From NCBI RefSeq assembly GCF_033096445.1, contig NZ_AP028155.1:2795880-2859879 (forward strand): a DNA stretch of 64,000 bases, in the 5' to 3' direction. The position numbers and the translations under genes were made by a program. Shown here in pieces: positions 1-64,000 of the stretch; positions within the stretch are counted from its first letter, which is position 1, and every line of letters starts with the position of its first letter. This DNA is from Butyricimonas faecihominis. GTDB taxonomy: Bacteria > Bacteroidota > Bacteroidia > Bacteroidales > Marinifilaceae. Under the pieces are notes generated by a model. The model saw only the letters and a program-made list of their open reading frames with translations, ran no database searches and was not told the DNA's origin.

Positions 1-1095
1 CTTTCGCTCCTGTTGCTCTCTGCCTGTCAGGGAGAAAAAAAGAGTAAAGGGGACCAGAACCAGATTACGGTAGACAGCGCCCAAAGCCGCAAAACGACGG
101 GACCTAAATACGTGAAAAGCGTGCAATTCGTGTATCCCATGAAATTCGACACCTGTCGGTTTAACGAGGAACTCAAAATTGTATACGCGAACAACAAGCA
201 CTATAAAATAGACTCCGCCCACCTGTTCTTCAACCAGAAACAGATTGCCACGCTCGACAGCGCAACCCGGGAATTCGTGTTCAAAATCCCGAAAGAAAAA
301 TGTGGTACCAACACGCTCAAAGTGATCGCATTCCATCCCAACAACAAATGCGGGGTAGCCACCCAATCCTTTATCGTGAAACCGGATAAGGCACCCCAAC
401 CACTTCAATACCAACTGATGAAAACCTATTCCCATGCCACGGATGCCTCCACGCAGGGATTAGTATATATAGACGGCATTATCTACGAGGGAACCGGGAT
501 CAAAGGCCAATCCACCCTGCGCAAGATCGACTTGGAGAACAACAAAACACTCGCCATGCTGGGATTGGACAGCCAATATTTCGGAGAGGGGATCACGGTT
601 TACAAGGATAAGATATACCAGCTTACCTGGACTTCCCAGAAAGCGTTCGTTTACGACTTGGCCTCTTTCACCCTGTTAACGACATTCGACTACTCCATGG
701 AGCAAGGCTGGGGACTGACCACGATGGGCGACAAACTCGTCATGAGTGACGGTTCACATAACTTGTACCATTTGGACCCGAACCTCTTCAGCGTTGTCAA
801 AACCGTGGAAGTTTTCGACAACAAAGGTCCGGTAACCAACTTAAATGAACTGGAATACATAAACGGTTATATCTGGGCAAACGAATGGCTTACAGACCGG
901 ATTGTCATCATCGACCCGGAATCAGGCGAAGTAGTACAGGACCTACTACTCCCGAATCTACTCACCGCCTCCGAAAGAGCCAAACTGGACCAGAACGACG
1001 ATGTTTTAAACGGTATCGCATACAACGAAAAGAAGGGCACGATTTACATTACCGGAAAACACTGGCCAAAGTTATTTGAGATAAAAACGAAATAA
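1..1095 (+). CDS. Glutaminyl-peptide cyclotransferase-like lipoprotein, 5' end outside the window
   Basis: The frame is open from base 1, so the true start lies upstream. The first visible residues, LSLLLLSAC, are the end of a lipoprotein signal with its lipobox cysteine. An Ig-like segment (about residues 40-125) is followed by a beta-propeller matching the plant/bacterial glutamine cyclotransferase family (Glu_cyclase_2), with the typical motifs STQGL, GEGIT, GWGLT, LNELEY, NGIAY and TGKHWPKLFEI. Known members cyclise N-terminal glutamine to pyroglutamate. The lipidation signal places this one in the periplasm or at the outer membrane. The next gene, ung, is 95 bp downstream, after an imperfect inverted repeat rich in TGATT. 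The family call is firm. Substrate and activity are inferred. Confidence 0.85.
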   Translation, partial: LSLLLLSACQGEKKSKGDQNQITVDSAQSRKTTGPKYVKSVQFVYPMKFDTCRFNEELKIVYANNKHYKIDSAHLFFNQKQIATLDSATREFVFKIPKEKCGTNTLKVIAFHPNNKCGVATQSFIVKPDKAPQPLQYQLMKTYSHATDASTQGLVYIDGIIYEGTGIKGQSTLRKIDLENNKTLAMLGLDSQYFGEGITVYKDKIYQLTWTSQKAFVYDLASFTLLTTFDYSMEQGWGLTTMGDKLVMSDGSHNLYHLDPNLFSVVKTVEVFDNKGPVTNLNELEYINGYIWANEWLTDRIVIIDPESGEVVQDLLLPNLLTASERAKLDQNDDVLNGIAYNEKKGTIYITGKHWPKLFEIKTK

Positions 1096-1190
1096 TTGAG
1101 TGATTCTGTGATTTCCGATTCAGTGATGTAGGAATCACCTAATCACGAAATCGGCAATCACCCAATCATTAAATCTAAAATCAAAATTCT
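1096..1190. repeat. Short intergenic inverted repeat (GTGATT/AATCAC type)
   Basis: The 95-bp gap before ung holds an imperfect palindrome: GTGATTTCCGATT on the left pairs with AATCACGAAATCGG on the right. It ends in AAATCTAAAAT, a short motif found before several other genes in the window (near 21560, 31550, 43190 and 46490). A related stretch follows the phosphoethanolamine transferase at 57130-57180. It looks like a dispersed intergenic repeat; no function is evident. Confidence 0.5.
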
Positions 1191-1859
1191 ATGGTTGACG
1201 TAAAAATCGAGCCCTCTTGGAAAGAACTCTTAAAAGATGAATTTGAGAAACCTTATTTCTCCGAGTTGATCCAATTCGTGAAAAACGAGTACAAGACCAC
1301 GAAGATATATCCTCCGGGAAAACTCATTTTCAATGCCTTTGATCATTGTCCCGCGGAACAAACCAAGGTTGTCATTCTCGGGCAAGACCCGTACCATGGT
1401 CCCGGACAAGCACACGGGCTTTGTTTTTCCGTTCCGGAAGGCATCGATCAACCACCTTCATTACAGAACATTTTCAAAGAAATAAATAACGATTTGGGTA
1501 AACCCGTCCCCACGTCCGGCAACCTCGAACGCTGGGCAGAACAGGGAGTGCTATTACTCAACGCTACATTGACCGTGAGAGCCCATCAGGCTGGTTCACA
1601 TCAGAACAAAGGTTGGGAAACCTTCACCGATGCCGTCATCAAAATCATTTCCGAGAAAAAAGAAAACCTCGTTTTCTTCCTTTGGGGTTCCTACGCCCAA
1701 CGCAAAGGTGCCTTCATCGACACCCAACGGCATTTGGTGCTGAAATCCGTACACCCCTCCCCCTTGTCTGCCAACCGGGGCGGCTGGTTCGGCAATCACC
1801 AATTCAGTCAGGCGAATGCTTATTTGAAATCGCATGGATTAAAAGAAATAGAGTGGTAA
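1191..1859 (+). CDS. ung: Uracil-DNA glycosylase
   Basis: Family 1 uracil-DNA glycosylase, 222 aa, normal length. It removes uracil from DNA to start base-excision repair in the cytoplasm. The water-activating motif [13 protein letters not shown] has its catalytic Asp near residue 66. The uracil-recognition segment around [16 protein letters not shown] and the DNA-intercalating loop HPSPLSA (His near residue 188) are all present. The ATG at 1191 gives the expected N-terminus. The last codons and the stop lie inside the stem-loop of a transcription terminator, so the gene appears to be monocistronic. Confidence 0.97.
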
Positions 1860-1876
1860 CCACTCTATTTTTTTTA
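1849..1876 (+). terminator. Intrinsic terminator overlapping the ung stop codon
   Basis: The stem ATAGAGTGG pairs with CCACTCTAT around a TAA loop and is followed by a run of T. The loop TAA is the ung stop codon itself, so the last three sense codons form one arm of the hairpin. Confidence 0.85.
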
Positions 1877-1992
1877 CCCCTGCGATTTCAAGTTACAAGT
1901 TACAGGTTAACAAGTTGCAAATTCGGACAAAACATGACCTTCACACTTCGAACCTGTAACTTGTAACCCGTTAACCTGCAACTTGAAAATTC
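1877..1992. repeat. Imperfect inverted repeat with arms of about 40 bp
   Basis: The left arm contains CAAGTTACAAGTTACAGGTT. The right arm contains AACCTGTAACTTGTAAC and CCTGCAACTTG. The arms are near reverse complements around a spacer at about 1920-1945. It lies between the ung terminator and the fba promoter, where it could form a long hairpin. No coding potential is seen. Confidence 0.55.
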
Positions 1993-2040
1993 AGGGAATT
2001 TTCAATCTCCGCAAACGTTTGAAATTTTTCCTTCGTTTCC

Positions 2041-2072
2041 TTGCATATCTCTGTTTTTAATGCTTAACTTTG
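2041..2072 (+). promoter_or_regulatory. Promoter of fba
   Basis: A Bacteroidetes-type -7 element, TAACTTTG (2065-2072), fits the TAnnTTTG consensus. A TTG at 2041-2043 sits 21 bp upstream where the -33 element is expected. The fba start codon follows 26 bp later. Confidence 0.6.
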
Positions 2073-2098
2073 ATGCACGAATATAAAATATAGCAGCT

Positions 2099-3094
2099 AT
2101 GGTTAATTACAAAGACTTAGGACTGGTTAATTCCAGAGAAATGTTCAAGAAAGCAATGGAAGGTAAATACGCTATTCCGGCTTTCAATTTCAATAACATG
2201 GAGCAAATGCAGGCTATTGTTGCAGCTTGCGTGGAAACAAAATCTCCTGTTATCTTACAAGTTTCCAGCGGTGCCCGTAAATATGCAAATCAAACCATTT
2301 TACGTTACATGGCACAAGGTGCGGTTGAATATGCCAAAGAACTTGGATGCAATATTCCAATTTGTCTTCACCTAGACCATGGCGACACGTACGAGTTGTG
2401 CGTATCTTGTATCGAAATGGGATTCTCTTCTGTCATGATCGACGGATCGGCCCTTCCTTATGACGAGAACGTGGCATTAACCAAGAAAGTGGTTGAATAT
2501 GCTCATAAATATGATGTTACCGTAGAAGGTGAACTTGGTGTTCTGGCCGGAATCGAAGACGACGTGGTTGCCGCAGCCAGCGTTTACACCAGCCCGGACT
2601 TGGTGGAAGACTTCGTGAAGAAAACCGGAGTGGATTCATTGGCCATCTCCATCGGAACTTCCCACGGGGCAAATAAATTCAAACCGGAGCAATGTACCCG
2701 TAACGCGGACGGAATCCTCGTTCCTCCCCCATTACGTTTCGACATCTTGGAAGAAATCGAAAGACGTATCCCCGGATTCCCAATCGTTCTCCACGGATCA
2801 TCCTCCGTACCACAAGACAAAGTTGCTATTATCAATAAATATGGCGGTGCATTAAAAGATGCCGTGGGTATCCCGGAAGAACAATTGCGTAGAGCCGCTA
2901 CTTCTGCCGTATGTAAAATCAATATCGACTCCGACGGCCGTTTGGCAATGACCGCAGCCGTTCGTGAAGTCTTCGCAAACAAGCCGGCAGAATTCGACCC
3001 GCGTAAGTACCTAGGCCCCGCCAGAGATGCATTAAAAGAATTATACAAGCACAAAACGGTACACGTTTTAGGAAGTGCCAACAGGGTAGAATAA
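2099..3094 (+). CDS. fba: Class II fructose-bisphosphate aldolase
   Basis: Zinc-dependent aldolase of glycolysis and gluconeogenesis, 331 aa. It cleaves fructose-1,6-bisphosphate to DHAP and glyceraldehyde-3-phosphate in the cytoplasm. The motif CLHLDHGDTYE (about residues 89-99) carries the catalytic Asp and a zinc His. GELG (Glu near 144), SIGTSHG (His near 189) and VLHGSSS (His near 232) complete the metal and phosphate sites. The ATG at 2099 follows a good TAnnTTTG promoter, and a terminator follows the stop, so it is probably a single-gene unit. Very frequent optimal codons fit a highly expressed gene. Confidence 0.96.
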   Translation: MVNYKDLGLVNSREMFKKAMEGKYAIPAFNFNNMEQMQAIVAACVETKSPVILQVSSGARKYANQTILRYMAQGAVEYAKELGCNIPICLHLDHGDTYELCVSCIEMGFSSVMIDGSALPYDENVALTKKVVEYAHKYDVTVEGELGVLAGIEDDVVAAASVYTSPDLVEDFVKKTGVDSLAISIGTSHGANKFKPEQCTRNADGILVPPPLRFDILEEIERRIPGFPIVLHGSSSVPQDKVAIINKYGGALKDAVGIPEEQLRRAATSAVCKINIDSDGRLAMTAAVREVFANKPAEFDPRKYLGPARDALKELYKHKTVHVLGSANRVE

Positions 3095-3095
3095 A

Positions 3096-3124
3096 AAAAG
3101 GGGCTCAATGAGTCCCTTTTCTTT
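3096..3124 (+). terminator. Terminator after fba
   Basis: AAAGGGGCT and AGTCCCTTTT form a stem around CAATG, followed by TTTTCTTT. It lies directly after the fba stop codon. Confidence 0.85.
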
Positions 3125-3135
3125 AAAAAAAATAC

Positions 3136-3143
3136 TAACTTTG
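3136..3143 (+). promoter_or_regulatory. -7 element of the typA promoter, with a clear RBS downstream
   Basis: TAACTTTG matches TAnnTTTG and lies 33 bp before the typA start. An AGGAG Shine-Dalgarno at 3168-3172 sits at good spacing from the ATG at 3177, stronger than most leaders in this window. Confidence 0.5.
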
Positions 3144-3176
3144 CGCCCTATTTGGATTTAATACCATAGGAGCAAA

Positions 3177-4985
3177 ATGCAGAAGATTAGAAACATCGCG
3201 ATTATCGCGCACGTTGACCACGGGAAAACCACATTGGTTGACAAAATGATTTTTCAAGGAAACTTATTCAGAGAAACAGAAAATACGGGTGATCTATTAC
3301 TGGATAACAATGACCTGGAGAGAGAACGAGGGATCACCATCTTAGCCAAGAACGTATCCGTTCATTATAAAGATTACAAGATTAATATTATTGATACCCC
3401 GGGCCATGCCGACTTTGGTGGAGAGGTGGAACGCGTGTTGAACATGGCTGACGGAGTATTATTATTGGTTGACGCTTTTGAAGGTACTATGCCTCAAACA
3501 CGTTTCGTACTCCAAAAAGCGCTTGCCCTCGGCAAGAAACCGATTGTTGTCGTGAACAAAGTAGACAAACCGAACTGTCGTCCGGACTTCGTGTACGAGC
3601 AAGTATTCGACTTGATGTTCTCCTTGGATGCCACGGAAGAACAATTGGACTTCACCGTCGTTTACGGTAGTGCCAAACAAGGTTGGATGTCCACCGACTG
3701 GCACAAACCTACAACGGACATTACCCCGTTATTGGATGCTATCATCAAAGATATTCCCGCCCCGACAGTACAGGAAGGAACCCCGCAGATGCTAATCACG
3801 TCTCTGGAATATTCCTCTTACGTGGGACGAATCGCCATTGGTAAATTGACCCGCGGAACATTAAAATCCGGTATGCCAGTCACCCTCTGCAAAAGAGACG
3901 GTGTAACACTGGTTAAAACCCGCATCAAAGATTTAATGACCTTCGAGGGGATGGGAAAACAGAAAGTTGACGAGGTGCAATGTGGAGAAATCTGCGCGCT
4001 TGTTGGGATCGAGGGATTCGAAATCGGTGATACCATTGCGGACTTCGAAAACCCGGAAGCACTGGCTCCTATCGCCATTGACGAACCGACCATGAGTATG
4101 CAGTTCACCATCAACGACTCGCCATTTTTCGGCCGGGACGGTAAATACGTGACTTCCCGTCACATCAAAGAACGTTTGGACCGGGAACTGGAAAAGAATC
4201 TTGCTTTACGGGTTGAACCGGGACAAAGTGCCGATTCTTTCATCGTGTTCGGACGAGGCGTACTTCATTTAAGCGTGTTGATCGAAACCATGCGTCGTGA
4301 AGGCTACGAGTTACAAGTCGGACAGCCGAAAGTTATCATCAAAGAAATTAACGGGGTAAAATGCGAGCCTGTTGAGGAATTGACCATCGACCTACCGGAA
4401 GAGGTATCAGGAAAAGCTATCGAGATGGTGAACCGCCGTAAAGGTGTCATGACAAACATGGAACACCGTAACGAACGGGTACACCTGACTTTCAATATCC
4501 CTTCACGGGGTATCATCGGTCTGAGAAGTAACCTACTCACCGCTACTGCCGGAGAGGCCGTAATCGCTCACCGTTTGAAAGGTTTCGAACCCTATGCCGG
4601 TGAAATTGAAATGCGTACCAACGGCTCTTTGATCGCCATGGAAACAGGTGATTCATTTGCCTACGCTATTAATAAACTGCAAGATAGAGGTAGATTCTTC
4701 ATTACCCCGGGAGATGAGGTTTACGCCGGACAGGTAATCGGTGAAAGTACCCGTCAGGATGACATCGTGATTAACGTATGCAAGTCTAAAAAACTGACCA
4801 ACATGCGTGCCAGCGGTTCTGACGAAAAGACAAACATCGCACCTCCTATCCTTTTTAGCTTGGAAGAGGCTCTCGAATACATCAAAGAGGACGAATACGT
4901 GGAAGTTACGCCAAAAGCAATGAGACTTCGCAAGATCTACCTCGATGAAAACGAAAGAAAGAGAAGAAGTAAAACGATAGAATAA
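3177..4985 (+). CDS. typA: Ribosome-associated GTPase TypA/BipA
   Basis: Translational GTPase of 602 aa, the usual TypA length. The nucleotide-binding motifs are in order: [10 protein letters not shown] (G1), RERGITI (G2), DTPGHADF (G3) and NKVDK (G4). EF-G-like domains III and V and the C-terminal domain typical of BipA follow, including RGIIGLRSN. TypA binds 70S ribosomes and helps 50S assembly and stress translation. An AGGAG RBS precedes the ATG. A strong hairpin terminator follows, so it is likely monocistronic. Confidence 0.96.
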
Positions 4986-4987
4986 TT

Positions 4988-5014
4988 CAAAACCACCTTC
5001 GGGTGGTTTTTTTA
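4988..5014 (+). terminator. Terminator after typA
   Basis: AAACCACC, a TTCG tetraloop, GGTGGTTT and then a T run. It is a textbook intrinsic terminator right after the stop. Confidence 0.92.
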
Positions 5015-5089
5015 TTTATTCTCCTTTCCAAACAATTTGAATATAATTTCATATCTTTACAAAGCAGTACGTATCTCAACAAACAGATC

Positions 5090-5332
5090 ATGAAAATTAA
5101 AAAGGATGTCACTGAAAAGAATGCCGAACTTACCACCGAGAAGAAGTTGCGGAACGTGCGCACGTGCCTGTATATCCTGATACTTGCTGCCATCACGAAA
5201 CTGGCCATGACCGATTTCACCGAGTTATCATACCAATCTTGGATCAGCGTGATTATCATCACGCTAGTAATCATTCTCGTTCTAGCTATCGAAAGAGGCA
5301 TTCGCAAAAAACTGAAAGAGGAAAAGGAATAA
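5090..5332 (+). CDS. Small two-helix membrane protein
   Basis: An 80-aa protein with no family I can name. A charged N-terminus (about 25 residues, Lys/Glu rich) is followed by two hydrophobic helices (around CLYILILAAITKLAM and WISVIIITLVIILVLAI) and a charged RGIRKKLKEEKE tail, so the topology is probably N-in/C-in. I chose the ATG at 5090. An upstream in-frame start at 5003 would lie in AT-rich leader sequence just past the typA terminator. The gene converges on the histidine phosphatase, with only 3 bp between stop codons. Function unknown. Confidence 0.6.
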   Translation: MKIKKDVTEKNAELTTEKKLRNVRTCLYILILAAITKLAMTDFTELSYQSWISVIIITLVIILVLAIERGIRKKLKEEKE

Positions 5333-5335
5333 TTT

Positions 5336-5863
5336 CTATATCGTCATCTTCACCTGAGCACCGTAATTCACATCATCCGTGAATGCTTGGTTAAAATTGT
5401 ATTTTCCGGCATAAATCAATGCCGCACGAATCGTTCCCCCATGAGCAAACACGCATACCTTCCCGTATCCCGTTTCTTTCAGATCATCCAAAAAAGCCGA
5501 CACCCGGTTATATTGTTCCAAAAAACTCTCCGCTCCCCCGGCAGGTATACTTAACCAATCATCATACCATTCCTGCAAACGAGGGTCTTGAATCTCCTCC
5601 CAACGTTGCCCCTCCCAGCTCCCAAAATTCAATTCCTTCAGCCGGTCATCCAGAATCGGATTCTCGTAACCGCAGTAAACCGCCAACTTCCTGCAACGCT
5701 GTAACGGACTGGAATAAACCGCATCAAACCTCTCCCCTTTCAGCCTCTCCCTCACCTTCCCTGCCTCTTCGAGGAAAGAATCGGCCACGTCAACATCCGA
5801 ATTCCCGTAACACGTTCCCGGAATAACCGCCGTTTTCGTGTGTCTGATCAAACATACTTCCAT
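5336..5863 (-). CDS. Histidine phosphatase, possible alpha-ribazole phosphatase
   Basis: Phosphoglycerate mutase-like histidine phosphatase, 175 aa. The phospho-His motif LIRHTKT is near residue 5, YSSPLQRC in the middle, the Glu-containing LKELNFGSWEG follows, and FAHGGTIRA carries the second His. The LNFGSWEG pattern and length resemble CobC, which dephosphorylates alpha-ribazole-5'-phosphate late in B12 synthesis. It lies 11 kb from the B12 genes, and a second such phosphatase (20366) sits inside the cluster, so the substrate is uncertain. I prefer the ATG at 5863, which puts RHTKT at its usual place. The longer in-frame start at 5911 adds 16 unconserved residues. Confidence 0.8.
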   Translation of the reverse strand: MEVCLIRHTKTAVIPGTCYGNSDVDVADSFLEEAGKVRERLKGERFDAVYSSPLQRCRKLAVYCGYENPILDDRLKELNFGSWEGQRWEEIQDPRLQEWYDDWLSIPAGGAESFLEQYNRVSAFLDDLKETGYGKVCVFAHGGTIRAALIYAGKYNFNQAFTDDVNYGAQVKMTI

Positions 5864-6296
5864 ATATAAATCGTTTATCTTGTAAAATTCGCCATTTTTT
5901 CGATATATCACGAAGATTTACCAATAAATTTAGGAATTTATATACGAGTTTACTGTAAACTAACTCCCTCCCCCCTTCGGGGTACTCCCTCTATAAACAG
6001 AGGGAGAGCTGAAATACTCTCTATATTCGGGAATAGTCACCAGCACCTCCTCTGTTTATGGAGGAGGTGGCACGAAGTGACGGAGGAGTTTGAGTATGAA
6101 AACAAGCATTACCTTAATGGACTGTAAAGTAGTATATAACTACCCAAATTTATAATTAACAGTACGGGAAAGGACAAGAACATTCAAAATTTTGCGGATG
6201 AAATCGCAAAATTATGGCAAATTATGTGGTTACATCCACAAAAATCAGTTCTATGAACTAGCTAAACTAAACACGAAAGTGTATTCACGTCCCCGG
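5864..6296. other. 433-bp intergenic region with a family A repeat and a hairpin
   Basis: No gene is supported here. It holds the leader of the phosphatase gene, a complete family A repeat (5962-6090), and a perfect hairpin AATTTTGCG/CGCAAAATT at 6188-6213. A short rightward open frame from 6192 overlaps the neighbouring gene on the opposite strand and looks like chance. Confidence 0.7.
5962..6090 (+). repeat. Family A palindromic repeat, solo copy, 129 bp
   Basis: Starts AACTCCCTCC and ends GGAGGAGTT. Two internal hairpins are visible. The first has the stem CTCCCTCT, loop ATAAAC and AGAGGGAG. The second has CCTCCTC...GAGGAGG arms around TGTTTATG. The spacer between them reads ATTCGGGAATAGTCACCAGC. 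Length and layout match the copy at 40880-41008. There is no gene inside. Confidence 0.85.
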
Positions 6297-7430
6297 CTAT
6301 TTAAACTTGACCTTCACCAATCGGGCAGACGTCTCTTCTCCCAACGAAAGGGCAAACTGTTTAAATATCTGCCGTAATAACGGGTCTTGCGTCTCCCGGG
6401 TCATCTCTTCCGGAACGGGTTCTAAAAGCGCGTAAAAATAGTCCTCATCTGCCGAGAGAAAATGAATTTCCAAATCGGGATCCGCTTTCCAATAAATCCC
6501 CGAATCCTTACCCCGGGCATAAAGAAAATTATACGCCTCTGCCTGAGGTCCGCAACTGGTGAAATAAAAGAATTTCCCGCCTTCACACAAATAGATCGGC
6601 ATCTTGTAATAATCTGCCCTCATGTAATCCTGTAACATCAAATCACCTTTTAACATCCCGTAAGTATCCGGTATCCCCCGTTTGCCAAAATCAAAGGTGT
6701 AGGCCTTCTCCAACTCTCCTTTCGTATTCACCCGGTAACACGCATTATCACCTCCTTGCGTGCGAATCAGATAAGTATTACCTACGGCCTGCGATACGAG
6801 AAAAATATTCACTGTGAACCCTACCTGCGGAATTGAACTCTCCAACTTTTTCCCGTTTTTGTCAAACCGGGTCACTAAGAGGTGTCCCCGTTCAAAATTA
6901 TTGGTACAAGGAGCCGAGATCGAATAATAATAAAACCCTCCATCCGGAGCCGGGGCAATCTCTTCAAACAATTGTAGAGGCTTGTTCATCGGGAGGCGTT
7001 CAATCTCACGCCCATCATTCAAATCAAAAAATACGACTTCACTATCTCCATGCGCAAACAACAATTTTTTCTGATCCACGCTGATACAGGCATCCTGATG
7101 ATAAGGACATTCTTTCCCTTGATTATATTTCATTGAAAATTGATACTTCCCGGCAGCATCAAAACACATCACCTCCCGCCCGTACACGAGAAACAAATCC
7201 CCATCAGGTCCGATCAGCAATTTTTTCCTCATCCATTCCAATGACTCGGCATCAAAACGCTGTTTAATTGGGATCACTTGTATTTCCTCAATCCGGTCCG
7301 CCAGATCGGTAACCAAAGTACATTGTTCCAACGGCCGTAGCGCCCGAACTTGTTCTTGAGCTGAAAGCGTATGCTCCCAAAAGCCCAGACAACAAAAGCA
7401 AAAACAGATCATCATTGATTTCATTTCCAT
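6297..7430 (-). CDS. 6-bladed beta-propeller secreted protein
   Basis: A 377-aa protein with a signal-like N-terminus (about residues 1-24, ending near LSAQ) and a body resembling the 6-bladed beta-propeller family common in Bacteroidetes. Repeating blade-like segments can be picked out, such as LLIGPDGDLFLVYG, FDAAGKYQF and APDGGFYYY. Family members are exported proteins of mostly unknown binding function. It stands alone between a family A repeat and the YhcG gene, so context gives little help. It is not a glutaminyl cyclase and not obviously BtuG-like. Confidence 0.7.
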   Translation of the reverse strand: MEMKSMMICFCFCCLGFWEHTLSAQEQVRALRPLEQCTLVTDLADRIEEIQVIPIKQRFDAESLEWMRKKLLIGPDGDLFLVYGREVMCFDAAGKYQFSMKYNQGKECPYHQDACISVDQKKLLFAHGDSEVVFFDLNDGREIERLPMNKPLQLFEEIAPAPDGGFYYYSISAPCTNNFERGHLLVTRFDKNGKKLESSIPQVGFTVNIFLVSQAVGNTYLIRTQGGDNACYRVNTKGELEKAYTFDFGKRGIPDTYGMLKGDLMLQDYMRADYYKMPIYLCEGGKFFYFTSCGPQAEAYNFLYARGKDSGIYWKADPDLEIHFLSADEDYFYALLEPVPEEMTRETQDPLLRQIFKQFALSLGEETSARLVKVKFK

Positions 7431-7520
7431 AAATTGTTTTGGTATCCTACAAATTTATCACAAATATCTGTAAATACGTTGCTTTTAACCGATTAATAAA
7501 CGAATTAATTCCCTCTACAC

Positions 7521-8666
7521 CTAAGGTTGCTCAAGTTCATCATGGTTCGCTTTAAACTCTTCTGCCCACTGGTTCAATTTTGCTTGCAATAATTGTTTAT
7601 TAGGCAGATAGAGTGCATATTGCGTAGCGTAAATATTAGCATCGTCCGGTAGTGTCAGTTTCACCAAAGCCTCATTTTGTTCTTTACAAAGTAAGATGCC
7701 AATAGTAGGTTTCTCAAAAGACTGCTTCACATATCTGTCATAATAATTGACATACATTTGCATCTGCCCCAAGTCTTGATGTGTCAGTTTATCTATCTTC
7801 AAGTCAATCAAACAATAACACTGTAACAAGCGATTGTAAAATACTAAATCAACAAAAAAATGTTCTTCATTAAACGTGAAACGCTTTTGTCTTGCTTCAA
7901 ATAGGAAACCCTTGCCCAATTCAAGTAAAAAATCTTGTAGCTTATCTATGATTGCTGTTTCCAATTTACTTTCTGAATATGCCGTCTCTGACTTCAATCC
8001 TAAAAATTCTAACGTCAAGGGGTTCTTTATAAGATCCAATGATTTTTCTACTGTTTGGCCCTCCTTTGACAAACGAACGACCTCATGTTTGTTGCGACTT
8101 AATGCCAAACGTTCATACAGACTGGAATTCACTTGACGCTGTAACTGCCGGACACTCCATTGTTGCTGTGCACATTCTATCTCATAAAAACTACGTTCAG
8201 AAGGATTTTCTATGCGCATCAATATCAGATAGTGTGACCAACTTAGCGTAAAACTCTTTTGAGAAATTTGCGAGAACGTTTCAGACTTGCCAATTTCGTA
8301 AACAGTGTTTACGAAATCCTTTCCAAGTGACTTTTTCTGAATCGGATCAATCATGTTTACCGAATCCGCATAAACCAAATAAAATTTTCGATAGAGTGTC
8401 AAATTCTCAACAGACCATCCCCTTCCGTATTTTTCTATTAGTTTTTGAGATAACTGTTTCAGAACAGATTTCCCATATTCAGCCCGATGCGCCCCCTGTT
8501 GTTCATCCTCAACAATATACTTACCTGTTTCAAAATTAGCATATACCATTGTGATATTTACCGTAGATGCAATATTTTTGCGTGCCGTCTCTATTAATAA
8601 AGAAATTCTAGCGAATAGAGCCTCTGCTCTTTCATCTAATTTTCTATCTATGTTACAATTATCCAT
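7521..8666 (-). CDS. YhcG-family PDDEXK nuclease (DUF1016)
   Basis: A 381-aa protein with the DUF1016 layout. The N-terminal part (about 1-170) includes GRGWSVENLTLYRKFY and WSHYLILMRI, typical of the DUF1016 N-domain. The C-terminal PD-(D/E)XK nuclease part (about 210-360) includes FFVDLVFYNRLLQCYCLIDL, GQMQMYVNYYD and PTIGILLCK. Such proteins often travel with restriction or other defence loci. Here it stands alone, with no methylase or helicase nearby. Its position next to repeats and a non-conserved region fits horizontal gain, but this is inference. Confidence 0.88.
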   Translation of the reverse strand: MDNCNIDRKLDERAEALFARISLLIETARKNIASTVNITMVYANFETGKYIVEDEQQGAHRAEYGKSVLKQLSQKLIEKYGRGWSVENLTLYRKFYLVYADSVNMIDPIQKKSLGKDFVNTVYEIGKSETFSQISQKSFTLSWSHYLILMRIENPSERSFYEIECAQQQWSVRQLQRQVNSSLYERLALSRNKHEVVRLSKEGQTVEKSLDLIKNPLTLEFLGLKSETAYSESKLETAIIDKLQDFLLELGKGFLFEARQKRFTFNEEHFFVDLVFYNRLLQCYCLIDLKIDKLTHQDLGQMQMYVNYYDRYVKQSFEKPTIGILLCKEQNEALVKLTLPDDANIYATQYALYLPNKQLLQAKLNQWAEEFKANHDELEQP

Positions 8667-9017
8667 TTCCTTATTCTCTGTTACTTAGAATTTTATTAAC
8701 ACCTAGTATTCGCTATATCTCTGCAAGCATTTTTTATTTATCTCGATCATCTCATTCTAAAATGTCTCGTAGTTATATGCCATCAAGAGTTACAAAAATA
8801 ACAAAAGAAACTGATATTTAGTGAGCTTTTATACTGAAACTCAGCTCCATTAAGTAATTTTATCCCAATAAATCAACATCAACACAAATCTCCATGCTAC
8901 CTTTCGTGCCTATTCATGCTAACGTCAATTCTGAATTCGTTTACGATAGATGATCAATACCTGATTACTACCTAATACAATATTTTCAATAACTTGTTAA
9001 TATATTTTATGAACCTT

Positions 9018-9068
9018 ATTATATATAAGGTTCATATAAGGTTTCTATAAGGTATCTATAAGGTTCAT
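9018..9068. repeat. Tandem TATAAGGTT-type direct repeats
   Basis: Four near copies of TATAAGGTT with spacers (ATATAAGGTTCATATAAGG, TTTCTATAAGG and similar) lie between the YhcG gene and the SusC operon terminator. The same unit appears as long inverted arms around 40795/41075 and 53345/53450. It may be a dispersed AT-rich repeat; no function is visible. Confidence 0.5.
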
Positions 9069-9151
9069 GACGGCAATCATCCGATATTAATCAATTAATA
9101 AAAATGTAATCGGGACTAACGTCGGCACTAATCACACATCATCTCGGACAT

Positions 9152-9197
9152 AAAAAGCACCATTCTCCCGTGTATTCCACGTTAGAATGGTGCCTTT
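9152..9197 (-). terminator. Terminator of the susCD operon
   Basis: GGCACCATTCT pairs with AGAATGGTGC, with an inner ACGTGGAATACACG stem, followed by TTTTTA when read on the minus strand. It sits 22 bp past the stop of the last operon gene. Confidence 0.9.
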
Positions 9198-9218
9198 CTC
9201 AAAATTCAAACAGCTATA

Positions 9219-10748
9219 CTAATATCTTTTGAAATCAATACTTTTGATCTTGCACAACCCGGACCAGCTAAAGCCGGGAACCTCCTCCACGATAATATTA
9301 TTCGGATCATTCATCACCTTGTACATTGTCAGCGTTCCTCCCGTCTCCTTAGATAACGAAGGATCGTAAGTACCCACGTAGAAGAAATCATCACCGGCAC
9401 CCACGTCAATCAAAATGTCGTAGTGTAACAACGTTATTTCCTGACCACCGAAATCCCTAAGTAATTGCACTTTTTCCGCCACGTAATCATACGCGTACAG
9501 TTTCGAACCGGTAGCGTAAATCAAATAGGTTCTTTGCGCACTAACCCCGAAGAATTTCGCCTTGTCAATATCCGTGGCTTTATCCAAAGAGTATTTTTTC
9601 TTCTTCTCGATACTTTCCCAGCCCCACTGGTACTTCAACGCGTAGCAATACAAGTAGTAGCTCCCCTTGCTATCAGTCAACACGGTAAACGAATACCCGT
9701 CCAACAAACGACTACTTATACTTGTCACGTAATCCAACCCCGTTTTCCAAGAGAAAATCTCCACGTCACTCCGCGTATCTTTCAGCGTGTCACAATATCC
9801 CACAGGTGACCCATAAGCCCTTCCCCCGGTATAAACAAAACGTTTCGCATCATTATTGTACAACATATAATAATACGCCATAGCCTTCGGATTATAAGCA
9901 ATCTTATCCCCGATAGAGAAAAGATCATAAGTTCCCTGATAATGATTCGCCGGATTCTGGAATACGGAACTGGAGATCAAGAAACCGTTATGAAACAACT
10001 TATTATCAATAATTGCCGCCCTGTTATAGCTACGCATCTGGGCCACCTCCTGAAGAACAAAATGATCCAGTGACTCCGGGTCATAAAAATTATACTTCAG
10101 GTGCGTGTGGTCACCTCCTTTGAAATTATCCCGATCCAAACGGTATGTACCGTCTTCCGTCGAAATATGAATCATGTTATCCCTGTAATTATCAACTACC
10201 CACACTTTCACCGGACCTCTCAACGCGGGCAGCCCGCTATCATGCAACATATCTTTCAACACCATCGTGTCCACGGAATAAGTAATCATGTCCAGTTGTG
10301 CCTCCCCGTTACTGTTCTCCCCGAGAATAATCCAACCACTGGTAAGTAAATCTTGAACCTGCATCACTGTGACATTCGAGTACTCCATCGTGTTCAGCGT
10401 GTCCGTCACTTTGAAATACAAGGTATATGTCTCCGTCGGCAAGCTTACCGGGAACACCAAATCACGTTCATTTCCCAACGGGTATTCTTCACTCCCGACT
10501 CCATTAGACCGAGCCACCCACTCGAACTTCAGATGCGTGTTTTCCGCCAGCTTGAAATTGATTTCGGGTGAAATCCGAAGCGTGTCCACGAACGACGTGA
10601 GGATATAAGCCGTGTCAAAACCACGATCACCGATACTTATCTCATTAAATTCATGGTAATCGTAATTCCCTTTATCATCATAACATCCCATGCATAAAGC
10701 TATCGCCAATAGCACGAGTAAACTTAGTTTCTTTTTCATAACTTTCAT
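9219..10748 (-). CDS. PKD-like family lipoprotein
   Basis: A 509-aa protein beginning with a lipoprotein signal (lipobox LCMGC, Cys near residue 22). An Ig/PKD-like N-terminal domain (about 30-130) contains the phrase EFNEISIG, and a long beta-rich, Tyr-rich part follows. This architecture and its place as last gene of a SusC-SusD-DUF4843-PKD set match the PKD-like lipoprotein family of Bacteroidetes. It is probably a surface-exposed accessory that binds the same ligand as SusCD. It is the last gene before a strong terminator. The function is inferred from position. Confidence 0.78.
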   Translation of the reverse strand: MKVMKKKLSLLVLLAIALCMGCYDDKGNYDYHEFNEISIGDRGFDTAYILTSFVDTLRISPEINFKLAENTHLKFEWVARSNGVGSEEYPLGNERDLVFPVSLPTETYTLYFKVTDTLNTMEYSNVTVMQVQDLLTSGWIILGENSNGEAQLDMITYSVDTMVLKDMLHDSGLPALRGPVKVWVVDNYRDNMIHISTEDGTYRLDRDNFKGGDHTHLKYNFYDPESLDHFVLQEVAQMRSYNRAAIIDNKLFHNGFLISSSVFQNPANHYQGTYDLFSIGDKIAYNPKAMAYYYMLYNNDAKRFVYTGGRAYGSPVGYCDTLKDTRSDVEIFSWKTGLDYVTSISSRLLDGYSFTVLTDSKGSYYLYCYALKYQWGWESIEKKKKYSLDKATDIDKAKFFGVSAQRTYLIYATGSKLYAYDYVAEKVQLLRDFGGQEITLLHYDILIDVGAGDDFFYVGTYDPSLSKETGGTLTMYKVMNDPNNIIVEEVPGFSWSGLCKIKSIDFKRY

Positions 10749-10760
10749 TATTCAACATTA

Positions 10761-11558
10761 CTAAATTAAAGGTCCCACGGCCATTTTCACCGGATTACCA
10801 TCCTTGTCCTTCTCGTCCTCGTAAACGGTCTGCCCCTTCGCCTCCATCTCCTTCAAGTATTTATCCAACCCTTGAGCATACGTGCGCTGTCTTTCCATAT
10901 CCATTTCGATTACGTTATCAAAATCAGCCATCTTCAAACCGAACATCTCGCACAGTAATTTGACTTTCTTTTTAGAGTAGGAGCCAAAATAATTCACCGT
11001 CCACGCCTTCGGCATGAAAACCTCATCTGAAAGTCCCACCACGTGACGGACCACGTTCTGTATCTCTTTCGTGTAATCTTTAAGTTCCAAGGGTCTCCAC
11101 ACATCCATCGGTAACGAGAAATACTCGTTTTCCATCAACTGTAAGGTCACGTAATACGTGGAATCCAACATTTTTGCCTGACGGAATCCCGTGAATTCCA
11201 CGAATCCGTCACGTTCCCCGGCGGCAATCATGTAGCGTTCCTCCAAGGGAGCGTAATCCTCGTTCACTAATGCGGTGGTCAACGAATCGACGACCGACAC
11301 GGTAAAATAGCGGTCATAATTCACGACATCCCCCATCACCCGGACTTTCAATCTCACCGTGCTATCATTCTCTAATAACAGGGAAAAGGGAATCAATGTC
11401 GTGTCCATATGAGCCCAAATTTCCGGGTCACCATATAAACTGGGTGGGGCTTCCTGTACCGAAAAATAAACCCCATCTTTCCCCTCGTAATCCATCATTT
11501 CTTTCTCACATCCAAGAAATGACAAAACGACAACTAATAGAAATATATATATTTTCAT
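10761..11558 (-). CDS. DUF4843 domain lipoprotein
   Basis: A 265-aa lipoprotein with lipobox FLGC (Cys near residue 17). It fits the DUF4843 family: an N-terminal YEGKDGVYFSV stretch and a Calx-beta-like body with FTGFRQAKMLDSTYYVTL. It lies 12 bp from the PKD-like gene and 15 bp from susD on the same strand, so co-transcription is near certain. Family members accompany SusCD pairs at the cell surface. Their exact role is unknown. Confidence 0.8.
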   Translation of the reverse strand: MKIYIFLLVVVLSFLGCEKEMMDYEGKDGVYFSVQEAPPSLYGDPEIWAHMDTTLIPFSLLLENDSTVRLKVRVMGDVVNYDRYFTVSVVDSLTTALVNEDYAPLEERYMIAAGERDGFVEFTGFRQAKMLDSTYYVTLQLMENEYFSLPMDVWRPLELKDYTKEIQNVVRHVVGLSDEVFMPKAWTVNYFGSYSKKKVKLLCEMFGLKMADFDNVIEMDMERQRTYAQGLDKYLKEMEAKGQTVYEDEKDKDGNPVKMAVGPLI

Positions 11559-11573
11559 ACGAAGAAATTTTAA

Positions 11574-13067
11574 TTATTTACCAAGATCATTTTCTTTTCT
11601 ATAATCCTGTTCCGACTGTGGCAGGTCAAACAAGTAAAAGCGTTCTTCCATGGAAACAACGTTTCCCTGTTTCTCGCCGGATGCAATCTCGGTTTTCCCC
11701 TTGCGTTTATAAAGCCAGAATAACTGTCCTTCACCCACAAACTCCCGCTTGTACTCTTGCTCGATACTCGCAGTCAGATCGGCATCATCCTGAATGTTTT
11801 TCACGTTACGTGCCGTTCTCACCGCATTCAGATAATTCCGTCCCTCTTTCGGGTCCGGACAGCACTCGGCCGCGATAAGATACACTTCGGACACCCGGAG
11901 TACAGGCATGATGTAACGATAGCCTTTGCTAATTTTCGTTTTCGTGTCAATATCATCCACATCCTTGTACTTGATCACGTGGAGATACGAGTTATTATCC
12001 GGATCAACCATTTCCGCGAACCAGTATGCAAGCCGGAAATCATTGTCATCCCCATCGTATATATTCTGCATAATATCCTTATCAATACGTAACACGCTCC
12101 CCTGTTTCAAGTTTGCCCCGAAACCGACCTCGTAAACGCTCTCCTTTCTTTTCAGGTTATACAGGCCAAACAAGATTTCACTTTGGAAAATACGATCTTC
12201 TTTATCTGTCGTCACCACTTCTTCCCGGGTCACGAAGGGGAACCATTTATGTTCCTCGTGTATCCCGCGAATCATTTTCTCCGCGTACTCCCAAGCGACC
12301 TCCTTTTCCCCACAATAGAGAGCCACACGGGCCATCAAAGCCTGAACGGCATAGTAATTCAGACGCATGGAGCGATAACGCATGTCATTCACGCCCCCTT
12401 CCGGATCATCACCCCACACTGCTCCTGTTTCAATCACGGGGTCATACCCGGTCAACGACTCCTCCGCATTTTTCAAATCTTCCATGATCAGCCGGGCAAT
12501 TTCCCTTGCCGGTAGCAAGGGATTTACCTTTGTCTCGGAAGTCAAAGCGTAAGGGATACACTCTTTTTCCTTGTCCTTGCTATAACTGGGACCGAATATA
12601 CGGAACAGTTCGAAATGTAACAAAGCACGTAAGGCCAGAGCCTCCCCTTTGATCATGTGATAATAGGTATCATCCAGCACATTCCGGTCGGATTCGCAAT
12701 GCTCCAATATCGTATTGACGTTATTCAAAAGGGCATACGACCGATTCCAACAACCACTCACGGCATTATTCCGGGTCACGTTATCAAAATCTGCCAAAGA
12801 TTTATAACTATGGTCCTTCTCCCGGCAGGTATAGTATTGTGCCAAAATATCAGTCATTCCCCATGTCAGAGTTTTCCCGTACATACTTGAATTCAACAAA
12901 TCTATATAAATACCATTCAACGCCGTCATGAATCCCCGGGGAGTACGGAAAAGATCGTTCTCCATGATCCGGTCCTCCGAACTGACTTTCAACCAATCGG
13001 AGCAAGACAACGTGAGGGCGCCAAGCACCACACACACTAATAATTTCAATTTTCGTATCATATCCAC
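11574..13067 (-). CDS. SusD/RagB-family nutrient-binding lipoprotein
   Basis: A 497-aa SusD homologue with a lipoprotein signal (TLSC, Cys near residue 22) and TPR-like helices typical of the family. It includes the early segment DLFRTPRGFMTALNGIYIDL, the RALLHFELFRIFGP motif and the C-terminal domain with EQEYKREFVGEGQLFWLYKR. It caps the SusC barrel and helps capture the ligand at the surface. It lies 7 bp downstream of susC. The substrate is unknown: no glycosidase or other enzyme gene is in the operon, so it may not be a polysaccharide locus. Confidence 0.93.
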   Translation of the reverse strand: MDMIRKLKLLVCVVLGALTLSCSDWLKVSSEDRIMENDLFRTPRGFMTALNGIYIDLLNSSMYGKTLTWGMTDILAQYYTCREKDHSYKSLADFDNVTRNNAVSGCWNRSYALLNNVNTILEHCESDRNVLDDTYYHMIKGEALALRALLHFELFRIFGPSYSKDKEKECIPYALTSETKVNPLLPAREIARLIMEDLKNAEESLTGYDPVIETGAVWGDDPEGGVNDMRYRSMRLNYYAVQALMARVALYCGEKEVAWEYAEKMIRGIHEEHKWFPFVTREEVVTTDKEDRIFQSEILFGLYNLKRKESVYEVGFGANLKQGSVLRIDKDIMQNIYDGDDNDFRLAYWFAEMVDPDNNSYLHVIKYKDVDDIDTKTKISKGYRYIMPVLRVSEVYLIAAECCPDPKEGRNYLNAVRTARNVKNIQDDADLTASIEQEYKREFVGEGQLFWLYKRKGKTEIASGEKQGNVVSMEERFYLFDLPQSEQDYRKENDLGK

Positions 13068-13074
13068 ACTTGTT

Positions 13075-16000
13075 TTAAAATCTTACACCTAAGGAAAAAC
13101 TTACCGAACGGGCAAAAGGATAATCCAGACCCCGCTCCTCTTTAAAAGAAGAGATCCGGAAAATATCATTCATGTAAACCCGGAAATTCATTCCCTGAAT
13201 TCCCGCTACCCGCAACCATGCAGCATCCATATCGTAACCGATTGAAATGGATTCACCGGAAAAAGTGTTCTCCGTCACCACGAAACGGGAAGACATCGGC
13301 GTGGAAGAATAATCATCTATCGCCTTGAATTTTGCCTTATCTCCCGGTTTCTTCCAACGGTCGTACAAAGCTCGTTTGTCTTGATTCCTACCGATATTGT
13401 CTTGGGTGATATTCTCCACTTTATCATACAATGCCGAGGCCATGGTTTCTTTGCCCAAGCTATAACGGAAACTGAAAGAGGCAGACAACTTCTTGTAATA
13501 GAATGACATTCCAACAATTCCCTCTACATCCGGAACGGACGATCCCACGATCACCTCATCGGATGCGGAATACAAGAAAGTTTGCGTTCCATCCTTTTTC
13601 AAGAAGACTTCACGCCCGGTAGCCGGATCGATTCCCAAAGAAGGAACTGCCCATAGATCGTCGGGGCTGCCTCCCTCGTAATAACGGTTCAAGGCAGTAG
13701 AACTCCCCACCTTGTTCAAGTAATCCAATTTATCCCCGATGTCACGATATTCCGAATGATTCGCCCGTGCGTTCATGTTTACGCTACAAGACAAATCCTT
13801 TTTCCGCAGAAAGACATAATTCAATGTCCCCGTCCATCCCCTAGAAATTTGCCTTCCCATGTTCGTGTACAAGCTCGTCGCCGCAGCAGAAGGAGGCATT
13901 CCGATGGAAACCAGCAAAGGGTCCGTGTCTTTGAAATAATAGTCAAAAGTCACACGAATTCGGTTGTTCAAAACAGACAGGTCGACACCGATGTTTTTAT
14001 CCACGGTTCGCTGCCATTCCAAATTTTTATTCCCGTACTTCTGAATCAACGCACTCGCCCCGAACATATTTTGCAACTCGACATTATACACGTAGGTCTT
14101 TTGTGATATGTAGGCATCGAAGTTTTCGTTTCCGGGATTACCGATTGATCCCCGGATCTTCAAATTGTTGATCCACCCCAATTTCTTTATAAATTCCTCG
14201 TTATGAACATTCCATGCCAAACCGACAGCCCACGTCGTGGAGAAAAGTTTGTTACTGCCGAAAACGGACGTCCCGTCAGCTCGCAGGTTGAAGTCCATCA
14301 GATAACGATTGTCATACGAGTAGTTCAAGTTCATGAAAAAACTGGTGGAACGCCGACGGTCTTTCGAGTAAGTAGGCTTTTGATTTTCCCGGAAACCCGT
14401 GGAATAGGCAGGATTCTTGTGGAAGTCATCGTTAAACCCAACCACGCTGTAACCGGATGCTTCCGAGCGAGATTCACTGAAAGACCATCCTCCAACAAAG
14501 TTTACTTGATGAACATTCTTAAATATTTTACCAAAGATAATGTTCAAATCACCATTGTACGAGAAGCTTTCATGCTGATTAAACGAGAAAGAACCCTTTT
14601 TTAATTTCTCCGTCTCCAAAAAATCCGTGTGATTCGGGGACTTGAATGCTTCTGTTTTCGAGATGCTCTTGGATATTCCCAACCGAGCCCGGAGTCTCAG
14701 GGCATCGAAGGTAGTCCATTCCATCGTGAAATTGTCCCTCAACGCGAGATCCTTGGTTGTATTCGTGTTTTCAATGTTCCACACGTACAAGGGATTCAGC
14801 ATATCCTCCCCGTACAACCCTGTCTTTCTCTCCAAATACATGGGAATTGTACCGTTTTCCTGTCTTTTCCGGTAATACGGGTTTGCTCTTGAAAACTCGG
14901 AGAATGCCACCGGCTCCCGGTCAGAATTAGAGAGATCCATGCTCGCCTTGTTCGAGAAGAGTAAACCTTTTTTACGGTAAATCAAGTCAATGTTCACTCC
15001 CATACCGTCACGGTTGGACTTTTTCATCACACCATCACGGTTATTGTAGCTGATACCCAAACCGTAACGCATGGCTTGGTCACCTCCGTCAATGTACAAG
15101 TTATGAGAATGATTGAAGACGGTTCGTAACGGTTCGCTTAACCAATAAGTGTCCACCCCTCTCAGCACTTCTTTTAACCGGGAATAATAATCCTGCATTT
15201 TCTGAAGTTTATCAACAAAACCGTCATATCCTTCCATGGGAGAATAACGCCCGGCTAATAACTCGTATTCCAGTTTTTCGGAAGCGTTCATTAAATTGTA
15301 ATCCGACAAATCGGCAAACGAGATCCCGTAATTCCCACTGTATGACAGCCGTAACTGGCCTGACTCCGGTGATTTCGTTTCCACGACAATCACCCCATTA
15401 GCCGCCTTCGATCCGTAGATAGCCGTGGACGCTGCATCTTTCAAGATCGTCACGCTTGCCACCCGATCCATATTTAGGTTAATGATGGTTTCCAGCGTGG
15501 TCTCCACACCATCCAAGATAAACAAGGGCTGATTGGGGTCGTTCTCAAACTCTGTCTGCAATCCGACCACGCTCGTCTTTCCCCGGATTTCAATTTTGGG
15601 CATACGATTCGGGTCTGATCCCCATTGTTTGTTCTCCAAGACCATCATGGCCGGGTCCAGCGTTTTCAAACTCTGGATGATATTCTGAGCACCAACCATT
15701 TTCAACTCCTTGGCGGAATAGGTGGATGCCGACCCCGTGTAACTATTCTTATCCCGGGAGTAGATACCCGTGATGATCACTTCCTCAAGACCTTCTACTT
15801 CCTCTTCCATCGTGACGATCACTTTCTTTCCCGGAATCACGTCCTTTTCCACCGGTTTCATCCCGATAAACGAGAAGACCAGCATGGTTTTCCCCGCCTT
15901 TGTTGCCGGGAAACGGAATGCTCCGTGCGTGTCCGTGGAAGTACCCGTTTGGGTCCCTTTCAACAAAACGGTCACTCCGGGTAACGGATTCCCCTCCGTG

Positions 16001-16251
16001 TCCATGACTTCTCCCTCGTAAAACCCTAGTTTCTGATTTCCCGGTTTCCCTGTCGCAACAACCGAATCTTGCCGTGTGGAAGTTCCCGATAAAGGATCGA
16101 TCTCTCCCCGGCTTGAACCACTCGTCCCGGCTCTTGTCAACAAGGGAAAGCCCAGCAATAAAATGATAAGTAAGCGGGAAACCGCGGTGACGGTCTTTTT
16201 TTCCGATAGCAATTTTTGCCGAAAAAATTTCCTGTCATAAGTTTTTTTCAT
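13075..16251 (-). CDS. SusC/RagA-family TonB-dependent outer-membrane transporter
   Basis: A 1058-aa barrel. After an export signal (about residues 20-42) comes a carboxypeptidase-like regulatory domain (about 75-160, GNPLPGVTVLLKG). A plug domain follows (about 165-295, with FILDGVETTLETI and the SusC signature VTILKDAASTAIYGSKAANG), then the beta-barrel ending in Phe. There is no STN signalling domain, unlike the SusC at the right end of the window, and no sigma/FecR pair is adjacent. It is first of the four-gene operon susC-susD-DUF4843-PKD. It imports an unknown ligand using TonB energy. Confidence 0.94.
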   Translation of the reverse strand: MKKTYDRKFFRQKLLSEKKTVTAVSRLLIILLLGFPLLTRAGTSGSSRGEIDPLSGTSTRQDSVVATGKPGNQKLGFYEGEVMDTEGNPLPGVTVLLKGTQTGTSTDTHGAFRFPATKAGKTMLVFSFIGMKPVEKDVIPGKKVIVTMEEEVEGLEEVIITGIYSRDKNSYTGSASTYSAKELKMVGAQNIIQSLKTLDPAMMVLENKQWGSDPNRMPKIEIRGKTSVVGLQTEFENDPNQPLFILDGVETTLETIINLNMDRVASVTILKDAASTAIYGSKAANGVIVVETKSPESGQLRLSYSGNYGISFADLSDYNLMNASEKLEYELLAGRYSPMEGYDGFVDKLQKMQDYYSRLKEVLRGVDTYWLSEPLRTVFNHSHNLYIDGGDQAMRYGLGISYNNRDGVMKKSNRDGMGVNIDLIYRKKGLLFSNKASMDLSNSDREPVAFSEFSRANPYYRKRQENGTIPMYLERKTGLYGEDMLNPLYVWNIENTNTTKDLALRDNFTMEWTTFDALRLRARLGISKSISKTEAFKSPNHTDFLETEKLKKGSFSFNQHESFSYNGDLNIIFGKIFKNVHQVNFVGGWSFSESRSEASGYSVVGFNDDFHKNPAYSTGFRENQKPTYSKDRRRSTSFFMNLNYSYDNRYLMDFNLRADGTSVFGSNKLFSTTWAVGLAWNVHNEEFIKKLGWINNLKIRGSIGNPGNENFDAYISQKTYVYNVELQNMFGASALIQKYGNKNLEWQRTVDKNIGVDLSVLNNRIRVTFDYYFKDTDPLLVSIGMPPSAAATSLYTNMGRQISRGWTGTLNYVFLRKKDLSCSVNMNARANHSEYRDIGDKLDYLNKVGSSTALNRYYEGGSPDDLWAVPSLGIDPATGREVFLKKDGTQTFLYSASDEVIVGSSVPDVEGIVGMSFYYKKLSASFSFRYSLGKETMASALYDKVENITQDNIGRNQDKRALYDRWKKPGDKAKFKAIDDYSSTPMSSRFVVTENTFSGESISIGYDMDAAWLRVAGIQGMNFRVYMNDIFRISSFKEERGLDYPFARSVSFSLGVRF

Positions 16252-17063
16252 AACTTTGATAATTAATTGGTTTATAAAACTAATGATGCAAGGGGGTGAT
16301 ATTCAACGTGCAAAGTTTAGGATTCACCCTCTTTTTTTCATCCTTCTAATAAGAAAAATCTCTCTAATTTTTCATGGCTTATAAATTTTGGGTATTTATT
16401 CATTCCGTTTATTTTAATCAAGTTGCAACCTTAATATCCTTTATCAATCGAAAATTTCTTTTATAGTGCCGATCCCCAAAACAAAAAATGATACAATAAA
16501 AAAAGCGAGGACCGTCAACAACTCTATCTTATCTGAGGCATCGCCAAACGCCCGGAAATAAATAGACAACGATCCACGCCTAACCAGCGTGAATTCACCG
16601 TCTAATCCTATTTCCTTCAATTGGCGATTTTCAGATAAAGATTAGCACAAACTCACAATATTTTAAAAGGCAGGCTCTCCCACCTATTCGTATCATACCT
16701 GCAAATATATAAATACTTTTTCATTTTTCAATACTTTTTCTGATTTTAGAATCGACTAAAAACAGACTATATTGCTAAATCTAAAAAGATAGTTTTCTCC
16801 CATGATACCAAAAGAATTAGTGAGATTAAGAATAAAGATAATTTTTCAAAAAATTACTTTTATCTCTCAACCCCATAAACTCCATGATTTCTTTAGCCGA
16901 ATATGTATTGTCACCGATTATTATCAAAACTTCTTTTAACTGTAGGGTAACTGTGGGGTCTTGCCCAACAATGCTCCGAACATAACGGAACACGACCTGT
17001 ACAAAAGCACCATCCGAATGAAACTCTGGATCAGGAAGTCCTACTCGACAACAGTCTCCCTGT
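16252..17063. other. 812-bp decayed intergenic region
   Basis: It holds the leader of the leftward susC operon (with GGGGGTGAT/ATTCACCCTC arms near 16290-16335), a possible small leftward frame (16444-16620), and the remnant of an ATP-binding protein (16826-17065). The mixture of broken frames and AT-rich sequence suggests past gene loss between the SusC operon and cobS. Confidence 0.6.
16444..16620 (-). pseudogene. Possible small protein or gene fragment with a C-terminal hydrophobic helix
   Basis: A stop-free frame (65 codons between stops, 58 aa from a TTG at 16620) encodes a polar first half (LDGEFTLVRRGSLSIYF) and a hydrophobic C-terminal helix (LLTVLAFFIVSFFVLGIG) before a TGA stop. 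No ATG is available and the region is otherwise decayed, so it may be the tail of a lost membrane protein. I do not recognise it. Chance is a real alternative. Confidence 0.3.
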
Positions 17064-17065
17064 CT
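16826..17065 (-). pseudogene. C-terminal remnant of an AlbA_2/HATPase_c_4-type ATP-binding protein
   Basis: The minus-strand frame is open for 79 codons with no start. It reads CRVGLPDPEFHSDGAFVQVV, then a winged-helix-like tail with YSAKEIMEFMGLRDKSNF and LKNYLYS. The C...GLP(D/E)PEF...DG.F pattern followed by a winged helix of this kind is typical of the C-terminus of the large Bacteroidetes proteins with an AlbA_2 (Schlafen-like) N-terminal domain. Everything upstream of this tail is missing, and the first codons overlap the cobS stop. A shift to the next frame past 16826 continues plausible coding for about 15 residues, which suggests a frameshifted end. Confidence 0.6.
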
Positions 17066-17825
17066 AAAACAAAAATTGATGGCGACACCAAATAACTAAC
17101 ACACTCAGATAAAAGACCTGTTCGATGATTAACACGGATGCACCGCAACAATCTCCCGTGTACCCCCCGATCTTGATTTTTAAGAAGAAACGTAAGCCGA
17201 TGGCAGTCAATATGGCGGGGATCATTGCGAAACAGAAACTCGCATCTTTCAGGAAGAAGAAGGGGATCAACGTGATTAATCCCACGATCACGAATATAAA
17301 CGTGCGTACCTTGCTGTAAACAAGTTTTATTTTACTTTCTTCCTCTTTCCGGACATAAGGTAACGTATTTACCATCACGGCCGCACAGAGTTTGGAAAAA
17401 CAATCTGCCGCAATCACGATCGGGAAAATCATGGCCGGGTCGAAACTGGACAACAAGGAATAATAGAGAATAAAGTAGAGTACCAAACCGATGGTCCCGT
17501 AACACCCGATATGCGAATCTTTCATGATAGCTAGAATCTTCTCTTTAGAAGTTCCTCCACCAAACCCGTCAAAAAAGTCTGCCAACCCGTCCTCGTGCAA
17601 CGCCCCGGTCAACAGGATTCGGGCAATAATCGCCAAAATACACGCCACCTCCAAAGGTACAATCTGTGCCGCCAGCCATAAAACGCCCCCCGTCACGGTC
17701 CCCGTCAAAAAACCGACCAAAGGCCAGTATTTAATGACATCCGTGAAATAACGCTTGTCCACGTTGACAATCCGCCACAAAGGTAGTCGAGTAAACATCA
17801 TGATTGCTGCCAAAAGAGAACGCAT
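17064..17825 (-). CDS. cobS: Adenosylcobinamide-GDP ribazoletransferase (cobalamin synthase)
   Basis: A 253-aa integral membrane protein that joins alpha-ribazole (phosphate) to adenosylcobinamide-GDP, the final assembly of the B12 lower loop. The N-terminal AAIMMFTRLP and the signature GALHEDGLADFFDGFGGG (about 96-113), with its metal-binding acidic residues, are clear, followed by KDSHIGCYG and several hydrophobic helices. It is first of the leftward set in this stretch and is separated from cobT by a DUF559 repeat unit. Its stop codon abuts the remnant of an unrelated gene, so its 3' end lies at an old rearrangement point, though the length is normal. Confidence 0.95.
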   Translation of the reverse strand: MRSLLAAIMMFTRLPLWRIVNVDKRYFTDVIKYWPLVGFLTGTVTGGVLWLAAQIVPLEVACILAIIARILLTGALHEDGLADFFDGFGGGTSKEKILAIMKDSHIGCYGTIGLVLYFILYYSLLSSFDPAMIFPIVIAADCFSKLCAAVMVNTLPYVRKEEESKIKLVYSKVRTFIFVIVGLITLIPFFFLKDASFCFAMIPAILTAIGLRFFLKIKIGGYTGDCCGASVLIIEQVFYLSVLVIWCRHQFLF

Positions 17826-17851
17826 ACTGATTTTAGTTTTAATGATTTATG

Positions 17852-17940
17852 ATTTTAGATTTCCACCCACGAAATCACCCCTTCTAGATTTACTACATTC
17901 AACTTTTATCTTTTAGTTTTTACTTTTTATCTTTCTCTGG
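17852..17940. repeat. Short intergenic AT-rich repeat, also near 49475
   Basis: The phrase TTTCCACCCACGAAATCACC followed by CTTCTAGATTT and CTTTTATCTTTTAGTTTTTA is nearly identical to 49478-49545. Both copies lie next to a C-rich palindromic repeat (family A here, family B at 49557), so the AT-rich segment may be a companion of these elements. Confidence 0.6.
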
Positions 17941-18035
17941 CAGAGGGAGAGTTGGATTACTCACCGTCTTCGAGAATGGTTACCAGCTCCTCCTCTGTTT
18001 ATAGAGGAGGTGGCAGCGTAGCTGACGGAGGAGTT
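17941..18035 (-). repeat. Family A repeat, 3' part of the DUF559 unit, truncated
   Basis: Read on the minus strand it runs AACTCCTCCGTCAGC ... CCTCCTCTATAAACAGAGGAGG ... and breaks off after CTCTCCCTCTG, short of a full copy by the distal hairpin arm. The first 37 bases (17999-18035) are also the last codons of the DUF559 gene, encoding TPPSATLPPPL. Confidence 0.8.
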
Positions 18036-18415
18036 TGTTGTATTCCTTCAGCCAATGCTATCCTTATCGTTTCGAGTATATTTTCCGGTTGTTCAAAAAC
18101 TAGCTTGTTTTCAAAACGGAGAGTACGGATTCCATATTTTTGCCAAAGAGATTCCGTCCGGCGTTCATCATTATATTCGCCATCGGAAGTAAAATGGCTT
18201 GCCCCGTCTAATTCAATACAAAGTCGGGCTGTCGGACAATAGAAATCGAGAATATATGTTTCAATACTAAATTGCCTACGCCACCTTAAATTATTTACTT
18301 GTCGTCCCTTGAGGAGTGTCCAAAGGGCCGCTTCCGCTGGTGTACCGTGCAGACGTAGTTCTCTACGGGTTTCTTGTTGATACTTGGCGTTATGGGTGAT
18401 CTTGGGATTTATCAT
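17999..18415 (-). CDS. DUF559 (Vsr-like) endonuclease domain protein, copy 1
   Basis: A 138-aa protein of the DUF559 family, a PD-(D/E)XK fold related to very-short-patch-repair endonucleases. Visible family features are the N-terminal RRELRLHGTPAEAALWTLLK, then LRWRRQFSIETYILDFYCP (Asp near 57), CIELDGASH (Glu/Asp near 69-70, His 74) and the tail YGIRTLRFEN. It is about 86% identical to the copy at 42668. Both sit inside family A repeats, and the last 11 or so residues are encoded by the repeat itself. It lies between cobS and cobT, on their strand. Nuclease activity is inferred from the fold. Confidence 0.88.
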   Translation of the reverse strand: MINPKITHNAKYQQETRRELRLHGTPAEAALWTLLKGRQVNNLRWRRQFSIETYILDFYCPTARLCIELDGASHFTSDGEYNDERRTESLWQKYGIRTLRFENKLVFEQPENILETIRIALAEGIQQTPPSATLPPPL

Positions 18416-18433
18416 AGCTTATTTTTTATGTTG

Positions 18434-18502
18434 AACTCCCTCCCCCCTTCGGGGTACTCCCTCTATAAACAGAGGGAGAGTTGGATTACTCTCCGTCTTC
18501 AG
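18434..18502 (-). repeat. Family A half-repeat, 5' side of the DUF559 unit
   Basis: Contains one full hairpin, CTCCCTCTATAAACAGAGGGAG, with CTCCCCCCTTCGGGG beside it and the tail GGATTACTCTCCGTCTTC. It matches the half-repeat before the second DUF559 gene (42581-42651) in order and distance to the start codon. Confidence 0.82.
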
Positions 18503-18541
18503 GAAACTTTTCATTTTCAATTTTCCACATTCAATTTTCAA

Positions 18542-19582
18542 TTACTTAAAGTATTTCGTTACTGCTGCCGCCTTGAAAGAGGCCATTTCGTTGATCATGT
18601 TCACGGCTGAAACGAGTAAGGGATAAGCGCAAATGGCCCCCGTCCCTTCACCTAGGCGTAAACCGAGATTTAATAAAGGTTGGGCGTGCAAGAAATCCAG
18701 GACTAATTTATGCCCGCATTCGTCGCCTTGGTGACCATAGATGCAATAATCCGTTAAAGCGGGGTACAACATCTTTCCGGCAAGAACACAATTCGTCATG
18801 ATAAAGCCATCCACGATAATAACCATACCCAATTCGGCAGCACGCAACATACCTCCCACGGCAGCCACCATCTCGAAGCCGCCAAAATAACGGATAATGT
18901 CTTTCGGAGTTCCATCCCCCTCGTAATTTTCCATACACCGTTTCAACACATTATACTTGTGTTCAACGCCTTCCCTAGACAACCCACTACCCGCTCCGAC
19001 ACAATCGCTCAAAGGAATACCTGTCAGGTAAGTCATCCACAGGGAAGAAGAAGAGGTGTTGGCAATACCCATTTCCCCGAAACTCACCACGTTCGAACCC
19101 TCATCATGAACCATATCCACGATCTCCACTCCGATCTCGATTGCCCGGTCAAATTCTTCCGGGGTCATGGCGGCCTCGTACAAATAATTTGAAGTCCCCT
19201 TACGGATTTTACGATCAATCAGCCCTTCCATAGGTTCGAAATCCGCATTTACCCCACAATCCACCAATTTAATCCCGAAATGATGTTGACGGGAAAACAT
19301 ATTCACCCCGGCACCCCCTTTGATGAAATTAAAAATCATCTGGGCGGTCACTTCCGGAGCCGAAAAGCTAACCCCCTCTTTCACGATCCCGTGATCGGCC
19401 GCAAAAATAATATTCTGGGGGTTCCGTAACTCCGGGGAAAGCGTTTGCTGTATCAACCCGATCTGGTGTGCTGTTTTTTCAAGTAATCCCAAAGATCCCT
19501 TGGGCTTGGTTAAATTATTAATCTTATCTATCAAAGCCTCAGACAAAGCCTTGTCGGTCTCTTTTATTGTAAAACTTCTCAT
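18542..19582 (-). CDS. cobT: Nicotinate-nucleotide-dimethylbenzimidazole phosphoribosyltransferase
   Basis: A 346-aa enzyme that makes alpha-ribazole phosphate from a lower-ligand base and nicotinate mononucleotide. [12 protein letters not shown] near the N-terminus, FAADHGIV, the nucleotide-site GEMGIANT and the C-terminal [11 protein letters not shown] with the catalytic Glu near residue 315 are all present. I chose the ATG at 19582 ([10 protein letters not shown]). The frame is open 19 codons further up, but those residues are encoded by the AAAATTGAAAATTG repeat and are not conserved. cobU lies 76 bp upstream on the same strand. Base specificity cannot be read from sequence. Confidence 0.96.
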
Positions 19583-19620
19583 ACAATTGAAAATTGAAAA
19601 TTGAAAATTGAAAATGAGAT
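19583..19620. repeat. GAAAATT tandem heptamers
   Basis: Short tandem GAAAATT units (CAATTGAAAATTGAAAATTG). Equivalent stretches lie at 18510-18545, 20906-20958, 42545-42580, 46206-46238 and 49676-49702, always between genes of the B12 loci. Confidence 0.7.
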
Positions 19621-19658
19621 ATACACTTTCAGGTTTCAATTCAGATTATATTATCATT

Positions 19659-20171
19659 TTATTTTACTCGCATGGCTATTCCGGAAACCATCAGGACAAC
19701 TTCGTCCGCCCGATCTCCTACATATTGATTCACCCATCCCTGCAAATCCGTGAACCGCCGCTGAACAGGGGCAATAGAAACTCCCCCCATTCCGATCTCG
19801 TTCGTGACGAAAATAAAAGTTGCCTCCTGCCCGGTAAACCGGTCGAACTCTTCCTTTATTTCCCGCAAAGATTTATCCACGTCGGAATCATTGTCAAAAA
19901 AGAAATTGGTACTCCACAAGGTCACGCAATCAATGACCACGACCCGCCCCGACACGTCACATCGACTAATCGCTTTTTCCTCTTCCAAATTGGTCCATTG
20001 CGGACCCCGGTCCTGTTGATGACGTCTCACCCGTTCCCGGAATTCATCATCCCACACCCTCGAAGTAGCCAGATATACGGGATTCTCTGCCAATTTTAGC
20101 GCAAGCTCTTGGGCATAACGACTTTTCCCGGATCTTTGTCCTCCCGTAACTAAAATTATTTTTCTTTTCAT
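19659..20171 (-). CDS. cobU: Bifunctional adenosylcobinamide kinase / guanylyltransferase
   Basis: A 170-aa enzyme that phosphorylates adenosylcobinamide and transfers GMP to give adenosylcobinamide-GDP. The P-loop GGQRSGKSRYA lies near residues 9-19. RVRRHQQDRGPQW carries the His expected to take the GMP, and the VIDCVTLW and FVTNEIGMGG motifs follow. I chose the ATG at 20171 (the next codon upstream is also ATG), which gives standard CobU length. The frame extends about 40 codons further, but that part is Trp/Cys-rich and not family-like. It is followed closely by cobT. Confidence 0.95.
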   Translation of the reverse strand: MKRKIILVTGGQRSGKSRYAQELALKLAENPVYLATSRVWDDEFRERVRRHQQDRGPQWTNLEEEKAISRCDVSGRVVVIDCVTLWSTNFFFDNDSDVDKSLREIKEEFDRFTGQEATFIFVTNEIGMGGVSIAPVQRRFTDLQGWVNQYVGDRADEVVLMVSGIAMRVK

Positions 20172-20332
20172 CATGACGACAAATTTCTCTGTTTTTTCAA
20201 GAAATACAAAGTAATCGCCCGAAAAATCTACAACTTTATTTCCGACTCCATCCCAGCAAACCATCCACGATGATTCCCAACAAAAACAATCAAGCACCCC
20301 GACAAATACTCTAAAGATTCAAAATTGTTTAC

Positions 20333-20340
20333 TAACTTTG
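20333..20340 (+). promoter_or_regulatory. -7 element before the rightward B12 operon
   Basis: TAACTTTG fits TAnnTTTG and lies 26 bp before the phosphatase start at 20366, between it and the divergent cobU. Confidence 0.5.
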
Positions 20341-20365
20341 TGAGTTAGAAGTCTAAAAAGAAGTG

Positions 20366-20902
20366 ATGATGGAACTCATATTATCCCGACACGGGGAAAC
20401 ATTAGAAAATCAACAACATATACTCCAAGGCCAACTTCCCGGGACCTTATCTCCATTGGGGATAGCCCAAGCCGAGAGACTGGCGGAGATGCTCCAAGAG
20501 GAAACGATTGACAACATTGTTTCCAGTGATCTGGCCCGAAGTTATAACACGGCGGTCGCCGTCGCCCGGAAACATGGGCTGACTCCTCACCCAACTCCCC
20601 TCCTGCGGGAAATGGACTGGGGCATATACACAGGTAAGCGCTTGGATGACGTGGACTGGACCAACCTGCCTCCCAGCGTGGAATCCCTAGATGCTCTCTT
20701 CCAAAGAGCTATCGATTTCATTGCCTATTTAAAAAAGAATTTCTCCGGCCAACGGGTAGTGGCCATTGGACACGGAGCATTCAACCGGGCAATTATCGCG
20801 TACCTCAACGGGAAAAAGGCTATTGACATGATCGACCTTCCTATCATGGAAAACACAAGTTGCCTACGTTTTACGTTAGTGGACGACAACCAAACAGTAT
20901 AA
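20366..20902 (+). CDS. cobC: Histidine phosphatase, probable alpha-ribazole phosphatase
   Basis: About 178 aa. The phospho-His motif ILSRHGETLEN is near the N-terminus, then GTLSPLGIAQAERL, VSSDLARSYNTA, the Glu-bearing LREMDWGIYTG and AIGHGAFNRA with the second His. This is the branch of the phosphoglycerate mutase-like superfamily used for alpha-ribazole-5'-phosphate dephosphorylation. The position, divergent from cobU-cobT and just before the adenosyltransferase and cobQ, supports that role better than for the similar gene at 5336. GTG, ATG and ATG codons occur in a row (20363-20371); I take the first ATG. Confidence 0.85.
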   Translation: MMELILSRHGETLENQQHILQGQLPGTLSPLGIAQAERLAEMLQEETIDNIVSSDLARSYNTAVAVARKHGLTPHPTPLLREMDWGIYTGKRLDDVDWTNLPPSVESLDALFQRAIDFIAYLKKNFSGQRVVAIGHGAFNRAIIAYLNGKKAIDMIDLPIMENTSCLRFTLVDDNQTV

Positions 20903-20905
20903 CCC

Positions 20906-20958
20906 AATTGAAAATTGAATCTCCACATTTTCAATTTTCAATTTTCAATTTTCAATTA
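20906..20958. repeat. GAAAATT/CAATTTT repeat
   Basis: CAATTGAAAATTGAATC, then CATTTTCAATTTTCAATTTTC, forms an AT-rich inverted array filling the gap before the adenosyltransferase gene. Confidence 0.65.
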
Positions 20959-20960
20959 AC

Positions 20961-21533
20961 ATGAGAATATACACGAAAGGCGGGGACAAAGGAACAACAG
21001 GAATATTCGGCGGGAGCCGGGTGGACAAAGATGATATTCGTATTGAAACAAACGGGACCCTTGACGAGCTGAATGCCACATTAGGTGTCATTCGAGCCTT
21101 GCTAGACGAGAAGGATAAACGGCAAGAAATTCTGGCATACATACAGCGAACGTTAATGATAGTCATGTCACAAGTGGCAACTCCCTCAAACATCCGGGAA
21201 CAAAACCAGAACATCCTACCGGAAGATATAGACCGGTATTGCGAACAACAAATCGACCGTATGAACAGCGAGATGCAACACCCGTCCACCCATTTCATCC
21301 TGCCGGGCGGAACGCTGATTTCAGCCCAATGCCACGTGGCCCGCACGATCGCCCGCCGGGCAGAAAGAAGATTATGTACCCTAAACAAAACAGACGAAGT
21401 TCCCCCACTTATCCTGCGATTCGTGAATCGCCTCTCGGACTTACTATTTACCATGGCCCGCTGGGAAATGGATCAGCAAGGTGCGGAAGAAGAGAGATGG
21501 AAAGCGTTCCTTTACAAAAAAAAGAATCAATGA
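20961..21533 (+). CDS. Cob(I)yrinic acid a,c-diamide adenosyltransferase, PduO type
   Basis: A 190-aa ATP:cob(I)alamin adenosyltransferase. The N-terminal ATP-binding signature YTKGGDKGTTGIFGG (about 4-18), GTLDELNATLGVIRAL, FILPGGT and the helix-bundle motif CHVARTIARRAERRL define the PduO family. It attaches the 5'-deoxyadenosyl group to the corrin cobalt. It lies between the cobC-like gene and cobQ on the same strand (58 bp after cobC and 60 bp before cobQ), consistent with one operon. The family is also called CobO by function, but sequence-wise this is not the CobA/CobO P-loop type. Confidence 0.93.
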   Translation: MRIYTKGGDKGTTGIFGGSRVDKDDIRIETNGTLDELNATLGVIRALLDEKDKRQEILAYIQRTLMIVMSQVATPSNIREQNQNILPEDIDRYCEQQIDRMNSEMQHPSTHFILPGGTLISAQCHVARTIARRAERRLCTLNKTDEVPPLILRFVNRLSDLLFTMARWEMDQQGAEEERWKAFLYKKKNQ

Positions 21534-21593
21534 ATAGCGTTCGCCTTGTGCGGCTGGAATCTAAAATCTAAAATCATTAAATCTAAAATATAC

Positions 21594-23072
21594 ATGTCTT
21601 TTCTTCGTTCAATCATGTTTGTCGGGACCTGCTCGGATGCGGGTAAAAGTATTGTTAACACGGCGTTTTGCCGAATATTCAAACAAGATGGCTACCACCC
21701 GGCCCCCTTCAAGGCGCAGAATATGTCACTAAATTCATATTCCACTCCCGACGGGCTGGAAATCGGACGGGCGCAAGCGGTACAGGCCGAGGCATGTGGC
21801 ATTACCCCGGAGAGCGACATGAATCCCGTTCTGTTGAAACCCACGAACGAACAATGCTCGCAGGTCGTACTCAACGGAAAACCGGTCGGGAATATGTCTG
21901 CCAGAGAATACTTCATGTCCAACAACAAGGCCGAATTATTCAACCAAGCATACGCTGCCTATGAACGTCTGCAAGCCCGCTACTCTCCCATCGTGCTGGA
22001 AGGAGCCGGGAGCATCTCGGAAATCAACTTGCGGGAAAGAGACATTACGAATATGCGGATGGCATTGCGCACAAATGCCGCCACGTATCTGGTGGCGGAC
22101 ATCGACCGGGGGGGAGTGTTTGCCTCCGTCTACGGTTCCATCGCCTTGCTTTCAGAGGAAGAAAAAAAATTGATTAAAGGAATTATCATCAACAAATTCA
22201 GAGGAGATATATCTCTTTTCGACGAGGGAAGAAAGATTATCCACGACCTCACGGGTATACCTGTTGTCGGCGTGATTCCCTATTTCAAGGACATTTATAT
22301 CGAAGAAGAAGACTCCGTCTCACTGGAAACCAAAAACACCAAAGCCGGGAGCGGCAAGATTAACGTGGCCATCGTACTCCTGAAACGCCTTTCCAATTTC
22401 ACGGACTTCAGCGTACTGGAACGAGACGAACGATTTCATGCTTACTACACGAATAACGTGGAAGAAATTGGCAAAGCCGACATCATTATCCTACCGGGAA
22501 CGAAAAACACAATCTCCGATCTGCGAAACATCCGGGCAAACGGTATCGCGGAGGCAGTCATCCGGGCTCACAAGGAAGGTAAAAAAGTGATCGGTATTTG
22601 CGGGGGGTACCAGATGATGGGCGCCCGGATCGAGGACCCGGATCAGATAGAGGGTGACATGACCGCCATTCCCGGCTTGGGCATCCTTCCTCTTGTCACG
22701 ATCATGGAACCTGAAAAAGTCACTCGCCAAGACCAATTCACCTTCCGCAATCACCCGGAAACCTGCAAGGGGTACGAGATTCACATGGGTCGAACAACCT
22801 TGTTGGACGGGGTTCCGGAATCTCCCTTGAACCGTTTACACGACGGGCGAACGGACGGCTATATCTTAAACGAAAGATGCTGGGGTAGTTACCTCCACGG
22901 AATTCTGGACAATGACATCGTCCTCAACGAACTGGCAGAAGGACTGACCCAAGCAACCCCCACAACCTTCAATTATACCGATTTCAAAGATCAACAATAT
23001 AACAAACTGGCCGATCACGTACGCGCACACGTTGACCTGCCATACATTTATTCCACCCTTAAAACCAAGTAA
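21594..23072 (+). CDS. cobQ: Cobyric acid synthase
   Basis: A 492-aa glutamine-dependent amidase (CobQ/CbiP) that amidates four side chains of adenosylcobyrinic acid a,c-diamide. The N-terminal ATPase part has MFVGTCSDAGKSIVNTAF and FKAQNMSLNSY, then VLEGAGSISE. The C-terminal class I glutamine amidotransferase domain has GICGGYQMMG (Cys near 335) and a His in SYLHGILDN. I chose the ATG at 21594. The 16 in-frame codons above it are encoded by the AATCTAAAAT intergenic repeat. The cobD stop/start junction (1 bp apart) follows. Confidence 0.96.
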   Translation: MSFLRSIMFVGTCSDAGKSIVNTAFCRIFKQDGYHPAPFKAQNMSLNSYSTPDGLEIGRAQAVQAEACGITPESDMNPVLLKPTNEQCSQVVLNGKPVGNMSAREYFMSNNKAELFNQAYAAYERLQARYSPIVLEGAGSISEINLRERDITNMRMALRTNAATYLVADIDRGGVFASVYGSIALLSEEEKKLIKGIIINKFRGDISLFDEGRKIIHDLTGIPVVGVIPYFKDIYIEEEDSVSLETKNTKAGSGKINVAIVLLKRLSNFTDFSVLERDERFHAYYTNNVEEIGKADIIILPGTKNTISDLRNIRANGIAEAVIRAHKEGKKVIGICGGYQMMGARIEDPDQIEGDMTAIPGLGILPLVTIMEPEKVTRQDQFTFRNHPETCKGYEIHMGRTTLLDGVPESPLNRLHDGRTDGYILNERCWGSYLHGILDNDIVLNELAEGLTQATPTTFNYTDFKDQQYNKLADHVRAHVDLPYIYSTLKTK

Positions 23073-23073
23073 T

Positions 23074-24090
23074 ATGCTGAACGGACACGGAGATGACATA
23101 TACAAATCAAACACGGAAATAAAAGCTAATTTCTCCACCAACGTATGGTATGACGCGGACACGGATATTCTCCGTTCCATGCTGATCACCCAAATCGACA
23201 AAATATTCCATTACCCGGAGCCTGCCGCCGAATCATTCGTACGGGAAGTTGCCCGGTTCCACAACCTGCAACCACAAAACGTGATTGCCGGAAACGGTGC
23301 CACGGAACTGTTTTACCTGATCGCACACGCTTTCGAAGGGAGTAAAACCATCCTTCCCATTCCCTCTTTTTCGGAGTACGAAGACGCTTGCACCCTTTAC
23401 AGGCACCAACAGATATTCGTACCCATAAAAGACTTTCAGGCAGGCCCCGCAGACTTAATGTTTATCTGCAACCCCAACAATCCTGACGGGCACGTGTGGA
23501 AGCTGGAAGAGATTGAAAATATTTTACAACAATACCCTCAAATGACACTTGTCGTGGACGAATCGTTCATTGACTTTGCCCCCACGGCACAGCCATCCGA
23601 ACCGTTATTAGCCAGTTATCCTAATCTACTGGTCATTCATTCCATGACGAAAAGTTATGCCATCCCCGGATTACGCTTAGGCTATATGTTGGGCAGCGAA
23701 AACCTGATAGACCGGATCAAACGCTTCACCCACCCGTGGAACGTGAATGCACTAGCCATCGAGATCGGAAAATTCCTACTGCAAAATGGAAAATACCTTC
23801 TACCCGACACGGGCAGGTTGCTCAAGCGTAAGGAGAATTTTGTCCGCGCTTTCGATGAACTTCCCGGATACTCTCCCGTCCCCTCGGAAACCTCGTTTTT
23901 CCTTATTCACACGATACATAAATCCCACGTGTTAAAACAGGAACTATTGAAACAATTCGGGATTCTGATACGGGACGCCTCGAATTTCAGAGGTCTGGAC
24001 GAACATTACTTCCGGGTAAACACACTCTCGGATGAAAAAAATCAGATGCTACTCCGGGCGTTGAGATTATTATCCATCACTGATTTATAA
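23074..24090 (+). CDS. cobD: Threonine-phosphate decarboxylase, CobD-like aminotransferase
   Basis: A 338-aa PLP enzyme of the fold-type I HisC/CobD group. MLNGHGDD at the start is the CobD signature. NGATELFYLI, FICNPNNPDGH, VVDESFIDF and the PLP-lysine motif SMTKSYAIPGLRLGY (Lys near 194) follow. CobD makes (R)-1-amino-2-propanol phosphate for the nucleotide loop. The start is the ATG at 23074, one base after the cobQ stop. Next is cbiB, whose product uses the aminopropanol phosphate, so gene order follows the pathway. A histidinol-phosphate aminotransferase role is the alternative but is unlikely here. Confidence 0.94.
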   Translation: MLNGHGDDIYKSNTEIKANFSTNVWYDADTDILRSMLITQIDKIFHYPEPAAESFVREVARFHNLQPQNVIAGNGATELFYLIAHAFEGSKTILPIPSFSEYEDACTLYRHQQIFVPIKDFQAGPADLMFICNPNNPDGHVWKLEEIENILQQYPQMTLVVDESFIDFAPTAQPSEPLLASYPNLLVIHSMTKSYAIPGLRLGYMLGSENLIDRIKRFTHPWNVNALAIEIGKFLLQNGKYLLPDTGRLLKRKENFVRAFDELPGYSPVPSETSFFLIHTIHKSHVLKQELLKQFGILIRDASNFRGLDEHYFRVNTLSDEKNQMLLRALRLLSITDL

Positions 24091-24099
24091 TCGGTTACC

Positions 24100-25038
24100 A
24101 TGTTCTCGTTTTCAATCGTCATCGTCCCTCTCATCATCGGGTATCTTCTCGATCTCATTTTTGGAGACCCCCGGAAATTACCTCATCCGATCGTAGCCTT
24201 CGGAAATATTATCGGATGGTGTGAACGACATTTCAACAAAGGGAAACACAAAAAACGAAACGGGTGCCTGATTGCCATCATCCTACCACTTTCCACACTC
24301 CTTTTAGGGGGACTTCTCGCCTTAGGAAGCTGGATGCTCCACCCCTTCGTGTATTACTGCGTCGCCTCCGTGTTCGTTTTCTACGGATTGGCGAACCACA
24401 GTCTTATACAGGAAGGCGGAGAAGTTATTCGAACCCTTGAAGAACAAGGATTGGACGCCGGACGAAAACGCTTGTCGTGGATTGTCGGTAGAGACACTAG
24501 CCAACTTCCCCCGAGAAAAATATATACCGCCGTGCTGGAAACCATGGCAGAGAATTTAAGTGACGGGGTAGTTGCCCCTTTATTCTTTTACGCCTTGGGA
24601 GGATTTCCTGCCATGATGGCTTATAAAATGGTAAACACGCTCGACTCCATGATCGGGTACAAAGATGCACGTTACAAAGATTTCGGGTGCTGTTCGGCTC
24701 ATCTGGATGATGTACTGAATTATATCCCGGCCCGGCTAACAGCACTTCTGATCGTCCTGTCCGGCTACCGGAAAGGGATCTTTTCCTTCATCCGAAAATA
24801 CGCCCGCCAACATGCCAGTCCCAACTCCGGTTACCCGGAATCCGCTATGGCCGGAATCCTCGATTGCCGTTTCGGGGGACCGAACATTTATCACGGAATA
24901 CTCGTGGAAAAGCCTTACATCGGAACGAACGACAGGGAATTATCGATTAGGGATTACAAACGTGCCGCCCGCATCAATCAATCGGTATGCCTGATCACGG
25001 TAATCCTTATTTGCCTTGTTTTCATACCATTGATATAA
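24100..25038 (+). CDS. cbiB: Adenosylcobinamide-phosphate synthase
   Basis: A 312-aa membrane enzyme (CbiB/CobD of Pseudomonas) attaching aminopropanol phosphate to adenosylcobyric acid. The N-terminal LIIGYLLDLIFGDPRKLPHP, the motif ETMAENLSDGVVAPLFFYAL with MVNTLDSMIGY, and SPNSGYPESAMAG are family hallmarks. At least four hydrophobic helices are visible. It lies 9 bp after cobD and is the last gene before a strong terminator, so the operon probably runs cobC-adenosyltransferase-cobQ-cobD-cbiB. Confidence 0.96.
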   Translation: MFSFSIVIVPLIIGYLLDLIFGDPRKLPHPIVAFGNIIGWCERHFNKGKHKKRNGCLIAIILPLSTLLLGGLLALGSWMLHPFVYYCVASVFVFYGLANHSLIQEGGEVIRTLEEQGLDAGRKRLSWIVGRDTSQLPPRKIYTAVLETMAENLSDGVVAPLFFYALGGFPAMMAYKMVNTLDSMIGYKDARYKDFGCCSAHLDDVLNYIPARLTALLIVLSGYRKGIFSFIRKYARQHASPNSGYPESAMAGILDCRFGGPNIYHGILVEKPYIGTNDRELSIRDYKRAARINQSVCLITVILICLVFIPLI

Positions 25039-25040
25039 AA

Positions 25041-25083
25041 GAACGAGGGGCCACCGATGTTGAAGTGACCCCTCGTTTTTTTT
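25041..25083 (+). terminator. Terminator after cbiB
   Basis: AACGAGGGGCCAC pairs with GTGACCCCTCGTT around a 10-base loop and is followed by a T run. It lies between convergent cbiB and the ferritin gene, and may serve both. Confidence 0.9.
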
Positions 25084-25092
25084 CGAACTAAT

Positions 25093-25575
25093 TTATTTCC
25101 GTTCTCCTAATTTATCATCCAGATAAATCAAGTTATGACCGTTCATCATCTTGATTCTATCAACAATAGTCTGTGCAGTAGACTCTTCTTCCACTTGCTC
25201 GTTCACGAACTCATTGATAAAATTCTGGGCAGCTTTGTCATTCTCCTTGATAGCTACATCCAATAAATCATCAATCAACTTAGAAACATGACACTCGTGT
25301 TGATAAACATGCTCGAAGACTTCCAAAACAGAACCCCATGCTGTCGGTACCACGTTGATCTGACCAATTTCTACATTCCCGTTCCGTTTGATCACGAAGT
25401 CAATCATTTCATAAGCATGATTCAATTCCTCTTTTGATTGCGCTCTCATCCATGATGCCATCCCGTCGTAACCATTCTGTGCAAAATACACGGACATTGA
25501 CAAATACAAATTGGATGACCACATCTCAGCATTAATCTGAGCATTAAACGCCTTTACTAAATTTTCGCTCAACAT
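25093..25575 (-). CDS. ftnA: Non-haem ferritin
   Basis: A 160-aa four-helix-bundle ferritin. The ferroxidase-centre residues appear in FNAQINAEMWSSNLYLSM (Glu near 17), SKEELNHAYEMIDFVI (Glu and His about 49-53) and EEESTAQTIVDRI. It stores iron as a 24-mer in the cytoplasm. It is convergent with cbiB and is not obviously part of the B12 loci. The leader contains GTAATTTG, a near match to a -7 element. Confidence 0.95.
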   Translation of the reverse strand: MLSENLVKAFNAQINAEMWSSNLYLSMSVYFAQNGYDGMASWMRAQSKEELNHAYEMIDFVIKRNGNVEIGQINVVPTAWGSVLEVFEHVYQHECHVSKLIDDLLDVAIKENDKAAQNFINEFVNEQVEEESTAQTIVDRIKMMNGHNLIYLDDKLGERK

Positions 25576-25684
25576 AATTGTTTATTTAAAATTTGATATT
25601 CACTCTTCCAAATCGTTTGAAGAACGAACAAATTACATGCCACTCCAAAATTATGTCATTAAAAATATAGCTTAAGACATTTTG

Positions 25685-27001
25685 TCATTTTTGACTCATT
25701 AACATTAAAAAATGATCAATACCACACTCTCCCCAGTAAAAATGAATATAACTTGCCAACACGTTTTTATAGGTATATACCGGAGTATCAACCACCATAT
25801 CCTTGGCATTATATATCGTGCCAATCACAGGTATTTTCTCATTCGTAGGCAATATTCGGGAATAGTGAAACTCATGCCCCCGAATACGTTGACCGTTTAC
25901 ACGAACTTCCCGATAACCCAATTTCAATTTCATCTGCTCCATTGTCGCCCCTTGTTTCAACACGCCCGCCATAGGATAAACCTTCCCGTCACCGTCTGTA
26001 ATCGTGTCACACAAATACATCATTCCACCACATTCTGCCAGTACTCGCCCCCCGTTTTCACAATACTTCCGGACAGACTGTCTCATTCCCTCGTTAGCTG
26101 CCAACTCCGCCAAATGTAGTTCCGGGTACCCTCCGGGAAAATAGACCATATCGGCCTCCGGAAGACTTTTATCACGCAGCGGACTAAAAAACACCACCTC
26201 CCCGGCTCGTTTCAATGCCTCCACGTTCTCCCGGTACATGAAATTAAAAGCCTCATCCCGGGCAATAGCGATCTTCCTGTTCCCGAAACAAACGACATCT
26301 TGCGTCTGTTCACCGGAAAATTCCACCGTACAAAGTTCCAGTAAACGATCGACATTCACGGTTTTGTCAATCACCTCTGCCACCCGATCCGCGAACGTAT
26401 CAAAACAAAACGTCTCATCAATCGACAATCCCAAATGACGGGACGGGATAACAATACTTTCATCCTTTGGGATATACCCCAATGCCTCCACTCCGGCATC
26501 CGCACAAGCCTGCTGCAAATAAGCATAATGCGCTACCGATGCCACGAAGTTAAACACGACCCCGACAACCCGGATTCCCGGATAGAAGTGTTTAAAACCA
26601 TACAACACTGGGGCCACGGTATAGGCCGTGGACTTTGCGTTAAGTACCAACACGACGGGAATACCGATTAACTCGGCAATCTCCGCGCTACTCCCCTTCA
26701 TCCCATCGTACCCATCAAACAACCCCATCACCCCTTCCGTCACGCAGACATCACTCGCAGTCCCGTACCGGGCGTACAGCTCCCGCACGTGTGCCGCCGA
26801 TGCCATGTAAGTATCCAAATTCACGGATTCCTCTCCTGCGGCCATGGCATGATGTTTCGTATCAATATAATCCGGCCCGCACTTAAAAGGTTGTACCTTC
26901 ATTCCCCGGTTCCGCAACAATCGCAACAGACCTAACGTGAATGTCGTCTTCCCGCTACCGGAACTTGCCGCCCCGATCATGATGAATGGTTTCTGTTTCA
27001 T
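25685..27001 (-). CDS. cbiA: Cobyrinate a,c-diamide synthase
   Basis: About 438 aa. The N-terminal ATPase domain has MIGAASSGSGKTTFTLGLL, then FKCGPDYIDTKHH and VTEGVMGLFDGYDG. The C-terminal glutamine amidotransferase part has FPGGYPELH and LAECGGMMYLCD (Cys near 322), ending in a His-containing YIHFYW segment. It amidates the a and c side chains of cobyrinic acid. A -7 element, TATCTTTG on the minus strand, ends at 27021. The ATG at 27013 would therefore make an almost leaderless mRNA, so I prefer the ATG at 27001 (MKQKPFIM). The next operon is divergent. Confidence 0.94.
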   Translation of the reverse strand: MKQKPFIMIGAASSGSGKTTFTLGLLRLLRNRGMKVQPFKCGPDYIDTKHHAMAAGEESVNLDTYMASAAHVRELYARYGTASDVCVTEGVMGLFDGYDGMKGSSAEIAELIGIPVVLVLNAKSTAYTVAPVLYGFKHFYPGIRVVGVVFNFVASVAHYAYLQQACADAGVEALGYIPKDESIVIPSRHLGLSIDETFCFDTFADRVAEVIDKTVNVDRLLELCTVEFSGEQTQDVVCFGNRKIAIARDEAFNFMYRENVEALKRAGEVVFFSPLRDKSLPEADMVYFPGGYPELHLAELAANEGMRQSVRKYCENGGRVLAECGGMMYLCDTITDGDGKVYPMAGVLKQGATMEQMKLKLGYREVRVNGQRIRGHEFHYSRILPTNEKIPVIGTIYNAKDMVVDTPVYTYKNVLASYIHFYWGECGIDHFLMLMSQK

Positions 27002-27020
27002 TTCTTTCAGCATTTACACG

Positions 27021-27028
27021 CAAAGATA
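27021..27028 (-). promoter_or_regulatory. -7 element of the cbiA promoter
   Basis: On the minus strand this reads TATCTTTG, a perfect TAnnTTTG match. Transcription would begin only a few bases before the first possible ATG. Confidence 0.55.
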
Positions 27029-27060
27029 AAACTTCTCGAAATAATAAAAGTATAATAACA

Positions 27061-27090
27061 TTGGATGTTTCTAATAAAAGCCTATTTTTG
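27061..27090 (+). promoter_or_regulatory. Promoter of the dlt-like operon
   Basis: TTG at 27061-27063, a 19-bp spacer, then TATTTTTG at 27083-27090, fitting the Bacteroidetes -33/-7 pattern well. Confidence 0.65.
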
Positions 27091-27120
27091 TAGCGTTACG
27101 ATATTTGAGGCGGTTGCAAC

Positions 27121-27201
27121 ATGGATAAACTTTCGGAATGGACGCCGGGAGCGGGCCTCAAGTATAAAGGAATGATTTATGAAGGAAATGGACATGATTA
27201 A
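27121..27201 (+). CDS. Short upstream open frame overlapping the dltA-like start
   Basis: ATG at 27121 opens a 26-codon frame (MDKLSEWTPGAGL...GNGHD) that ends inside the adenylation gene, overlapping its start by 23 bp in another frame. It lies just downstream of a good promoter. The peptide is polar, so it is not like the membrane peptide DltX of Firmicutes. It may be a translated leader that couples to the next gene, or chance. Confidence 0.3.
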   Translation: MDKLSEWTPGAGLKYKGMIYEGNGHD

Positions 27202-28666
27202 AGACATCGTCCGGGTTTACAGAAATTACCCGGATCATGTGGCTTTTGTAATTGATGATACCTCTTACACCTATCAGGAGGTATTTGCCCGAGTGCAAGG
27301 AATTATGCCCTTCGTGCAGGATTGCCCGGAAGACATTATCGGAATCATCGCGGAAGATTGCATCGAAACGTACGCCTCTATTCTGGCCGTTTTGTTATCC
27401 GGGAAAACTTACGTAATCCTCCATCCCAACTACCCGGACAGTCGGAACAGAACCATTGTGGAATCCACCGGAATGAAACGGGTATTATACGGTCACGCAT
27501 CCGGTACGCAGCAAGGCCTCTCCAACGAGATCAAATGTATTTCAACATTAGAGCTACGGGATGAAAATATAGACCATCTAACAGGAGAGCAAACGCAGGA
27601 TACAAACAAGAATGCCTACATCATTTTCACCTCCGGAAGTACCGGGGTTCCCAAAGGAGTCCCGATCAGCCGGAAAAACTTGAACGCATTCTATGCCGCC
27701 TACCATCAACTGGGCTGGCAACTTGGGCCGACAGACCGGATGTTGCAAATGTTCGAACTGACATTCGACGTTTCAGTCGTGTCCACCCTCTACCCGTTAA
27801 CCCTCGGAGCCAGCATTTACACGGTGGGAACAAACAAGTTAAAATACATGAGAGTGTACGAATTGATGGAAGACGAGGAACTGACTTTCGTGGCCATGCC
27901 TCCCTCCCTATTACAATTCCTGTCCCCTTACTTTGACGAGATTCACGTTCCAAAACTCAAATACCTTATCGTGACGGCAGAAGCGGCAAATGCCGATCTT
28001 CTCCAACGTTTCAGGGCCTGCGCCCCCAACGCGGAGTTCGTAAACCTGTACGGTCCCACGGAAGCCACAATTTATTGTACGGCTTACCGGATTCCTCCCG
28101 AAGGTTGCAAACAACACAACGGGATGATCGCCATCGGCCACCCCTTCACCGGAATCGACACCATGATTATGGACGAGAAGGGAATACCCGTGCAGACCGG
28201 AGAACAAGGAGAATTATGGGTAAGCGGGAAACAAGTCATGCGAGGCTACTGGCAAGACGAGGAAAAGTCCCGACAGGTATTCGCCCAGTTCAACGGAAAA
28301 GAGTATTATAAAACAGGCGACCTATGTTCTATCGATCCGGACGGGGACATCATCTATCGCGGACGTAAAGACTACCAAGTTAAAGTGCAGGGTTTCCGAG
28401 TTGAACTCAGCGAGATCGAATACCGGACAAAGAAATTCTTCCCGAACGAGACCAATGCCGTCGTCGTTCCCAAGAAAGAGGATGACGGGGGATGCCAATT
28501 GCACTTGTTCGTCGGGACAACACCCCATGAACGGGAAACCTTGCTCCATTATCTGAAGGAACACTTACCCGTCTACATGTTACCAACCGAAGTTCACTTT
28601 TTGGAAGAATTTCCGTTAAACACCAGCGGTAAAATTGACCGGAAAGCATTAACGACATTAATATAA
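27179..28666 (+). CDS. DltA-like amino-acid adenylation enzyme
   Basis: A 495-aa stand-alone adenylation domain of the ANL superfamily. Core motifs are in order: YIIFTSGSTGVPKGVP (A3, near 146), NLYGPTEATIYC (A5), GELWVSGKQVMRGYW (A6), YKTGDL (A7), GRKDYQVKVQGFRVEL (A8) and NTSGKIDRKAL with the catalytic Lys (A10). No condensation or carrier domain is fused. Its size and its followers (carrier protein, MBOAT, SGNH-like protein) match DltA, which loads D-alanine onto DltC. Amino-acid specificity cannot be settled by eye. In this gene order it most likely feeds the carrier protein 6 bp downstream. Confidence 0.85.
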   Translation: MKEMDMIKDIVRVYRNYPDHVAFVIDDTSYTYQEVFARVQGIMPFVQDCPEDIIGIIAEDCIETYASILAVLLSGKTYVILHPNYPDSRNRTIVESTGMKRVLYGHASGTQQGLSNEIKCISTLELRDENIDHLTGEQTQDTNKNAYIIFTSGSTGVPKGVPISRKNLNAFYAAYHQLGWQLGPTDRMLQMFELTFDVSVVSTLYPLTLGASIYTVGTNKLKYMRVYELMEDEELTFVAMPPSLLQFLSPYFDEIHVPKLKYLIVTAEAANADLLQRFRACAPNAEFVNLYGPTEATIYCTAYRIPPEGCKQHNGMIAIGHPFTGIDTMIMDEKGIPVQTGEQGELWVSGKQVMRGYWQDEEKSRQVFAQFNGKEYYKTGDLCSIDPDGDIIYRGRKDYQVKVQGFRVELSEIEYRTKKFFPNETNAVVVPKKEDDGGCQLHLFVGTTPHERETLLHYLKEHLPVYMLPTEVHFLEEFPLNTSGKIDRKALTTLI

Positions 28667-28672
28667 AAAACT

Positions 28673-28915
28673 ATGGAAACCGAAGAAATCTTACGCGAAC
28701 TGGACACGATCTTTCGTGACATTCTAAAAAACGAAAACATCACGTTAACTCCCGAGACCACGGCAAAAGACGTGGACGGCTGGGATTCTCTAACGAATAT
28801 GCGCCTCATCACGGCCATCGAAAAACATTACAACATTCGTTTCGGCCTGCGTGAAATACTGAAATTCAAACACGTGGGTGACCTGTGCGCATCCATCCAA
28901 GCTAAAAAGAAGTAG
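28673..28915 (+). CDS. Acyl/peptidyl carrier protein (DltC-like)
   Basis: An 80-aa four-helix carrier protein. VDGWDSLTNMRLI carries the Ser (residue 39) that accepts 4'-phosphopantetheine. The acidic helix II region and IEKHYNIRFGLREILKFKHVGDL complete the fold. It is placed between the adenylation enzyme (6 bp) and the MBOAT gene (3 bp), so it is the likely aminoacyl carrier of this operon rather than the fatty-acid ACP. Confidence 0.9.
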   Translation: METEEILRELDTIFRDILKNENITLTPETTAKDVDGWDSLTNMRLITAIEKHYNIRFGLREILKFKHVGDLCASIQAKKK

Positions 28916-28918
28916 CCT

Positions 28919-30358
28919 ATGATGTTTCTCTCTCTACCGTTTGTCATTCTGTTTACTTGTTGCCTAATCCTATATTACACGGTAAAAGGCAGCTACCAGA
29001 AACCGGTCCTGTTACTAACCAGTTGCATCTTTGTCGGTTATTTCAACATCGCATACCTACTGATAGCCGCACTCATTGCGGCAATAACCTTCTACTGGGG
29101 GCGCTGGATCGGGATGCAGGAACAGGAAAACAAACGCCGGAGAGTCTTCGTCGGGGGAATCGTCTTTCTCGTCCTGTTCCTCGTGGCATTCAAGTACCTC
29201 AATTTCATCGGGGAAAACATCGCCGTGCTACTCGGTTGGTTCGGCGTGGACTGGAAAGGAGCCATCACCTCTGTTTTCTTCCCGTTGGGAATCTCGTTCT
29301 ATACCTTCCAAGCACTCGGCTATCTTATTGATGTCTACTGGGAAGAGGAAGAACCTGAACGCTCACTACCGGACTTCATGCTCTATATGCTATTTTTCAT
29401 GAAATTCCTTTCCGGACCGATCGAACGGGCCTTCGATATGCTCCCGCAGTTGAAAATCGAGAAACGTTTCGACTACGACACGGTTACCTACGGTCTGAAA
29501 CTCATGATGATCGGTTTGATGAAAAAAGTCCTGATCGCCGACCGGCTGGCTCCGCATCTGGATAGTATATTTGCCTCCGTGCAAGACGCTTCCGGGGCGC
29601 AGCTATTACTCGCCGGACTATTGTATCCGATCGAGCTTTATGCCGATTTCTCCGGTTACACGGATATGGCCATCGGTGGAGCCATGATGTTCGGCTATCG
29701 CCTGTCACCCAATTTTAACCGTCCGTTCGTGGCAAAGACAATCACCGACTTTTGGCGCCGCTGGCATATGTCCCTCTCCTTCTGGGTCAGGGATTACCTT
29801 TACCAACCCATCGCGGCAAGTAAACGATATTGGGGACAGTGGGGCATCGTCTACGCTCTTGTGGTAACCTTCGTGTTACTCGGCGTGTGGCACGGGGCTG
29901 GTTGGAACTATGTGATATACGGGTTAATCCAAGGACTTATCATCAGCTACGAGATGGTGACCGTGGCCTACCGGAATAAAGTGGAAACAAGCGTGGGGAA
30001 ACACGTGTTCGGGGTTTACTCTATCCTCCGGACCTACCTGCTCTTTGCGTTCTCCCTGCTATTTTTCCGTCTGCCCTCGCTATCCGATGCCGGATACATG
30101 ATCAGTCACCTCTCCTTCAACCTGCACACCTCGATTAAAGAACTGCGACTAGGGATGACCGACCAAGAATGTATCGTTGCCGGGGTTGCCGTCGTAGTGC
30201 TTTTCCTATACGAATACTTTATGTCGAAACGGGACCTATTGCAAGCCTTGAGCGAACGCCACAGAATCATACGTTGGGGGGTCTACTACCTGCTCGTACT
30301 ACTCATGTTCCTATTCGGACAATTCGGATCTGAAGATTTCATTTATTTACAGTTTTAG
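28919..30358 (+). CDS. MBOAT-family membrane O-acyltransferase (DltB/AlgI-like)
   Basis: A 479-aa polytopic membrane protein. The MBOAT signature is clear: FFPLGISFYTFQALGYLIDV, SGYTDMAIG, FNRPFVAKTITDFWRRWHMS with the first conserved His, and GVWHGAGWNYVIYGLIQG with the catalytic His near 325. Relatives move an acyl or aminoacyl group across the membrane to a surface polymer (alginate by AlgI, teichoic acid by DltB). Its donor here is probably the carrier protein encoded directly upstream. The acceptor is unknown. Confidence 0.92.
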   Translation: MMFLSLPFVILFTCCLILYYTVKGSYQKPVLLLTSCIFVGYFNIAYLLIAALIAAITFYWGRWIGMQEQENKRRRVFVGGIVFLVLFLVAFKYLNFIGENIAVLLGWFGVDWKGAITSVFFPLGISFYTFQALGYLIDVYWEEEEPERSLPDFMLYMLFFMKFLSGPIERAFDMLPQLKIEKRFDYDTVTYGLKLMMIGLMKKVLIADRLAPHLDSIFASVQDASGAQLLLAGLLYPIELYADFSGYTDMAIGGAMMFGYRLSPNFNRPFVAKTITDFWRRWHMSLSFWVRDYLYQPIAASKRYWGQWGIVYALVVTFVLLGVWHGAGWNYVIYGLIQGLIISYEMVTVAYRNKVETSVGKHVFGVYSILRTYLLFAFSLLFFRLPSLSDAGYMISHLSFNLHTSIKELRLGMTDQECIVAGVAVVVLFLYEYFMSKRDLLQALSERHRIIRWGVYYLLVLLMFLFGQFGSEDFIYLQF

Positions 30359-30360
30359 CC

Positions 30361-31371
30361 ATGAGAACTTTCAAAGGATTTATAATAAAATGCGTGCTTT
30401 TTCTCGTTCCCTTCTTTGTCCTCGCTGGGTTCTATTTTTACGATGATCCCTTTAAGGTTCTGCGGGAATACAAAAAATATGACAATGATCCGATCTTCCT
30501 GAACGAAGATTACATCGGTTGGAAGACATACAAGAATTACCGGGATTCCCTGCACTTCGATTCCTTCATCCTAGGAAATTCCTGTACGATGGCATTTCTG
30601 ACCTCCGACTGGGAAAAATACCTCAACGGGAGTAAGGCTATACGCTTGTACGGGACGGCTGAACGATTGGCTGCCGTACACCGGAAAGTGATGGCTCTTG
30701 ACAAGGAAGAGGAACATATTGCAAATGTTCTGCTCATCGTCGATGCCACCCTATTACGAGAATATCAGTTATCCACGGGCTACATGCACCTACTTCCCCC
30801 GGAAGTCAGCGGGATGAATAAATTCAAATTCCAATCCCAGTTCACACAAGAATTCTTCAACCCGAAATTTCTGGTTCCCTACATGGATTACCGGGTATGC
30901 CGACGCTACCGCAATTACATGAGAGGAATCGTGAATCCCGACAAAAACATCCGCAATGTTGTCACAAACGACTTGTGGAACCCGCGGGAACACGAAATAG
31001 AACAACTCGGTGACCATTACTGGGAAAAACATAAAAAGAGATTCCGTCCCCGTCCCGGGGAAGACCGGGTTCACCCTCCGGTATTAATGAAACCACAAAT
31101 CAAACTGTTATCGGAAATCGCAAAAGTATTCCAAAATCACCACACGAAGTACAAAATCATCATTAGCCCGGAATACAAACAAATACGTCTGAACCCGGCG
31201 GACGTGAAGCAATTGAAAGAAATATTCGGAGCTGAAAACGTTTATGACTTTTCCGGCATCAACAAATACACAAATAACATCCGGAACTACTACGAAGGCT
31301 CGCACTATCGCCCCTGTCTCGGACGCCAACTACTGGACAGCGTGTATGCCACGCACAAAACAACTCGCTAA
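30361..31371 (+). CDS. Membrane-anchored SGNH-like protein, DltD-position partner
   Basis: A 336-aa protein with one N-terminal membrane helix (about 8-27) and a periplasmic domain. FDSFILGNSCTMAF gives a block I Ser near residue 74. The C-terminal DFSGIN...YYEGSHYRP gives an Asp near 296 and a His near 315, a plausible SGNH catalytic set. It starts 2 bp after the MBOAT stop, so it is the fourth gene of the operon and occupies the DltD place. It is shorter than typical DltD and I cannot confirm homology. AlgJ/AlgX-type acyl handling is a fair analogy. Confidence 0.7.
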   Translation: MRTFKGFIIKCVLFLVPFFVLAGFYFYDDPFKVLREYKKYDNDPIFLNEDYIGWKTYKNYRDSLHFDSFILGNSCTMAFLTSDWEKYLNGSKAIRLYGTAERLAAVHRKVMALDKEEEHIANVLLIVDATLLREYQLSTGYMHLLPPEVSGMNKFKFQSQFTQEFFNPKFLVPYMDYRVCRRYRNYMRGIVNPDKNIRNVVTNDLWNPREHEIEQLGDHYWEKHKKRFRPRPGEDRVHPPVLMKPQIKLLSEIAKVFQNHHTKYKIIISPEYKQIRLNPADVKQLKEIFGAENVYDFSGINKYTNNIRNYYEGSHYRPCLGRQLLDSVYATHKTTR

Positions 31372-31398
31372 TTTTAAATTTTAGATTTTAAATTTCCG

Positions 31399-31512
31399 AC
31401 TACCCCCTCTAACTCCCCCTTACACAGCGGGAGGATGCGCGACATTGAAACATTGATACGATTTCTTGCGTCCGTCTCTCCCCCTGTGCAAGGGGGAGCC
31501 GAAGGGGGTAGT
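31399..31512 (+). repeat. Family B palindromic repeat, 114 bp, copy 1
   Basis: Begins ACTACCCCCTCTAACTCCCC and ends GGGGGAGCCGAAGGGGGTAGT. It has outer arms ACTACCCCCT/AGGGGGTAGT, two inner hairpins with CTCCCCCT-type stems, and a central ACATTGAAACATTGA. The first inner hairpin has one mismatch here (GCGGGAG). Confidence 0.9.
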
Positions 31513-31568
31513 TAAAGCGTCAGCCTTGTGCGGCTGGAATCTAAAATCTAAAATTATTAAATTTAAAA
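31513..31568. repeat. AATCTAAAAT-type intergenic repeat
   Basis: GCCTTGTGCGGCTGGAATCTAAAATC and further AAAATT units. Nearly the same text precedes cobQ (21543-21593) and cbiJD (46430-46500). Confidence 0.6.
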
Positions 31569-32786
31569 TTAATTGATTCCCAATTTCTTCCTTATCGCCT
31601 TCGGGATAGCATTCTTGTGAACCATAATATCCATTGTCTTCAAAGCCATATAAGGATAAGATGTGTAGAAATACCCTCCGAATTTGTTATACTTATTCCA
31701 AGAATTCTTCACGATGAAATAAGGAGTTCCGTTCTGATCTTTTGCTTTACCAATGATATGCATTCCGTGATCGTCAGTTGTCAGGTAACGATCGAACTCT
31801 TCCTGTCTCATCTCCTGCGTGATCGTCTTTTCGGGAGCCGGACCTTGCTTGAAAGCATCCATCATCTGCTGTCCCTTCGGCAACTTTTCCCATTTAGCAA
31901 TTTCCGCACCGCTCATCTCCTTCGTGTCCGTTGCGGGGATCACGGCAACCCCTGCATCCTTCGTAGCAAATCCTTTCTCGCTCACGTCAGCACCCCAGAC
32001 GAAAGTATAACCATTATCAATAGCATAATCCATCACTTGCATCAACTCTTCCAACGGAAGATTATAAGCCTTATCCCAAGACCAGTTATCCTCAACCTCA
32101 ATAGCGAACTCCGTGTAGAAAGGATGGTGCGTGAAAGAGGTTAAATTCACATAGTCATCCATGTTTAAACCAACCACCTCTTTAGCGAAAGTCTGCGGTG
32201 TATATTCTTTTCCTTGATATTCAAACTTCTCCGGCTCCGGTCCGAGATAAGTATCCAGAATAGCATCGAATCCCCGTTTCCACGCCGTACTCAACCGCTT
32301 GTTGTTATTTTCCACTACCGCCTGCACGTAAGCTTTCAAAACAGCATCAATCTCTCCGAAAACATGACTCGGTTCCCCGTAATTCAATCCTTGATACACC
32401 TCAAGAGGCACAATCCCATATTTCTTTGCCATATTCGTCACATCCGAAGAGGCTCCTCCCACCGCAAAATTCAACACCCCGTGCAAGCGAACATATTTAT
32501 CCGCCTTATCCGAATAAGCGTGTTTCACGAAATACATGGCCGACAAATTCACCGAATCTTTCCCCATTCGCATCATTTCCGACTCTAGGAAAGAGGACGT
32601 TGACCATGACCAACAAGTTCCGGCACGATACTGATCCTTCACGGAGGTAGCGGGCAATCTCTTGATATCAGTAAACTGGTAGCCTACAGGCTTTGTCGTG
32701 TCCTGTGCCGTCGTATTCTGCTGCGCATGGGCCATCATGTACCCTCCGAAAACGAAGGCGAATAAAATAAATGCTGTTCTCTTCAT
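31569..32786 (-). CDS. C1-family cysteine peptidase (aminopeptidase C/bleomycin hydrolase-like), exported
   Basis: A 405-aa papain-fold peptidase. A signal peptide (about 1-21, ending AHAQ) places it outside the cytoplasm. The catalytic Cys is in YRAGTCWSWSTSSFLE (near 58), the His in DDHGMHIIG and the Asn in FIVKNSWN. The large insert between Cys and His (MYFVKHAYSDKADKYVRLHG and following) is that of the PepC/bleomycin hydrolase branch, common as exported enzymes in Bacteroidetes. It stands alone. Confidence 0.92.
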   Translation of the reverse strand: MKRTAFILFAFVFGGYMMAHAQQNTTAQDTTKPVGYQFTDIKRLPATSVKDQYRAGTCWSWSTSSFLESEMMRMGKDSVNLSAMYFVKHAYSDKADKYVRLHGVLNFAVGGASSDVTNMAKKYGIVPLEVYQGLNYGEPSHVFGEIDAVLKAYVQAVVENNNKRLSTAWKRGFDAILDTYLGPEPEKFEYQGKEYTPQTFAKEVVGLNMDDYVNLTSFTHHPFYTEFAIEVEDNWSWDKAYNLPLEELMQVMDYAIDNGYTFVWGADVSEKGFATKDAGVAVIPATDTKEMSGAEIAKWEKLPKGQQMMDAFKQGPAPEKTITQEMRQEEFDRYLTTDDHGMHIIGKAKDQNGTPYFIVKNSWNKYNKFGGYFYTSYPYMALKTMDIMVHKNAIPKAIRKKLGIN

Positions 32787-32883
32787 ATCTTTTATATTGA
32801 TTGTGATTTAATTGTCTGCCTGCAAAAGTATAAAAAGAACCGCAAAACAAGCTGACAAGCTGAATATATTTACGTTAGCCAAT

Positions 32884-32914
32884 AACAAAAAGAGAACTGC
32901 CTAAACAGTTCTCT
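32884..32914 (-). terminator. Terminator of the leftward TonB receptor gene
   Basis: On the minus strand AGAGAACTG, TTTAGG, CAGTTCTCT and TTTTTG form a perfect 9-bp stem followed by T residues. It lies downstream of the receptor gene, beyond the family A repeat. Confidence 0.8.
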
Positions 32915-32927
32915 CTGTTACAAAATA

Positions 32928-33137
32928 AACTCCTCCGGCCTTCGGCCACCTCCTCTATAAACAGAGGAGGAGCTGGTGATTCTTCCCGAAGACAGGGAGT
33001 ATTTCAGCTCTCCCTCTGTTTATAGGGGAAAATCGGCGAGTAAGCGAGAACAGACAGAGAGTTTACTCGTTGTCTGTCGAGCGAGAGCCGATTCGAGACT
33101 GCTTGCAGGCTCAATACCCCGAAGGGGGGAGGGAGTT
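32928..33137 (-). repeat. Family A repeat interrupted by an inner palindrome
   Basis: Both ends match family A (AACTCCTCC ... GGGAGTT), but the copy is 210 bp instead of about 129. An extra segment of roughly 85 bp (about 33026-33115) splits the CTCCCTCTGTTTATAG hairpin. That segment is itself palindromic, with AATCGGCGAG near its start and GAGAGCCGATT in its right part. It lies between the receptor gene (ends 33178) and its terminator. Confidence 0.8.
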
Positions 33138-33177
33138 TGACATCCTCCTTGACTTCTTTCAAATTCCCTTTCTTTAA

Positions 33178-35535
33178 TTAAAAAGTATAAGAAACCGATG
33201 CCTGATAATTCCGGGGTTTCGCCATGATCGTGGTCCGCTCGAAATATTCCTTGTCAAACAAGTTGTTAACATTCAATGCCAGTGTTACGTGATTCTTGAT
33301 CGTGTAGAAAATACCCGCATCCATCAACCACAAGGCCGGATCGTACAACCGGTTATCTATATTCCGGAACACCTTATCCTTGAAATTTCCACTCAAATGG
33401 AATGACAAATTCTTTAGCACCCCGCGTGGTATCGTGTAATCGGCATAAGCGTAGAATGTCGTACGAGGCACACCCGTGGCACGAACATTTTTATTCTGTT
33501 CCTTATATTTAGAGAAACGTCCGCTCTCGGCAATTTCCCGCAAACGATAGTCCGACCAACCGAGACCTCCCGTAACTTGTAAAGTCGGTAACGGACGAAC
33601 AACCACCTCAATGTCAAAACCTCGCGAGTCGGCTCTTCCGACTTGTCCCCGGATACTCTTCTCCGTGGCCACGCCATCCACCAATACCGTCGTGTCTCCC
33701 AGACTCTTCACGATATTATACTTACGAATATAAAACACGCTTGCGTTTATATCCACCATCTCGTTCAAGGTGTAACGTACACCGACTTCCGTGGAATACC
33801 CCTTTTCCGGCTTGAACACTTCGCCCCCATCCTCGTCAGGATTGAACTCGTTACCCTTGCGGTCCAAATACATCACGGTAGGACTATATGTCGTGGTTAC
33901 AGGATTGAAATAAGAAGAAATAGAACCGTAGAATGACAATTCAGGCATAGGGAAATACACGACACCCACTCGATACGTGAATGCCGAGGTCTCCACCTCT
34001 TTCCATTCTTTCCTGTTCTTCGTTTCATATTTCTGTTTCCCGTCATCAATCGTGGCACTTGATGTTTTCCGGCTATACAAATCCACACGCCCGGATGCCA
34101 TCATTTTCCACTTATCATTAAATTCGATCACGTCATGCAAATAAATTCCATGCGTTCTCTCCGTGCGCAGGGAAACGGCTGAAACTTTCGTGTCCCACCA
34201 CCCCTGCACGATATGCGGATCCCGCACAGGCAAAAGTGCATCCAAGCCGGGCCCCCACAAATCGTCATCTCCATAACCGTTATACTGGGCGAAATCAAAA
34301 CAATTGTACGTCCATCCCAACGTGTAGTTATGCAACACGGAACCTGTCTCGAACTTCCCGGTCAACTCGATCGTGTTATTCACGTTTTTATGGTCCGGGT
34401 TAAAATTCAACGGGTTCTGACGGGCAGCATTTCCCCGTTGAACCGTATCCAAGTCAACATAAATCTTCTCGGTCTCTGACTTTTTATAATACCATTTGTA
34501 TATCGGGTCTTTGGAAGTGCGGTAAGAAAGCCCCTCAATACAATGATAATCCAAATCACTGTGGAAATAGGAAAAACGTTCTTTCAACTTCATCCAATCC
34601 GTGATCTGGTAAACGTATGACACAGACATATCCCATACTTTCCGTTTCATGTAATTATTGGCAAAGTCATTATAAACCTCGCGGTAATCCGCCTCCGGGT
34701 GACGATCCCCCTTCAGCGCGTACGGTTTGTCTCCGTCCACGTAGAACATATCACCGGGCATAACGGGTGCAGCCCCGATCTCGGTCGTGTAATCATCATC
34801 GGCATAACTACCGGTCACATCAATACGTCCCCACTTTCCTAAATCAGCTCCCAAAACACCATACACGGAAAAACGATTTGCATTCACCTCACGCCATCCG
34901 TCACCCGTTGAATAATTGATATTGGCACGATATTCGAGAGGTCCCACAAGTTTTCCCCCGAAACCAAGAGTAGCTCGTCTCTCATCCCAGCTACCATAAC
35001 TGATACGAGCGTTGGCCGAGAAATCGGGAGATGCTTTCTTGCGCACGATATTCAACACGCCACCCATAGCCGAATGTCCGGCCAAAATAGCAGCGGGACC
35101 CTTCAATAACTCGATAGACTCCACGGCAGCCAAATCCCCGTAAGGTACGTTATTCTTCAACGTCCGCTCATCGCGAATCCCGTCAATCATAACAACCGCA
35201 CTCCCCTGTCCGCGAATGGAAAACTGTTGGAATTGCCCGTATTGTTTGTCTTTCGCTACAATCCCCGGCAAAAACTTAACGGCATCCATCAGATCGACAA
35301 TCCCTTTCCGGTCAAGCATCTGACTAGACAACTTGCTCACCGTTATCGGAACGAAACGTAAAGGCACATCCAATCCCAACAAATCAATCCTCTTCTTTTT
35401 CTGCATCACATCCACCTGATCGATACGGAATAAAGAATCCGTGATACTCTTTTTCTTTCGCTTGTCGTTCTCTTGAGCGAGAAGCGAACCGACACACACA
35501 AACAGCAACAATGCTAATACAACAACTTTTTTCAT
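33178..35535 (-). CDS. TonB-dependent receptor, siderophore-receptor type, under B12 control
   Basis: A 785-aa outer-membrane barrel. The signal peptide (MKKVVVLALLLFVCVGSLLAQ) is followed by a plug with PGIVAKDKQYGQFQQFSIRG, VVMIDGIRDERTLKNN and VESIELLKGPAAILAG (about 75-175), the style of FhuA/FecA-like siderophore receptors, and a barrel ending in YQASVSYTF. I chose the ATG at 35535; an upstream in-frame ATG adds residues before the signal peptide. A cobalamin riboswitch lies in its leader. It probably imports a corrinoid or another B12-related chelate rather than ferric siderophore, by inference from that riboswitch. Confidence 0.88.
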   Translation of the reverse strand: MKKVVVLALLLFVCVGSLLAQENDKRKKKSITDSLFRIDQVDVMQKKKRIDLLGLDVPLRFVPITVSKLSSQMLDRKGIVDLMDAVKFLPGIVAKDKQYGQFQQFSIRGQGSAVVMIDGIRDERTLKNNVPYGDLAAVESIELLKGPAAILAGHSAMGGVLNIVRKKASPDFSANARISYGSWDERRATLGFGGKLVGPLEYRANINYSTGDGWREVNANRFSVYGVLGADLGKWGRIDVTGSYADDDYTTEIGAAPVMPGDMFYVDGDKPYALKGDRHPEADYREVYNDFANNYMKRKVWDMSVSYVYQITDWMKLKERFSYFHSDLDYHCIEGLSYRTSKDPIYKWYYKKSETEKIYVDLDTVQRGNAARQNPLNFNPDHKNVNNTIELTGKFETGSVLHNYTLGWTYNCFDFAQYNGYGDDDLWGPGLDALLPVRDPHIVQGWWDTKVSAVSLRTERTHGIYLHDVIEFNDKWKMMASGRVDLYSRKTSSATIDDGKQKYETKNRKEWKEVETSAFTYRVGVVYFPMPELSFYGSISSYFNPVTTTYSPTVMYLDRKGNEFNPDEDGGEVFKPEKGYSTEVGVRYTLNEMVDINASVFYIRKYNIVKSLGDTTVLVDGVATEKSIRGQVGRADSRGFDIEVVVRPLPTLQVTGGLGWSDYRLREIAESGRFSKYKEQNKNVRATGVPRTTFYAYADYTIPRGVLKNLSFHLSGNFKDKVFRNIDNRLYDPALWLMDAGIFYTIKNHVTLALNVNNLFDKEYFERTTIMAKPRNYQASVSYTF

Positions 35536-35649
35536 ACAACTATATATTAATAATGAATAAAGCATTATTAACATAGTCTTTTGGGCAACATGAGTCTAAG
35601 GTAAAATCCGTCTTTTTCCCTCTCGCTTTTTTTCCCGAAAGCTATGGTT

Positions 35650-35845
35650 TATCTTGTTCGGCAGGTCTTCTGACTTGTTCCGGATTTTGTTGCCTTCCCA
35701 GTTTATAACCAGTGACATTTGAAGTACAAAATCCCTTGTAAAGGAACTTACAGCTGCGGGTACAGTCCCGGATTCACACCGGGTTCCCTATTAAGCGTTA
35801 CCTCCATGACCGAAGGTTCCGCACCAAAACTTGGTGCGAAAGTAA
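35650..35845 (-). promoter_or_regulatory. Cobalamin riboswitch 1
   Basis: On the minus strand the conserved parts appear in order: GGAACCTTCGG, GGTAACGCTTAATAGGGAA, CCGGTGTGAATCCGG, GACTGTACCCGCAGCTGTAA and the B12-box-like AGTCAGAAGACCTGCC near 35660-35676. It controls the leftward TonB receptor: adenosylcobalamin binding should reduce expression. Confidence 0.93.
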
Positions 35846-35888
35846 TACATTTTTTTCATCCGGCAACAACCTTTTATAAAAAATTATA

Positions 35889-35896
35889 TACATTTG
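35889..35896 (+). promoter_or_regulatory. -7 element for the rightward B12 riboswitch operon
   Basis: TACATTTG matches TAnnTTTG and lies about 15 bp before the start of the riboswitch fold, in the narrow gap between two divergent riboswitches. Confidence 0.5.
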
Positions 35897-35902
35897 TCTC
35901 GT

Positions 35903-36090
35903 CTTAGGTGATGTGTTGATGCCCAATTAACACACAAGAGGGAAGCCGGTTAGAATCCGGAACAGTGCCCGCTACTGTGATGCCCGTTTCTCCGGATAAG
36001 GAGATTCAAAGAAAGATTCTTACACCACTGTCCACACGGATGGGAAGGTATTTTTCTTAGGCGTAGTCAGGAGACCTGCCAAGACAAACA
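35903..36090 (+). promoter_or_regulatory. Cobalamin riboswitch 2
   Basis: GAGGGAAGCCGGTTAGAATCC, AACAGTGCCCGCTACTGTGA, CCACTGTCC and the B12 box AGTCAGGAGACCTGCC (36065-36080) appear in canonical order. The TonB receptor start codon follows 64 bp after the box, leaving room for an expression platform. Confidence 0.95.
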
Positions 36091-36153
36091 TAGGTAATAG
36101 CGTATTCTCGGGGTCAGGAATACTATTATAAACATTTAAAACATCATCATCTA

Positions 36154-38394
36154 ATGAAGAGAATTGTAATGCTAGGCATGATATTCATGTTAGCCTTGGT
36201 AAGTACCTCGTTTGCAGAGATCACATTAAAAGGAAAAGTCACAGATGCAAAGAGTGGAAAAGCCCTCATCGGTGCAAACGTTCGTCTGGTCGGAACAAGC
36301 ATAGGGATTGCCACCAACAACAAAGGGGAGTTCATTCTAGAAAATATTCCGGATGGCACGTACACGCTACGGGCAAGCTATTCAGGCTACGAAGTTGCCT
36401 CGATAAAAGTCAACAGCAACAAAAACGACATTCTATTCCGGCTCACGGCCACCCCGGTAAACCTGAATCAAGTTGTCGTCACGGGAACGGGAACACACCG
36501 CCGTTTGAAAGATTCTCCCGTACCCATCGAGGTCATCAGCGGTACTGACTTGAAAAGTGCGGGCGTGAACTCCTTCGAAGATGCCCTCCTGTTACTGAAT
36601 CCTTCATTCAACATACGTCCCACCGTCATGGGTTCCTACTTCACGCTGAACGGCATGAGTAACAAATACATCCTCATCCTTGTCGACGGCAAAAAAGTGG
36701 CCGGGGACGTGTCCAACAACACCGACCTCTCCCGTATTGACATGAGCCGGGTCAAGCGTATCGAAATACTGAAAGGAGCGGCATCCGCACTCTATGGTTC
36801 CGACGCTATTGCCGGGGTAATCAACATCATCACGGAACAACCGAAAGACCCGATCAGCGTGCAATCCAAGACCCGTTTCGGGGGAGAATCCAGCTTCTCG
36901 CAAAATGCCAGCATAGACCTACACTTTGGTAAATTCACCTCTTCCACCTCCTACCAAAGGAGACAGATGGGAGGCTGGCAATTAAGCCCTTACGAGATTG
37001 ACGGGGACACAGCCATACTCACGAGAAGAGAAGCTTCCAGCAAGTTCCATTCCAACATTGTCAATCAACGCTTCACCTACGCCCCGGTGAAAAGCCTAAG
37101 CCTGTACGCCCAAGGGGGATATTTTGACCGGGAAGTAAACCGTCCCGTGCAGGAGAAGAAAGATGACGGGGGCTACACCTATGACCTAACCTACATGGAC
37201 TACAACATCGGCGTGGGCGGACGCTACCAGCTAAACTCCACCGATTACATCGCACTGGACCTCTACATGGACAACTACGAATACAACAAACTGTACACCG
37301 TGGCACAGGTCAGTAAAAAAGACACGACCTTCCGCATCGGGGACGAGGAATTGACGAAACGCCAGAAATACTACAACGGGAACCTGAAAGGCGTGTTTAA
37401 ACTAGGCTCATACAACAAAATTTCCGCAGGTACCGAGTACACGAACGACTACATGAAAAACCCCGGAAACCTCGAAGAACCGGAAGAGATCTACACGCTG
37501 GCCCTGTACGCGCAAGACGAGATTCGCCTCTGGAAAAACCTGCAAATTTTGCCGGGATTCCGCTACGTGTACAACGAGATGTTTAAGAACCGCTTTACCC
37601 CGAAAATAGCCTTGATGTACACCCTCGGCTCCTTCAATTTCAGAACATCCTACGCCGCCGGTTTTAAAACCCCCAGCATACAAGAACTATATTACGATTA
37701 CGAAGCCCGCGGGGCTATCACCATCGGGAACCCAGACCTGAAACCGGAAAAAGCAAACTACTACAACATCAACGTGGAATATGCCGGGAAATATCTGAAT
37801 GTCTCTGTCAACGGGTACATCAACGACGTGAAAGACATCATCGAGAAATACGACGTTGGGGTTACCGACGAGGATAAAGCGAACGGGATAAAAACCCGGA
37901 ACGTGTACCACAACCTCGACAAAGCCAGTATCAAAGGCTTCGATGTCACGATCAATAGCTACTTGGGTGCCGGGTTTTCTGCCGCCGGATCCTACAACTG
38001 CGTGTATGCCGCCGATGATTCCGGACGCCGCCTGAGCGAATCGGTACGCCACGCGGCAACCTTCCGGGCCGGGTGGAGCCATGAATGGAACAAGTACAAA
38101 CTACGGGCCAACATCAACGGGAGAATGCAAGGTTCAAAATACATCTACAAAAAGACCACGGACAAAACAACCGGGAAAGACATTTACACCGACGTCAGCG
38201 CCCCCAAGTACCAGCTCTGGAACTTGGCGACCACCCACACCTTCGCTCCCGTGGGTAACTTCCTGTTCGAAATCAACGCCGGGATTGACAACATCTTTGA
38301 CTGGACGGACGATCGCCCCAGCGGGGTAAACTATGCCACGCTAAACCCCGGACGCACACTATTTGCCAGTCTCATTATTCGTTTCACCAAATAA
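36154..38394 (+). CDS. TonB-dependent receptor, BtuB-like, under B12 control
   Basis: A 746-aa outer-membrane receptor. After the signal (about 1-21, STSFAE) comes a carboxypeptidase-like domain (about 25-105, SGKALIGANVRL). The TonB-box region VVVTGTGTHRRLKDSPVPIE, a plug with ILVDGKKVAGD and RIEILKGAASALYGSDAIAG, and a barrel ending in Phe-Thr-Lys follow. The cobalamin riboswitch in its leader and the chelatase gene 9 bp downstream make a corrinoid or other metal-tetrapyrrole the likely ligand. It heads the operon receptor-cbiK-PepSY. Confidence 0.9.
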   Translation: MKRIVMLGMIFMLALVSTSFAEITLKGKVTDAKSGKALIGANVRLVGTSIGIATNNKGEFILENIPDGTYTLRASYSGYEVASIKVNSNKNDILFRLTATPVNLNQVVVTGTGTHRRLKDSPVPIEVISGTDLKSAGVNSFEDALLLLNPSFNIRPTVMGSYFTLNGMSNKYILILVDGKKVAGDVSNNTDLSRIDMSRVKRIEILKGAASALYGSDAIAGVINIITEQPKDPISVQSKTRFGGESSFSQNASIDLHFGKFTSSTSYQRRQMGGWQLSPYEIDGDTAILTRREASSKFHSNIVNQRFTYAPVKSLSLYAQGGYFDREVNRPVQEKKDDGGYTYDLTYMDYNIGVGGRYQLNSTDYIALDLYMDNYEYNKLYTVAQVSKKDTTFRIGDEELTKRQKYYNGNLKGVFKLGSYNKISAGTEYTNDYMKNPGNLEEPEEIYTLALYAQDEIRLWKNLQILPGFRYVYNEMFKNRFTPKIALMYTLGSFNFRTSYAAGFKTPSIQELYYDYEARGAITIGNPDLKPEKANYYNINVEYAGKYLNVSVNGYINDVKDIIEKYDVGVTDEDKANGIKTRNVYHNLDKASIKGFDVTINSYLGAGFSAAGSYNCVYAADDSGRRLSESVRHAATFRAGWSHEWNKYKLRANINGRMQGSKYIYKKTTDKTTGKDIYTDVSAPKYQLWNLATTHTFAPVGNFLFEINAGIDNIFDWTDDRPSGVNYATLNPGRTLFASLIIRFTK

Positions 38395-38403
38395 ACAAAC
38401 ATC

Positions 38404-39330
38404 ATGAAAAACATATTTACAGCTCTACTTTTATTGACAAGTCTGTTCACATTTGCCCACGGTGGAGGTGGTTTCAAACATTCCGATATATTCAAGACTC
38501 TTGGTCCTAATGACAAAGTAGCCATTCTCATGGTTCACTTCGGTACAACTCACGATGACACCCGAGCCTTGACCATCGAGGCCATTAACAAAAAAGTGTC
38601 ACAAACATTCCCCGGAGTGGAAGTCCGTGAAGCCTACACTTCCCGCATGATCATGCGCCGCCTCAAAGAGAAAGGTATGGTCAAACTGAATCCGACCGAG
38701 GCCATGGACAAACTGATTGCCGACGGTTATACCCACTTGATCCTTCAACCCACGAACATCATCGAAGGAATTGAAATGGAAGCCCTGCAAAAAGAAGTTG
38801 CATCATACCAAACGAAGTTCAAAGACATTCGCTTAGGGACAGCTCTTCTTCATTCTCCCGAGGATTACCAAGCCGTGGTAAAAGCGATTGCCGCATCAAT
38901 CAAGGACAAGGAAAAAGGGGATTGCGTCTTCGTATGCCACGGGACCTACCACCCGGCAAACTCAACCTACGGGATGCTCGACTACGTGATGAAAGCTCAA
39001 GGACACAAGAACTACCACGTGGGAACGATCGAAGGTTACCCCACGATGGATGATGTAATCCGCGAACTCGAAGCGAATAAGGCAAAAGAAGTGACCTTGA
39101 TACCCTTCATGTTCGTGGCCGGAGACCATGCCAAGAATGACATCGCCGGGGACTGGAAAGACGAACTGGAAAAGAAAGGCTATAAAGTAAACGTCCTGCT
39201 CAAAGGACTGGGAGAATATCCCGCCATACAGGAACTTTTCATCCAACACGTGAAATTCGCCACCAAACACCAACGGGAAGACATCACCGTGAAGAAAAAG
39301 AAATACGAGAAAACAGACGATATAGACTAA
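38404..39330 (+). CDS. cbiK: Exported CbiK-type sirohydrochlorin cobaltochelatase homologue
   Basis: A 308-aa class II chelatase with a signal peptide (hydrophobic 5-17, cut near FTFA). The CbiK fold is evident: VAILMVHFGTTHDDTR (His near 45), FVCHGTYHPANSTYG (His near 179) and LIPFMFVAGDHAKNDIAGDW (His near 242). The latter pair match the metal-binding histidines His145 and His207 of Salmonella CbiK. Export is unusual for a biosynthetic enzyme but is known for CbiKp of Desulfovibrio and for the haemin-binding CbiK-like IhtB of Porphyromonas gingivalis, whose gene also neighbours a TonB receptor gene. The role here may be metal or tetrapyrrole handling in the periplasm. Confidence 0.9.
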   Translation: MKNIFTALLLLTSLFTFAHGGGGFKHSDIFKTLGPNDKVAILMVHFGTTHDDTRALTIEAINKKVSQTFPGVEVREAYTSRMIMRRLKEKGMVKLNPTEAMDKLIADGYTHLILQPTNIIEGIEMEALQKEVASYQTKFKDIRLGTALLHSPEDYQAVVKAIAASIKDKEKGDCVFVCHGTYHPANSTYGMLDYVMKAQGHKNYHVGTIEGYPTMDDVIRELEANKAKEVTLIPFMFVAGDHAKNDIAGDWKDELEKKGYKVNVLLKGLGEYPAIQELFIQHVKFATKHQREDITVKKKKYEKTDDID

Positions 39331-39337
39331 CCCGCCC

Positions 39338-40831
39338 ATGTTAACCAAATTGTTTATCCATATCCACCGGATACTGGGGTTAATTCTCTGTATCCTGTGC
39401 TTTTCATGGTTCATATCCGGAATCGTGATGATCTACCACTCCTTTCCCCGTGTAAGCCAAGAAGATCGGTTCACTCGTGCGGAAATTCTTGATACGAATG
39501 GCTTGCCCGCCATCCAAGACGTGTTACTCCGCCTCCCGGCCAAAACGCCAACCCGCGGACTCTCCCTGAACAACCCTTATGGAGATCCCGTATTCAGTAT
39601 AGGGGGAGGACGTCAAAGCGTTGAGTTATACGCGGACACGAATGTCGTGGCTCCCGTTATTAACTACGCACTCTGTGAAAACCGGGCTGCTCGCTGGTGT
39701 GCCGATCGAAAGATTACCCGGGTGGATACCCTGTACGCCCTCGACCAATGGATCCCCCTCGCCCATTACAAGCGGGAATTTCCCATCTACAAATTCTACT
39801 TCGACGGTCCGGAAAAATACCAGCTTTACGTCTCTTCCCGAACCGCCAATATCCTGCAGTTTACCGATTCCGACAATCGTTTCTGGGCATGGTTTGGAGC
39901 CATTCCCCATTGGGTGTATTTCACCGTTATCCGGGAAAACCAGAATCTTTGGACACAATTCATGTACTGGGCATGTTATCTCGGAATGTTCATGTGTTTT
40001 ACCGGATTCGTTCTCGGCATACGTTCCTACTGGCTCGCTCGCCGGAAAGGCTTTCTTCGCTCCCCGTACAAGAAGCGATGGTTCAAGTGGCACCACATCA
40101 CGGGTTTCTTCTTCGGTATATTTGTCTTCACGTGGATACTGAGCGGTTATATGTCCATGGCTCCGCTTCCTTCGTGGCTCTTCGGCAAACAGGACTCCCG
40201 CGGATTCCGCCAAAGCCCGGCTGAAAGACAAGCCCCGTCACCTACCGACTATGCCTTGGACTATCGAAAAGCCATTACCCTCACCGCTACTCCGGATGAT
40301 CCTGTCAAAACCATCGAGTGGACCCACTACCAAGGTATTCCCCTCTATCGTCTCCGCACGGTCAGCAAGGAAGTGACCTTAGACGCCTCCACTGACACGA
40401 TTCGTCCTTTCCGCATCACGGAAGAGATGATCCTCGCTGCCGTCAAACGCCTCGCCGGGGACTCAACCACCTACTCCATCACCAAGATGAACGAGTACGA
40501 CAACTACTATATATCCCGTCGTCGTCCTCTACCGCTCCCTGTCTACAAGGTCACGTTCGACAACAAGGCGAAGGACTGTTATTACTATAACCTTGAATCT
40601 TTCCGTCCCGTTCACTACGACACCAACGGACGCTGGAAACGCTGGCTTTACCGTGGTCTTCACACCCTTGACATCAAATTTCTCGTCGAGCGCCCCGCAC
40701 TATGGACCGTGGTCATTTGGACCCTTCTCCTTGGCGGTGCTGTTGTCTCCTTCACGGGAATCGTACTTTCGGTGAAATACCTCAAAAACAGGTTTATAAA
40801 GTTCGTAAAGTTTATAAGGTTCATAAAGTAG
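39338..40831 (+). CDS. PepSY-domain membrane protein (PepSY-associated TM type)
   Basis: A 497-aa inner-membrane protein with four helices. One lies at the N-terminus (LILCILCFSWFISGIVMIY), two centrally (around YLGMFMCFTGFVLGI and ITGFFFGIFVFTWILSGY) and one near the end (VIWTLLLGGAVVSFTGIVLS), with periplasmic PepSY-like segments between. Relatives often accompany siderophore or haem receptors and may be reductases, though this is not proven. It starts 7 bp after cbiK, so it is the third gene of the riboswitch operon. Its last residues, FIKFVKFIRFIK, are encoded by a TATAAAGTT-type intergenic repeat, so the natural C-terminus may have been extended. Confidence 0.85.
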   Translation: MLTKLFIHIHRILGLILCILCFSWFISGIVMIYHSFPRVSQEDRFTRAEILDTNGLPAIQDVLLRLPAKTPTRGLSLNNPYGDPVFSIGGGRQSVELYADTNVVAPVINYALCENRAARWCADRKITRVDTLYALDQWIPLAHYKREFPIYKFYFDGPEKYQLYVSSRTANILQFTDSDNRFWAWFGAIPHWVYFTVIRENQNLWTQFMYWACYLGMFMCFTGFVLGIRSYWLARRKGFLRSPYKKRWFKWHHITGFFFGIFVFTWILSGYMSMAPLPSWLFGKQDSRGFRQSPAERQAPSPTDYALDYRKAITLTATPDDPVKTIEWTHYQGIPLYRLRTVSKEVTLDASTDTIRPFRITEEMILAAVKRLAGDSTTYSITKMNEYDNYYISRRRPLPLPVYKVTFDNKAKDCYYYNLESFRPVHYDTNGRWKRWLYRGLHTLDIKFLVERPALWTVVIWTLLLGGAVVSFTGIVLSVKYLKNRFIKFVKFIRFIK

Positions 40832-40832
40832 T
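40790..40832 (+). repeat. TATAAAGTT repeat array overlapping the end of the PepSY gene
   Basis: TTTATAAAGTTCGTAAAG, TTTATAAGG and TTCATAAAG units. The reverse-complement array (ACTTTATAAACTTTAC) lies at 41066-41105, making a long inverted pair around the family A repeat. Confidence 0.7.
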
Positions 40833-41139
40833 GTCCCCCGCAGGTACCTTTTTTGGGCTGTCCAAAAAGTCATTTTTCAAACTCCCTCCCCCCTTCGGGG
40901 TACTCCCTCTATAAACAGAGGGAGAGTTGAAATACTCCCTGTCTTCAGGGAAAGTCACCAGCTCCTCCTCTGTTTATAGAGGAGGTGGCACGAAGTGACG
41001 GAGGAGTTTTTTGATATAAAATGACTTCTTGGACAGCCCAAAACTCCGTCCGAAGGACGCCCGTCACTTTATAAACTTTACAAACCTTATAAACTTTACA
41101 AACTAAATCGTAACTTTGCTCGAAATAACGTCTTTATTT
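40832..41139. other. 308-bp intergenic region made of three nested inverted repeats
   Basis: From outside in: TATAAAGTT arrays (40790-40832 and 41066-41105); TTTTGGGCTGTCCAAAAAG (40851-40869) against CTTCTTGGACAGCCCAAAA (41025-41043); then a complete family A element (40880-41008). The -7 element of the corrin operon, TAACTTTG at 41111-41118, follows the last arm. No gene is present. Confidence 0.75.
40880..41008 (+). repeat. Family A palindromic repeat, solo copy, 129 bp
   Basis: Same length and orientation as the copy at 5962-6090 and nearly the same sequence, including TCACCAGCTCCTCCTCTGTT and GGCACGAAGTGACGGAGG. It sits at the centre of two outer inverted repeats. Confidence 0.9.
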
Positions 41140-42546
41140 ATGAAACACGGAAAAATATATGTCGCCGGCATTGGGCCGGGTAGCGAGGAAGACATTACCC
41201 CAGCCGTACGGACAGCCATCATGCAATCGGACGTCGTGGTGGGTTACAAATATTACTTTAACTTCATCCGATCCATCGTCCGCCCCGAAACGGAGTGCAT
41301 CGATACCGGGATGAAAAAAGAGAAAGACCGGGCAGCCCTTGCCTTCGAGTATGCCGAACAAGGACACACCGTCTGTGTTGTCAGCTCCGGAGATGCCGGA
41401 ATATACGGGATGGCACCCCTCGTTCTTGAAATGAAACGGGATAAAGCGAGTGATGTTGAGGTAGAAATTCTTCCCGGGATCAGCGCCTTCCAGAAAGGAG
41501 CCGCATTACTGGGAGCCCCTATCGGGCATGACTTTTGCATCATCTCCCTCTCCGACCTCATGACCCCGTGGGAAAAGATCGAGCGTCGCATAGAAGCCGC
41601 CGCATCTGCCGATTTCGTGACTGCCGTCTACAACCCCAAAAGCGAGGGACGCTACTGGCAACTCTATCGCCTGAAAGAACTATTTCTCAAATACCGCGAA
41701 CCGGAAACCCCTGTCGGCTACATCCGCCAAGCCGGACGTGAAGAACAAGAAGTCAAGATCACGACACTACATGATTTCAACCCGGAAGAGATCGATATGT
41801 TCACGATTGTAATCATCGGAAACTCTCAGTCCTACACGTGGAATGACAAGATCATCACTCCCCGCGGTTACTACCGGGAACAATGTACCGAAAACGTTGG
41901 TATCGGGCAGGAAATCATGATGCGCAGTTTCCGCACTATCGAATCCGAATTAAGGGACAAAAACATCCCCCTCGGCCGTAAATGGGCGTTGTTACACGCC
42001 ATCCACACCACTGCCGACTTCGACATGGAGAACATTCTCTACACCGACAATGACGCCGTGGAAACACTCCATACTGCCCTGCACGATGGCAAGGTACGCA
42101 TGATAGTAACCGACGTCACCATGGCAGCCTCCGGAATCCGCAAGGGAGCCCTCGAACGTCTCGGCATTGAAGTCAAATGCTACCTCGACGATCCTCGCGT
42201 GGCAGAAATGGCATCCCGTCTCAAAATCACCCGCACACAAGCCGGCATACGCCTTGCCGTGGAAGAACATCCCGAAGCACTCTACGTTTTCGGTAATGCC
42301 CCCACGGCCCTCATGGAACTATGCAAGCTCATGCGTCAGGATAAGGCCCATCCGATCGGTGTTATCGGTGCGCCCGTCGGTTTTGTCAACGTTCGGGAAT
42401 CCAAACATATGCTGAAATCTTTCACCCGTCTACCCAAGCTCGTCATCGAGGGGCGCAAGGGAGGTAGTAACCTCGCCGCCACCCTCGTCAACGCCATCCT
42501 TTGTTTCGATGACGCCGCACAGCTACGACCGGGAAGAGACCTTTGA
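41140..42546 (+). CDS. cbiHC: Fused precorrin-3B C17-methyltransferase / precorrin-8X methylmutase (CbiH-CbiC)
   Basis: A 468-aa two-enzyme fusion. Residues about 1-245 are CbiH/CobJ, the ring-contracting C17 methyltransferase, with IYVAGIGPGSEEDITPA, VVSSGDAGIYGMA, EILPGISAFQKGAALLGAP and FVTAVYNPKSEGR. Residues about 255-468 are CbiC/CobH, which moves the C11 methyl group to C12 to give cobyrinic acid, with IHTTADFDMENI, VTDVTMAASGI and GAPVGFVNVRESK. I chose the ATG at 41140 because it gives the standard MKHGKIYVAGIG start. It is first of the corrin-ring operon. Confidence 0.95.
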   Translation: MKHGKIYVAGIGPGSEEDITPAVRTAIMQSDVVVGYKYYFNFIRSIVRPETECIDTGMKKEKDRAALAFEYAEQGHTVCVVSSGDAGIYGMAPLVLEMKRDKASDVEVEILPGISAFQKGAALLGAPIGHDFCIISLSDLMTPWEKIERRIEAAASADFVTAVYNPKSEGRYWQLYRLKELFLKYREPETPVGYIRQAGREEQEVKITTLHDFNPEEIDMFTIVIIGNSQSYTWNDKIITPRGYYREQCTENVGIGQEIMMRSFRTIESELRDKNIPLGRKWALLHAIHTTADFDMENILYTDNDAVETLHTALHDGKVRMIVTDVTMAASGIRKGALERLGIEVKCYLDDPRVAEMASRLKITRTQAGIRLAVEEHPEALYVFGNAPTALMELCKLMRQDKAHPIGVIGAPVGFVNVRESKHMLKSFTRLPKLVIEGRKGGSNLAATLVNAILCFDDAAQLRPGRDL

Positions 42547-42580
42547 GGAATTGAAAATGGAGAATTGAAAATTGAAAATT

Positions 42581-42651
42581 TCCCGAAGCCAGTGAGTAAC
42601 CCAGCTCTCCCTCTGTTTATAGAGGGAGTACCCGAAGGGGGAGGGAGTTCA
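42581..42651 (+). repeat. Family A half-repeat, 5' side of the second DUF559 unit
   Basis: CCCGAAGCCAGTGAGTAACC, then CTCTCCCTCTGTTTATAGAG, GGAGTACCCGAAGGGGGAGG and GAGTTC. It has the same order and spacing to the DUF559 start as at 18434-18502 on the other strand. Confidence 0.82.
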
Positions 42652-42667
42652 ACATAAAAGATAAACC

Positions 42668-43084
42668 ATGACAAACCCAAAAATTACCCACAACACGAAA
42701 AAACAACGGGACATTCGTAGGGAACTACACCAGCACGGAACACCAGCGGAAGCGACTCTTTGGAAATTCCTCAAGGGACGACAAATAAATAATTTAAGAT
42801 GGCGTAGACAATTTAGTATCGAAACCTATATTCTCGATTTCTATTGCCCGGCGGCCCGACTTTGCATTGAATTAGACGGGGCAAGTCATTTCACTCCCGA
42901 TGGCGGATATAATGATGAACGCCGGACAGAATCTCTTTGGCAAAAACATGGAATCCGTACTCTCCGTTTTGAAAACAAGCTAATTTTTGAACAACCGGAA
43001 AATATACTCGAAACGATAAGGATAGCACTGACTGAAGGAACGCAACAAACTCCTCCGTCAGCCACGCTGCCACCTCCTCTATAA
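42668..43084 (+). CDS. DUF559 (Vsr-like) endonuclease domain protein, copy 2
   Basis: A 138-aa protein, about 86% identical to the copy at 17999. The probable active-site set is retained: YILDFYCP (Asp near 57), CIELDGASH (69-74) and the RTLRFENK tail. Both copies end in TPPSATLPPPL, encoded by the family A repeat that follows. It sits between cbiHC and cbiET, in the operon's direction, so it is probably co-transcribed with corrin synthesis genes although unrelated to them. Codon use looks ordinary for the window. Differences are spread evenly, which suggests two copies that diverged under constraint. Confidence 0.88.
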   Translation: MTNPKITHNTKKQRDIRRELHQHGTPAEATLWKFLKGRQINNLRWRRQFSIETYILDFYCPAARLCIELDGASHFTPDGGYNDERRTESLWQKHGIRTLRFENKLIFEQPENILETIRIALTEGTQQTPPSATLPPPL

Positions 43085-43178
43085 ACAGAGGAGGAGCTGG
43101 TAACCATTCCCGAAGATGGTGAGTAATCCAACTCTCCCTCTGTTTATAGAGGGAGTACGGCGGAACCGGGAGAGAGTT
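43048..43178 (-). repeat. Family A repeat, 3' side of the second DUF559 unit, 131 bp
   Basis: A complete copy in the orientation AACTCCTCCGTCAGCC ... GGGAGAGAGTT. Its first 37 bases are DUF559 codons. The last arm carries base changes (TACGGCGGAACCGGG instead of TACCCCGAAGGGGGG) that weaken the outer pairing. Confidence 0.85.
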
Positions 43179-43202
43179 AAATCTAAAATTATTAAATCTA
43201 AA

Positions 43203-44387
43203 ATGAATAACTTCACAATCATCGGTATAGATGACAAGGATCATCCCGAATTACCGGAACAGGCCCGGGCGGCCATCGCCACCCATCACGTTTTTTCCGG
43301 GGGGAAAAGGCACCACGAGATCATGCGTGACAACCTGCCGGAGGCCCACCTCTGGATCGACATCACCGTCCCGCTGGACGAGGTGTTCCGCCAATACGAG
43401 AACCACCCGGACATCGTTGTTTTCGCCTCCGGGGACCCACTCTTTTTCGGTTTCGCCAACACCGTACTCAAACGTCTCCCCGACGCCAAGATCACCCTGA
43501 TTCCCACGTTCAACTCCTTGCAGACACTGGCTCACCGCCTCCTGCTCCCCTACCATGATATGCACGTCGTTTCCCTCACCGGGAGACCGTGGCACGAGTT
43601 CGACCGAGCACTCATCGAGGGACAGGAGAAAATCGGCGTGCTTACCGACCGGGAACACACGCCGACCACCATCGCCGAACGTATGCTCCGTTACGGGTAT
43701 GACAACTACATCATGTACGTCGGTGAAGCCCTCGGCAGTGACACCGAAACCGTCCGCGTCCTCGTTCCCGATGATGCCACGGCCCTCACCTTCCGCCACC
43801 CGAACTGCCTCATTCTCTACCGCACGTACGAGCGTCAGCGGCATTTCGGCATTCCCGAAAGCGACTTCGAACTGCTCGACGGACGTGTCAACATGATCAC
43901 GAAAGCACCGATCCGCCTGCTCACGCTGGCACAACTGGATCTTCGTCGCCATCAAACCCTGTGGGACATCGGGTTCTGCACGGGTTCCGTCTCCATCGAG
44001 GCGAAACTCCAGTTCCCTCACCTGCACGTCGTGGCTTTCGAGCAACGCCCCGAGGGCAAGCGCCTCATGGAACTCAACGCTGCCCGTTTCGGGACGCCCG
44101 GCATCATCACCCGCATCGGAGACTTCCTGCAGGCTGAACTAGACGACCTTCCCGCCCCCGACGCCGTATTCATCGGCGGCCACGGCGGCCACATGGATCA
44201 AATCGTCCGGAAAGTCAGCGAACACCTGCTCCCGGACGGAATTATCGTCTTCAATTCCGTCTCTAAGCAAAGTCAGGAATTATTCGCCGAAACCGTCAAA
44301 CAACACGGCTTCACTCTCGTCAGCACCCAACACGTGGCCATCGATGACCACAACCCCATATTAATCATGAAAGCACAAAAAATATAA
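43203..44387 (+). CDS. cbiET: Fused cobalt-precorrin-7 C5-methyltransferase / C15-methyltransferase-decarboxylase (CbiE-CbiT, CobL type)
   Basis: A 394-aa fusion. CbiE (about 1-200) has FTIIGIDD, FSGGKRHHEIM, VVFASGDPLFFG and VVSLTGRPWHEF. CbiT (about 215-394) has MITKAPIRLLTLAQLDLR, the SAM-binding LWDIGFCTGSVSIEA and FIGGHGGHMD. It methylates C5 and C15 and removes the acetate carboxyl. I chose the ATG at 43203 (MNNFTIIG). The 29 in-frame codons upstream belong to the family A repeat and AATCTAAAAT sequence. The next gene starts 4 bp after its stop. Confidence 0.95.
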   Translation: MNNFTIIGIDDKDHPELPEQARAAIATHHVFSGGKRHHEIMRDNLPEAHLWIDITVPLDEVFRQYENHPDIVVFASGDPLFFGFANTVLKRLPDAKITLIPTFNSLQTLAHRLLLPYHDMHVVSLTGRPWHEFDRALIEGQEKIGVLTDREHTPTTIAERMLRYGYDNYIMYVGEALGSDTETVRVLVPDDATALTFRHPNCLILYRTYERQRHFGIPESDFELLDGRVNMITKAPIRLLTLAQLDLRRHQTLWDIGFCTGSVSIEAKLQFPHLHVVAFEQRPEGKRLMELNAARFGTPGIITRIGDFLQAELDDLPAPDAVFIGGHGGHMDQIVRKVSEHLLPDGIIVFNSVSKQSQELFAETVKQHGFTLVSTQHVAIDDHNPILIMKAQKI

Positions 44388-44391
44388 TCCC

Positions 44392-46212
44392 ATGAAAAAA
44401 ATAGCCATCATCATAGCCTCCCGTCAAGGACTGGCACCAGCCCTTACCATACACCGGGAACTTCCCGGAACAGAACTATTCTACGCAGGCGAAGGAGAGG
44501 CAAATCCCTGTACCTCCATCGACTCCATCCCGGCCTTCATCGCCACCAACTTTACCCGCTACGAAGGTCTCGTCTTTATCGGCGCTCTCGGCATCTGTGT
44601 CCGGGCCATCGCCCCTTGCACGCAATCCAAGTACACGGACCCCGCCGTCGTCTGCATCGACTCCATGGGTAGGAACGCCATTTCTGTCCTCTCCGGTCAC
44701 GTCGGTGGGGCCAATGCCCTTACTCGTCGGCTCGCTGCCATACTCGGAGCCGTCCCCGTCATCACCACCCAAAGCGACAACAACGACCTCTGGGCCCTCG
44801 ACACCATTCACGAAAGGTTCGAGGGATGGATCCCGGAACCCGTCGGGCCGATGAATGAAATCATCTACAAGTTCGTCAACCGCCGTCCCGTGGCCCTACT
44901 CCTAGACATCCAAGATAGCGGAACCCGGAACCTCGAACGTACCGCACCGCCTCACGTCGACATTTACAACTCCTTTCAGGAAATAGACCAGAATCGTTAC
45001 GAGGCCCTGCTCATCGTCAGCCCCTTCATCTACCCCGTCGTTATCCCAACCCTCTACTATCGCCCACACGTGCTTTCCCTCGGTTTTGGGTGTCGGGAAA
45101 ACTGTGACCCGTCGGGTGTACGGGAATACATCACCGCACGTCTTATCGAGGCGGGAATCTCCCCGACCAGTCTCACGAACCTCGCGACGATTGACATCAA
45201 AAAGGATGAACCTGTTGTCGACCTTCTTACTCACAGTTTAATACTTTCAATGGACTCGTACTCGCCCGACGAACTCCGGAACATCTCCGTTCCCAACCCC
45301 TCGGAGAAAGTACGTGAAGTAACTTCTTCCCCCAGCGTCGCCGAGGCCGCCGCCCTGAAATCTACCGGGAATACCCGTCTGCTCCTTGAAAAACAGAAAG
45401 GTAAACTCAGTGAGGGCAATGACTTTACTTTTGCCGTTGCCATGAATCGTACTGTCGAACGCCGGGGATTCATCGAGATCGTCGGGGCCGGCCCCGGAGA
45501 TCCGGAACTGATCTCCGTTAAAGGCAAGTACTTCCTTGAACAAGCCGACCTCATCCTCTACGCCGGCAGTCTTGTCCCCGTGGAACTCACGTACTACGCC
45601 AAACCCGGTGCCACCGTGCGCAGTTCTGCCGACATGACCCTTGAAGAACAATTCGCTCTCATGAAAGAATTCTATGACCGGGGCCTCTTTATCGTGCGCC
45701 TGCACACCGGGGACCCCTGCATCTACGGAGCCATTCAGGAACAGATGGCTTTCTTTGACGAATACGGCATGGATTACCACATCACACCGGGTATATCCTC
45801 TTTCCTTGCAGCGGCAGCGGCCTTGCAGTCACAGTTCACCATCCCCGAAAAAGTGCAGACAATCATTCTTACCCGCGGAGAAGGGCGTACCCCGATGCCG
45901 GAAAAAGAGAAACTCCACCTGCTGGCCCGTTCGCAAAGCACAATGTGCATCTTTCTCAGTGCCTCTATCGTTGATCAAGTGCAATCCGAACTGATGCAAC
46001 ACTACCCGCCAACCACCCCCGTCGCCGCCTGCTACCATCTCACGTGGAAAGACGAGCGGATATACCGGGGAGAATTGCAAGACTTGGCGAAGATCGTGAA
46101 AGAGAATAACCTCACCCTCACCACCATGATCGTCGTGGGTGACGCCATCGACAACCGACAAGGCCTGTCGAAACTCTATTCACACCAGTTCAAACACCTG
46201 TTTAGAAATTGA
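44392..46212 (+). CDS. cbiGF: Fused cobalt-precorrin-5A hydrolase / precorrin-4 C11-methyltransferase (CbiG-CbiF)
   Basis: A 606-aa fusion. CbiG (about 1-340) has LVFIGALGICVRAIAP, VLSGHVGGANALTR and LGFGCRENCDPSGV, and opens the ring delta-lactone with loss of acetaldehyde. CbiF/CobM (about 358-606) has GFIEIVGAGPGDPELISVKG, VRLHTGDPCIYGA, YHITPGISSFLAAAAALQ and TRGEGRTPMPE. The two enzymes act one after the other, which makes the fusion sensible. It is tightly linked to cbiET. CbiG marks this as the anaerobic (early-cobalt) route. Confidence 0.95.
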   Translation: MKKIAIIIASRQGLAPALTIHRELPGTELFYAGEGEANPCTSIDSIPAFIATNFTRYEGLVFIGALGICVRAIAPCTQSKYTDPAVVCIDSMGRNAISVLSGHVGGANALTRRLAAILGAVPVITTQSDNNDLWALDTIHERFEGWIPEPVGPMNEIIYKFVNRRPVALLLDIQDSGTRNLERTAPPHVDIYNSFQEIDQNRYEALLIVSPFIYPVVIPTLYYRPHVLSLGFGCRENCDPSGVREYITARLIEAGISPTSLTNLATIDIKKDEPVVDLLTHSLILSMDSYSPDELRNISVPNPSEKVREVTSSPSVAEAAALKSTGNTRLLLEKQKGKLSEGNDFTFAVAMNRTVERRGFIEIVGAGPGDPELISVKGKYFLEQADLILYAGSLVPVELTYYAKPGATVRSSADMTLEEQFALMKEFYDRGLFIVRLHTGDPCIYGAIQEQMAFFDEYGMDYHITPGISSFLAAAAALQSQFTIPEKVQTIILTRGEGRTPMPEKEKLHLLARSQSTMCIFLSASIVDQVQSELMQHYPPTTPVAACYHLTWKDERIYRGELQDLAKIVKENNLTLTTMIVVGDAIDNRQGLSKLYSHQFKHLFRN

Positions 46213-46243
46213 AAATGGAGAATTGAAAATTGAAAATGAAAAA

Positions 46244-46357
46244 ACTACCCCCACCGGCTCCCCCTTGCACAGGGGGAGAAACGAACGCAAGAAATCGTAT
46301 CAATGTTTCAATGTAGCGCATCCTCCCCCTGTGTAAGGGGGAGTTAGAGGGGGTAGT
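46244..46357 (-). repeat. Family B palindromic repeat, 114 bp, copy 2 (inverted)
   Basis: The same element as at 31399, in reverse orientation: ACTACCCCCACCGGCTCCCC ... GGGGGAGTTAGAGGGGGTAGT. It contains CAATGTTTCAATGTAGCGC in the centre. It fills most of the gap between cbiGF and cbiJD. Confidence 0.9.
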
Positions 46358-46505
46358 CGAAAAGGTTAAAGATAAAAACTAAAAGATAAAAGTAAAAGAA
46401 ACCTGTAACTCGCCAAAGGCGAATCCCGATTGGAATCTAAAATTTAAAATCTAAAATTAGCAAGGCCTTGCGTGGCTGGAATCTTAAATCTAAAATTAAA
46501 ACGTC
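46358..46505. repeat. AAAGATAAAA and AATCTAAAAT short repeats
   Basis: A patchwork of GATAAAAACTAAAAGATAAA and GGAATCTAAAATTTAAAATC, matching other intergenic gaps of the window. No gene. Confidence 0.55.
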
Positions 46506-48296
46506 ATGATTCTCATTTTCGGAGGAACAACAGAAGGAAGAACAGCGGTAAAAGTACTCGATGAGGCAGGTAGTCCCTACTACTACTCCACCCGTGGCAA
46601 TGCCCAGCAAATCGAATGTAAACATGGGACCCGGGTAGCGGGAGGCATGGATCATGACGCCATGACGGAATTTTGCTCGACACACGACATACACCTCATC
46701 ATCGACGCCGCCCATCCCTTCGCCTCTTTGCTCCACACCACCGTGGCTGCCGTTTCCGAACAACTGGATCTGCCCGTCATTCGCCTCGAACGTCGTTATC
46801 CGCCACGAGACGAATCGCTCGTGTGGTGTGACACCTTCGATGACGCCATTGATTACCTCGAATCTCACGAAATACGTGATCTGTTGGCCCTTTCCGGGGT
46901 CCAGACCATAACCAAACTACAACGTTACTGGGAAAAACATCCCTGCCATTTCCGTGTCCTCGACCGGGATAACTCCCGGGAGATCGCCCACCGGGCAGGA
47001 TTTCCCGCGGAAAACCTCCTTTTCTGGCAGGAGGGACAGGACGAACTAACCCTGTTCCGCCAGCTACGTCCCGGGGCTATCCTTACCAAAGAAAGCGGTG
47101 AATCCGGGTACTACGAGGAAAAAATCACCGCAGCCCGGCAACTGGGCATCCCGGTCATCGTCATTCGCCGTCCGCCGCTCCCCGACAGTTTCTACGTCGT
47201 GAACGGTGAACATGGCTTGCGCTACCGCGTGGAACGCCTCCTTCCCGGTTTTTACCCTCTCCGTAGCGGGTTCACCACCGGCTCGTGTGCCACCGCCGCC
47301 ACCCGTGCTGCCCTCGAAGGCCTTCTTTCACGAATTCCACAACACTCCGCCACGATTACCCTTCCCGATGGAGAAACGGTAACGCTCCCCGTCAGTTCGT
47401 GCGTTCTCACCAAAGATAGTTGCACCTGCGGGGTTACCAAGGATGCCGGAGACGACCCGGATGTCACGAACGGCTACACCATTTTTTCCACCGTCTCTCT
47501 CACAGACATTCCCGGAGTGCGATTCCTGCCCGGCGAAGGCGTCGGTACGGTCACCCTTCCCGGCATCGGCATACCCGTTGGCGATCCCGCCATCAACCCA
47601 ACACCCCGCCGCATGATCACCGGTGAGATCGAACGGTTGCTTCGCACTCATGGTACGTTGTCCGGCGTGTCCGTCCGCATTTCCGTACCCGGAGGTAGCG
47701 AACTCGCTCAAAAAACCTTCAATCCCAAACTCGGTATTACCGGGGGAATCTCTATCATCGGTACTTCCGGCATCGTCCGTCCCTTCTCCTCCGAGGCTTT
47801 TGTCAACTCCATACGCAAAGAGATCCAAGTTGCCCGGGCCCTTGGATGCACGGAACTCGTTATCAACTCCGGAGCCAAGAGCGAAAATTATCTCCGCTCC
47901 CGTTTTCCCCACCTCCCACCGCAAGCCTTCGTACATTACGGCAACTATATCGGAGATACCCTCCGTCTTGCCGAAGAGGAAGGCATCACCCACCTCACGA
48001 TGGGCATCATGATCGGTAAAGCCGTCAAGCTCGCCGAGGGACATCTGGACACGCATAGCCGCAACGTCATCATGAACCGGGACTTCATCGCCACCCTCGC
48101 CCGTGAAAGCCACTGCTCCCCGGAAAGCGTTGCCCGCATCGCCGGAATAACCCTTGCCCGTGAACTTTGGGAACTTTTTGCCGACACCCCGGCCTTTTTC
48201 GCCCTACTTGTTGATCGCTGTCTCGCCGTCTGCCGTCCACTACTTCCACACGCCAGCCTAGATATTACGCTAGTTCCCGAACATAGCCAACGATAG
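46506..48296 (+). CDS. cbiJD: Fused precorrin-6A reductase / cobalt-precorrin-5B C1-methyltransferase (CbiJ-CbiD)
   Basis: A 596-aa fusion. CbiJ/CobK (about 1-245) has MILIFGGTTEGR, IIDAAHPFASLLH, RLERRYPPRDESL and TKESGESGYYEEKI. CbiD (about 251-596) begins PLRSGFTTGSCATAATRAAL and includes KDAGDDPDVTNG, GITGGISIIGTSGIVRPFS, HYGNYIGDTL and TMGIMIGKAVKLAEG. CbiD is specific to the anaerobic route. It is the last gene of the corrin-ring operon. The ATG at 46506 is the only sensible start. Confidence 0.95.
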   Translation: MILIFGGTTEGRTAVKVLDEAGSPYYYSTRGNAQQIECKHGTRVAGGMDHDAMTEFCSTHDIHLIIDAAHPFASLLHTTVAAVSEQLDLPVIRLERRYPPRDESLVWCDTFDDAIDYLESHEIRDLLALSGVQTITKLQRYWEKHPCHFRVLDRDNSREIAHRAGFPAENLLFWQEGQDELTLFRQLRPGAILTKESGESGYYEEKITAARQLGIPVIVIRRPPLPDSFYVVNGEHGLRYRVERLLPGFYPLRSGFTTGSCATAATRAALEGLLSRIPQHSATITLPDGETVTLPVSSCVLTKDSCTCGVTKDAGDDPDVTNGYTIFSTVSLTDIPGVRFLPGEGVGTVTLPGIGIPVGDPAINPTPRRMITGEIERLLRTHGTLSGVSVRISVPGGSELAQKTFNPKLGITGGISIIGTSGIVRPFSSEAFVNSIRKEIQVARALGCTELVINSGAKSENYLRSRFPHLPPQAFVHYGNYIGDTLRLAEEEGITHLTMGIMIGKAVKLAEGHLDTHSRNVIMNRDFIATLARESHCSPESVARIAGITLARELWELFADTPAFFALLVDRCLAVCRPLLPHASLDITLVPEHSQR

Positions 48297-48512
48297 CTCT
48301 TCGCCAATCCTTCGCTGGCTCTTCTTTGGCCTCTCTTTACTCTATCTACTGCTCTTCTACTGCTCTTCTACTATTCATATACTACTTATACAGTATAAGT
48401 ATTGTTTATATCAAATTAAATGATTATTTTTACATTAGCGAAGGACCGGAGGGAAGTAAGTGAATAGTTTAAGAATCTCCGAATCACGCACGAAAACACT
48501 AAAAACATCATC

Positions 48513-49193
48513 ATGCAAGTAGAAGGCACCTCGTTAACCCCGAAAAAACGCTTCCGAGTGGGAGGCATCACCTATTATTACAGGCTTGGCAAGTTACAAG
48601 CCTGCCCGAGTAAGCGCATTACTCTCAAGAAAAAGATAAGAAAAGACGAGAACGGCAACATTATCCCTGATCGAACACCGAAACAAAGGAAAAATAACAC
48701 CAAATTCACCTTTGCCCGCTACATGTTCGCCTTCATTCGCAAGAGATTTGGGGATCTACCCGTCTGGAAGATTGCCGCGGCCCAACGAGGGATGACCGAT
48801 GATAACCTGATACAATCAACCAACTATAAATACCTAGACGAAAAGGGGAAAATTCTTGATATGGAAGGTTTTCAAGTCAGTCTTGGCCCTCTCGCCCTCC
48901 CCCTCAACCTACGAGCGACACGGAACGGCACGCTTGTCTCCATCACGTGGGACGATCCGCGGGATGAACCCTCCGCAGCCCCGACAGACCGCATGATGGT
49001 AGGTATATTCTATGCAGATTACCGCGACACTTTCACGCTCGAAAAAGAAACCGGGACTACCCGTAGAGACGGGAAATGCGAAATCATCCTTCGCGATGAC
49101 GACGGTGAAGTATGTATCCACCCATTCTTTGCACGCGCAGATAACACGGCCTTTTCCGAGGATAAAGCGATCACACTTCCCGACACGGAATAA
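48513..49193 (+). CDS. Conserved hypothetical protein, DUF6266-like
   Basis: A 226-aa protein without signal peptide or membrane helix. The basic N-terminal 60 residues (KRITLKKKIRKDENG) are followed by a helical stretch (FARYMFAFIRKRFGD) and a C-terminal beta-rich part (GPLALPLNLRATRNGTLVSI, ITWDDPRDEP, CIHPFFARADN). The LPLNL...G.LVSITWDD pattern resembles DUF6266 proteins of Bacteroidetes, which have no known function. It lies alone between the corrin operon and a small basic protein gene. Confidence 0.5.
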   Translation: MQVEGTSLTPKKRFRVGGITYYYRLGKLQACPSKRITLKKKIRKDENGNIIPDRTPKQRKNNTKFTFARYMFAFIRKRFGDLPVWKIAAAQRGMTDDNLIQSTNYKYLDEKGKILDMEGFQVSLGPLALPLNLRATRNGTLVSITWDDPRDEPSAAPTDRMMVGIFYADYRDTFTLEKETGTTRRDGKCEIILRDDDGEVCIHPFFARADNTAFSEDKAITLPDTE

Positions 49194-49209
49194 TCCCGAA
49201 AATAAATGC

Positions 49210-49217
49210 TATCTTTG
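49210..49217 (+). promoter_or_regulatory. -7 element before the small basic protein gene
   Basis: TATCTTTG, a perfect TAnnTTTG match, 46 bp before the ATG at 49263. The leader contains GTGACTGGAAACACG, a short imperfect hairpin. Confidence 0.5.
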
Positions 49218-49262
49218 TACTTGAAAAACACGTGACTGGAAACACGTTAAAACAATTGAAGC

Positions 49263-49478
49263 ATGAAAAGCAAATTTAAAATTACCCGGGCCGACTACCT
49301 CAAAGCCATGAGAAAAGCCCGGCGGGACGAGGAGATCCGAGAACATCTCCACCCGGTGAACATCAACCGGGTACACAAATCCAAGAAAGTGTATAACCGC
49401 AAAAGAAATAAGGCGGATCTGAATAAGGATCTGCCTTATTTTTTTGCCCTCAGCAAGTTACAGGTTTATTCATTTTAG
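49263..49478 (+). CDS. Small basic conserved protein
   Basis: A 71-aa highly charged protein: ITRADYLKAMRKARRDEEIR, HLHPVNINRVHKSKKVYNRK, then KADLNKDLPYFF. Similar short Lys/Arg-rich proteins with a SKKVYNRK core are common in Bacteroidales and have no known role; nucleic-acid or ribosome binding is a guess. Its own -7 element lies upstream. The codons for KADLNKDLPYF overlap an intrinsic terminator, so the hairpin lies within the coding region. Confidence 0.65.
   Translation: MKSKFKITRADYLKAMRKARRDEEIREHLHPVNINRVHKSKKVYNRKRNKADLNKDLPYFFALSKLQVYSF
49407..49447 (+). terminator. Terminator inside the 3' end of the small basic protein gene
   Basis: AATAAGGCGGATC pairs with GATCTGCCTTATT, followed by a T run. 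It lies about 30 bp before the stop codon of the overlapping frame. Confidence 0.75.
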
Positions 49479-49545
49479 ATTTCCACCCACGAAATCACCC
49501 TTCTAGATTTTCAACTTTTATCTTTTAGTTTTTAGTTTTTAGCTC
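49478..49545. repeat. Short AT-rich repeat, second copy of 17852-17940
   Basis: TTTAGATTTCCACCCACGAA, TCACCCTTCTAGATTTTC and CTTTTATCTTTTAGTTTTTAG. Here it lies next to family B, and at 17852 next to family A. Confidence 0.6.
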
Positions 49546-49556
49546 CAATCTTTCCA

Positions 49557-49670
49557 ACTACCCCCTCTAACTCCCCCTTGCACAGGGGGAGGACATACTA
49601 CATTGAAACATTGAGGCGCTTTCTTGCGTTCGTTTCTCCCCCTGTGCAAGGGGGAGCCAAAGGGGGTAGT
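49557..49670 (+). repeat. Family B palindromic repeat, 114 bp, copy 3
   Basis: ACTACCCCCTCTAACTCCCC ... GGGGGAGCCAAAGGGGGTAGT with CTACATTGAAACATTGAGGC in the centre. It lies between the small protein gene and btuD, which converge. Confidence 0.9.
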
Positions 49671-49681
49671 CTTTTTCATTT

Positions 49682-50692
49682 TCAATTTTCAATTTTCAAT
49701 TGTTCCAGTAGTTCCTCGATTGTCCCCACTTCAATCACGTTTTCCCCTTCCCGGCAGATCCGGAAACCGGAAGTTGTTAAATCTCCCGTTTCTACCCACA
49801 CGCTCGATTCCACGTTCCGGTTTGCCAAGATGCCGTTACGCTGTAACGCCTTACGCACCATGGCGTATTTCTGACCGTGGCCCACTAACCGCACTTGGGA
49901 TGAATACTGGTTTTCCACGCGAAACAATCCGGTTTCCATGTCGAAAACAATTCCTTTGCGAGCGAAGAAACCGCTCAAATGTCCCTCAAGAGCCAAATCC
50001 TCCGGCGTGCCGATCGTGATGCCGTGTTGGCGATCCATGAGCCAGATTTTGTCGGCGATCTGCAAGGCTAGCTCCAAATCATGGGTCGAAAGGAATATCG
50101 TTTTTCCGGTCTCCCGGGTCAACTGGTGAAGTAACTGCATGATTTCCACCTTACTTGGAAAATCAAGGAATGCCGTCGGCTCGTCAAGGAAAATCACGGG
50201 CGTTTGCTGTGCCAACGCTTTGGCAATCATCACTTTTTGTCGTTCGCCATCACTTAACGTGTGAACCATACGATCCGCCAGATTTTCGATCTTCACGAGA
50301 GCGATTGATCGTTCGACAATCTCCCGATCCTCCCCGTGCAACGTACCCCAGAAACCCGTGTAGGGAGCGCGTCCCATCTCGATCAGTTCCCGGGCTGTCA
50401 TGTTCCGGACATCGCATTTCTCCGTCAGTACCACGCCAATCGTGCGGGACAACTCCTTGTCGGAATACGTGCCAATCTCCCGCCCCATAATATCAATCTC
50501 TCCCTCCAACTTGGGTTGGAAAGCGGATAGCGTGCGCAACAACGTGGATTTTCCTACCCCGTTTGCCCCCAGCAGACAGGTCAGTTCCCCGCCGTTAATC
50601 GCCGTGCAAATATCGCTCGCCACCACCTTCGTGTCGTTCTTTCCCTTGTACCCGATCGCCAGATTCCTTAATTGAATGGTTGCCTGTTTCAT
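49682..50692 (-). CDS. btuD: Cobalamin ABC importer ATPase
   Basis: A 336-aa FecE/BtuD-type ATPase. Walker A GANGVGKST (near 43-51), signature LSDGERQKVMIAKALA, Walker B VIFLDEPTAFLD and switch His in LSTHDLELAL are all present. About 85 residues follow the normal domain end, with a beta-rich tail (FARKGIVFDMETGLFRV, QKYAMVRKALQRNG). The last residues, LKIEN, come from the GAAAATT intergenic repeat. It is third in the btuF-btuC-btuD operon behind a cobalamin riboswitch, though family B copy 4 separates it from btuC. Confidence 0.92.
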   Translation of the reverse strand: MKQATIQLRNLAIGYKGKNDTKVVASDICTAINGGELTCLLGANGVGKSTLLRTLSAFQPKLEGEIDIMGREIGTYSDKELSRTIGVVLTEKCDVRNMTARELIEMGRAPYTGFWGTLHGEDREIVERSIALVKIENLADRMVHTLSDGERQKVMIAKALAQQTPVIFLDEPTAFLDFPSKVEIMQLLHQLTRETGKTIFLSTHDLELALQIADKIWLMDRQHGITIGTPEDLALEGHLSGFFARKGIVFDMETGLFRVENQYSSQVRLVGHGQKYAMVRKALQRNGILANRNVESSVWVETGDLTTSGFRICREGENVIEVGTIEELLEQLKIEN

Positions 50693-50717
50693 ACTTGTTA
50701 TAACTGAAAACGTATTA

Positions 50718-50831
50718 ACTACCCCCTCTAACTCCCCCTTACACAGGGGGAGAATGCGCTACATTGAAACATAAAAGCGACTTCTTTCGTTCGTCTCACC
50801 CCCTATGCAAGGGGGAGCTGGTGGGGGTAGT
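50718..50831 (+). repeat. Family B palindromic repeat, 114 bp, copy 4
   Basis: ACTACCCCCTCTAACTCCCC ... GGGGGAGCTGGTGGGGGTAGT with CTACATTGAAACATAAAAGC in the centre. It sits inside the btu operon between btuC and btuD, so it would be transcribed. Confidence 0.9.
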
Positions 50832-50870
50832 TGTAAATCTAAAATCATAAATCACGAAATCACTGAATCC

Positions 50871-51917
50871 CTAAAACTCCACCGCATCTCGCCTTTTCCT
50901 CTTCCTAAACAACACCGACGCTACCACGGGCGCCCCCACCAATGCCGTCACGGAATTCACGGGTAGCGCACCCTCGAATCCCGGCAAGCGGGCAATCAAG
51001 TTGCAGAGCAATGCCAGCGATGCCCCGACGAGCATCGAGGCCGGCATCAGCACCCGGTGATCGGATGTCTGGAAAATTGCCCGGCACAAGTGAGGTACCG
51101 CCAACCCAAGGAAAATAATCGGCCCGCAATACGCCGTCACGATTGCCGTCAACACCCCCGCACAGGTAATCACCCACACCCGGGCCCGGTTGATATTCAA
51201 CCCCAGATTACGGGCATAACCATCACCCAACATCAGCAAATTCAACGGCTTGATCAGCAAAAACGATAACGGGATAATCACGGCCATGATCGTCACGAAC
51301 AGCATCATCTGGTTACCCGAAACCCGGGCAAAGCTCCCCAATCCCCAGATCACGTAAGCCTTAATATCCTCTTCCACGCTAAAAAACTTCAACACCCCGA
51401 TCACCGCGTTAGCGATATACCCGATCATAACCCCGATAATCAACAATGTCACGCTCCCCGCCACTTTCCGGGATGCCAGCACGATCAGCCCCATCACCGA
51501 CAAGGCTCCCACGATAGCCGCAATCGACAGGGCTACCTCCCCGATAAAACCGAGACGACTTAATGCCACCCCACCCAGTTGACCGGAAAGTAACACCACG
51601 AACGCCACGCCGAGACTTGCCCCCGAGCTGATACCCAACACGGACGGCCCCGCTAACGGGTTGCGGAAAATCGTCTGCATCTGCAAACCGCTTATCGAAA
51701 GTCCCGCACCCGCCACCAAAGCGGTCAACGCTTGGGGAAGACGGGATTTCAATATAATATTCTGCCATGCCACCGGATCTCCCTCGCCTCCCGTCAAGAT
51801 ATTCCAAACCGCACGAAACGGGATGGCCACTGAACCCAGCAACAAGTTTAACAACAAGAACACGAGAATGGAAATCGTGATCGCAAAAACGAGTATCGTG
51901 TACTTACCTCTCTTCAT
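50871..51917 (-). CDS. btuC: Cobalamin ABC importer permease
   Basis: A 348-aa FecCD-family permease with about ten membrane helices. It has RLPQALTALVAGAGLSISGL, NPLAGPSVLGISSGASLGVA, the ATPase-contacting GYARNLGLNINRAR, and FLGLAVPHLCR. It moves corrinoid from the periplasm to the cytoplasm. It starts 4 bp after the stop of btuF. The preceding cobalamin riboswitch favours B12 over iron-siderophore as substrate. Confidence 0.93.
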   Translation of the reverse strand: MKRGKYTILVFAITISILVFLLLNLLLGSVAIPFRAVWNILTGGEGDPVAWQNIILKSRLPQALTALVAGAGLSISGLQMQTIFRNPLAGPSVLGISSGASLGVAFVVLLSGQLGGVALSRLGFIGEVALSIAAIVGALSVMGLIVLASRKVAGSVTLLIIGVMIGYIANAVIGVLKFFSVEEDIKAYVIWGLGSFARVSGNQMMLFVTIMAVIIPLSFLLIKPLNLLMLGDGYARNLGLNINRARVWVITCAGVLTAIVTAYCGPIIFLGLAVPHLCRAIFQTSDHRVLMPASMLVGASLALLCNLIARLPGFEGALPVNSVTALVGAPVVASVLFRKRKRRDAVEF

Positions 51918-51921
51918 CGGC

Positions 51922-53073
51922 TCACTTTTTTAAAATATCATAATACACCGGTTCATGATCAGGAAGGATTTCCGGGTGGAACACCCGTATCATATCCGCC
52001 AGCACGACTTCCGGTTCGGCAGGCATACTCTCGTAGAACGGTTTTTCCCGCATATTACAATAGACCACGTGTTTTTCCTTGAACGCCTTGAAGTCCGCGT
52101 AACGCTCGTCCTGCGCCTTCAGGGCCTCGTAACAATACTCCCCGGCAAAGCTATTCGCTATCCGCCAGTAATCGGCACTCTCTGCCTGATTGTACACGGT
52201 CTCGAAATCAAGCGTCACACCACCGGAACGGGGATCATCCTTCAAGAAATAATCCGCCCCCGCATCATGGAACAATTGCGCCAAAAAGCTCTTTCCTCCC
52301 ACGGCATACCAAACACCCCCACGTAACTCCCCGCTAAATACAACGGGACGATACTTCACCTCTCCCACCATCGCTTTCAAAGAGTTATAACGTTGCTCGA
52401 TTCGATCGAACTCCCGGTTCGCCACGTCCTCCATCCCCAATAATAGGCCGACAAACTTGATCCACTCGGCCTGACCGAGCGGTGTCATCTCCTTGTAACC
52501 GAGATGAGGCACCAGCGGGATTCCAATATCTTTCACGGCATCATACCCCCCGCGTTTGAACGGGGAAATCAACATCAGGTCGGGATTAATACTCATAATC
52601 ACCTCGTTATCGAAATTTCCCTCGATACCGATACGACGGGTTAGCCCCTCGTCCACCTGCCGTTGCATATCCTTGTTAAACAGGAAACGAGTACTCGTGA
52701 TTCCCACCACCCGATCCATCGCCCCCAACTTGATGAAATTGGAGAGCTGCAACGAAGTCATGCAAATGGCACTCCGCACGGGCAACGCCACCACCGGTAA
52801 ATCTTTTGGGGTCTGCACCGTCGATCCACGCGGAACCAAAGCGTACTGGTAATGAGTATGACTACTCTCCTGCGGGTCCTTGATGTTCAGTACCACGTAC
52901 CCCTCACGTTCCTCCAACCAAAAACCTTTAGCATACTTAATATGAATCCGGGAAACCGTATCGACCTTCTCTTTCACGGTCTGTTCTCCCGACGACTGTT
53001 TGCGTGAAGTCGACTTGCAACAAAAGAGAACACTACAAAAGCATAAAAGATAAAAAAAACGCACTACATTCAT
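51922..53073 (-). CDS. btuF: Cobalamin-binding periplasmic lipoprotein (BtuF-like)
   Basis: A 383-aa substrate-binding protein of the two-lobe helical-backbone type. A Cys-rich signal (LCFCSVLFCC, lipidation near residue 19) anchors it. SAICMTSLQLSNFIKLGAMD, RVVGITSTRFLF, GNFDNEVIMSINPDLMLISP and WIKFVGLLLGMED are typical of BtuF/FepB-like proteins. It delivers corrinoid to BtuCD. It is first of the btuFCD operon, and its leader contains cobalamin riboswitch 3, the best evidence for its ligand. Confidence 0.9.
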   Translation of the reverse strand: MNVVRFFYLLCFCSVLFCCKSTSRKQSSGEQTVKEKVDTVSRIHIKYAKGFWLEEREGYVVLNIKDPQESSHTHYQYALVPRGSTVQTPKDLPVVALPVRSAICMTSLQLSNFIKLGAMDRVVGITSTRFLFNKDMQRQVDEGLTRRIGIEGNFDNEVIMSINPDLMLISPFKRGGYDAVKDIGIPLVPHLGYKEMTPLGQAEWIKFVGLLLGMEDVANREFDRIEQRYNSLKAMVGEVKYRPVVFSGELRGGVWYAVGGKSFLAQLFHDAGADYFLKDDPRSGGVTLDFETVYNQAESADYWRIANSFAGEYCYEALKAQDERYADFKAFKEKHVVYCNMREKPFYESMPAEPEVVLADMIRVFHPEILPDHEPVYYDILKK

Positions 53074-53107
53074 TTCTTTTCCTCCGAAAGTATTAATTAA
53101 TCACGTC

Positions 53108-53275
53108 TCATGGCAGGTTTTCTGGCTTGTCATCTTTTCCCCTTCCCGGTATCACCAGTGGCCTAACGAAAAGATCCGCCCTCTCGGACGGGCAATGACT
53201 TTACAGCTGCGGGGACAGCCCCGGAATTTCACCGGATTCCCTTTTCTTCCAACATGAAAGCACCAAGACGCCTGC
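53108..53275 (-). promoter_or_regulatory. Cobalamin riboswitch 3
   Basis: Read on the minus strand: GGGAATCCGGTGAAATTCC, GGGGCTGTCCCCGCAGCTG, TAAAGTCATTGCCCG, CCACTGGTGATACCGGG and the B12-box-like GACAAGCCAGAAAACCTGCC (near 53111-53130). It sits 35 bp before the btuF start codon. Confidence 0.94.
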
Positions 53276-53282
53276 AAATATA
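53275..53282 (-). promoter_or_regulatory. -7 element of the btuFCD promoter
   Basis: TATATTTG on the minus strand, a perfect TAnnTTTG match, just ahead of the riboswitch fold. Confidence 0.6.
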
Positions 53283-53338
53283 TAAATATTATTTTGAGGC
53301 TATTCCTTTTTTAGCGACTTTTGCAACGAAGAAAAAGA

Positions 53339-53490
53339 GTTCATAAGGTTTGTAAGGTTCATAAAGCTTATAAAGTAACGGGGTGTCCTTCGGACGAAGC
53401 CTGTCGGCAACTTCCGTTGCCGTGAACTAAGCACCTCACAAGGGACCATAAACCTTATAAACTTTATGAACCTTATAAACTTTACAAACT
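53339..53490. repeat. TATAAGGTT inverted repeat before cbiL
   Basis: The left arm (TTCATAAGGTTTGTAAGG, TTCATAAAGCTTATAAAG) and the right arm (CATAAACCTTATAAACTTT, ATGAACCTTATAAACTTTAC) are near reverse complements. The same pair of arms surrounds the family A element before the corrin operon. Confidence 0.7.
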
Positions 53491-53499
53491 AATTTAGAC

Positions 53500-54201
53500 A
53501 TGAAAGGAAAAATCGTGGGAGTATCGTTGGGACCGGGAGAACCGGAATTGATCACGTTGAAGGCATTAAAAGCCTTACAGGGAGCGGACATTATCTATTG
53601 TCCCGGCACACAGACCAAATCCCGTTCCCGGGACATCCTGCAAGCCCTGCCCGTGGCCATGGAACGAATACGACTTTTCCACGTCCCCATGTCCAAGGAT
53701 CGCACGTTTGCCAATCAAGCCTATGATGCCCTTTGCACGGAAATAGCATCCCTTGTCGCCACGGGTAAAAACGTTGCCATCACGGCGGAAGGGGATTCCG
53801 GTTTTTACTCTTCCGTGAATTCCATGTTCGACAGACTCGCTTCCATGAACCTTCCCGTTACCACCGTGGCCGGTGTCCCTGCTTTTATTGCGGCAGGAGC
53901 CATCTCGGGCCTTCACATTGTGAAACAAGAAGAAAAACTCGTCGTCCTACCGGGAATAACCACCGCCAAAGAACTGGACACCCTTCTTTCCAACGGTCAT
54001 GTTGTGGTGATCATGAAACTCTCGCAATGCACGGAAGAAATACACCGTTTCATGCAAAAAAGTCCCTGCCACGAGTACCACTATTACGAAAATGTAGGCA
54101 CGTCAGACGAGCTACACACGACTGCTTACAACGACATCACACGCAAAGACTTCCCCTATTTCTCGTTAATGATTATTCGTCCTTGCAAACAATTGGCATA
54201 G
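53500..54201 (+). CDS. cbiL: Cobalt-precorrin-2 C20-methyltransferase
   Basis: A 233-aa SAM-dependent tetrapyrrole methylase. GVSLGPGEPELITLKALKAL at the N-terminus, FHVPMSKDR, AITAEGDSGFYSSVNSMFDR and TTVAGVPAFIAAGAISGLHI fit CbiL/CobI. It adds the C20 methyl that is later lost in ring contraction, the first committed methylation after precorrin-2. It is isolated from the main corrin operon by the btu genes, yet supplies the one methyltransferase missing there. Confidence 0.94.
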   Translation: MKGKIVGVSLGPGEPELITLKALKALQGADIIYCPGTQTKSRSRDILQALPVAMERIRLFHVPMSKDRTFANQAYDALCTEIASLVATGKNVAITAEGDSGFYSSVNSMFDRLASMNLPVTTVAGVPAFIAAGAISGLHIVKQEEKLVVLPGITTAKELDTLLSNGHVVVIMKLSQCTEEIHRFMQKSPCHEYHYYENVGTSDELHTTAYNDITRKDFPYFSLMIIRPCKQLA

Positions 54202-54260
54202 ATATTGCGTACAAGAAGACGCAAGATGAATGATTATAAACATTTTTACAGGTTAATTAT

Positions 54261-55433
54261 ATGATTCAACGAATAATATGTGCATTGTCGTTATGCCTTT
54301 TATTGTTTATCCCGTTCCATGACATCATGGCGGGGGAACTCGTGACAAGAGATTCGCTGAACAATACAACTGACACGTTGAAGAATGGATTCTTTCACCG
54401 TCTCTATCGTTATTTCGAGCAATCGAACAAGGTGAAAGAAGAAAAGAAATTCGACTTCTCCATCATCGGCGGGCCGCACTTTTCGAGTGACACGAAACTG
54501 GGACTCGGCGTGGTCGCATCCGGACTGTTCCGCATCGACCGGGAAGATAAAACCATCTCCCCGTCAAACATTTCCCTTTACGGGGATGTCACGACCACGG
54601 GTTTTTACCTGCTAGGTATCCGGGGCAACATGATTTTCCCGAAAGACCGTTTCCGGGCAAACATCAATATGTACTTTTTCTCGTTTCCCAGTGAATACTG
54701 GGGAATCGGCTACGATGCGGGGAAAGACGAGGATCACAAGACAGAGTACAAACGATTGGAACAACAGGTAAAACTGGAACTTCTATACAAACTCGCACCC
54801 AACTTGTACGCCGGGGCAAACCTCATGTTCCGCAATGTCACGGCAAGGAATTTCGATGACATCACGTTCCTCAACGGGGCCAAGAAAAACGTGAACACCT
54901 TCGGACCGGGACTCGTTATATCTTATGACTCGCGAGACTTTATCCCGAACCCGGCAAGAGGCTTTTTCGCCCAACTGGAACAACAATTCTTCCCCGGATG
55001 GCTGGGAAATGACGATAGTTTCAAACGCACAAGCGTGGATTTCAGATATTACCAGAAAATGTGGAAAGGTGCCATACTCGCCAGCCAGTTACAAGGAACA
55101 TTCAACTACGGGAATACCCCTTGGAGCATGGTTTCCCTCATGGGAGGATCATACGCCATGCGAGGGTATTACGAGGGAAGATACCGGGACAACGACCTGA
55201 TACAATTTCAGGTAGAGTATCGCCAGAAGATATACAACCGCCACGGAATCACCGCATGGGCAGGAGCCGGAAACGTGTTCCCCGACATGGACAAATTCAA
55301 GTGGAAACAAACCCTGCCGACCTACGGAATAGGTTATCGCTGGGAATTTAAAAACAGAGTAAACGTAAGATTAGATTATGGATTCGGCAAAGGCGTCAGC
55401 GCATTCTACTTCGGCATTAACGAAGCTTTTTAA
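54261..55433 (+). CDS. Outer-membrane barrel protein of the BamA/TamA (surface antigen) family
   Basis: A 390-aa protein with a signal peptide (about 1-24) and a C-terminal Omp85-type barrel. It has FSIIGGPHFSSDTKLGLGVV, a strand-rich middle, FGPGLVISYDSRDFIPNPARG (the D-x-R-D motif typical of surface antigens), GSYAMRGYYEGRYRD (the VRGF/Y-like lid-lock motif) and a terminal Phe. There are no POTRA domains, so it is not a full BamA. Short BamA-like barrels of this kind are frequent in Bacteroidetes, with unclear cargo. The next gene overlaps its 3' end. Confidence 0.85.
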   Translation: MIQRIICALSLCLLLFIPFHDIMAGELVTRDSLNNTTDTLKNGFFHRLYRYFEQSNKVKEEKKFDFSIIGGPHFSSDTKLGLGVVASGLFRIDREDKTISPSNISLYGDVTTTGFYLLGIRGNMIFPKDRFRANINMYFFSFPSEYWGIGYDAGKDEDHKTEYKRLEQQVKLELLYKLAPNLYAGANLMFRNVTARNFDDITFLNGAKKNVNTFGPGLVISYDSRDFIPNPARGFFAQLEQQFFPGWLGNDDSFKRTSVDFRYYQKMWKGAILASQLQGTFNYGNTPWSMVSLMGGSYAMRGYYEGRYRDNDLIQFQVEYRQKIYNRHGITAWAGAGNVFPDMDKFKWKQTLPTYGIGYRWEFKNRVNVRLDYGFGKGVSAFYFGINEAF

Positions 55434-57138
55434 AGGGATCGTGAATTTCGTGAAACGGCCAAAACTATTGTTTTGGCTCTTTATCGCATTGAATTTAGTC
55501 CCGAATTTCTGTCTGCTTTTCACGGAACCTCTCTCCGGACTGGGCAAAACGATCTTGATTCTGCTACCACTTGGTGTTTACATGGTCGTGTTCTCCCTGT
55601 TCAAACGGGCGGGCCTCATGCAATTGATACTGATTCCGGTACTGATCTTACACGCCTTCCAGCTCGTTTTGTTCTATCTCTTCGGAGAGTCGGTCATCGC
55701 TGTTGATATGTTCCTGAACCTACCCACCACGAACGCCTCCGAGGCCGGGGAATTGCTGGGAAATATATGGCCCTCCATTATCATTGTCTGCGTCCTTTAT
55801 ATCCCCGTTATCGTGCTGGCCTCTATTGCCGTACACTATAAAGTGAAACGTACTGCCGTATTCCGCAAGCACATGATCACGTGGGGAATCATCTTCTTTA
55901 TCATTGGTTCCGGACTGGTCGCTTTCGAGAAACACCGGGATAACACCTACGAGGTAAAAACAGATATATACCCGGCAAACGTGATGTATAACCTATATTA
56001 CGCGGGAGTGAAATGGAACCGCAGCATGAACTACCCCGTCACCTCGAAAGATTTCGTCTATCATGCCACCCGTGATTCCGTTCATCAACGCCGGGAAATA
56101 TACGTGCTGGTAATCGGGGAGGCTGGAAGGGCTGAAAACTGGGAACTGTGGGGGTATCATCGGGAAACCAACCCGTTATTAAAAAACGAGGATAACTTGG
56201 TACTATACAAAGATGCCTTAACACAATCTAACACGACACACAAAAGCGTACCACTCATCTTGTCCGCCGCCGACGCTTGCCACTACGAGTACCTCTACAC
56301 GCATAAAAGCATCGTAACTGCCTTCAAAGAGGCCGGGTTTAAAACAATATTCCTGTCAAACCAGACACCGAACCGATCATTCACGGATTACTTTGCCGCG
56401 GAGGCAGACATTCATGTCAATGTACGTCCACAAGCGGACGGAGGGTTAATCACGGTCAATAAATTCGACGGAGAAATGCTCCCGTTGATACAGCAATACG
56501 TGGATTCGTTGAGCGAGAACCTATTTATTGTCTTCCACACCTACGGATCACACTTCAACTATAAAGAACGTTACCCGGAAGAATTTGCCAAATTCCAACC
56601 GGCCAACGCCACGGAAGTCGAGTACAAAAACAAGGACCAACTCATCAACGCTTATGACAACAGTGTCCTGTACACGGATTACTTCCTGCACAGCCTGATC
56701 GGGATATTGAAGAACTCGGGAGCTGATGCTACCATGATTTACTCGCCGGACCACGGGGAGGATTTACTGGACGACAGCCGGAAAAGATTCCTGCACGCCT
56801 CACCGATCCCGACCTATTACCAGATACACATTCCATTCCTGATGTGGTTCTCGGATAATTACATCGACGCTAGGCCGAGGATGTACGAGGTCGCACGTTA
56901 CAATAGTAGCGCCCCCATTTCTTCGAACGCCTCAATCTTCCATACCCTGTTGAATATGGCCGAGATTCAGACCCCTTATTTTGACTCCACTTACTCGCTC
57001 GTCAATCCCGGTTTTGTCCGGAGACCACGTATGTACCTCGGAGACCACGACCAACCCGTGAATTATTACGAGGTCGGATTGAAGAAACAAGATAAAGAGA
57101 TGATTCTCAAAAGGGGAATGGACTGTTCAATTGAGTGA
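55378..57138 (+). CDS. Phosphoethanolamine transferase-like membrane sulfatase-fold protein
   Basis: A 586-aa enzyme. Several membrane helices occupy about residues 20-185, followed by a periplasmic alkaline-phosphatase-fold domain. VLVIGEAGRAENWELWGYHR holds the metal Glu (near 248), TQSNTTHKSVP the probable nucleophile Thr, and MIYSPDHGEDLLDD the metal Asp-His. It resembles EptA/CptA-type enzymes that put phosphoethanolamine on lipid A or glycans. The ATG at 55378 overlaps the previous gene by 56 bp. A GTG at 55441 with upstream AAAGGGA is a good alternative start. Confidence 0.88.
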   Translation: MDSAKASAHSTSALTKLFKGIVNFVKRPKLLFWLFIALNLVPNFCLLFTEPLSGLGKTILILLPLGVYMVVFSLFKRAGLMQLILIPVLILHAFQLVLFYLFGESVIAVDMFLNLPTTNASEAGELLGNIWPSIIIVCVLYIPVIVLASIAVHYKVKRTAVFRKHMITWGIIFFIIGSGLVAFEKHRDNTYEVKTDIYPANVMYNLYYAGVKWNRSMNYPVTSKDFVYHATRDSVHQRREIYVLVIGEAGRAENWELWGYHRETNPLLKNEDNLVLYKDALTQSNTTHKSVPLILSAADACHYEYLYTHKSIVTAFKEAGFKTIFLSNQTPNRSFTDYFAAEADIHVNVRPQADGGLITVNKFDGEMLPLIQQYVDSLSENLFIVFHTYGSHFNYKERYPEEFAKFQPANATEVEYKNKDQLINAYDNSVLYTDYFLHSLIGILKNSGADATMIYSPDHGEDLLDDSRKRFLHASPIPTYYQIHIPFLMWFSDNYIDARPRMYEVARYNSSAPISSNASIFHTLLNMAEIQTPYFDSTYSLVNPGFVRRPRMYLGDHDQPVNYYEVGLKKQDKEMILKRGMDCSIE

Positions 57139-57236
57139 TTCTATGATTTCCTATTAAGTGATTTTATGATTAGATGATTAAAAAGAGTTAAGAATTTAAC
57201 ATCCCGTATGATTGTTGAAAAAATAACATGCCCCTA

Positions 57237-57267
57237 TTGTTCAAGCAATGCTTATTCACTACTTTTG
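57237..57267 (+). promoter_or_regulatory. Promoter of asd
   Basis: TTG at 57237-57239, a 20-bp spacer and TACTTTTG (57260-57267) fit the Bacteroidetes pattern. Confidence 0.6.
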
Positions 57268-57340
57268 AGGCGTTAATATAACCTAACTCATAAAAAGACT
57301 CCCGGAAAGGGAATCTAATCATTAAATCAAATTATACACG

Positions 57341-58330
57341 ATGAAAGTAGCAGTAGTAGGAGCAACAGGATTAGTCGGAAGAAAAATGTTGCAGGTTCTG
57401 GAAGAAAGAAACTTCCCGGTAACAGAGTTAATACCGGTAGCCAGCGAGCGTTCGGTAGGCAAAGAAATTACCTTCAAGGGGAAAAACTACAAGGTCATGG
57501 GTATGCGGGACGCAATCAACATGAAACCTCAACTCGCTATTTTCTCTGCCGGGGGAGACACCTCATTGGAATGGGCACCCCAATTCGCCGCAGCCGGAAT
57601 TACCGTGGTAGACAACTCGTCAGCTTGGAGAATGGACCCGACGAAAAAATTGGTGATCCCCGAAATCAACGCAAACACCTTAACCAAAGAAGATAAGATT
57701 ATCGCGAACCCGAACTGTTCAACAATACAGATGCTGGTCACCCTAGCCCCTCTTCACAAAAAATACGGGATCAAACGCGTCGTCGTTTCCACGTACCAAT
57801 CCGTGACCGGGAGCGGTTTGAAAGGAATCAACCAGCTCGAAGGCGAACGGGAAGGCCGGGAGGTGAAAAAAGCATACGCTCACCCAATTGACCGGAACTG
57901 TCTGCCGCATTGCGACTCATTCACCGACAACGGGTACACGAAAGAAGAAATGAAACTGGTCAACGAGACCTGCAAAATATTAAATGACGACACGATTAAA
58001 GTAACTGCCACAGCCGTACGGGTTCCCGTCATGGGCGGACATTCCGAAAGTGTAAACATCGAATTCAAACAGGATTACGACCTTGACGAACTTCGTGACC
58101 TGCTCGCCCATTCAGAAGGTATCATCGTGCAGGACGATCCCGCCCAGAACCTTTACCCGATGGCCATCACAGCCAACGAGAAAGACGAAGTCTTCGTGGG
58201 CCGCTTACGCCGGGATTTCTCCCAACCCAACAGCCTCAACCTGTGGGTAGTTTCCGATAACCTACGCAAAGGTGCCGCCACAAACGCCGTGCAGATAGCG
58301 GAATACTTGTACAAACACGATCTTTTGTAA
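57341..58330 (+). CDS. asd: Aspartate-semialdehyde dehydrogenase
   Basis: A 329-aa NADP enzyme of lysine, threonine and methionine synthesis. The N-terminal VVGATGLVGRKMLQVLEER forms the nucleotide fold, NPNCSTIQM holds the catalytic Cys (near 126), and QLEGEREGREVKKAYAHPI and VRVPVMGGHSESVNIE follow. It converts aspartyl phosphate to aspartate semialdehyde. It is monocistronic, between its own promoter and a strong terminator. Confidence 0.96.
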   Translation: MKVAVVGATGLVGRKMLQVLEERNFPVTELIPVASERSVGKEITFKGKNYKVMGMRDAINMKPQLAIFSAGGDTSLEWAPQFAAAGITVVDNSSAWRMDPTKKLVIPEINANTLTKEDKIIANPNCSTIQMLVTLAPLHKKYGIKRVVVSTYQSVTGSGLKGINQLEGEREGREVKKAYAHPIDRNCLPHCDSFTDNGYTKEEMKLVNETCKILNDDTIKVTATAVRVPVMGGHSESVNIEFKQDYDLDELRDLLAHSEGIIVQDDPAQNLYPMAITANEKDEVFVGRLRRDFSQPNSLNLWVVSDNLRKGAATNAVQIAEYLYKHDLL

Positions 58331-58350
58331 GAACCCGTAAGTTCATTATT

Positions 58351-58396
58351 AAAAATGAAGGTCAGCAATAATTATTTGCCGGCCTTCATTTTTTTT
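58351..58396 (+). terminator. Terminator after asd
   Basis: AAAAATGAAGGTC and GGCCTTCATTTTT form a stem with an inner GCAA/TTGC stem. A T run follows. Confidence 0.88.
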
Positions 58397-58483
58397 ATAA
58401 ACACTGTCACCCGCAACTACCCGTTCCGGATTTAATAACGTGTTCTGTGATCGTAAAATCATTGTAAATTTAAAACTTGTAAC

Positions 58484-59854
58484 ATGAAATGTAAGTTTAT
58501 TATTTTTCTAATCGCACTAACCTCTTGTACTCATACTGCAAGAAGTCAAAACAACATCACGCTCTCCGTAGATGTGGAGAAAACCCCGGAAATGGGTTTT
58601 GTCATTTCCTACTTGAAAGAGTCCATGATTGGTATGGATTTCGATGACAAAGGACATGCAGAATATCGTATCGAAGATATGGATGCGATTTACTTAACCC
58701 TCCATAACGGCTTTGCCGAGCAGAAGACGATTTATGCCGAAAAAGGAGATCACATCCAATTATCCTTTGACGGAGAAAGCATGAAGAAAACACTAAAAAT
58801 GGAGGGAGTGCGAGAAAACATTGCCGATTACTTGAAGAACGTGAAAATATCAGGGCCCGCGAATAAGGACTTCGCTTTAGACATAAAAGACTTTGTGAAA
58901 TTGCTGAAAGAAAAAGTAAAGAAGAATCAACAATTGTTAGACAGCCTGACACCAGCCTTGACAAAGGAAAGCAGTAAATTCATCAAACTCGAAAAAAATC
59001 GGATTAAATACATGCTAGGCTTGTCATTACTCGACTATCCCCGGATGCACCCCTATATGGCAAAGATTGAATATACCCCGGGAGATGATTATTACAACGA
59101 GCTTAAAGCTTGGTTGGAAGAAGACCTAAATTCATTGTGCCTATGGCAATATCGCACTCTCATGACCGAAGTTCCCACATTCATCATGAGTCGTAAAACG
59201 CCTATTCATACTCCCTACGAAAAAGCCATGAAACAAATGGAGTACATCAACAATAACACCAAAGATGAACAAGTTAAACAGAATTTACTCACCATTATTG
59301 CCAACAATTATATCAAGGATGCCGGAATTCAGAAAAGTACGGAACTGGATGCTTTCTACCGGAAACACGTGACAGACAAAGAACTACTTGCCCAATACCA
59401 GCAGACGTATGATAGTTGGGCCGCAGTTTCCCCCGGACAACCTGCTCCGGATTTTAAAGCCGTTGATATTTCAGATAAAGAATTCTCCCTTAAAGACTTC
59501 AAGGGCAAATATGTTTGCCTCTATTTGTGGCCATGTGTCAGTCCCGCAATACAACAATTTTCCGAGTTGAAAAAACTACAACCTCTATTTAAAAAGAAAA
59601 ACATCGTTTTGGTTAACTTGTCTATTGACAATAAAAAAGACAACTGGGTTCAAACCATACAAAACGAGGAAGCACAAGTCGGGACTCATCTTTACGCGGG
59701 ATTCGATAAACATTTTTTACAGAAATGTCATTACAGTGCTGCCAGCATGGTTCAATTTATTTTCATTGATCCCGCTGGAAAGATCATAGAATTACAAGCC
59801 CCTCTCCAGTCTTCCAACATGGAAGATTTTATCAAAGAGACCATCCAAGATTAG
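58484..59854 (+). CDS. Thioredoxin-fold lipoprotein without the CXXC motif
   Basis: A 456-aa protein. The N-terminal signal ends in a lipobox, LTSC (Cys near 15). A DUF4369-like N-terminal domain (about 25-120) and a helical middle are followed by a redoxin domain from about 320 (GQPAPDFKAVDISDKEFSLK). Where TlpA-type proteins carry WCXXC, this one reads LYLWPCVSPAIQQF, keeping a single Cys (near 348). Classical disulfide exchange is therefore unlikely. The rest of the fold (NIVLVNLSIDN, MVQFIFIDPAGKI) is intact, so this is not a broken gene. A terminator follows. Confidence 0.85.
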   Translation: MKCKFIIFLIALTSCTHTARSQNNITLSVDVEKTPEMGFVISYLKESMIGMDFDDKGHAEYRIEDMDAIYLTLHNGFAEQKTIYAEKGDHIQLSFDGESMKKTLKMEGVRENIADYLKNVKISGPANKDFALDIKDFVKLLKEKVKKNQQLLDSLTPALTKESSKFIKLEKNRIKYMLGLSLLDYPRMHPYMAKIEYTPGDDYYNELKAWLEEDLNSLCLWQYRTLMTEVPTFIMSRKTPIHTPYEKAMKQMEYINNNTKDEQVKQNLLTIIANNYIKDAGIQKSTELDAFYRKHVTDKELLAQYQQTYDSWAAVSPGQPAPDFKAVDISDKEFSLKDFKGKYVCLYLWPCVSPAIQQFSELKKLQPLFKKKNIVLVNLSIDNKKDNWVQTIQNEEAQVGTHLYAGFDKHFLQKCHYSAASMVQFIFIDPAGKIIELQAPLQSSNMEDFIKETIQD

Positions 59855-59858
59855 ACTT

Positions 59859-59890
59859 TTGCGGCCCGTGCATGGGGCCGCAACTTTTTT
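59859..59890 (+). terminator. Terminator after the redoxin-like gene
   Basis: TTGCGGCCC pairs with GGGCCGCAA around GTGCATG. A T run follows. Confidence 0.92.
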
Positions 59891-59938
59891 ATTTCAATAA
59901 GTTTTTGTTTATTTGCAAAAACAATTGGAAATCACACC

Positions 59939-60505
59939 GTGTCAAGTCAAGAGAAATTCTTAAAAGGGATAAATCAGAAAGAATCTGATGCATGGAAAGA
60001 GCTATATCGCTATTTCTACGGGACTCTATGCAATTACACGACCAAAATTGTTGTAGACGAAACCGTGGCGGAAGACATCGTTCAAGAATGCTTTATCTCC
60101 ATCTGGAATTCTTCGCTCCATTTCCAAGAGATGAAAGCCCTCTCGGTTTATCTATACCGTTCGGTACACAATAACGCTTTAAAATATCTCCGGGATAAGA
60201 ATGTCGATAATCAAAGATTACAAAGATGGAGCAAAGAACAAGACGATGTTGAAGATGTTGATTTCTACCAAGCCGTCGAAGAAGAGCTTATCCGCAAATT
60301 ACACGTGGTCATTGATCAATTACCGGAACAACGTAAAAACATCTTGCTATTGAGTATTGACGGCTTGACCGTGCAAGAGATTGCCGACCAACTGAATATC
60401 AGCATCAACACGGTAAAAACGCAAAAGAAAAGAGCCTACGTGTTTCTCAAAGAAAATTTAAAACAAAGTTTACTTCTCATATACATTCTAGAAATATTAA
60501 AGTAA
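59939..60505 (+). CDS. ECF sigma factor (RpoE/FecI type)
   Basis: A 188-aa extracytoplasmic-function sigma factor. Region 2 (about 25-95) includes VAEDIVQECFISIWNS and YLYRSVHNNALKYLRDK. Region 4 (about 125-175) includes LPEQRKNILLLSIDGLTVQEI, of which QLNISINTVKTQKKRAYVFL is the helix-turn-helix. The start is GTG at 59939; no ATG fits before region 2. It is followed by FecR and an STN-bearing SusC, the usual trio in which ligand binding to SusC releases sigma from FecR to switch on the SusC operon. Confidence 0.92.
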   Translation: MSSQEKFLKGINQKESDAWKELYRYFYGTLCNYTTKIVVDETVAEDIVQECFISIWNSSLHFQEMKALSVYLYRSVHNNALKYLRDKNVDNQRLQRWSKEQDDVEDVDFYQAVEEELIRKLHVVIDQLPEQRKNILLLSIDGLTVQEIADQLNISINTVKTQKKRAYVFLKENLKQSLLLIYILEILK

Positions 60506-60581
60506 AAAAATTACTCTAGCTGTCACCCGCATATAGCACTTTCGGATTTATAGATAAAATAACGCATAAAAATCGAATCCG

Positions 60582-61715
60582 ATGAAATGGAATGCATTAT
60601 CAGATAAGACCGAGTGGCTATTAAAAAAGATCACAGAACACACGGAAGAACCTATCGATGACAATATGCTAAAACAACTTGCAGATAAACTGCAAGAGAA
60701 GGGTTACGTATCCAAAAAACTTCGGGAACAACAACGCTTCAATTACCTAAAGGCCTACCAGCAAGTTGTTCAACCAAGAAAAAGATGGGTGTCACCCGGC
60801 TTATTAAAAATTGCAGCCGCCATTATTATCCTAATCGGAACAGGGACATTCCTGTATTTCCAGCAACTTCCCGAATTGACACCTACCCCAGATGAACTCT
60901 TTCTTACCGAAGTACATCCGGGAACACGTAAAGCTTTCTTGATTAAACATGATGGTCTGGAAATTGAATTGAAAGGAGACTCCGTGAAAATCGACGAACA
61001 AAACGGGATTAACATTCATATCGATTCCATGGGGCTACGGTATGATACCGAACAGGCTCAACAGCAAACGGCAACCCTCTATAACACGCTGGTTGTTCCC
61101 CGGGGAGGAGAATACTCGTTAGTGTTGGCAGACGGGACAAAAGTGTGGCTGAATGCCGATTCTGAATTAAGGTACCCGATCCAATTCACGGGTAACACAA
61201 GAGAAGTTTCCGTGGTAGGAGAGGCTTTTTTTGAAGTTACAAAACAAGAAGGCAAACCTTTTATCGTGAAGACGTCCCTAGGAAACATCACGGTTCTCGG
61301 TACTCAATTTAACGTGTGTAACTATCCGGGAAAAGAGAAACTCGTAACCACGTTAGTACAAGGAAAAGTATCTTGTGATCTACCGAATGGTAAGAGCATT
61401 GTCCTTGCTCCCGATCAACAATTATCGATCAACGGGAGCGGAGAAAGTAAGTTAAGAACAGTGGACACCAAGTACTTCACCTGCTGGAAAGATGGTATGT
61501 TCTTGTTTGAGGAAATGAGGATGGAAGATATTCTGGAACAATTGTCCAGATGGTACGATATTCACATTTTCTACACGAATGAAGAGGTAAAAGATTTGCA
61601 TTTTTCGGGAGACCTCAGTCGTTTCAAGGATATTATAACTTTCATCGAGATGTTCGAAAAAAGTGCTGATGTAAAACTAACATTAAAAGGGAATACTTTA
61701 ACAGTAGGTTTATAA
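60582..61715 (+). CDS. FecR-family anti-sigma regulator
   Basis: A 377-aa inner-membrane regulator. The cytoplasmic N-terminus (about 1-80) binds sigma. One helix follows (about 85-103, LLKIAAAIIILIGTGTFLYF), then the periplasmic FecR domain (YSLVLADGTKVWLNADSELR, VSVVGEAFFEVTK, VLGTQFNV) and the C-terminal DUF4974 domain (MRMEDILEQLSRWYDIHIFY, HFSGDLSRF). It lies 76 bp after the sigma gene. Confidence 0.94.
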   Translation: MKWNALSDKTEWLLKKITEHTEEPIDDNMLKQLADKLQEKGYVSKKLREQQRFNYLKAYQQVVQPRKRWVSPGLLKIAAAIIILIGTGTFLYFQQLPELTPTPDELFLTEVHPGTRKAFLIKHDGLEIELKGDSVKIDEQNGINIHIDSMGLRYDTEQAQQQTATLYNTLVVPRGGEYSLVLADGTKVWLNADSELRYPIQFTGNTREVSVVGEAFFEVTKQEGKPFIVKTSLGNITVLGTQFNVCNYPGKEKLVTTLVQGKVSCDLPNGKSIVLAPDQQLSINGSGESKLRTVDTKYFTCWKDGMFLFEEMRMEDILEQLSRWYDIHIFYTNEEVKDLHFSGDLSRFKDIITFIEMFEKSADVKLTLKGNTLTVGL

Positions 61716-61720
61716 AAAAA

Positions 61721-61757
61721 CAAACCGGACCAAGCGCCAACTAAAATCCGGTTTGAT
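61721..61757 (+). promoter_or_regulatory. Hairpin between fecR and susC
   Basis: CAAACCGGA and TCCGGTTTG form a 9-bp perfect stem around CCAAGCGCCAACTAAAA. There is no T run, so it is more likely an attenuating or processing hairpin than a full terminator, in the leader of the susC gene. Confidence 0.55.
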
Positions 61758-61792
61758 ATGGTTTAATTTATATAACTAAACGTCTCAAAATT

Positions 61793-64000
61793 ATGAAAAA
61801 AAAAGGAAGAATCATGCAGGTTCTTGCAAGCTTTCTGTTTTTATTTGTTTTGCTTACGTGTCATATGAACTTAAAAGCACAAGGCAAAGCAGTAAACATG
61901 AACTACAAAGAAGTTTCTTTTGTCGAAGCGATCAATTCTTTTCGGCAACAAACCGGGGTAAAATTTCTTTACAACTTGGAAAAAGTAAAAGATAAAAGAT
62001 GTAAAGACCTCGTACTGAAAAATGTACCTGTAAACAAAGCTATTGAAACCGTACTAAAACACTTCGGTTTAACCTATTCGATGGTGGAAGGGGTGGTCGT
62101 CGTGAAAGAGACGGAAGAAACATCCCCCACGACTTCGACACACACGATCACCGGCAAAGTCGTCGATCAAGCCGGCAACCCGCTCCCCGGGGTAACGGTA
62201 ATTATTAAAGGAACAAAATCGGGTGTCGCAACAGACGTAAACGGAAATTTCACGATCACGTTAAATGAACAAAAAGAACAAACTCTCATTTTCTCGTTCG
62301 TGGGTATGCAAACGAAAGAGGTCTCCTGCATGGCCGGGAAAACCGTGACGGTAATCCTTGAGCCAGAGGAGGCCCAACTGGATGAAGTCGTGGTGACAGG
62401 TTATCAAAGCATCAATCGCCGGGACATGGTAGGTTCTTACACGACAGTAAAAGCCGCAGATATTATGATGCCGGCATACAATTCTATCGACCAAATGTTA
62501 CAAGGGAAGATTCCGGGAATGGTTGTCGTCAATTCCTCTTCTCGTATAGGTAGTTCACCTAAAATCACGATCCGCGGAACTTCCACTATTTTCGGAAACA
62601 CGGATCCGCTATGGGTCGTTGACGGCATCATCCAGCCAGACCCACTCCCCATTGATGCCAGCTCCGCTGTAACGGAAGATATGAAAAACTTGATCGGGAA
62701 CCAGATATCATGGTTAAATCCTGCTGACATTGAAACAATCACTGTTTTAAAAGACGCATCCGCAACGGCTATTTACGGTTCAAAAGCTTCCAACGGGGTC
62801 ATCGTGATTACCACGAAGAAAGGGAGCGCAGAGAGAACAAGCATTCGTTATTCAACGAATTTATCATTTAGAGCCCGTCCTAACTACGGGATGTTCAACT
62901 TCATGAACTCCAAAGAACGGATTCAATTCAGTAAAGAAGCTTATGACGCCGGAATCAGGTACCAGAGCGATCCTCTTCCTCAAATATATACCTATGAAGG
63001 GTTAATGGCCATGTACAATAATCGTCAAATCAGCGAAGAAAATTTCATGAAACAGATGGAATACTTGGAAACGTGTAACACTGATTGGTTTGACATCCTG
63101 TGTCGAAATTCTGTCAGTCATTCTCATAACTTAAGTATTACCGGAGGTTCCCAGAAAGTGACATACAATGCTTCTTTTGGCTACTCTTCAAGCCACGGAA
63201 CGCAAAAAGGTGATGACATGACACAATTTAACGCTCGATTGAATGTCAACGCCCAACTACTGGAATCTCTTTCTGTTAATTTCAATCTAAGTAATTCATT
63301 TACTGACAGGAAAGGATATGGACCGGGAGTTAGTCCTGAAACTTACGCAAAACAAACCAGCCGGGCAATTCCTTTTGTTGATGAAAACGGAGATCGGGTA
63401 TTTTATAAACAATACTACGAGTACAAACTAAATAGAACCGGGCAACTTGAATACGGTTACAACATCTTGAACGAGATGGAAAACAGTTACTCTAAAAATA
63501 AAGCAAAAAACGTAAATATGTCACTTAACGTGAATTGGAATATTGTTACCTGGCTTCAATACCAATTCGTGGGAAGTATTGCTTTCAACCTGAATAATTC
63601 GGAATCATTTGCAGGAGAGAAAACATCCTACATTGAACTCAACTATCGAGGTTACGCTTATGGCTCAGAGTCATCCGGTTCCGCCAAATTCAAAGCAGCG
63701 TTATTACCATTCGGAGGTGAACTGGCCACAAACGAGACAAACAATACCTCGTACAATATGCAACACAAAATCGTGTTCTCCAAAACCATTCACGAATTCC
63801 ACCGGATCAACGCAATGGCCGGAATGGAAATCCGTTCAGAAGCAAACAAAAATAACACAAACACGGTTTGGGGATACGTTCCCGAACGAGGCGAGATATT
63901 AGTCTCTCCCTCCAAGCCGACAGAAATTGTTCCCGTTGGCGGAGTCGTCCCTATTTCCTGGGGTGCGCTGGATAAACTCTACCAAGGAGGATGGGCAAAC
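61793..64000 (+). CDS. SusC/RagA-family TonB-dependent transducer with STN domain, 3' end outside the window
   Basis: The frame is open to the window edge (736 codons). A signal peptide (about 1-28) is followed by an STN/secretin-TonB signalling domain (about 35-95, VSFVEAINSFRQQTGVKFLY). A carboxypeptidase-like domain (about 118-200, NPLPGVTVIIKG), a TonB box DEVVVTGYQ, a plug with LWVVDGIIQ and ITVLKDASATAIYGSKASNG, and barrel strands follow. The STN domain is what contacts FecR, fitting the sigma/FecR genes upstream. A susD partner should follow beyond the window. The ligand is unknown. Confidence 0.94.
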   Translation, partial: MKKKGRIMQVLASFLFLFVLLTCHMNLKAQGKAVNMNYKEVSFVEAINSFRQQTGVKFLYNLEKVKDKRCKDLVLKNVPVNKAIETVLKHFGLTYSMVEGVVVVKETEETSPTTSTHTITGKVVDQAGNPLPGVTVIIKGTKSGVATDVNGNFTITLNEQKEQTLIFSFVGMQTKEVSCMAGKTVTVILEPEEAQLDEVVVTGYQSINRRDMVGSYTTVKAADIMMPAYNSIDQMLQGKIPGMVVVNSSSRIGSSPKITIRGTSTIFGNTDPLWVVDGIIQPDPLPIDASSAVTEDMKNLIGNQISWLNPADIETITVLKDASATAIYGSKASNGVIVITTKKGSAERTSIRYSTNLSFRARPNYGMFNFMNSKERIQFSKEAYDAGIRYQSDPLPQIYTYEGLMAMYNNRQISEENFMKQMEYLETCNTDWFDILCRNSVSHSHNLSITGGSQKVTYNASFGYSSSHGTQKGDDMTQFNARLNVNAQLLESLSVNFNLSNSFTDRKGYGPGVSPETYAKQTSRAIPFVDENGDRVFYKQYYEYKLNRTGQLEYGYNILNEMENSYSKNKAKNVNMSLNVNWNIVTWLQYQFVGSIAFNLNNSESFAGEKTSYIELNYRGYAYGSESSGSAKFKAALLPFGGELATNETNNTSYNMQHKIVFSKTIHEFHRINAMAGMEIRSEANKNNTNTVWGYVPERGEILVSPSKPTEIVPVGGVVPISWGALDKLYQGGWAN

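Follow-up and report, generated by a model that had tools for sequence, protein, structure and literature searches.

Within the window, i.e., the whole 64,000-nucleotide stretch of DNA that was analysed, lie two DUF559 genes, and a profile search of the 4.85-Mb single-contig genome returned these two as its only PF04480 matches (89 and 92.6 bits). Both reading frames are free of internal stops, and both are set between palindromic repeats in the same manner (Table 1). On the 5′ side of each gene stands a half-element that begins at an identical point, TTTCC[C/T]GAAG, within the middle hairpin of the repeat; on the 3′ side follows a repeat whose DNA codes for TPPSATLPPPL, the C-terminus of both proteins, and within whose hairpin the stop codon falls. 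The order of a unit is half-middle, Y, DUF559 gene, X, middle, Y, with the last codons and the stop in X. The gene is thus placed between two directly oriented solo repeats, the left of which is without its first half in both units, and the right of which is truncated in the 17999 unit only. The ORFs, the PF04480 matches and the alignment of the flanks confirm the common layout of half-repeat, gene and C-terminus-encoding repeat that the initial annotation had described, and its span for unit 1, 42581-43178, was right within one base (42580-43178). The dN/dS between the two genes is about 0.19 (0.072/0.376, NG86, 127 codons), and the protein is therefore under purifying selection.

Table 1. 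Repeat and gene features of the window with their positions and strands.
Feature	Position	Strand	Remarks
Left half-solo, unit 1	42580..42649	+	Second half of middle hairpin and Y double hairpin, end GGGAGTT; aligns to 43107-43178; left boundary as in unit 2
DUF559 nuclease gene (Vsr-like / EDxHD-type), unit 1	42668..43084	+	138 aa; PF04480
Right solo, unit 1 (X end, middle hairpin, Y end)	43048..43178	+	Encodes the protein's final residues and stop
Left (5′) half-solo, unit 2	18434..18505	-	
DUF559 nuclease gene, unit 2	17999..18415	-	138 aa; 86% aa identity to unit 1
Right (3′) solo, unit 2	17941..18035	-	Ends inside its Y hairpin
Solo	5963..6090	+	No counterpart at the site in G001, G003, G004
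Solo, one end degenerate	32929..33056	-	Common to G001 (unbroken alignment)
Solo within larger inverted-repeat unit	40880..41008	+	No counterpart at the site in G001, G003
MITE-like ~185-bp unit, inverted ends GGGCTGTCCAAAAAGTCATTTT	40855..41039	.	Contains the 40880 solo

Both units are hosted by gaps between cobalamin genes, named by NCBIfam: cobS-cobT (17064-19561) and cobJ-cbiE/T (41119-44387). Two genes that host cassettes elsewhere, metH and icmF, belong to B12-dependent enzymes; the link to the cobalamin gaps is possibly a coincidence.

The solo repeat and its copies

The full solo is a double hairpin of about 130 bp (~129 bp) with the inverted ends AACTCC...GGAGTT. From AACTCC... it runs through a small hairpin, a hairpin with its loop around TATAAACA and a weak middle hairpin, and then through the same parts in reverse to ...GGAGTT. 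Folded as single-stranded DNA it reaches -33.4 kcal/mol, versus -17.0 kcal/mol in shuffles (z = -6.0). With at most three mismatches, the hairpin CTCCCTCTATAAACAGAGGGAG occurs 6 times in the window versus 0 times in each of 100 shuffles, and its 14-nt core 11 times versus a shuffle mean of 0.27. Genome-wide, the exact hairpin core was counted 64 times on the plus and 67 times on the minus strand (reversed control pattern, 0/0). A search with the solo as query, in which 40 of 95 candidates were scored, gave at least 39 full-length copies in the genome. The gene-less solos annotated near 5962, 32928 and 40880 are real, the 32928 copy having one degenerate end.

As X-middle-Y elements, the solos are palindromes dispersed as inverted pairs, which is a feature of REPINs, and their terminal inverted repeats are a feature of MITEs. 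Inspected by eye, the solo alignment shows no GT[A/G]G foot on the 5′ side of its hairpins. MITEs are likewise short and non-autonomous with inverted ends, and the ~185-bp unit around the 40880 solo resembles one; on the other hand, inspection of 12 solos by eye revealed no target-site duplication, and no matching transposase was identified. As for an autonomous partner of such a MITE, the DUF559 units share the repeat, but their gene lies between two solos and not inside one. Among the 38 solos listed for this genome, 30 match the copy in the window past both ends into the inverted arms of the ~185-bp unit, three on one side and five on neither, so that at least some of the copies in this genome are owed to a larger unit having ends of its own, and much of the copy number was probably spread by something else. 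Within the genus, many solos have probably since been carried further inside the larger MITE-like unit.

The inverted arms outside many of the solos (GGGxTGTCCxAAAAGTCATTTT and variants; 40855-41039, L003, L007, L009, L019, L031) vary between copies and are largely complementary within a copy, a complementarity that is not expected from plain MITE decay. A second double-hairpin family is also present in the window (31415-31496, 46260-46341, 49573-49654, 50734-50815), with pairs of CCCCCTTGCACAGGGGG about 65 bp apart and the ends ACTACCCCC/GGGGGTAGT; it has the same grammar, and no DUF559 of its own is known in this genome. Beside unit 1, at 42548-42579 and 43179-43202, are A/T-rich stutters (AATTGAAAATTGAAAAT, AAATCTAAAAT), and several intergenic elements are framed by such stutters. 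Those beside unit 1 were rejected as part of the element because sister species keep them without the unit.

Turnover of the elements in sister species

Gene order in most of the window is kept in stretches of G001 (94-98% identity in the main alignments), G003, G004 and G005. None of the five sister species (G001-G005) has unit 1 at the corresponding site: in G001 the site carries a different double-hairpin element, whose hairpin is that of the second family of the window, and in G002, G003, G004 and G005 no double-hairpin element is found there. The cobS-cobT site of unit 2 holds, in G001, a solo from the unit's own family beside a 381-aa ORF that we take to be transposase-like; G003 and G004 have second-family pieces there, and G005 has neither. 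The presence or absence of elements site by site thus indicates that gains and losses occur even between sister species. Unit 1 gave no match in the plasmid collection, and plasmid-borne transfer of the unit was rejected on this ground.

The hairpin of the DUF559 units is present in all six genomes of the genus and was found elsewhere once each in G007 and G016. The initial annotation had held that repeats abundant in genomes lacking any DUF559 gene would speak against its proposal, and in part this is what we found: the exact cores number 65/76 on the two strands in G001 and 35/34 in G005, with no DUF559 gene in either. A search for DUF559 remnants with the unit-1 protein (E up to 1) gave three weak matches in G001 and none in G002-G005. 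The best of the three (L289, the one inspected) turned out to be the repeat itself read in frame, and decayed DUF559 genes were rejected as the source of the sister repeats. The repeats may be outliving or outrunning the nuclease. They could also form a MITE/REP population independent of the gene, with insertions at A/T-rich hot spots between genes and within other copies, and with DUF559 often caught between, as would agree with the plentiful repeats without DUF559 in G001, G005, G018 and G016, with the position of most listed solos of this genome inside a larger inverted-repeat unit, and with the different palindromic elements held by the cobS-cobT gap in different species. We consider this explanation unlikely in view of the position of the gene's stop and last codons within the repeat and of three further observations described below.

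DUF559 genes and palindromes in other bacteria

DUF559 is present in 20 of 59 genomes, this genome included, and in 222 of 395 Bacteroidota genomes. Inspected by eye, the flanks of the relatives' genes show palindromes at both ends of many of them, differing by subfamily. Framing was measured as the longest exact stretch, direct or inverted, common to the 300-bp 5′ and 3′ flanks, in two samples picked regardless of flanks. The first comprised the best 80 of 574 confirmed loci (Bacteroidota and several other phyla), of which 71 were usable and nine lay near contig ends. Here, at least 16 bp were common to the flanks of 33/71 DUF559 genes versus 5/760 control ORFs of the same loci, and at least 12 bp to those of 47/71 versus 43/760. 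The second consisted of 40 places in the order of a Bacteroidota-wide listing, skipping places already with loci, mostly second places per genome, and long open frames; among its 39 usable places the values were 19/39 versus 0/54 (at least 16 bp) and 26/39 versus 4/54 (at least 12 bp). RAYT genes, examined as a positive control in slightly longer windows (n = 20), gave 8/20 and 11/20, respectively. Therefore, we conclude that about half of the DUF559 genes are framed, at a rate similar to that of RAYT genes. About half have no 16-bp flank match in both samples, and L049, L050, L051 and others among L033-L060 showed no clear frame by eye. A hairpin score of at least 22 on both sides was a weaker marker than matching flanks (18/71 versus 3/760). 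Framing by hairpins, which the initial annotation had suggested looking for in related genomes, is thus far more frequent for DUF559 than for neighbouring ORFs, and the rarity of bracketed control ORFs argues against genes being caught between independently inserting repeats.

Each DUF559 subfamily has its own hairpin. The nearest DUF559 from another genus (G032, 67% identical) shows the same grammar with another hairpin, which was counted 11/11 in G032, 8/11 in G018 (no DUF559), 1/0 in G028 and 0 in the six genomes of the genus studied here, and the hairpin of the window units has a count of 0 in G032. A third hairpin occurs in the DUF559-less G016 (9/3). In other DUF559 genomes the hairpin copy numbers are modest, one family being mostly clustered at the gene (G026). 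CCCCTAAAGGGGCTT was found in 12 of the 59 genomes, nine of which have DUF559 versus 11 of the 47 others, and CCCTCTCCTTNAGGAGAGGG in 10, eight of them with DUF559 versus 12 of the 49 others, both comparisons being confounded by kinship. A strict co-occurrence of hairpin and DUF559 among relatives was rejected, the association being only partial (positive but loose). That the hairpin family tracks the DUF559 subfamily again speaks against a repeat population independent of the gene. Taken together, the generality of the framing and the hairpin per subfamily fit a unit of the REP/RAYT type in which a nuclease has taken the transposase's place, and the arrangement guessed in the initial annotation is supported by the framing relative to controls, the RAYT-like rate and the subfamily-specific hairpins.

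The repeats could also be ordinary REPs moved by a Y1/HuH transposase: PF01797 (RAYT-type) matches are found in 36/59 relatives, and REPs near RAYTs are common. Against this, no PF01797 match was found in G000 (the genome of the window), G001, G002, G004 or G005, and in seven relatives with both gene types the exact strings of the DUF559 hairpins were found at 0/17 RAYT loci, where the flanks showed other repeats by eye. A RAYT as the mover was rejected for the genome of the window, which has no PF01797 match, and is unsupported in the relatives; we regard it as highly improbable. The gene that the repeats frame is a PF04480 gene.

Among the best 150 DUF559 places Bacteroidota-wide, 46 lie in open frames of at least 400 aa. 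In leuS, the gene of leucyl-tRNA synthetase, DUF559 is inserted in frame at two sites: site 1 in six loci, with a second DUF559 in L163, and site 2 in seven loci including L163, whose gene runs off the contig; in L120, site 2 is filled and site 1 empty. In-frame copies were also found in metH (methionine synthase; eight loci, one site), recG (three loci), hsdR (six loci, five at one site) and icmF (L261), and in nine loci DUF559 is fused to the N-terminus of HisF. NCBIfam confirmed leuS in L264 and L268, metH in L263, recG in L271, hsdR in L275, icmF in L261 and hisF in L098; the remaining host genes are presumed from known sequence motifs. By Pfam, DUF559 stands between domains of the host protein, and the same is seen for HsdM, Type ISP and Eco57I-type enzymes. 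Hairpins make up the DNA of the joints, which codes for linkers such as SPSPxGEG. In the 42 truly internal cases, a hairpin score of at least 18 was reached at the 5′ joint in 32/42, at the 3′ joint in 31/42 and at both in 26/42, versus 23/455 same-gene windows. L194, L201, L209, L219 and L273 are among the cases that failed this measure, and their joints show imperfect or short hairpins by eye. These insertions bring gene and palindromes jointly, which is the last of the points against a mere trapping of the gene between repeats.

The locus with DUF559 sequence at both leuS sites, L163, is from a Sphingobacteriales MAG. The HisF fusions (L098, L109, L118, L119, L125, L131, L134, L158, L164) are from Pedobacter and Mucilaginibacter and have a glycine-rich linker.

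A quick tree was built from 182 DUF559 domains; with about 105 columns, it can be expected to have little support. Four changes are needed on it for leuS site 1 (six rows), four for site 2 (seven rows), two for metH (eight rows), two for hsdR and one each for recG and hisF; ORF-embedded versus free DUF559 requires 14 changes. The embedded cassettes thus appear to be partly inherited by site and partly the result of repeated arrival at the same sites. Such a pattern could come from a homing gene that enters cassette-free alleles at fixed sites through recombination, with the palindromes as convenient ends (linkers, terminators) and not as the target. The occupation of the same leuS and metH sites in several genomes and the changes on the tree (leuS 4 + 4, metH 2) are in keeping with this, but same-site clusters may also be simple inheritance, and the subfamily-specific hairpins with their dispersed solos would be left unexplained.

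The nuclease and the possible mode of spread

The AlphaFold2 model of the protein has a mean pLDDT of 79.5, with low confidence at both ends. Two solved structures matched best: the endonuclease-like protein 3hrl (HMM E 1.9e-30) and, with an HMM E of 1.6e-5 and a Foldseek E of 4.3e-4, the catalytic domain of the homing endonuclease I-Bth0305I (3r3p). Nine residues do not vary in either of two alignments (of 15 and of 34 sequences), namely T25, E28, D57, E68, G71, H74, D83, R86 and R100, among which E28, D57, H74 and D83 are the putative EDxHD residues. Pfam gave only DUF559 and a sub-threshold REase match on the 138-aa protein, and no separate DNA-binding domain. PMC3943268 describes an extra DNA-binding domain in the known EDxHD enzymes. 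The homology to I-Bth0305I speaks for the homing gene, but a bare catalytic domain would set the protein apart from those enzymes, and overall we find a gene homing to fixed sites, with the palindromes as mere ends, rather improbable.

DUF559 could also be a repair nuclease of the Vsr kind, or else a solitary restriction-type enzyme, with the hairpins as promoter or terminator signals. Terminators would not yield long two-sided matches or dispersed solos, and in-frame copies in leuS or metH need no terminator; we hold this to be very unlikely, notwithstanding a weak Vsr fold match (Foldseek E 0.049), a weak PADLOC match to a methyl-directed REase (E 7e-4) and the case of Caulobacter VsrA. The latter, as described in PMC12907096, is a DUF559 protein with a Vsr-like fold and triggers an SOS response when a cytosine methylase is absent; it is like our proteins in domain and fold and differs in its described role, which is mismatch repair.

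The best reading of the data is a nuclease-driven mobile palindrome system, REP/RAYT-like or homing-like, that fits neither family outright. The window would accordingly contain a mobile cassette twice, each time with a PD-(D/E)XK/EDxHD-type nuclease (DUF559) framed by REPIN-like double hairpins, a reading to which we assign a probability of about 0.55, and the dispersed solos are best explained as gene-less relatives of the cassette ends. That nuclease and repeats are functionally linked we consider likely. In the mechanism that we propose, the nuclease would recognise its cognate hairpin or the cruciform of it and cut or nick at the hairpin or in a related target, and repair of the break would then copy in the palindrome, either alone or together with the gene; the copying route could be homing, hairpin-primed repair or otherwise. 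This would parallel the action of a RAYT on REPs, except that HuH transposition would be replaced by hydrolytic nuclease chemistry and repair by the host, or alternatively that of a homing endonuclease for which the palindromes at its flanks serve as sites. We would give the hairpin-cutting mechanism, as stated, little better than an even chance at most. The self-spreading or repeat-maintaining unit of the initial annotation gains from the general framing and loses from the repeat-rich sisters without DUF559 and from the 30/38 listed solos in the larger unit.

Among known systems, REP/REPIN with RAYT (TnpA-REP, 'REPtron') is alike in several respects: a genome has a single enzyme gene or a few, the palindromes around these genes are also scattered elsewhere as inverted pairs, every enzyme type has a palindrome family of its own, and the flank-match rate is similar. 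In contrast, the DUF559 enzyme is a PD-(D/E)XK-type nuclease and not a HuH tyrosine transposase, the palindromes differ, and DUF559 cassettes occur in frame inside genes. With EDxHD homing endonucleases (I-Bth0305I) DUF559 shares a homologous catalytic domain and recurring insertion sites in conserved genes, but it has no recognised intron or intein and no extra Pfam DNA-binding domain, and the palindromes that frame it are also found on their own. Palindromic DNA inserted in frame in protein genes is likewise seen in the Rickettsia palindromic elements, which are not known to have a nuclease gene. A full-text literature search, outside which subscription papers and preprint servers largely lay, found no report of DUF559 with palindromic repeats, in line with the initial annotation, which knew of no described system of this kind.

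A more far-reaching proposal, which we put forward tentatively and at somewhat less than even odds, is that the DUF559 family drives a large, mostly unrecognised class of bacterial palindromic mobile DNA. Each subfamily would have its own hairpin and would spread gene-bearing cassettes and gene-less REPIN-like solos. Since the palindromes would code for linkers that the host protein tolerates, such cassettes could enter essential genes in frame with no need for splicing. Some palindromic repeats have no known mover, and a second palindrome-tied enzyme class would be a candidate mover for such families. If true, this would point to what a widespread domain of unknown function may do, and it would mean that selfish DNA can settle in essential genes such as leuS without splicing. 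That related nuclease genes across many bacteria are framed alike, each by its own repeats and in some cases within essential genes, suggests a little-known kind of selfish DNA.
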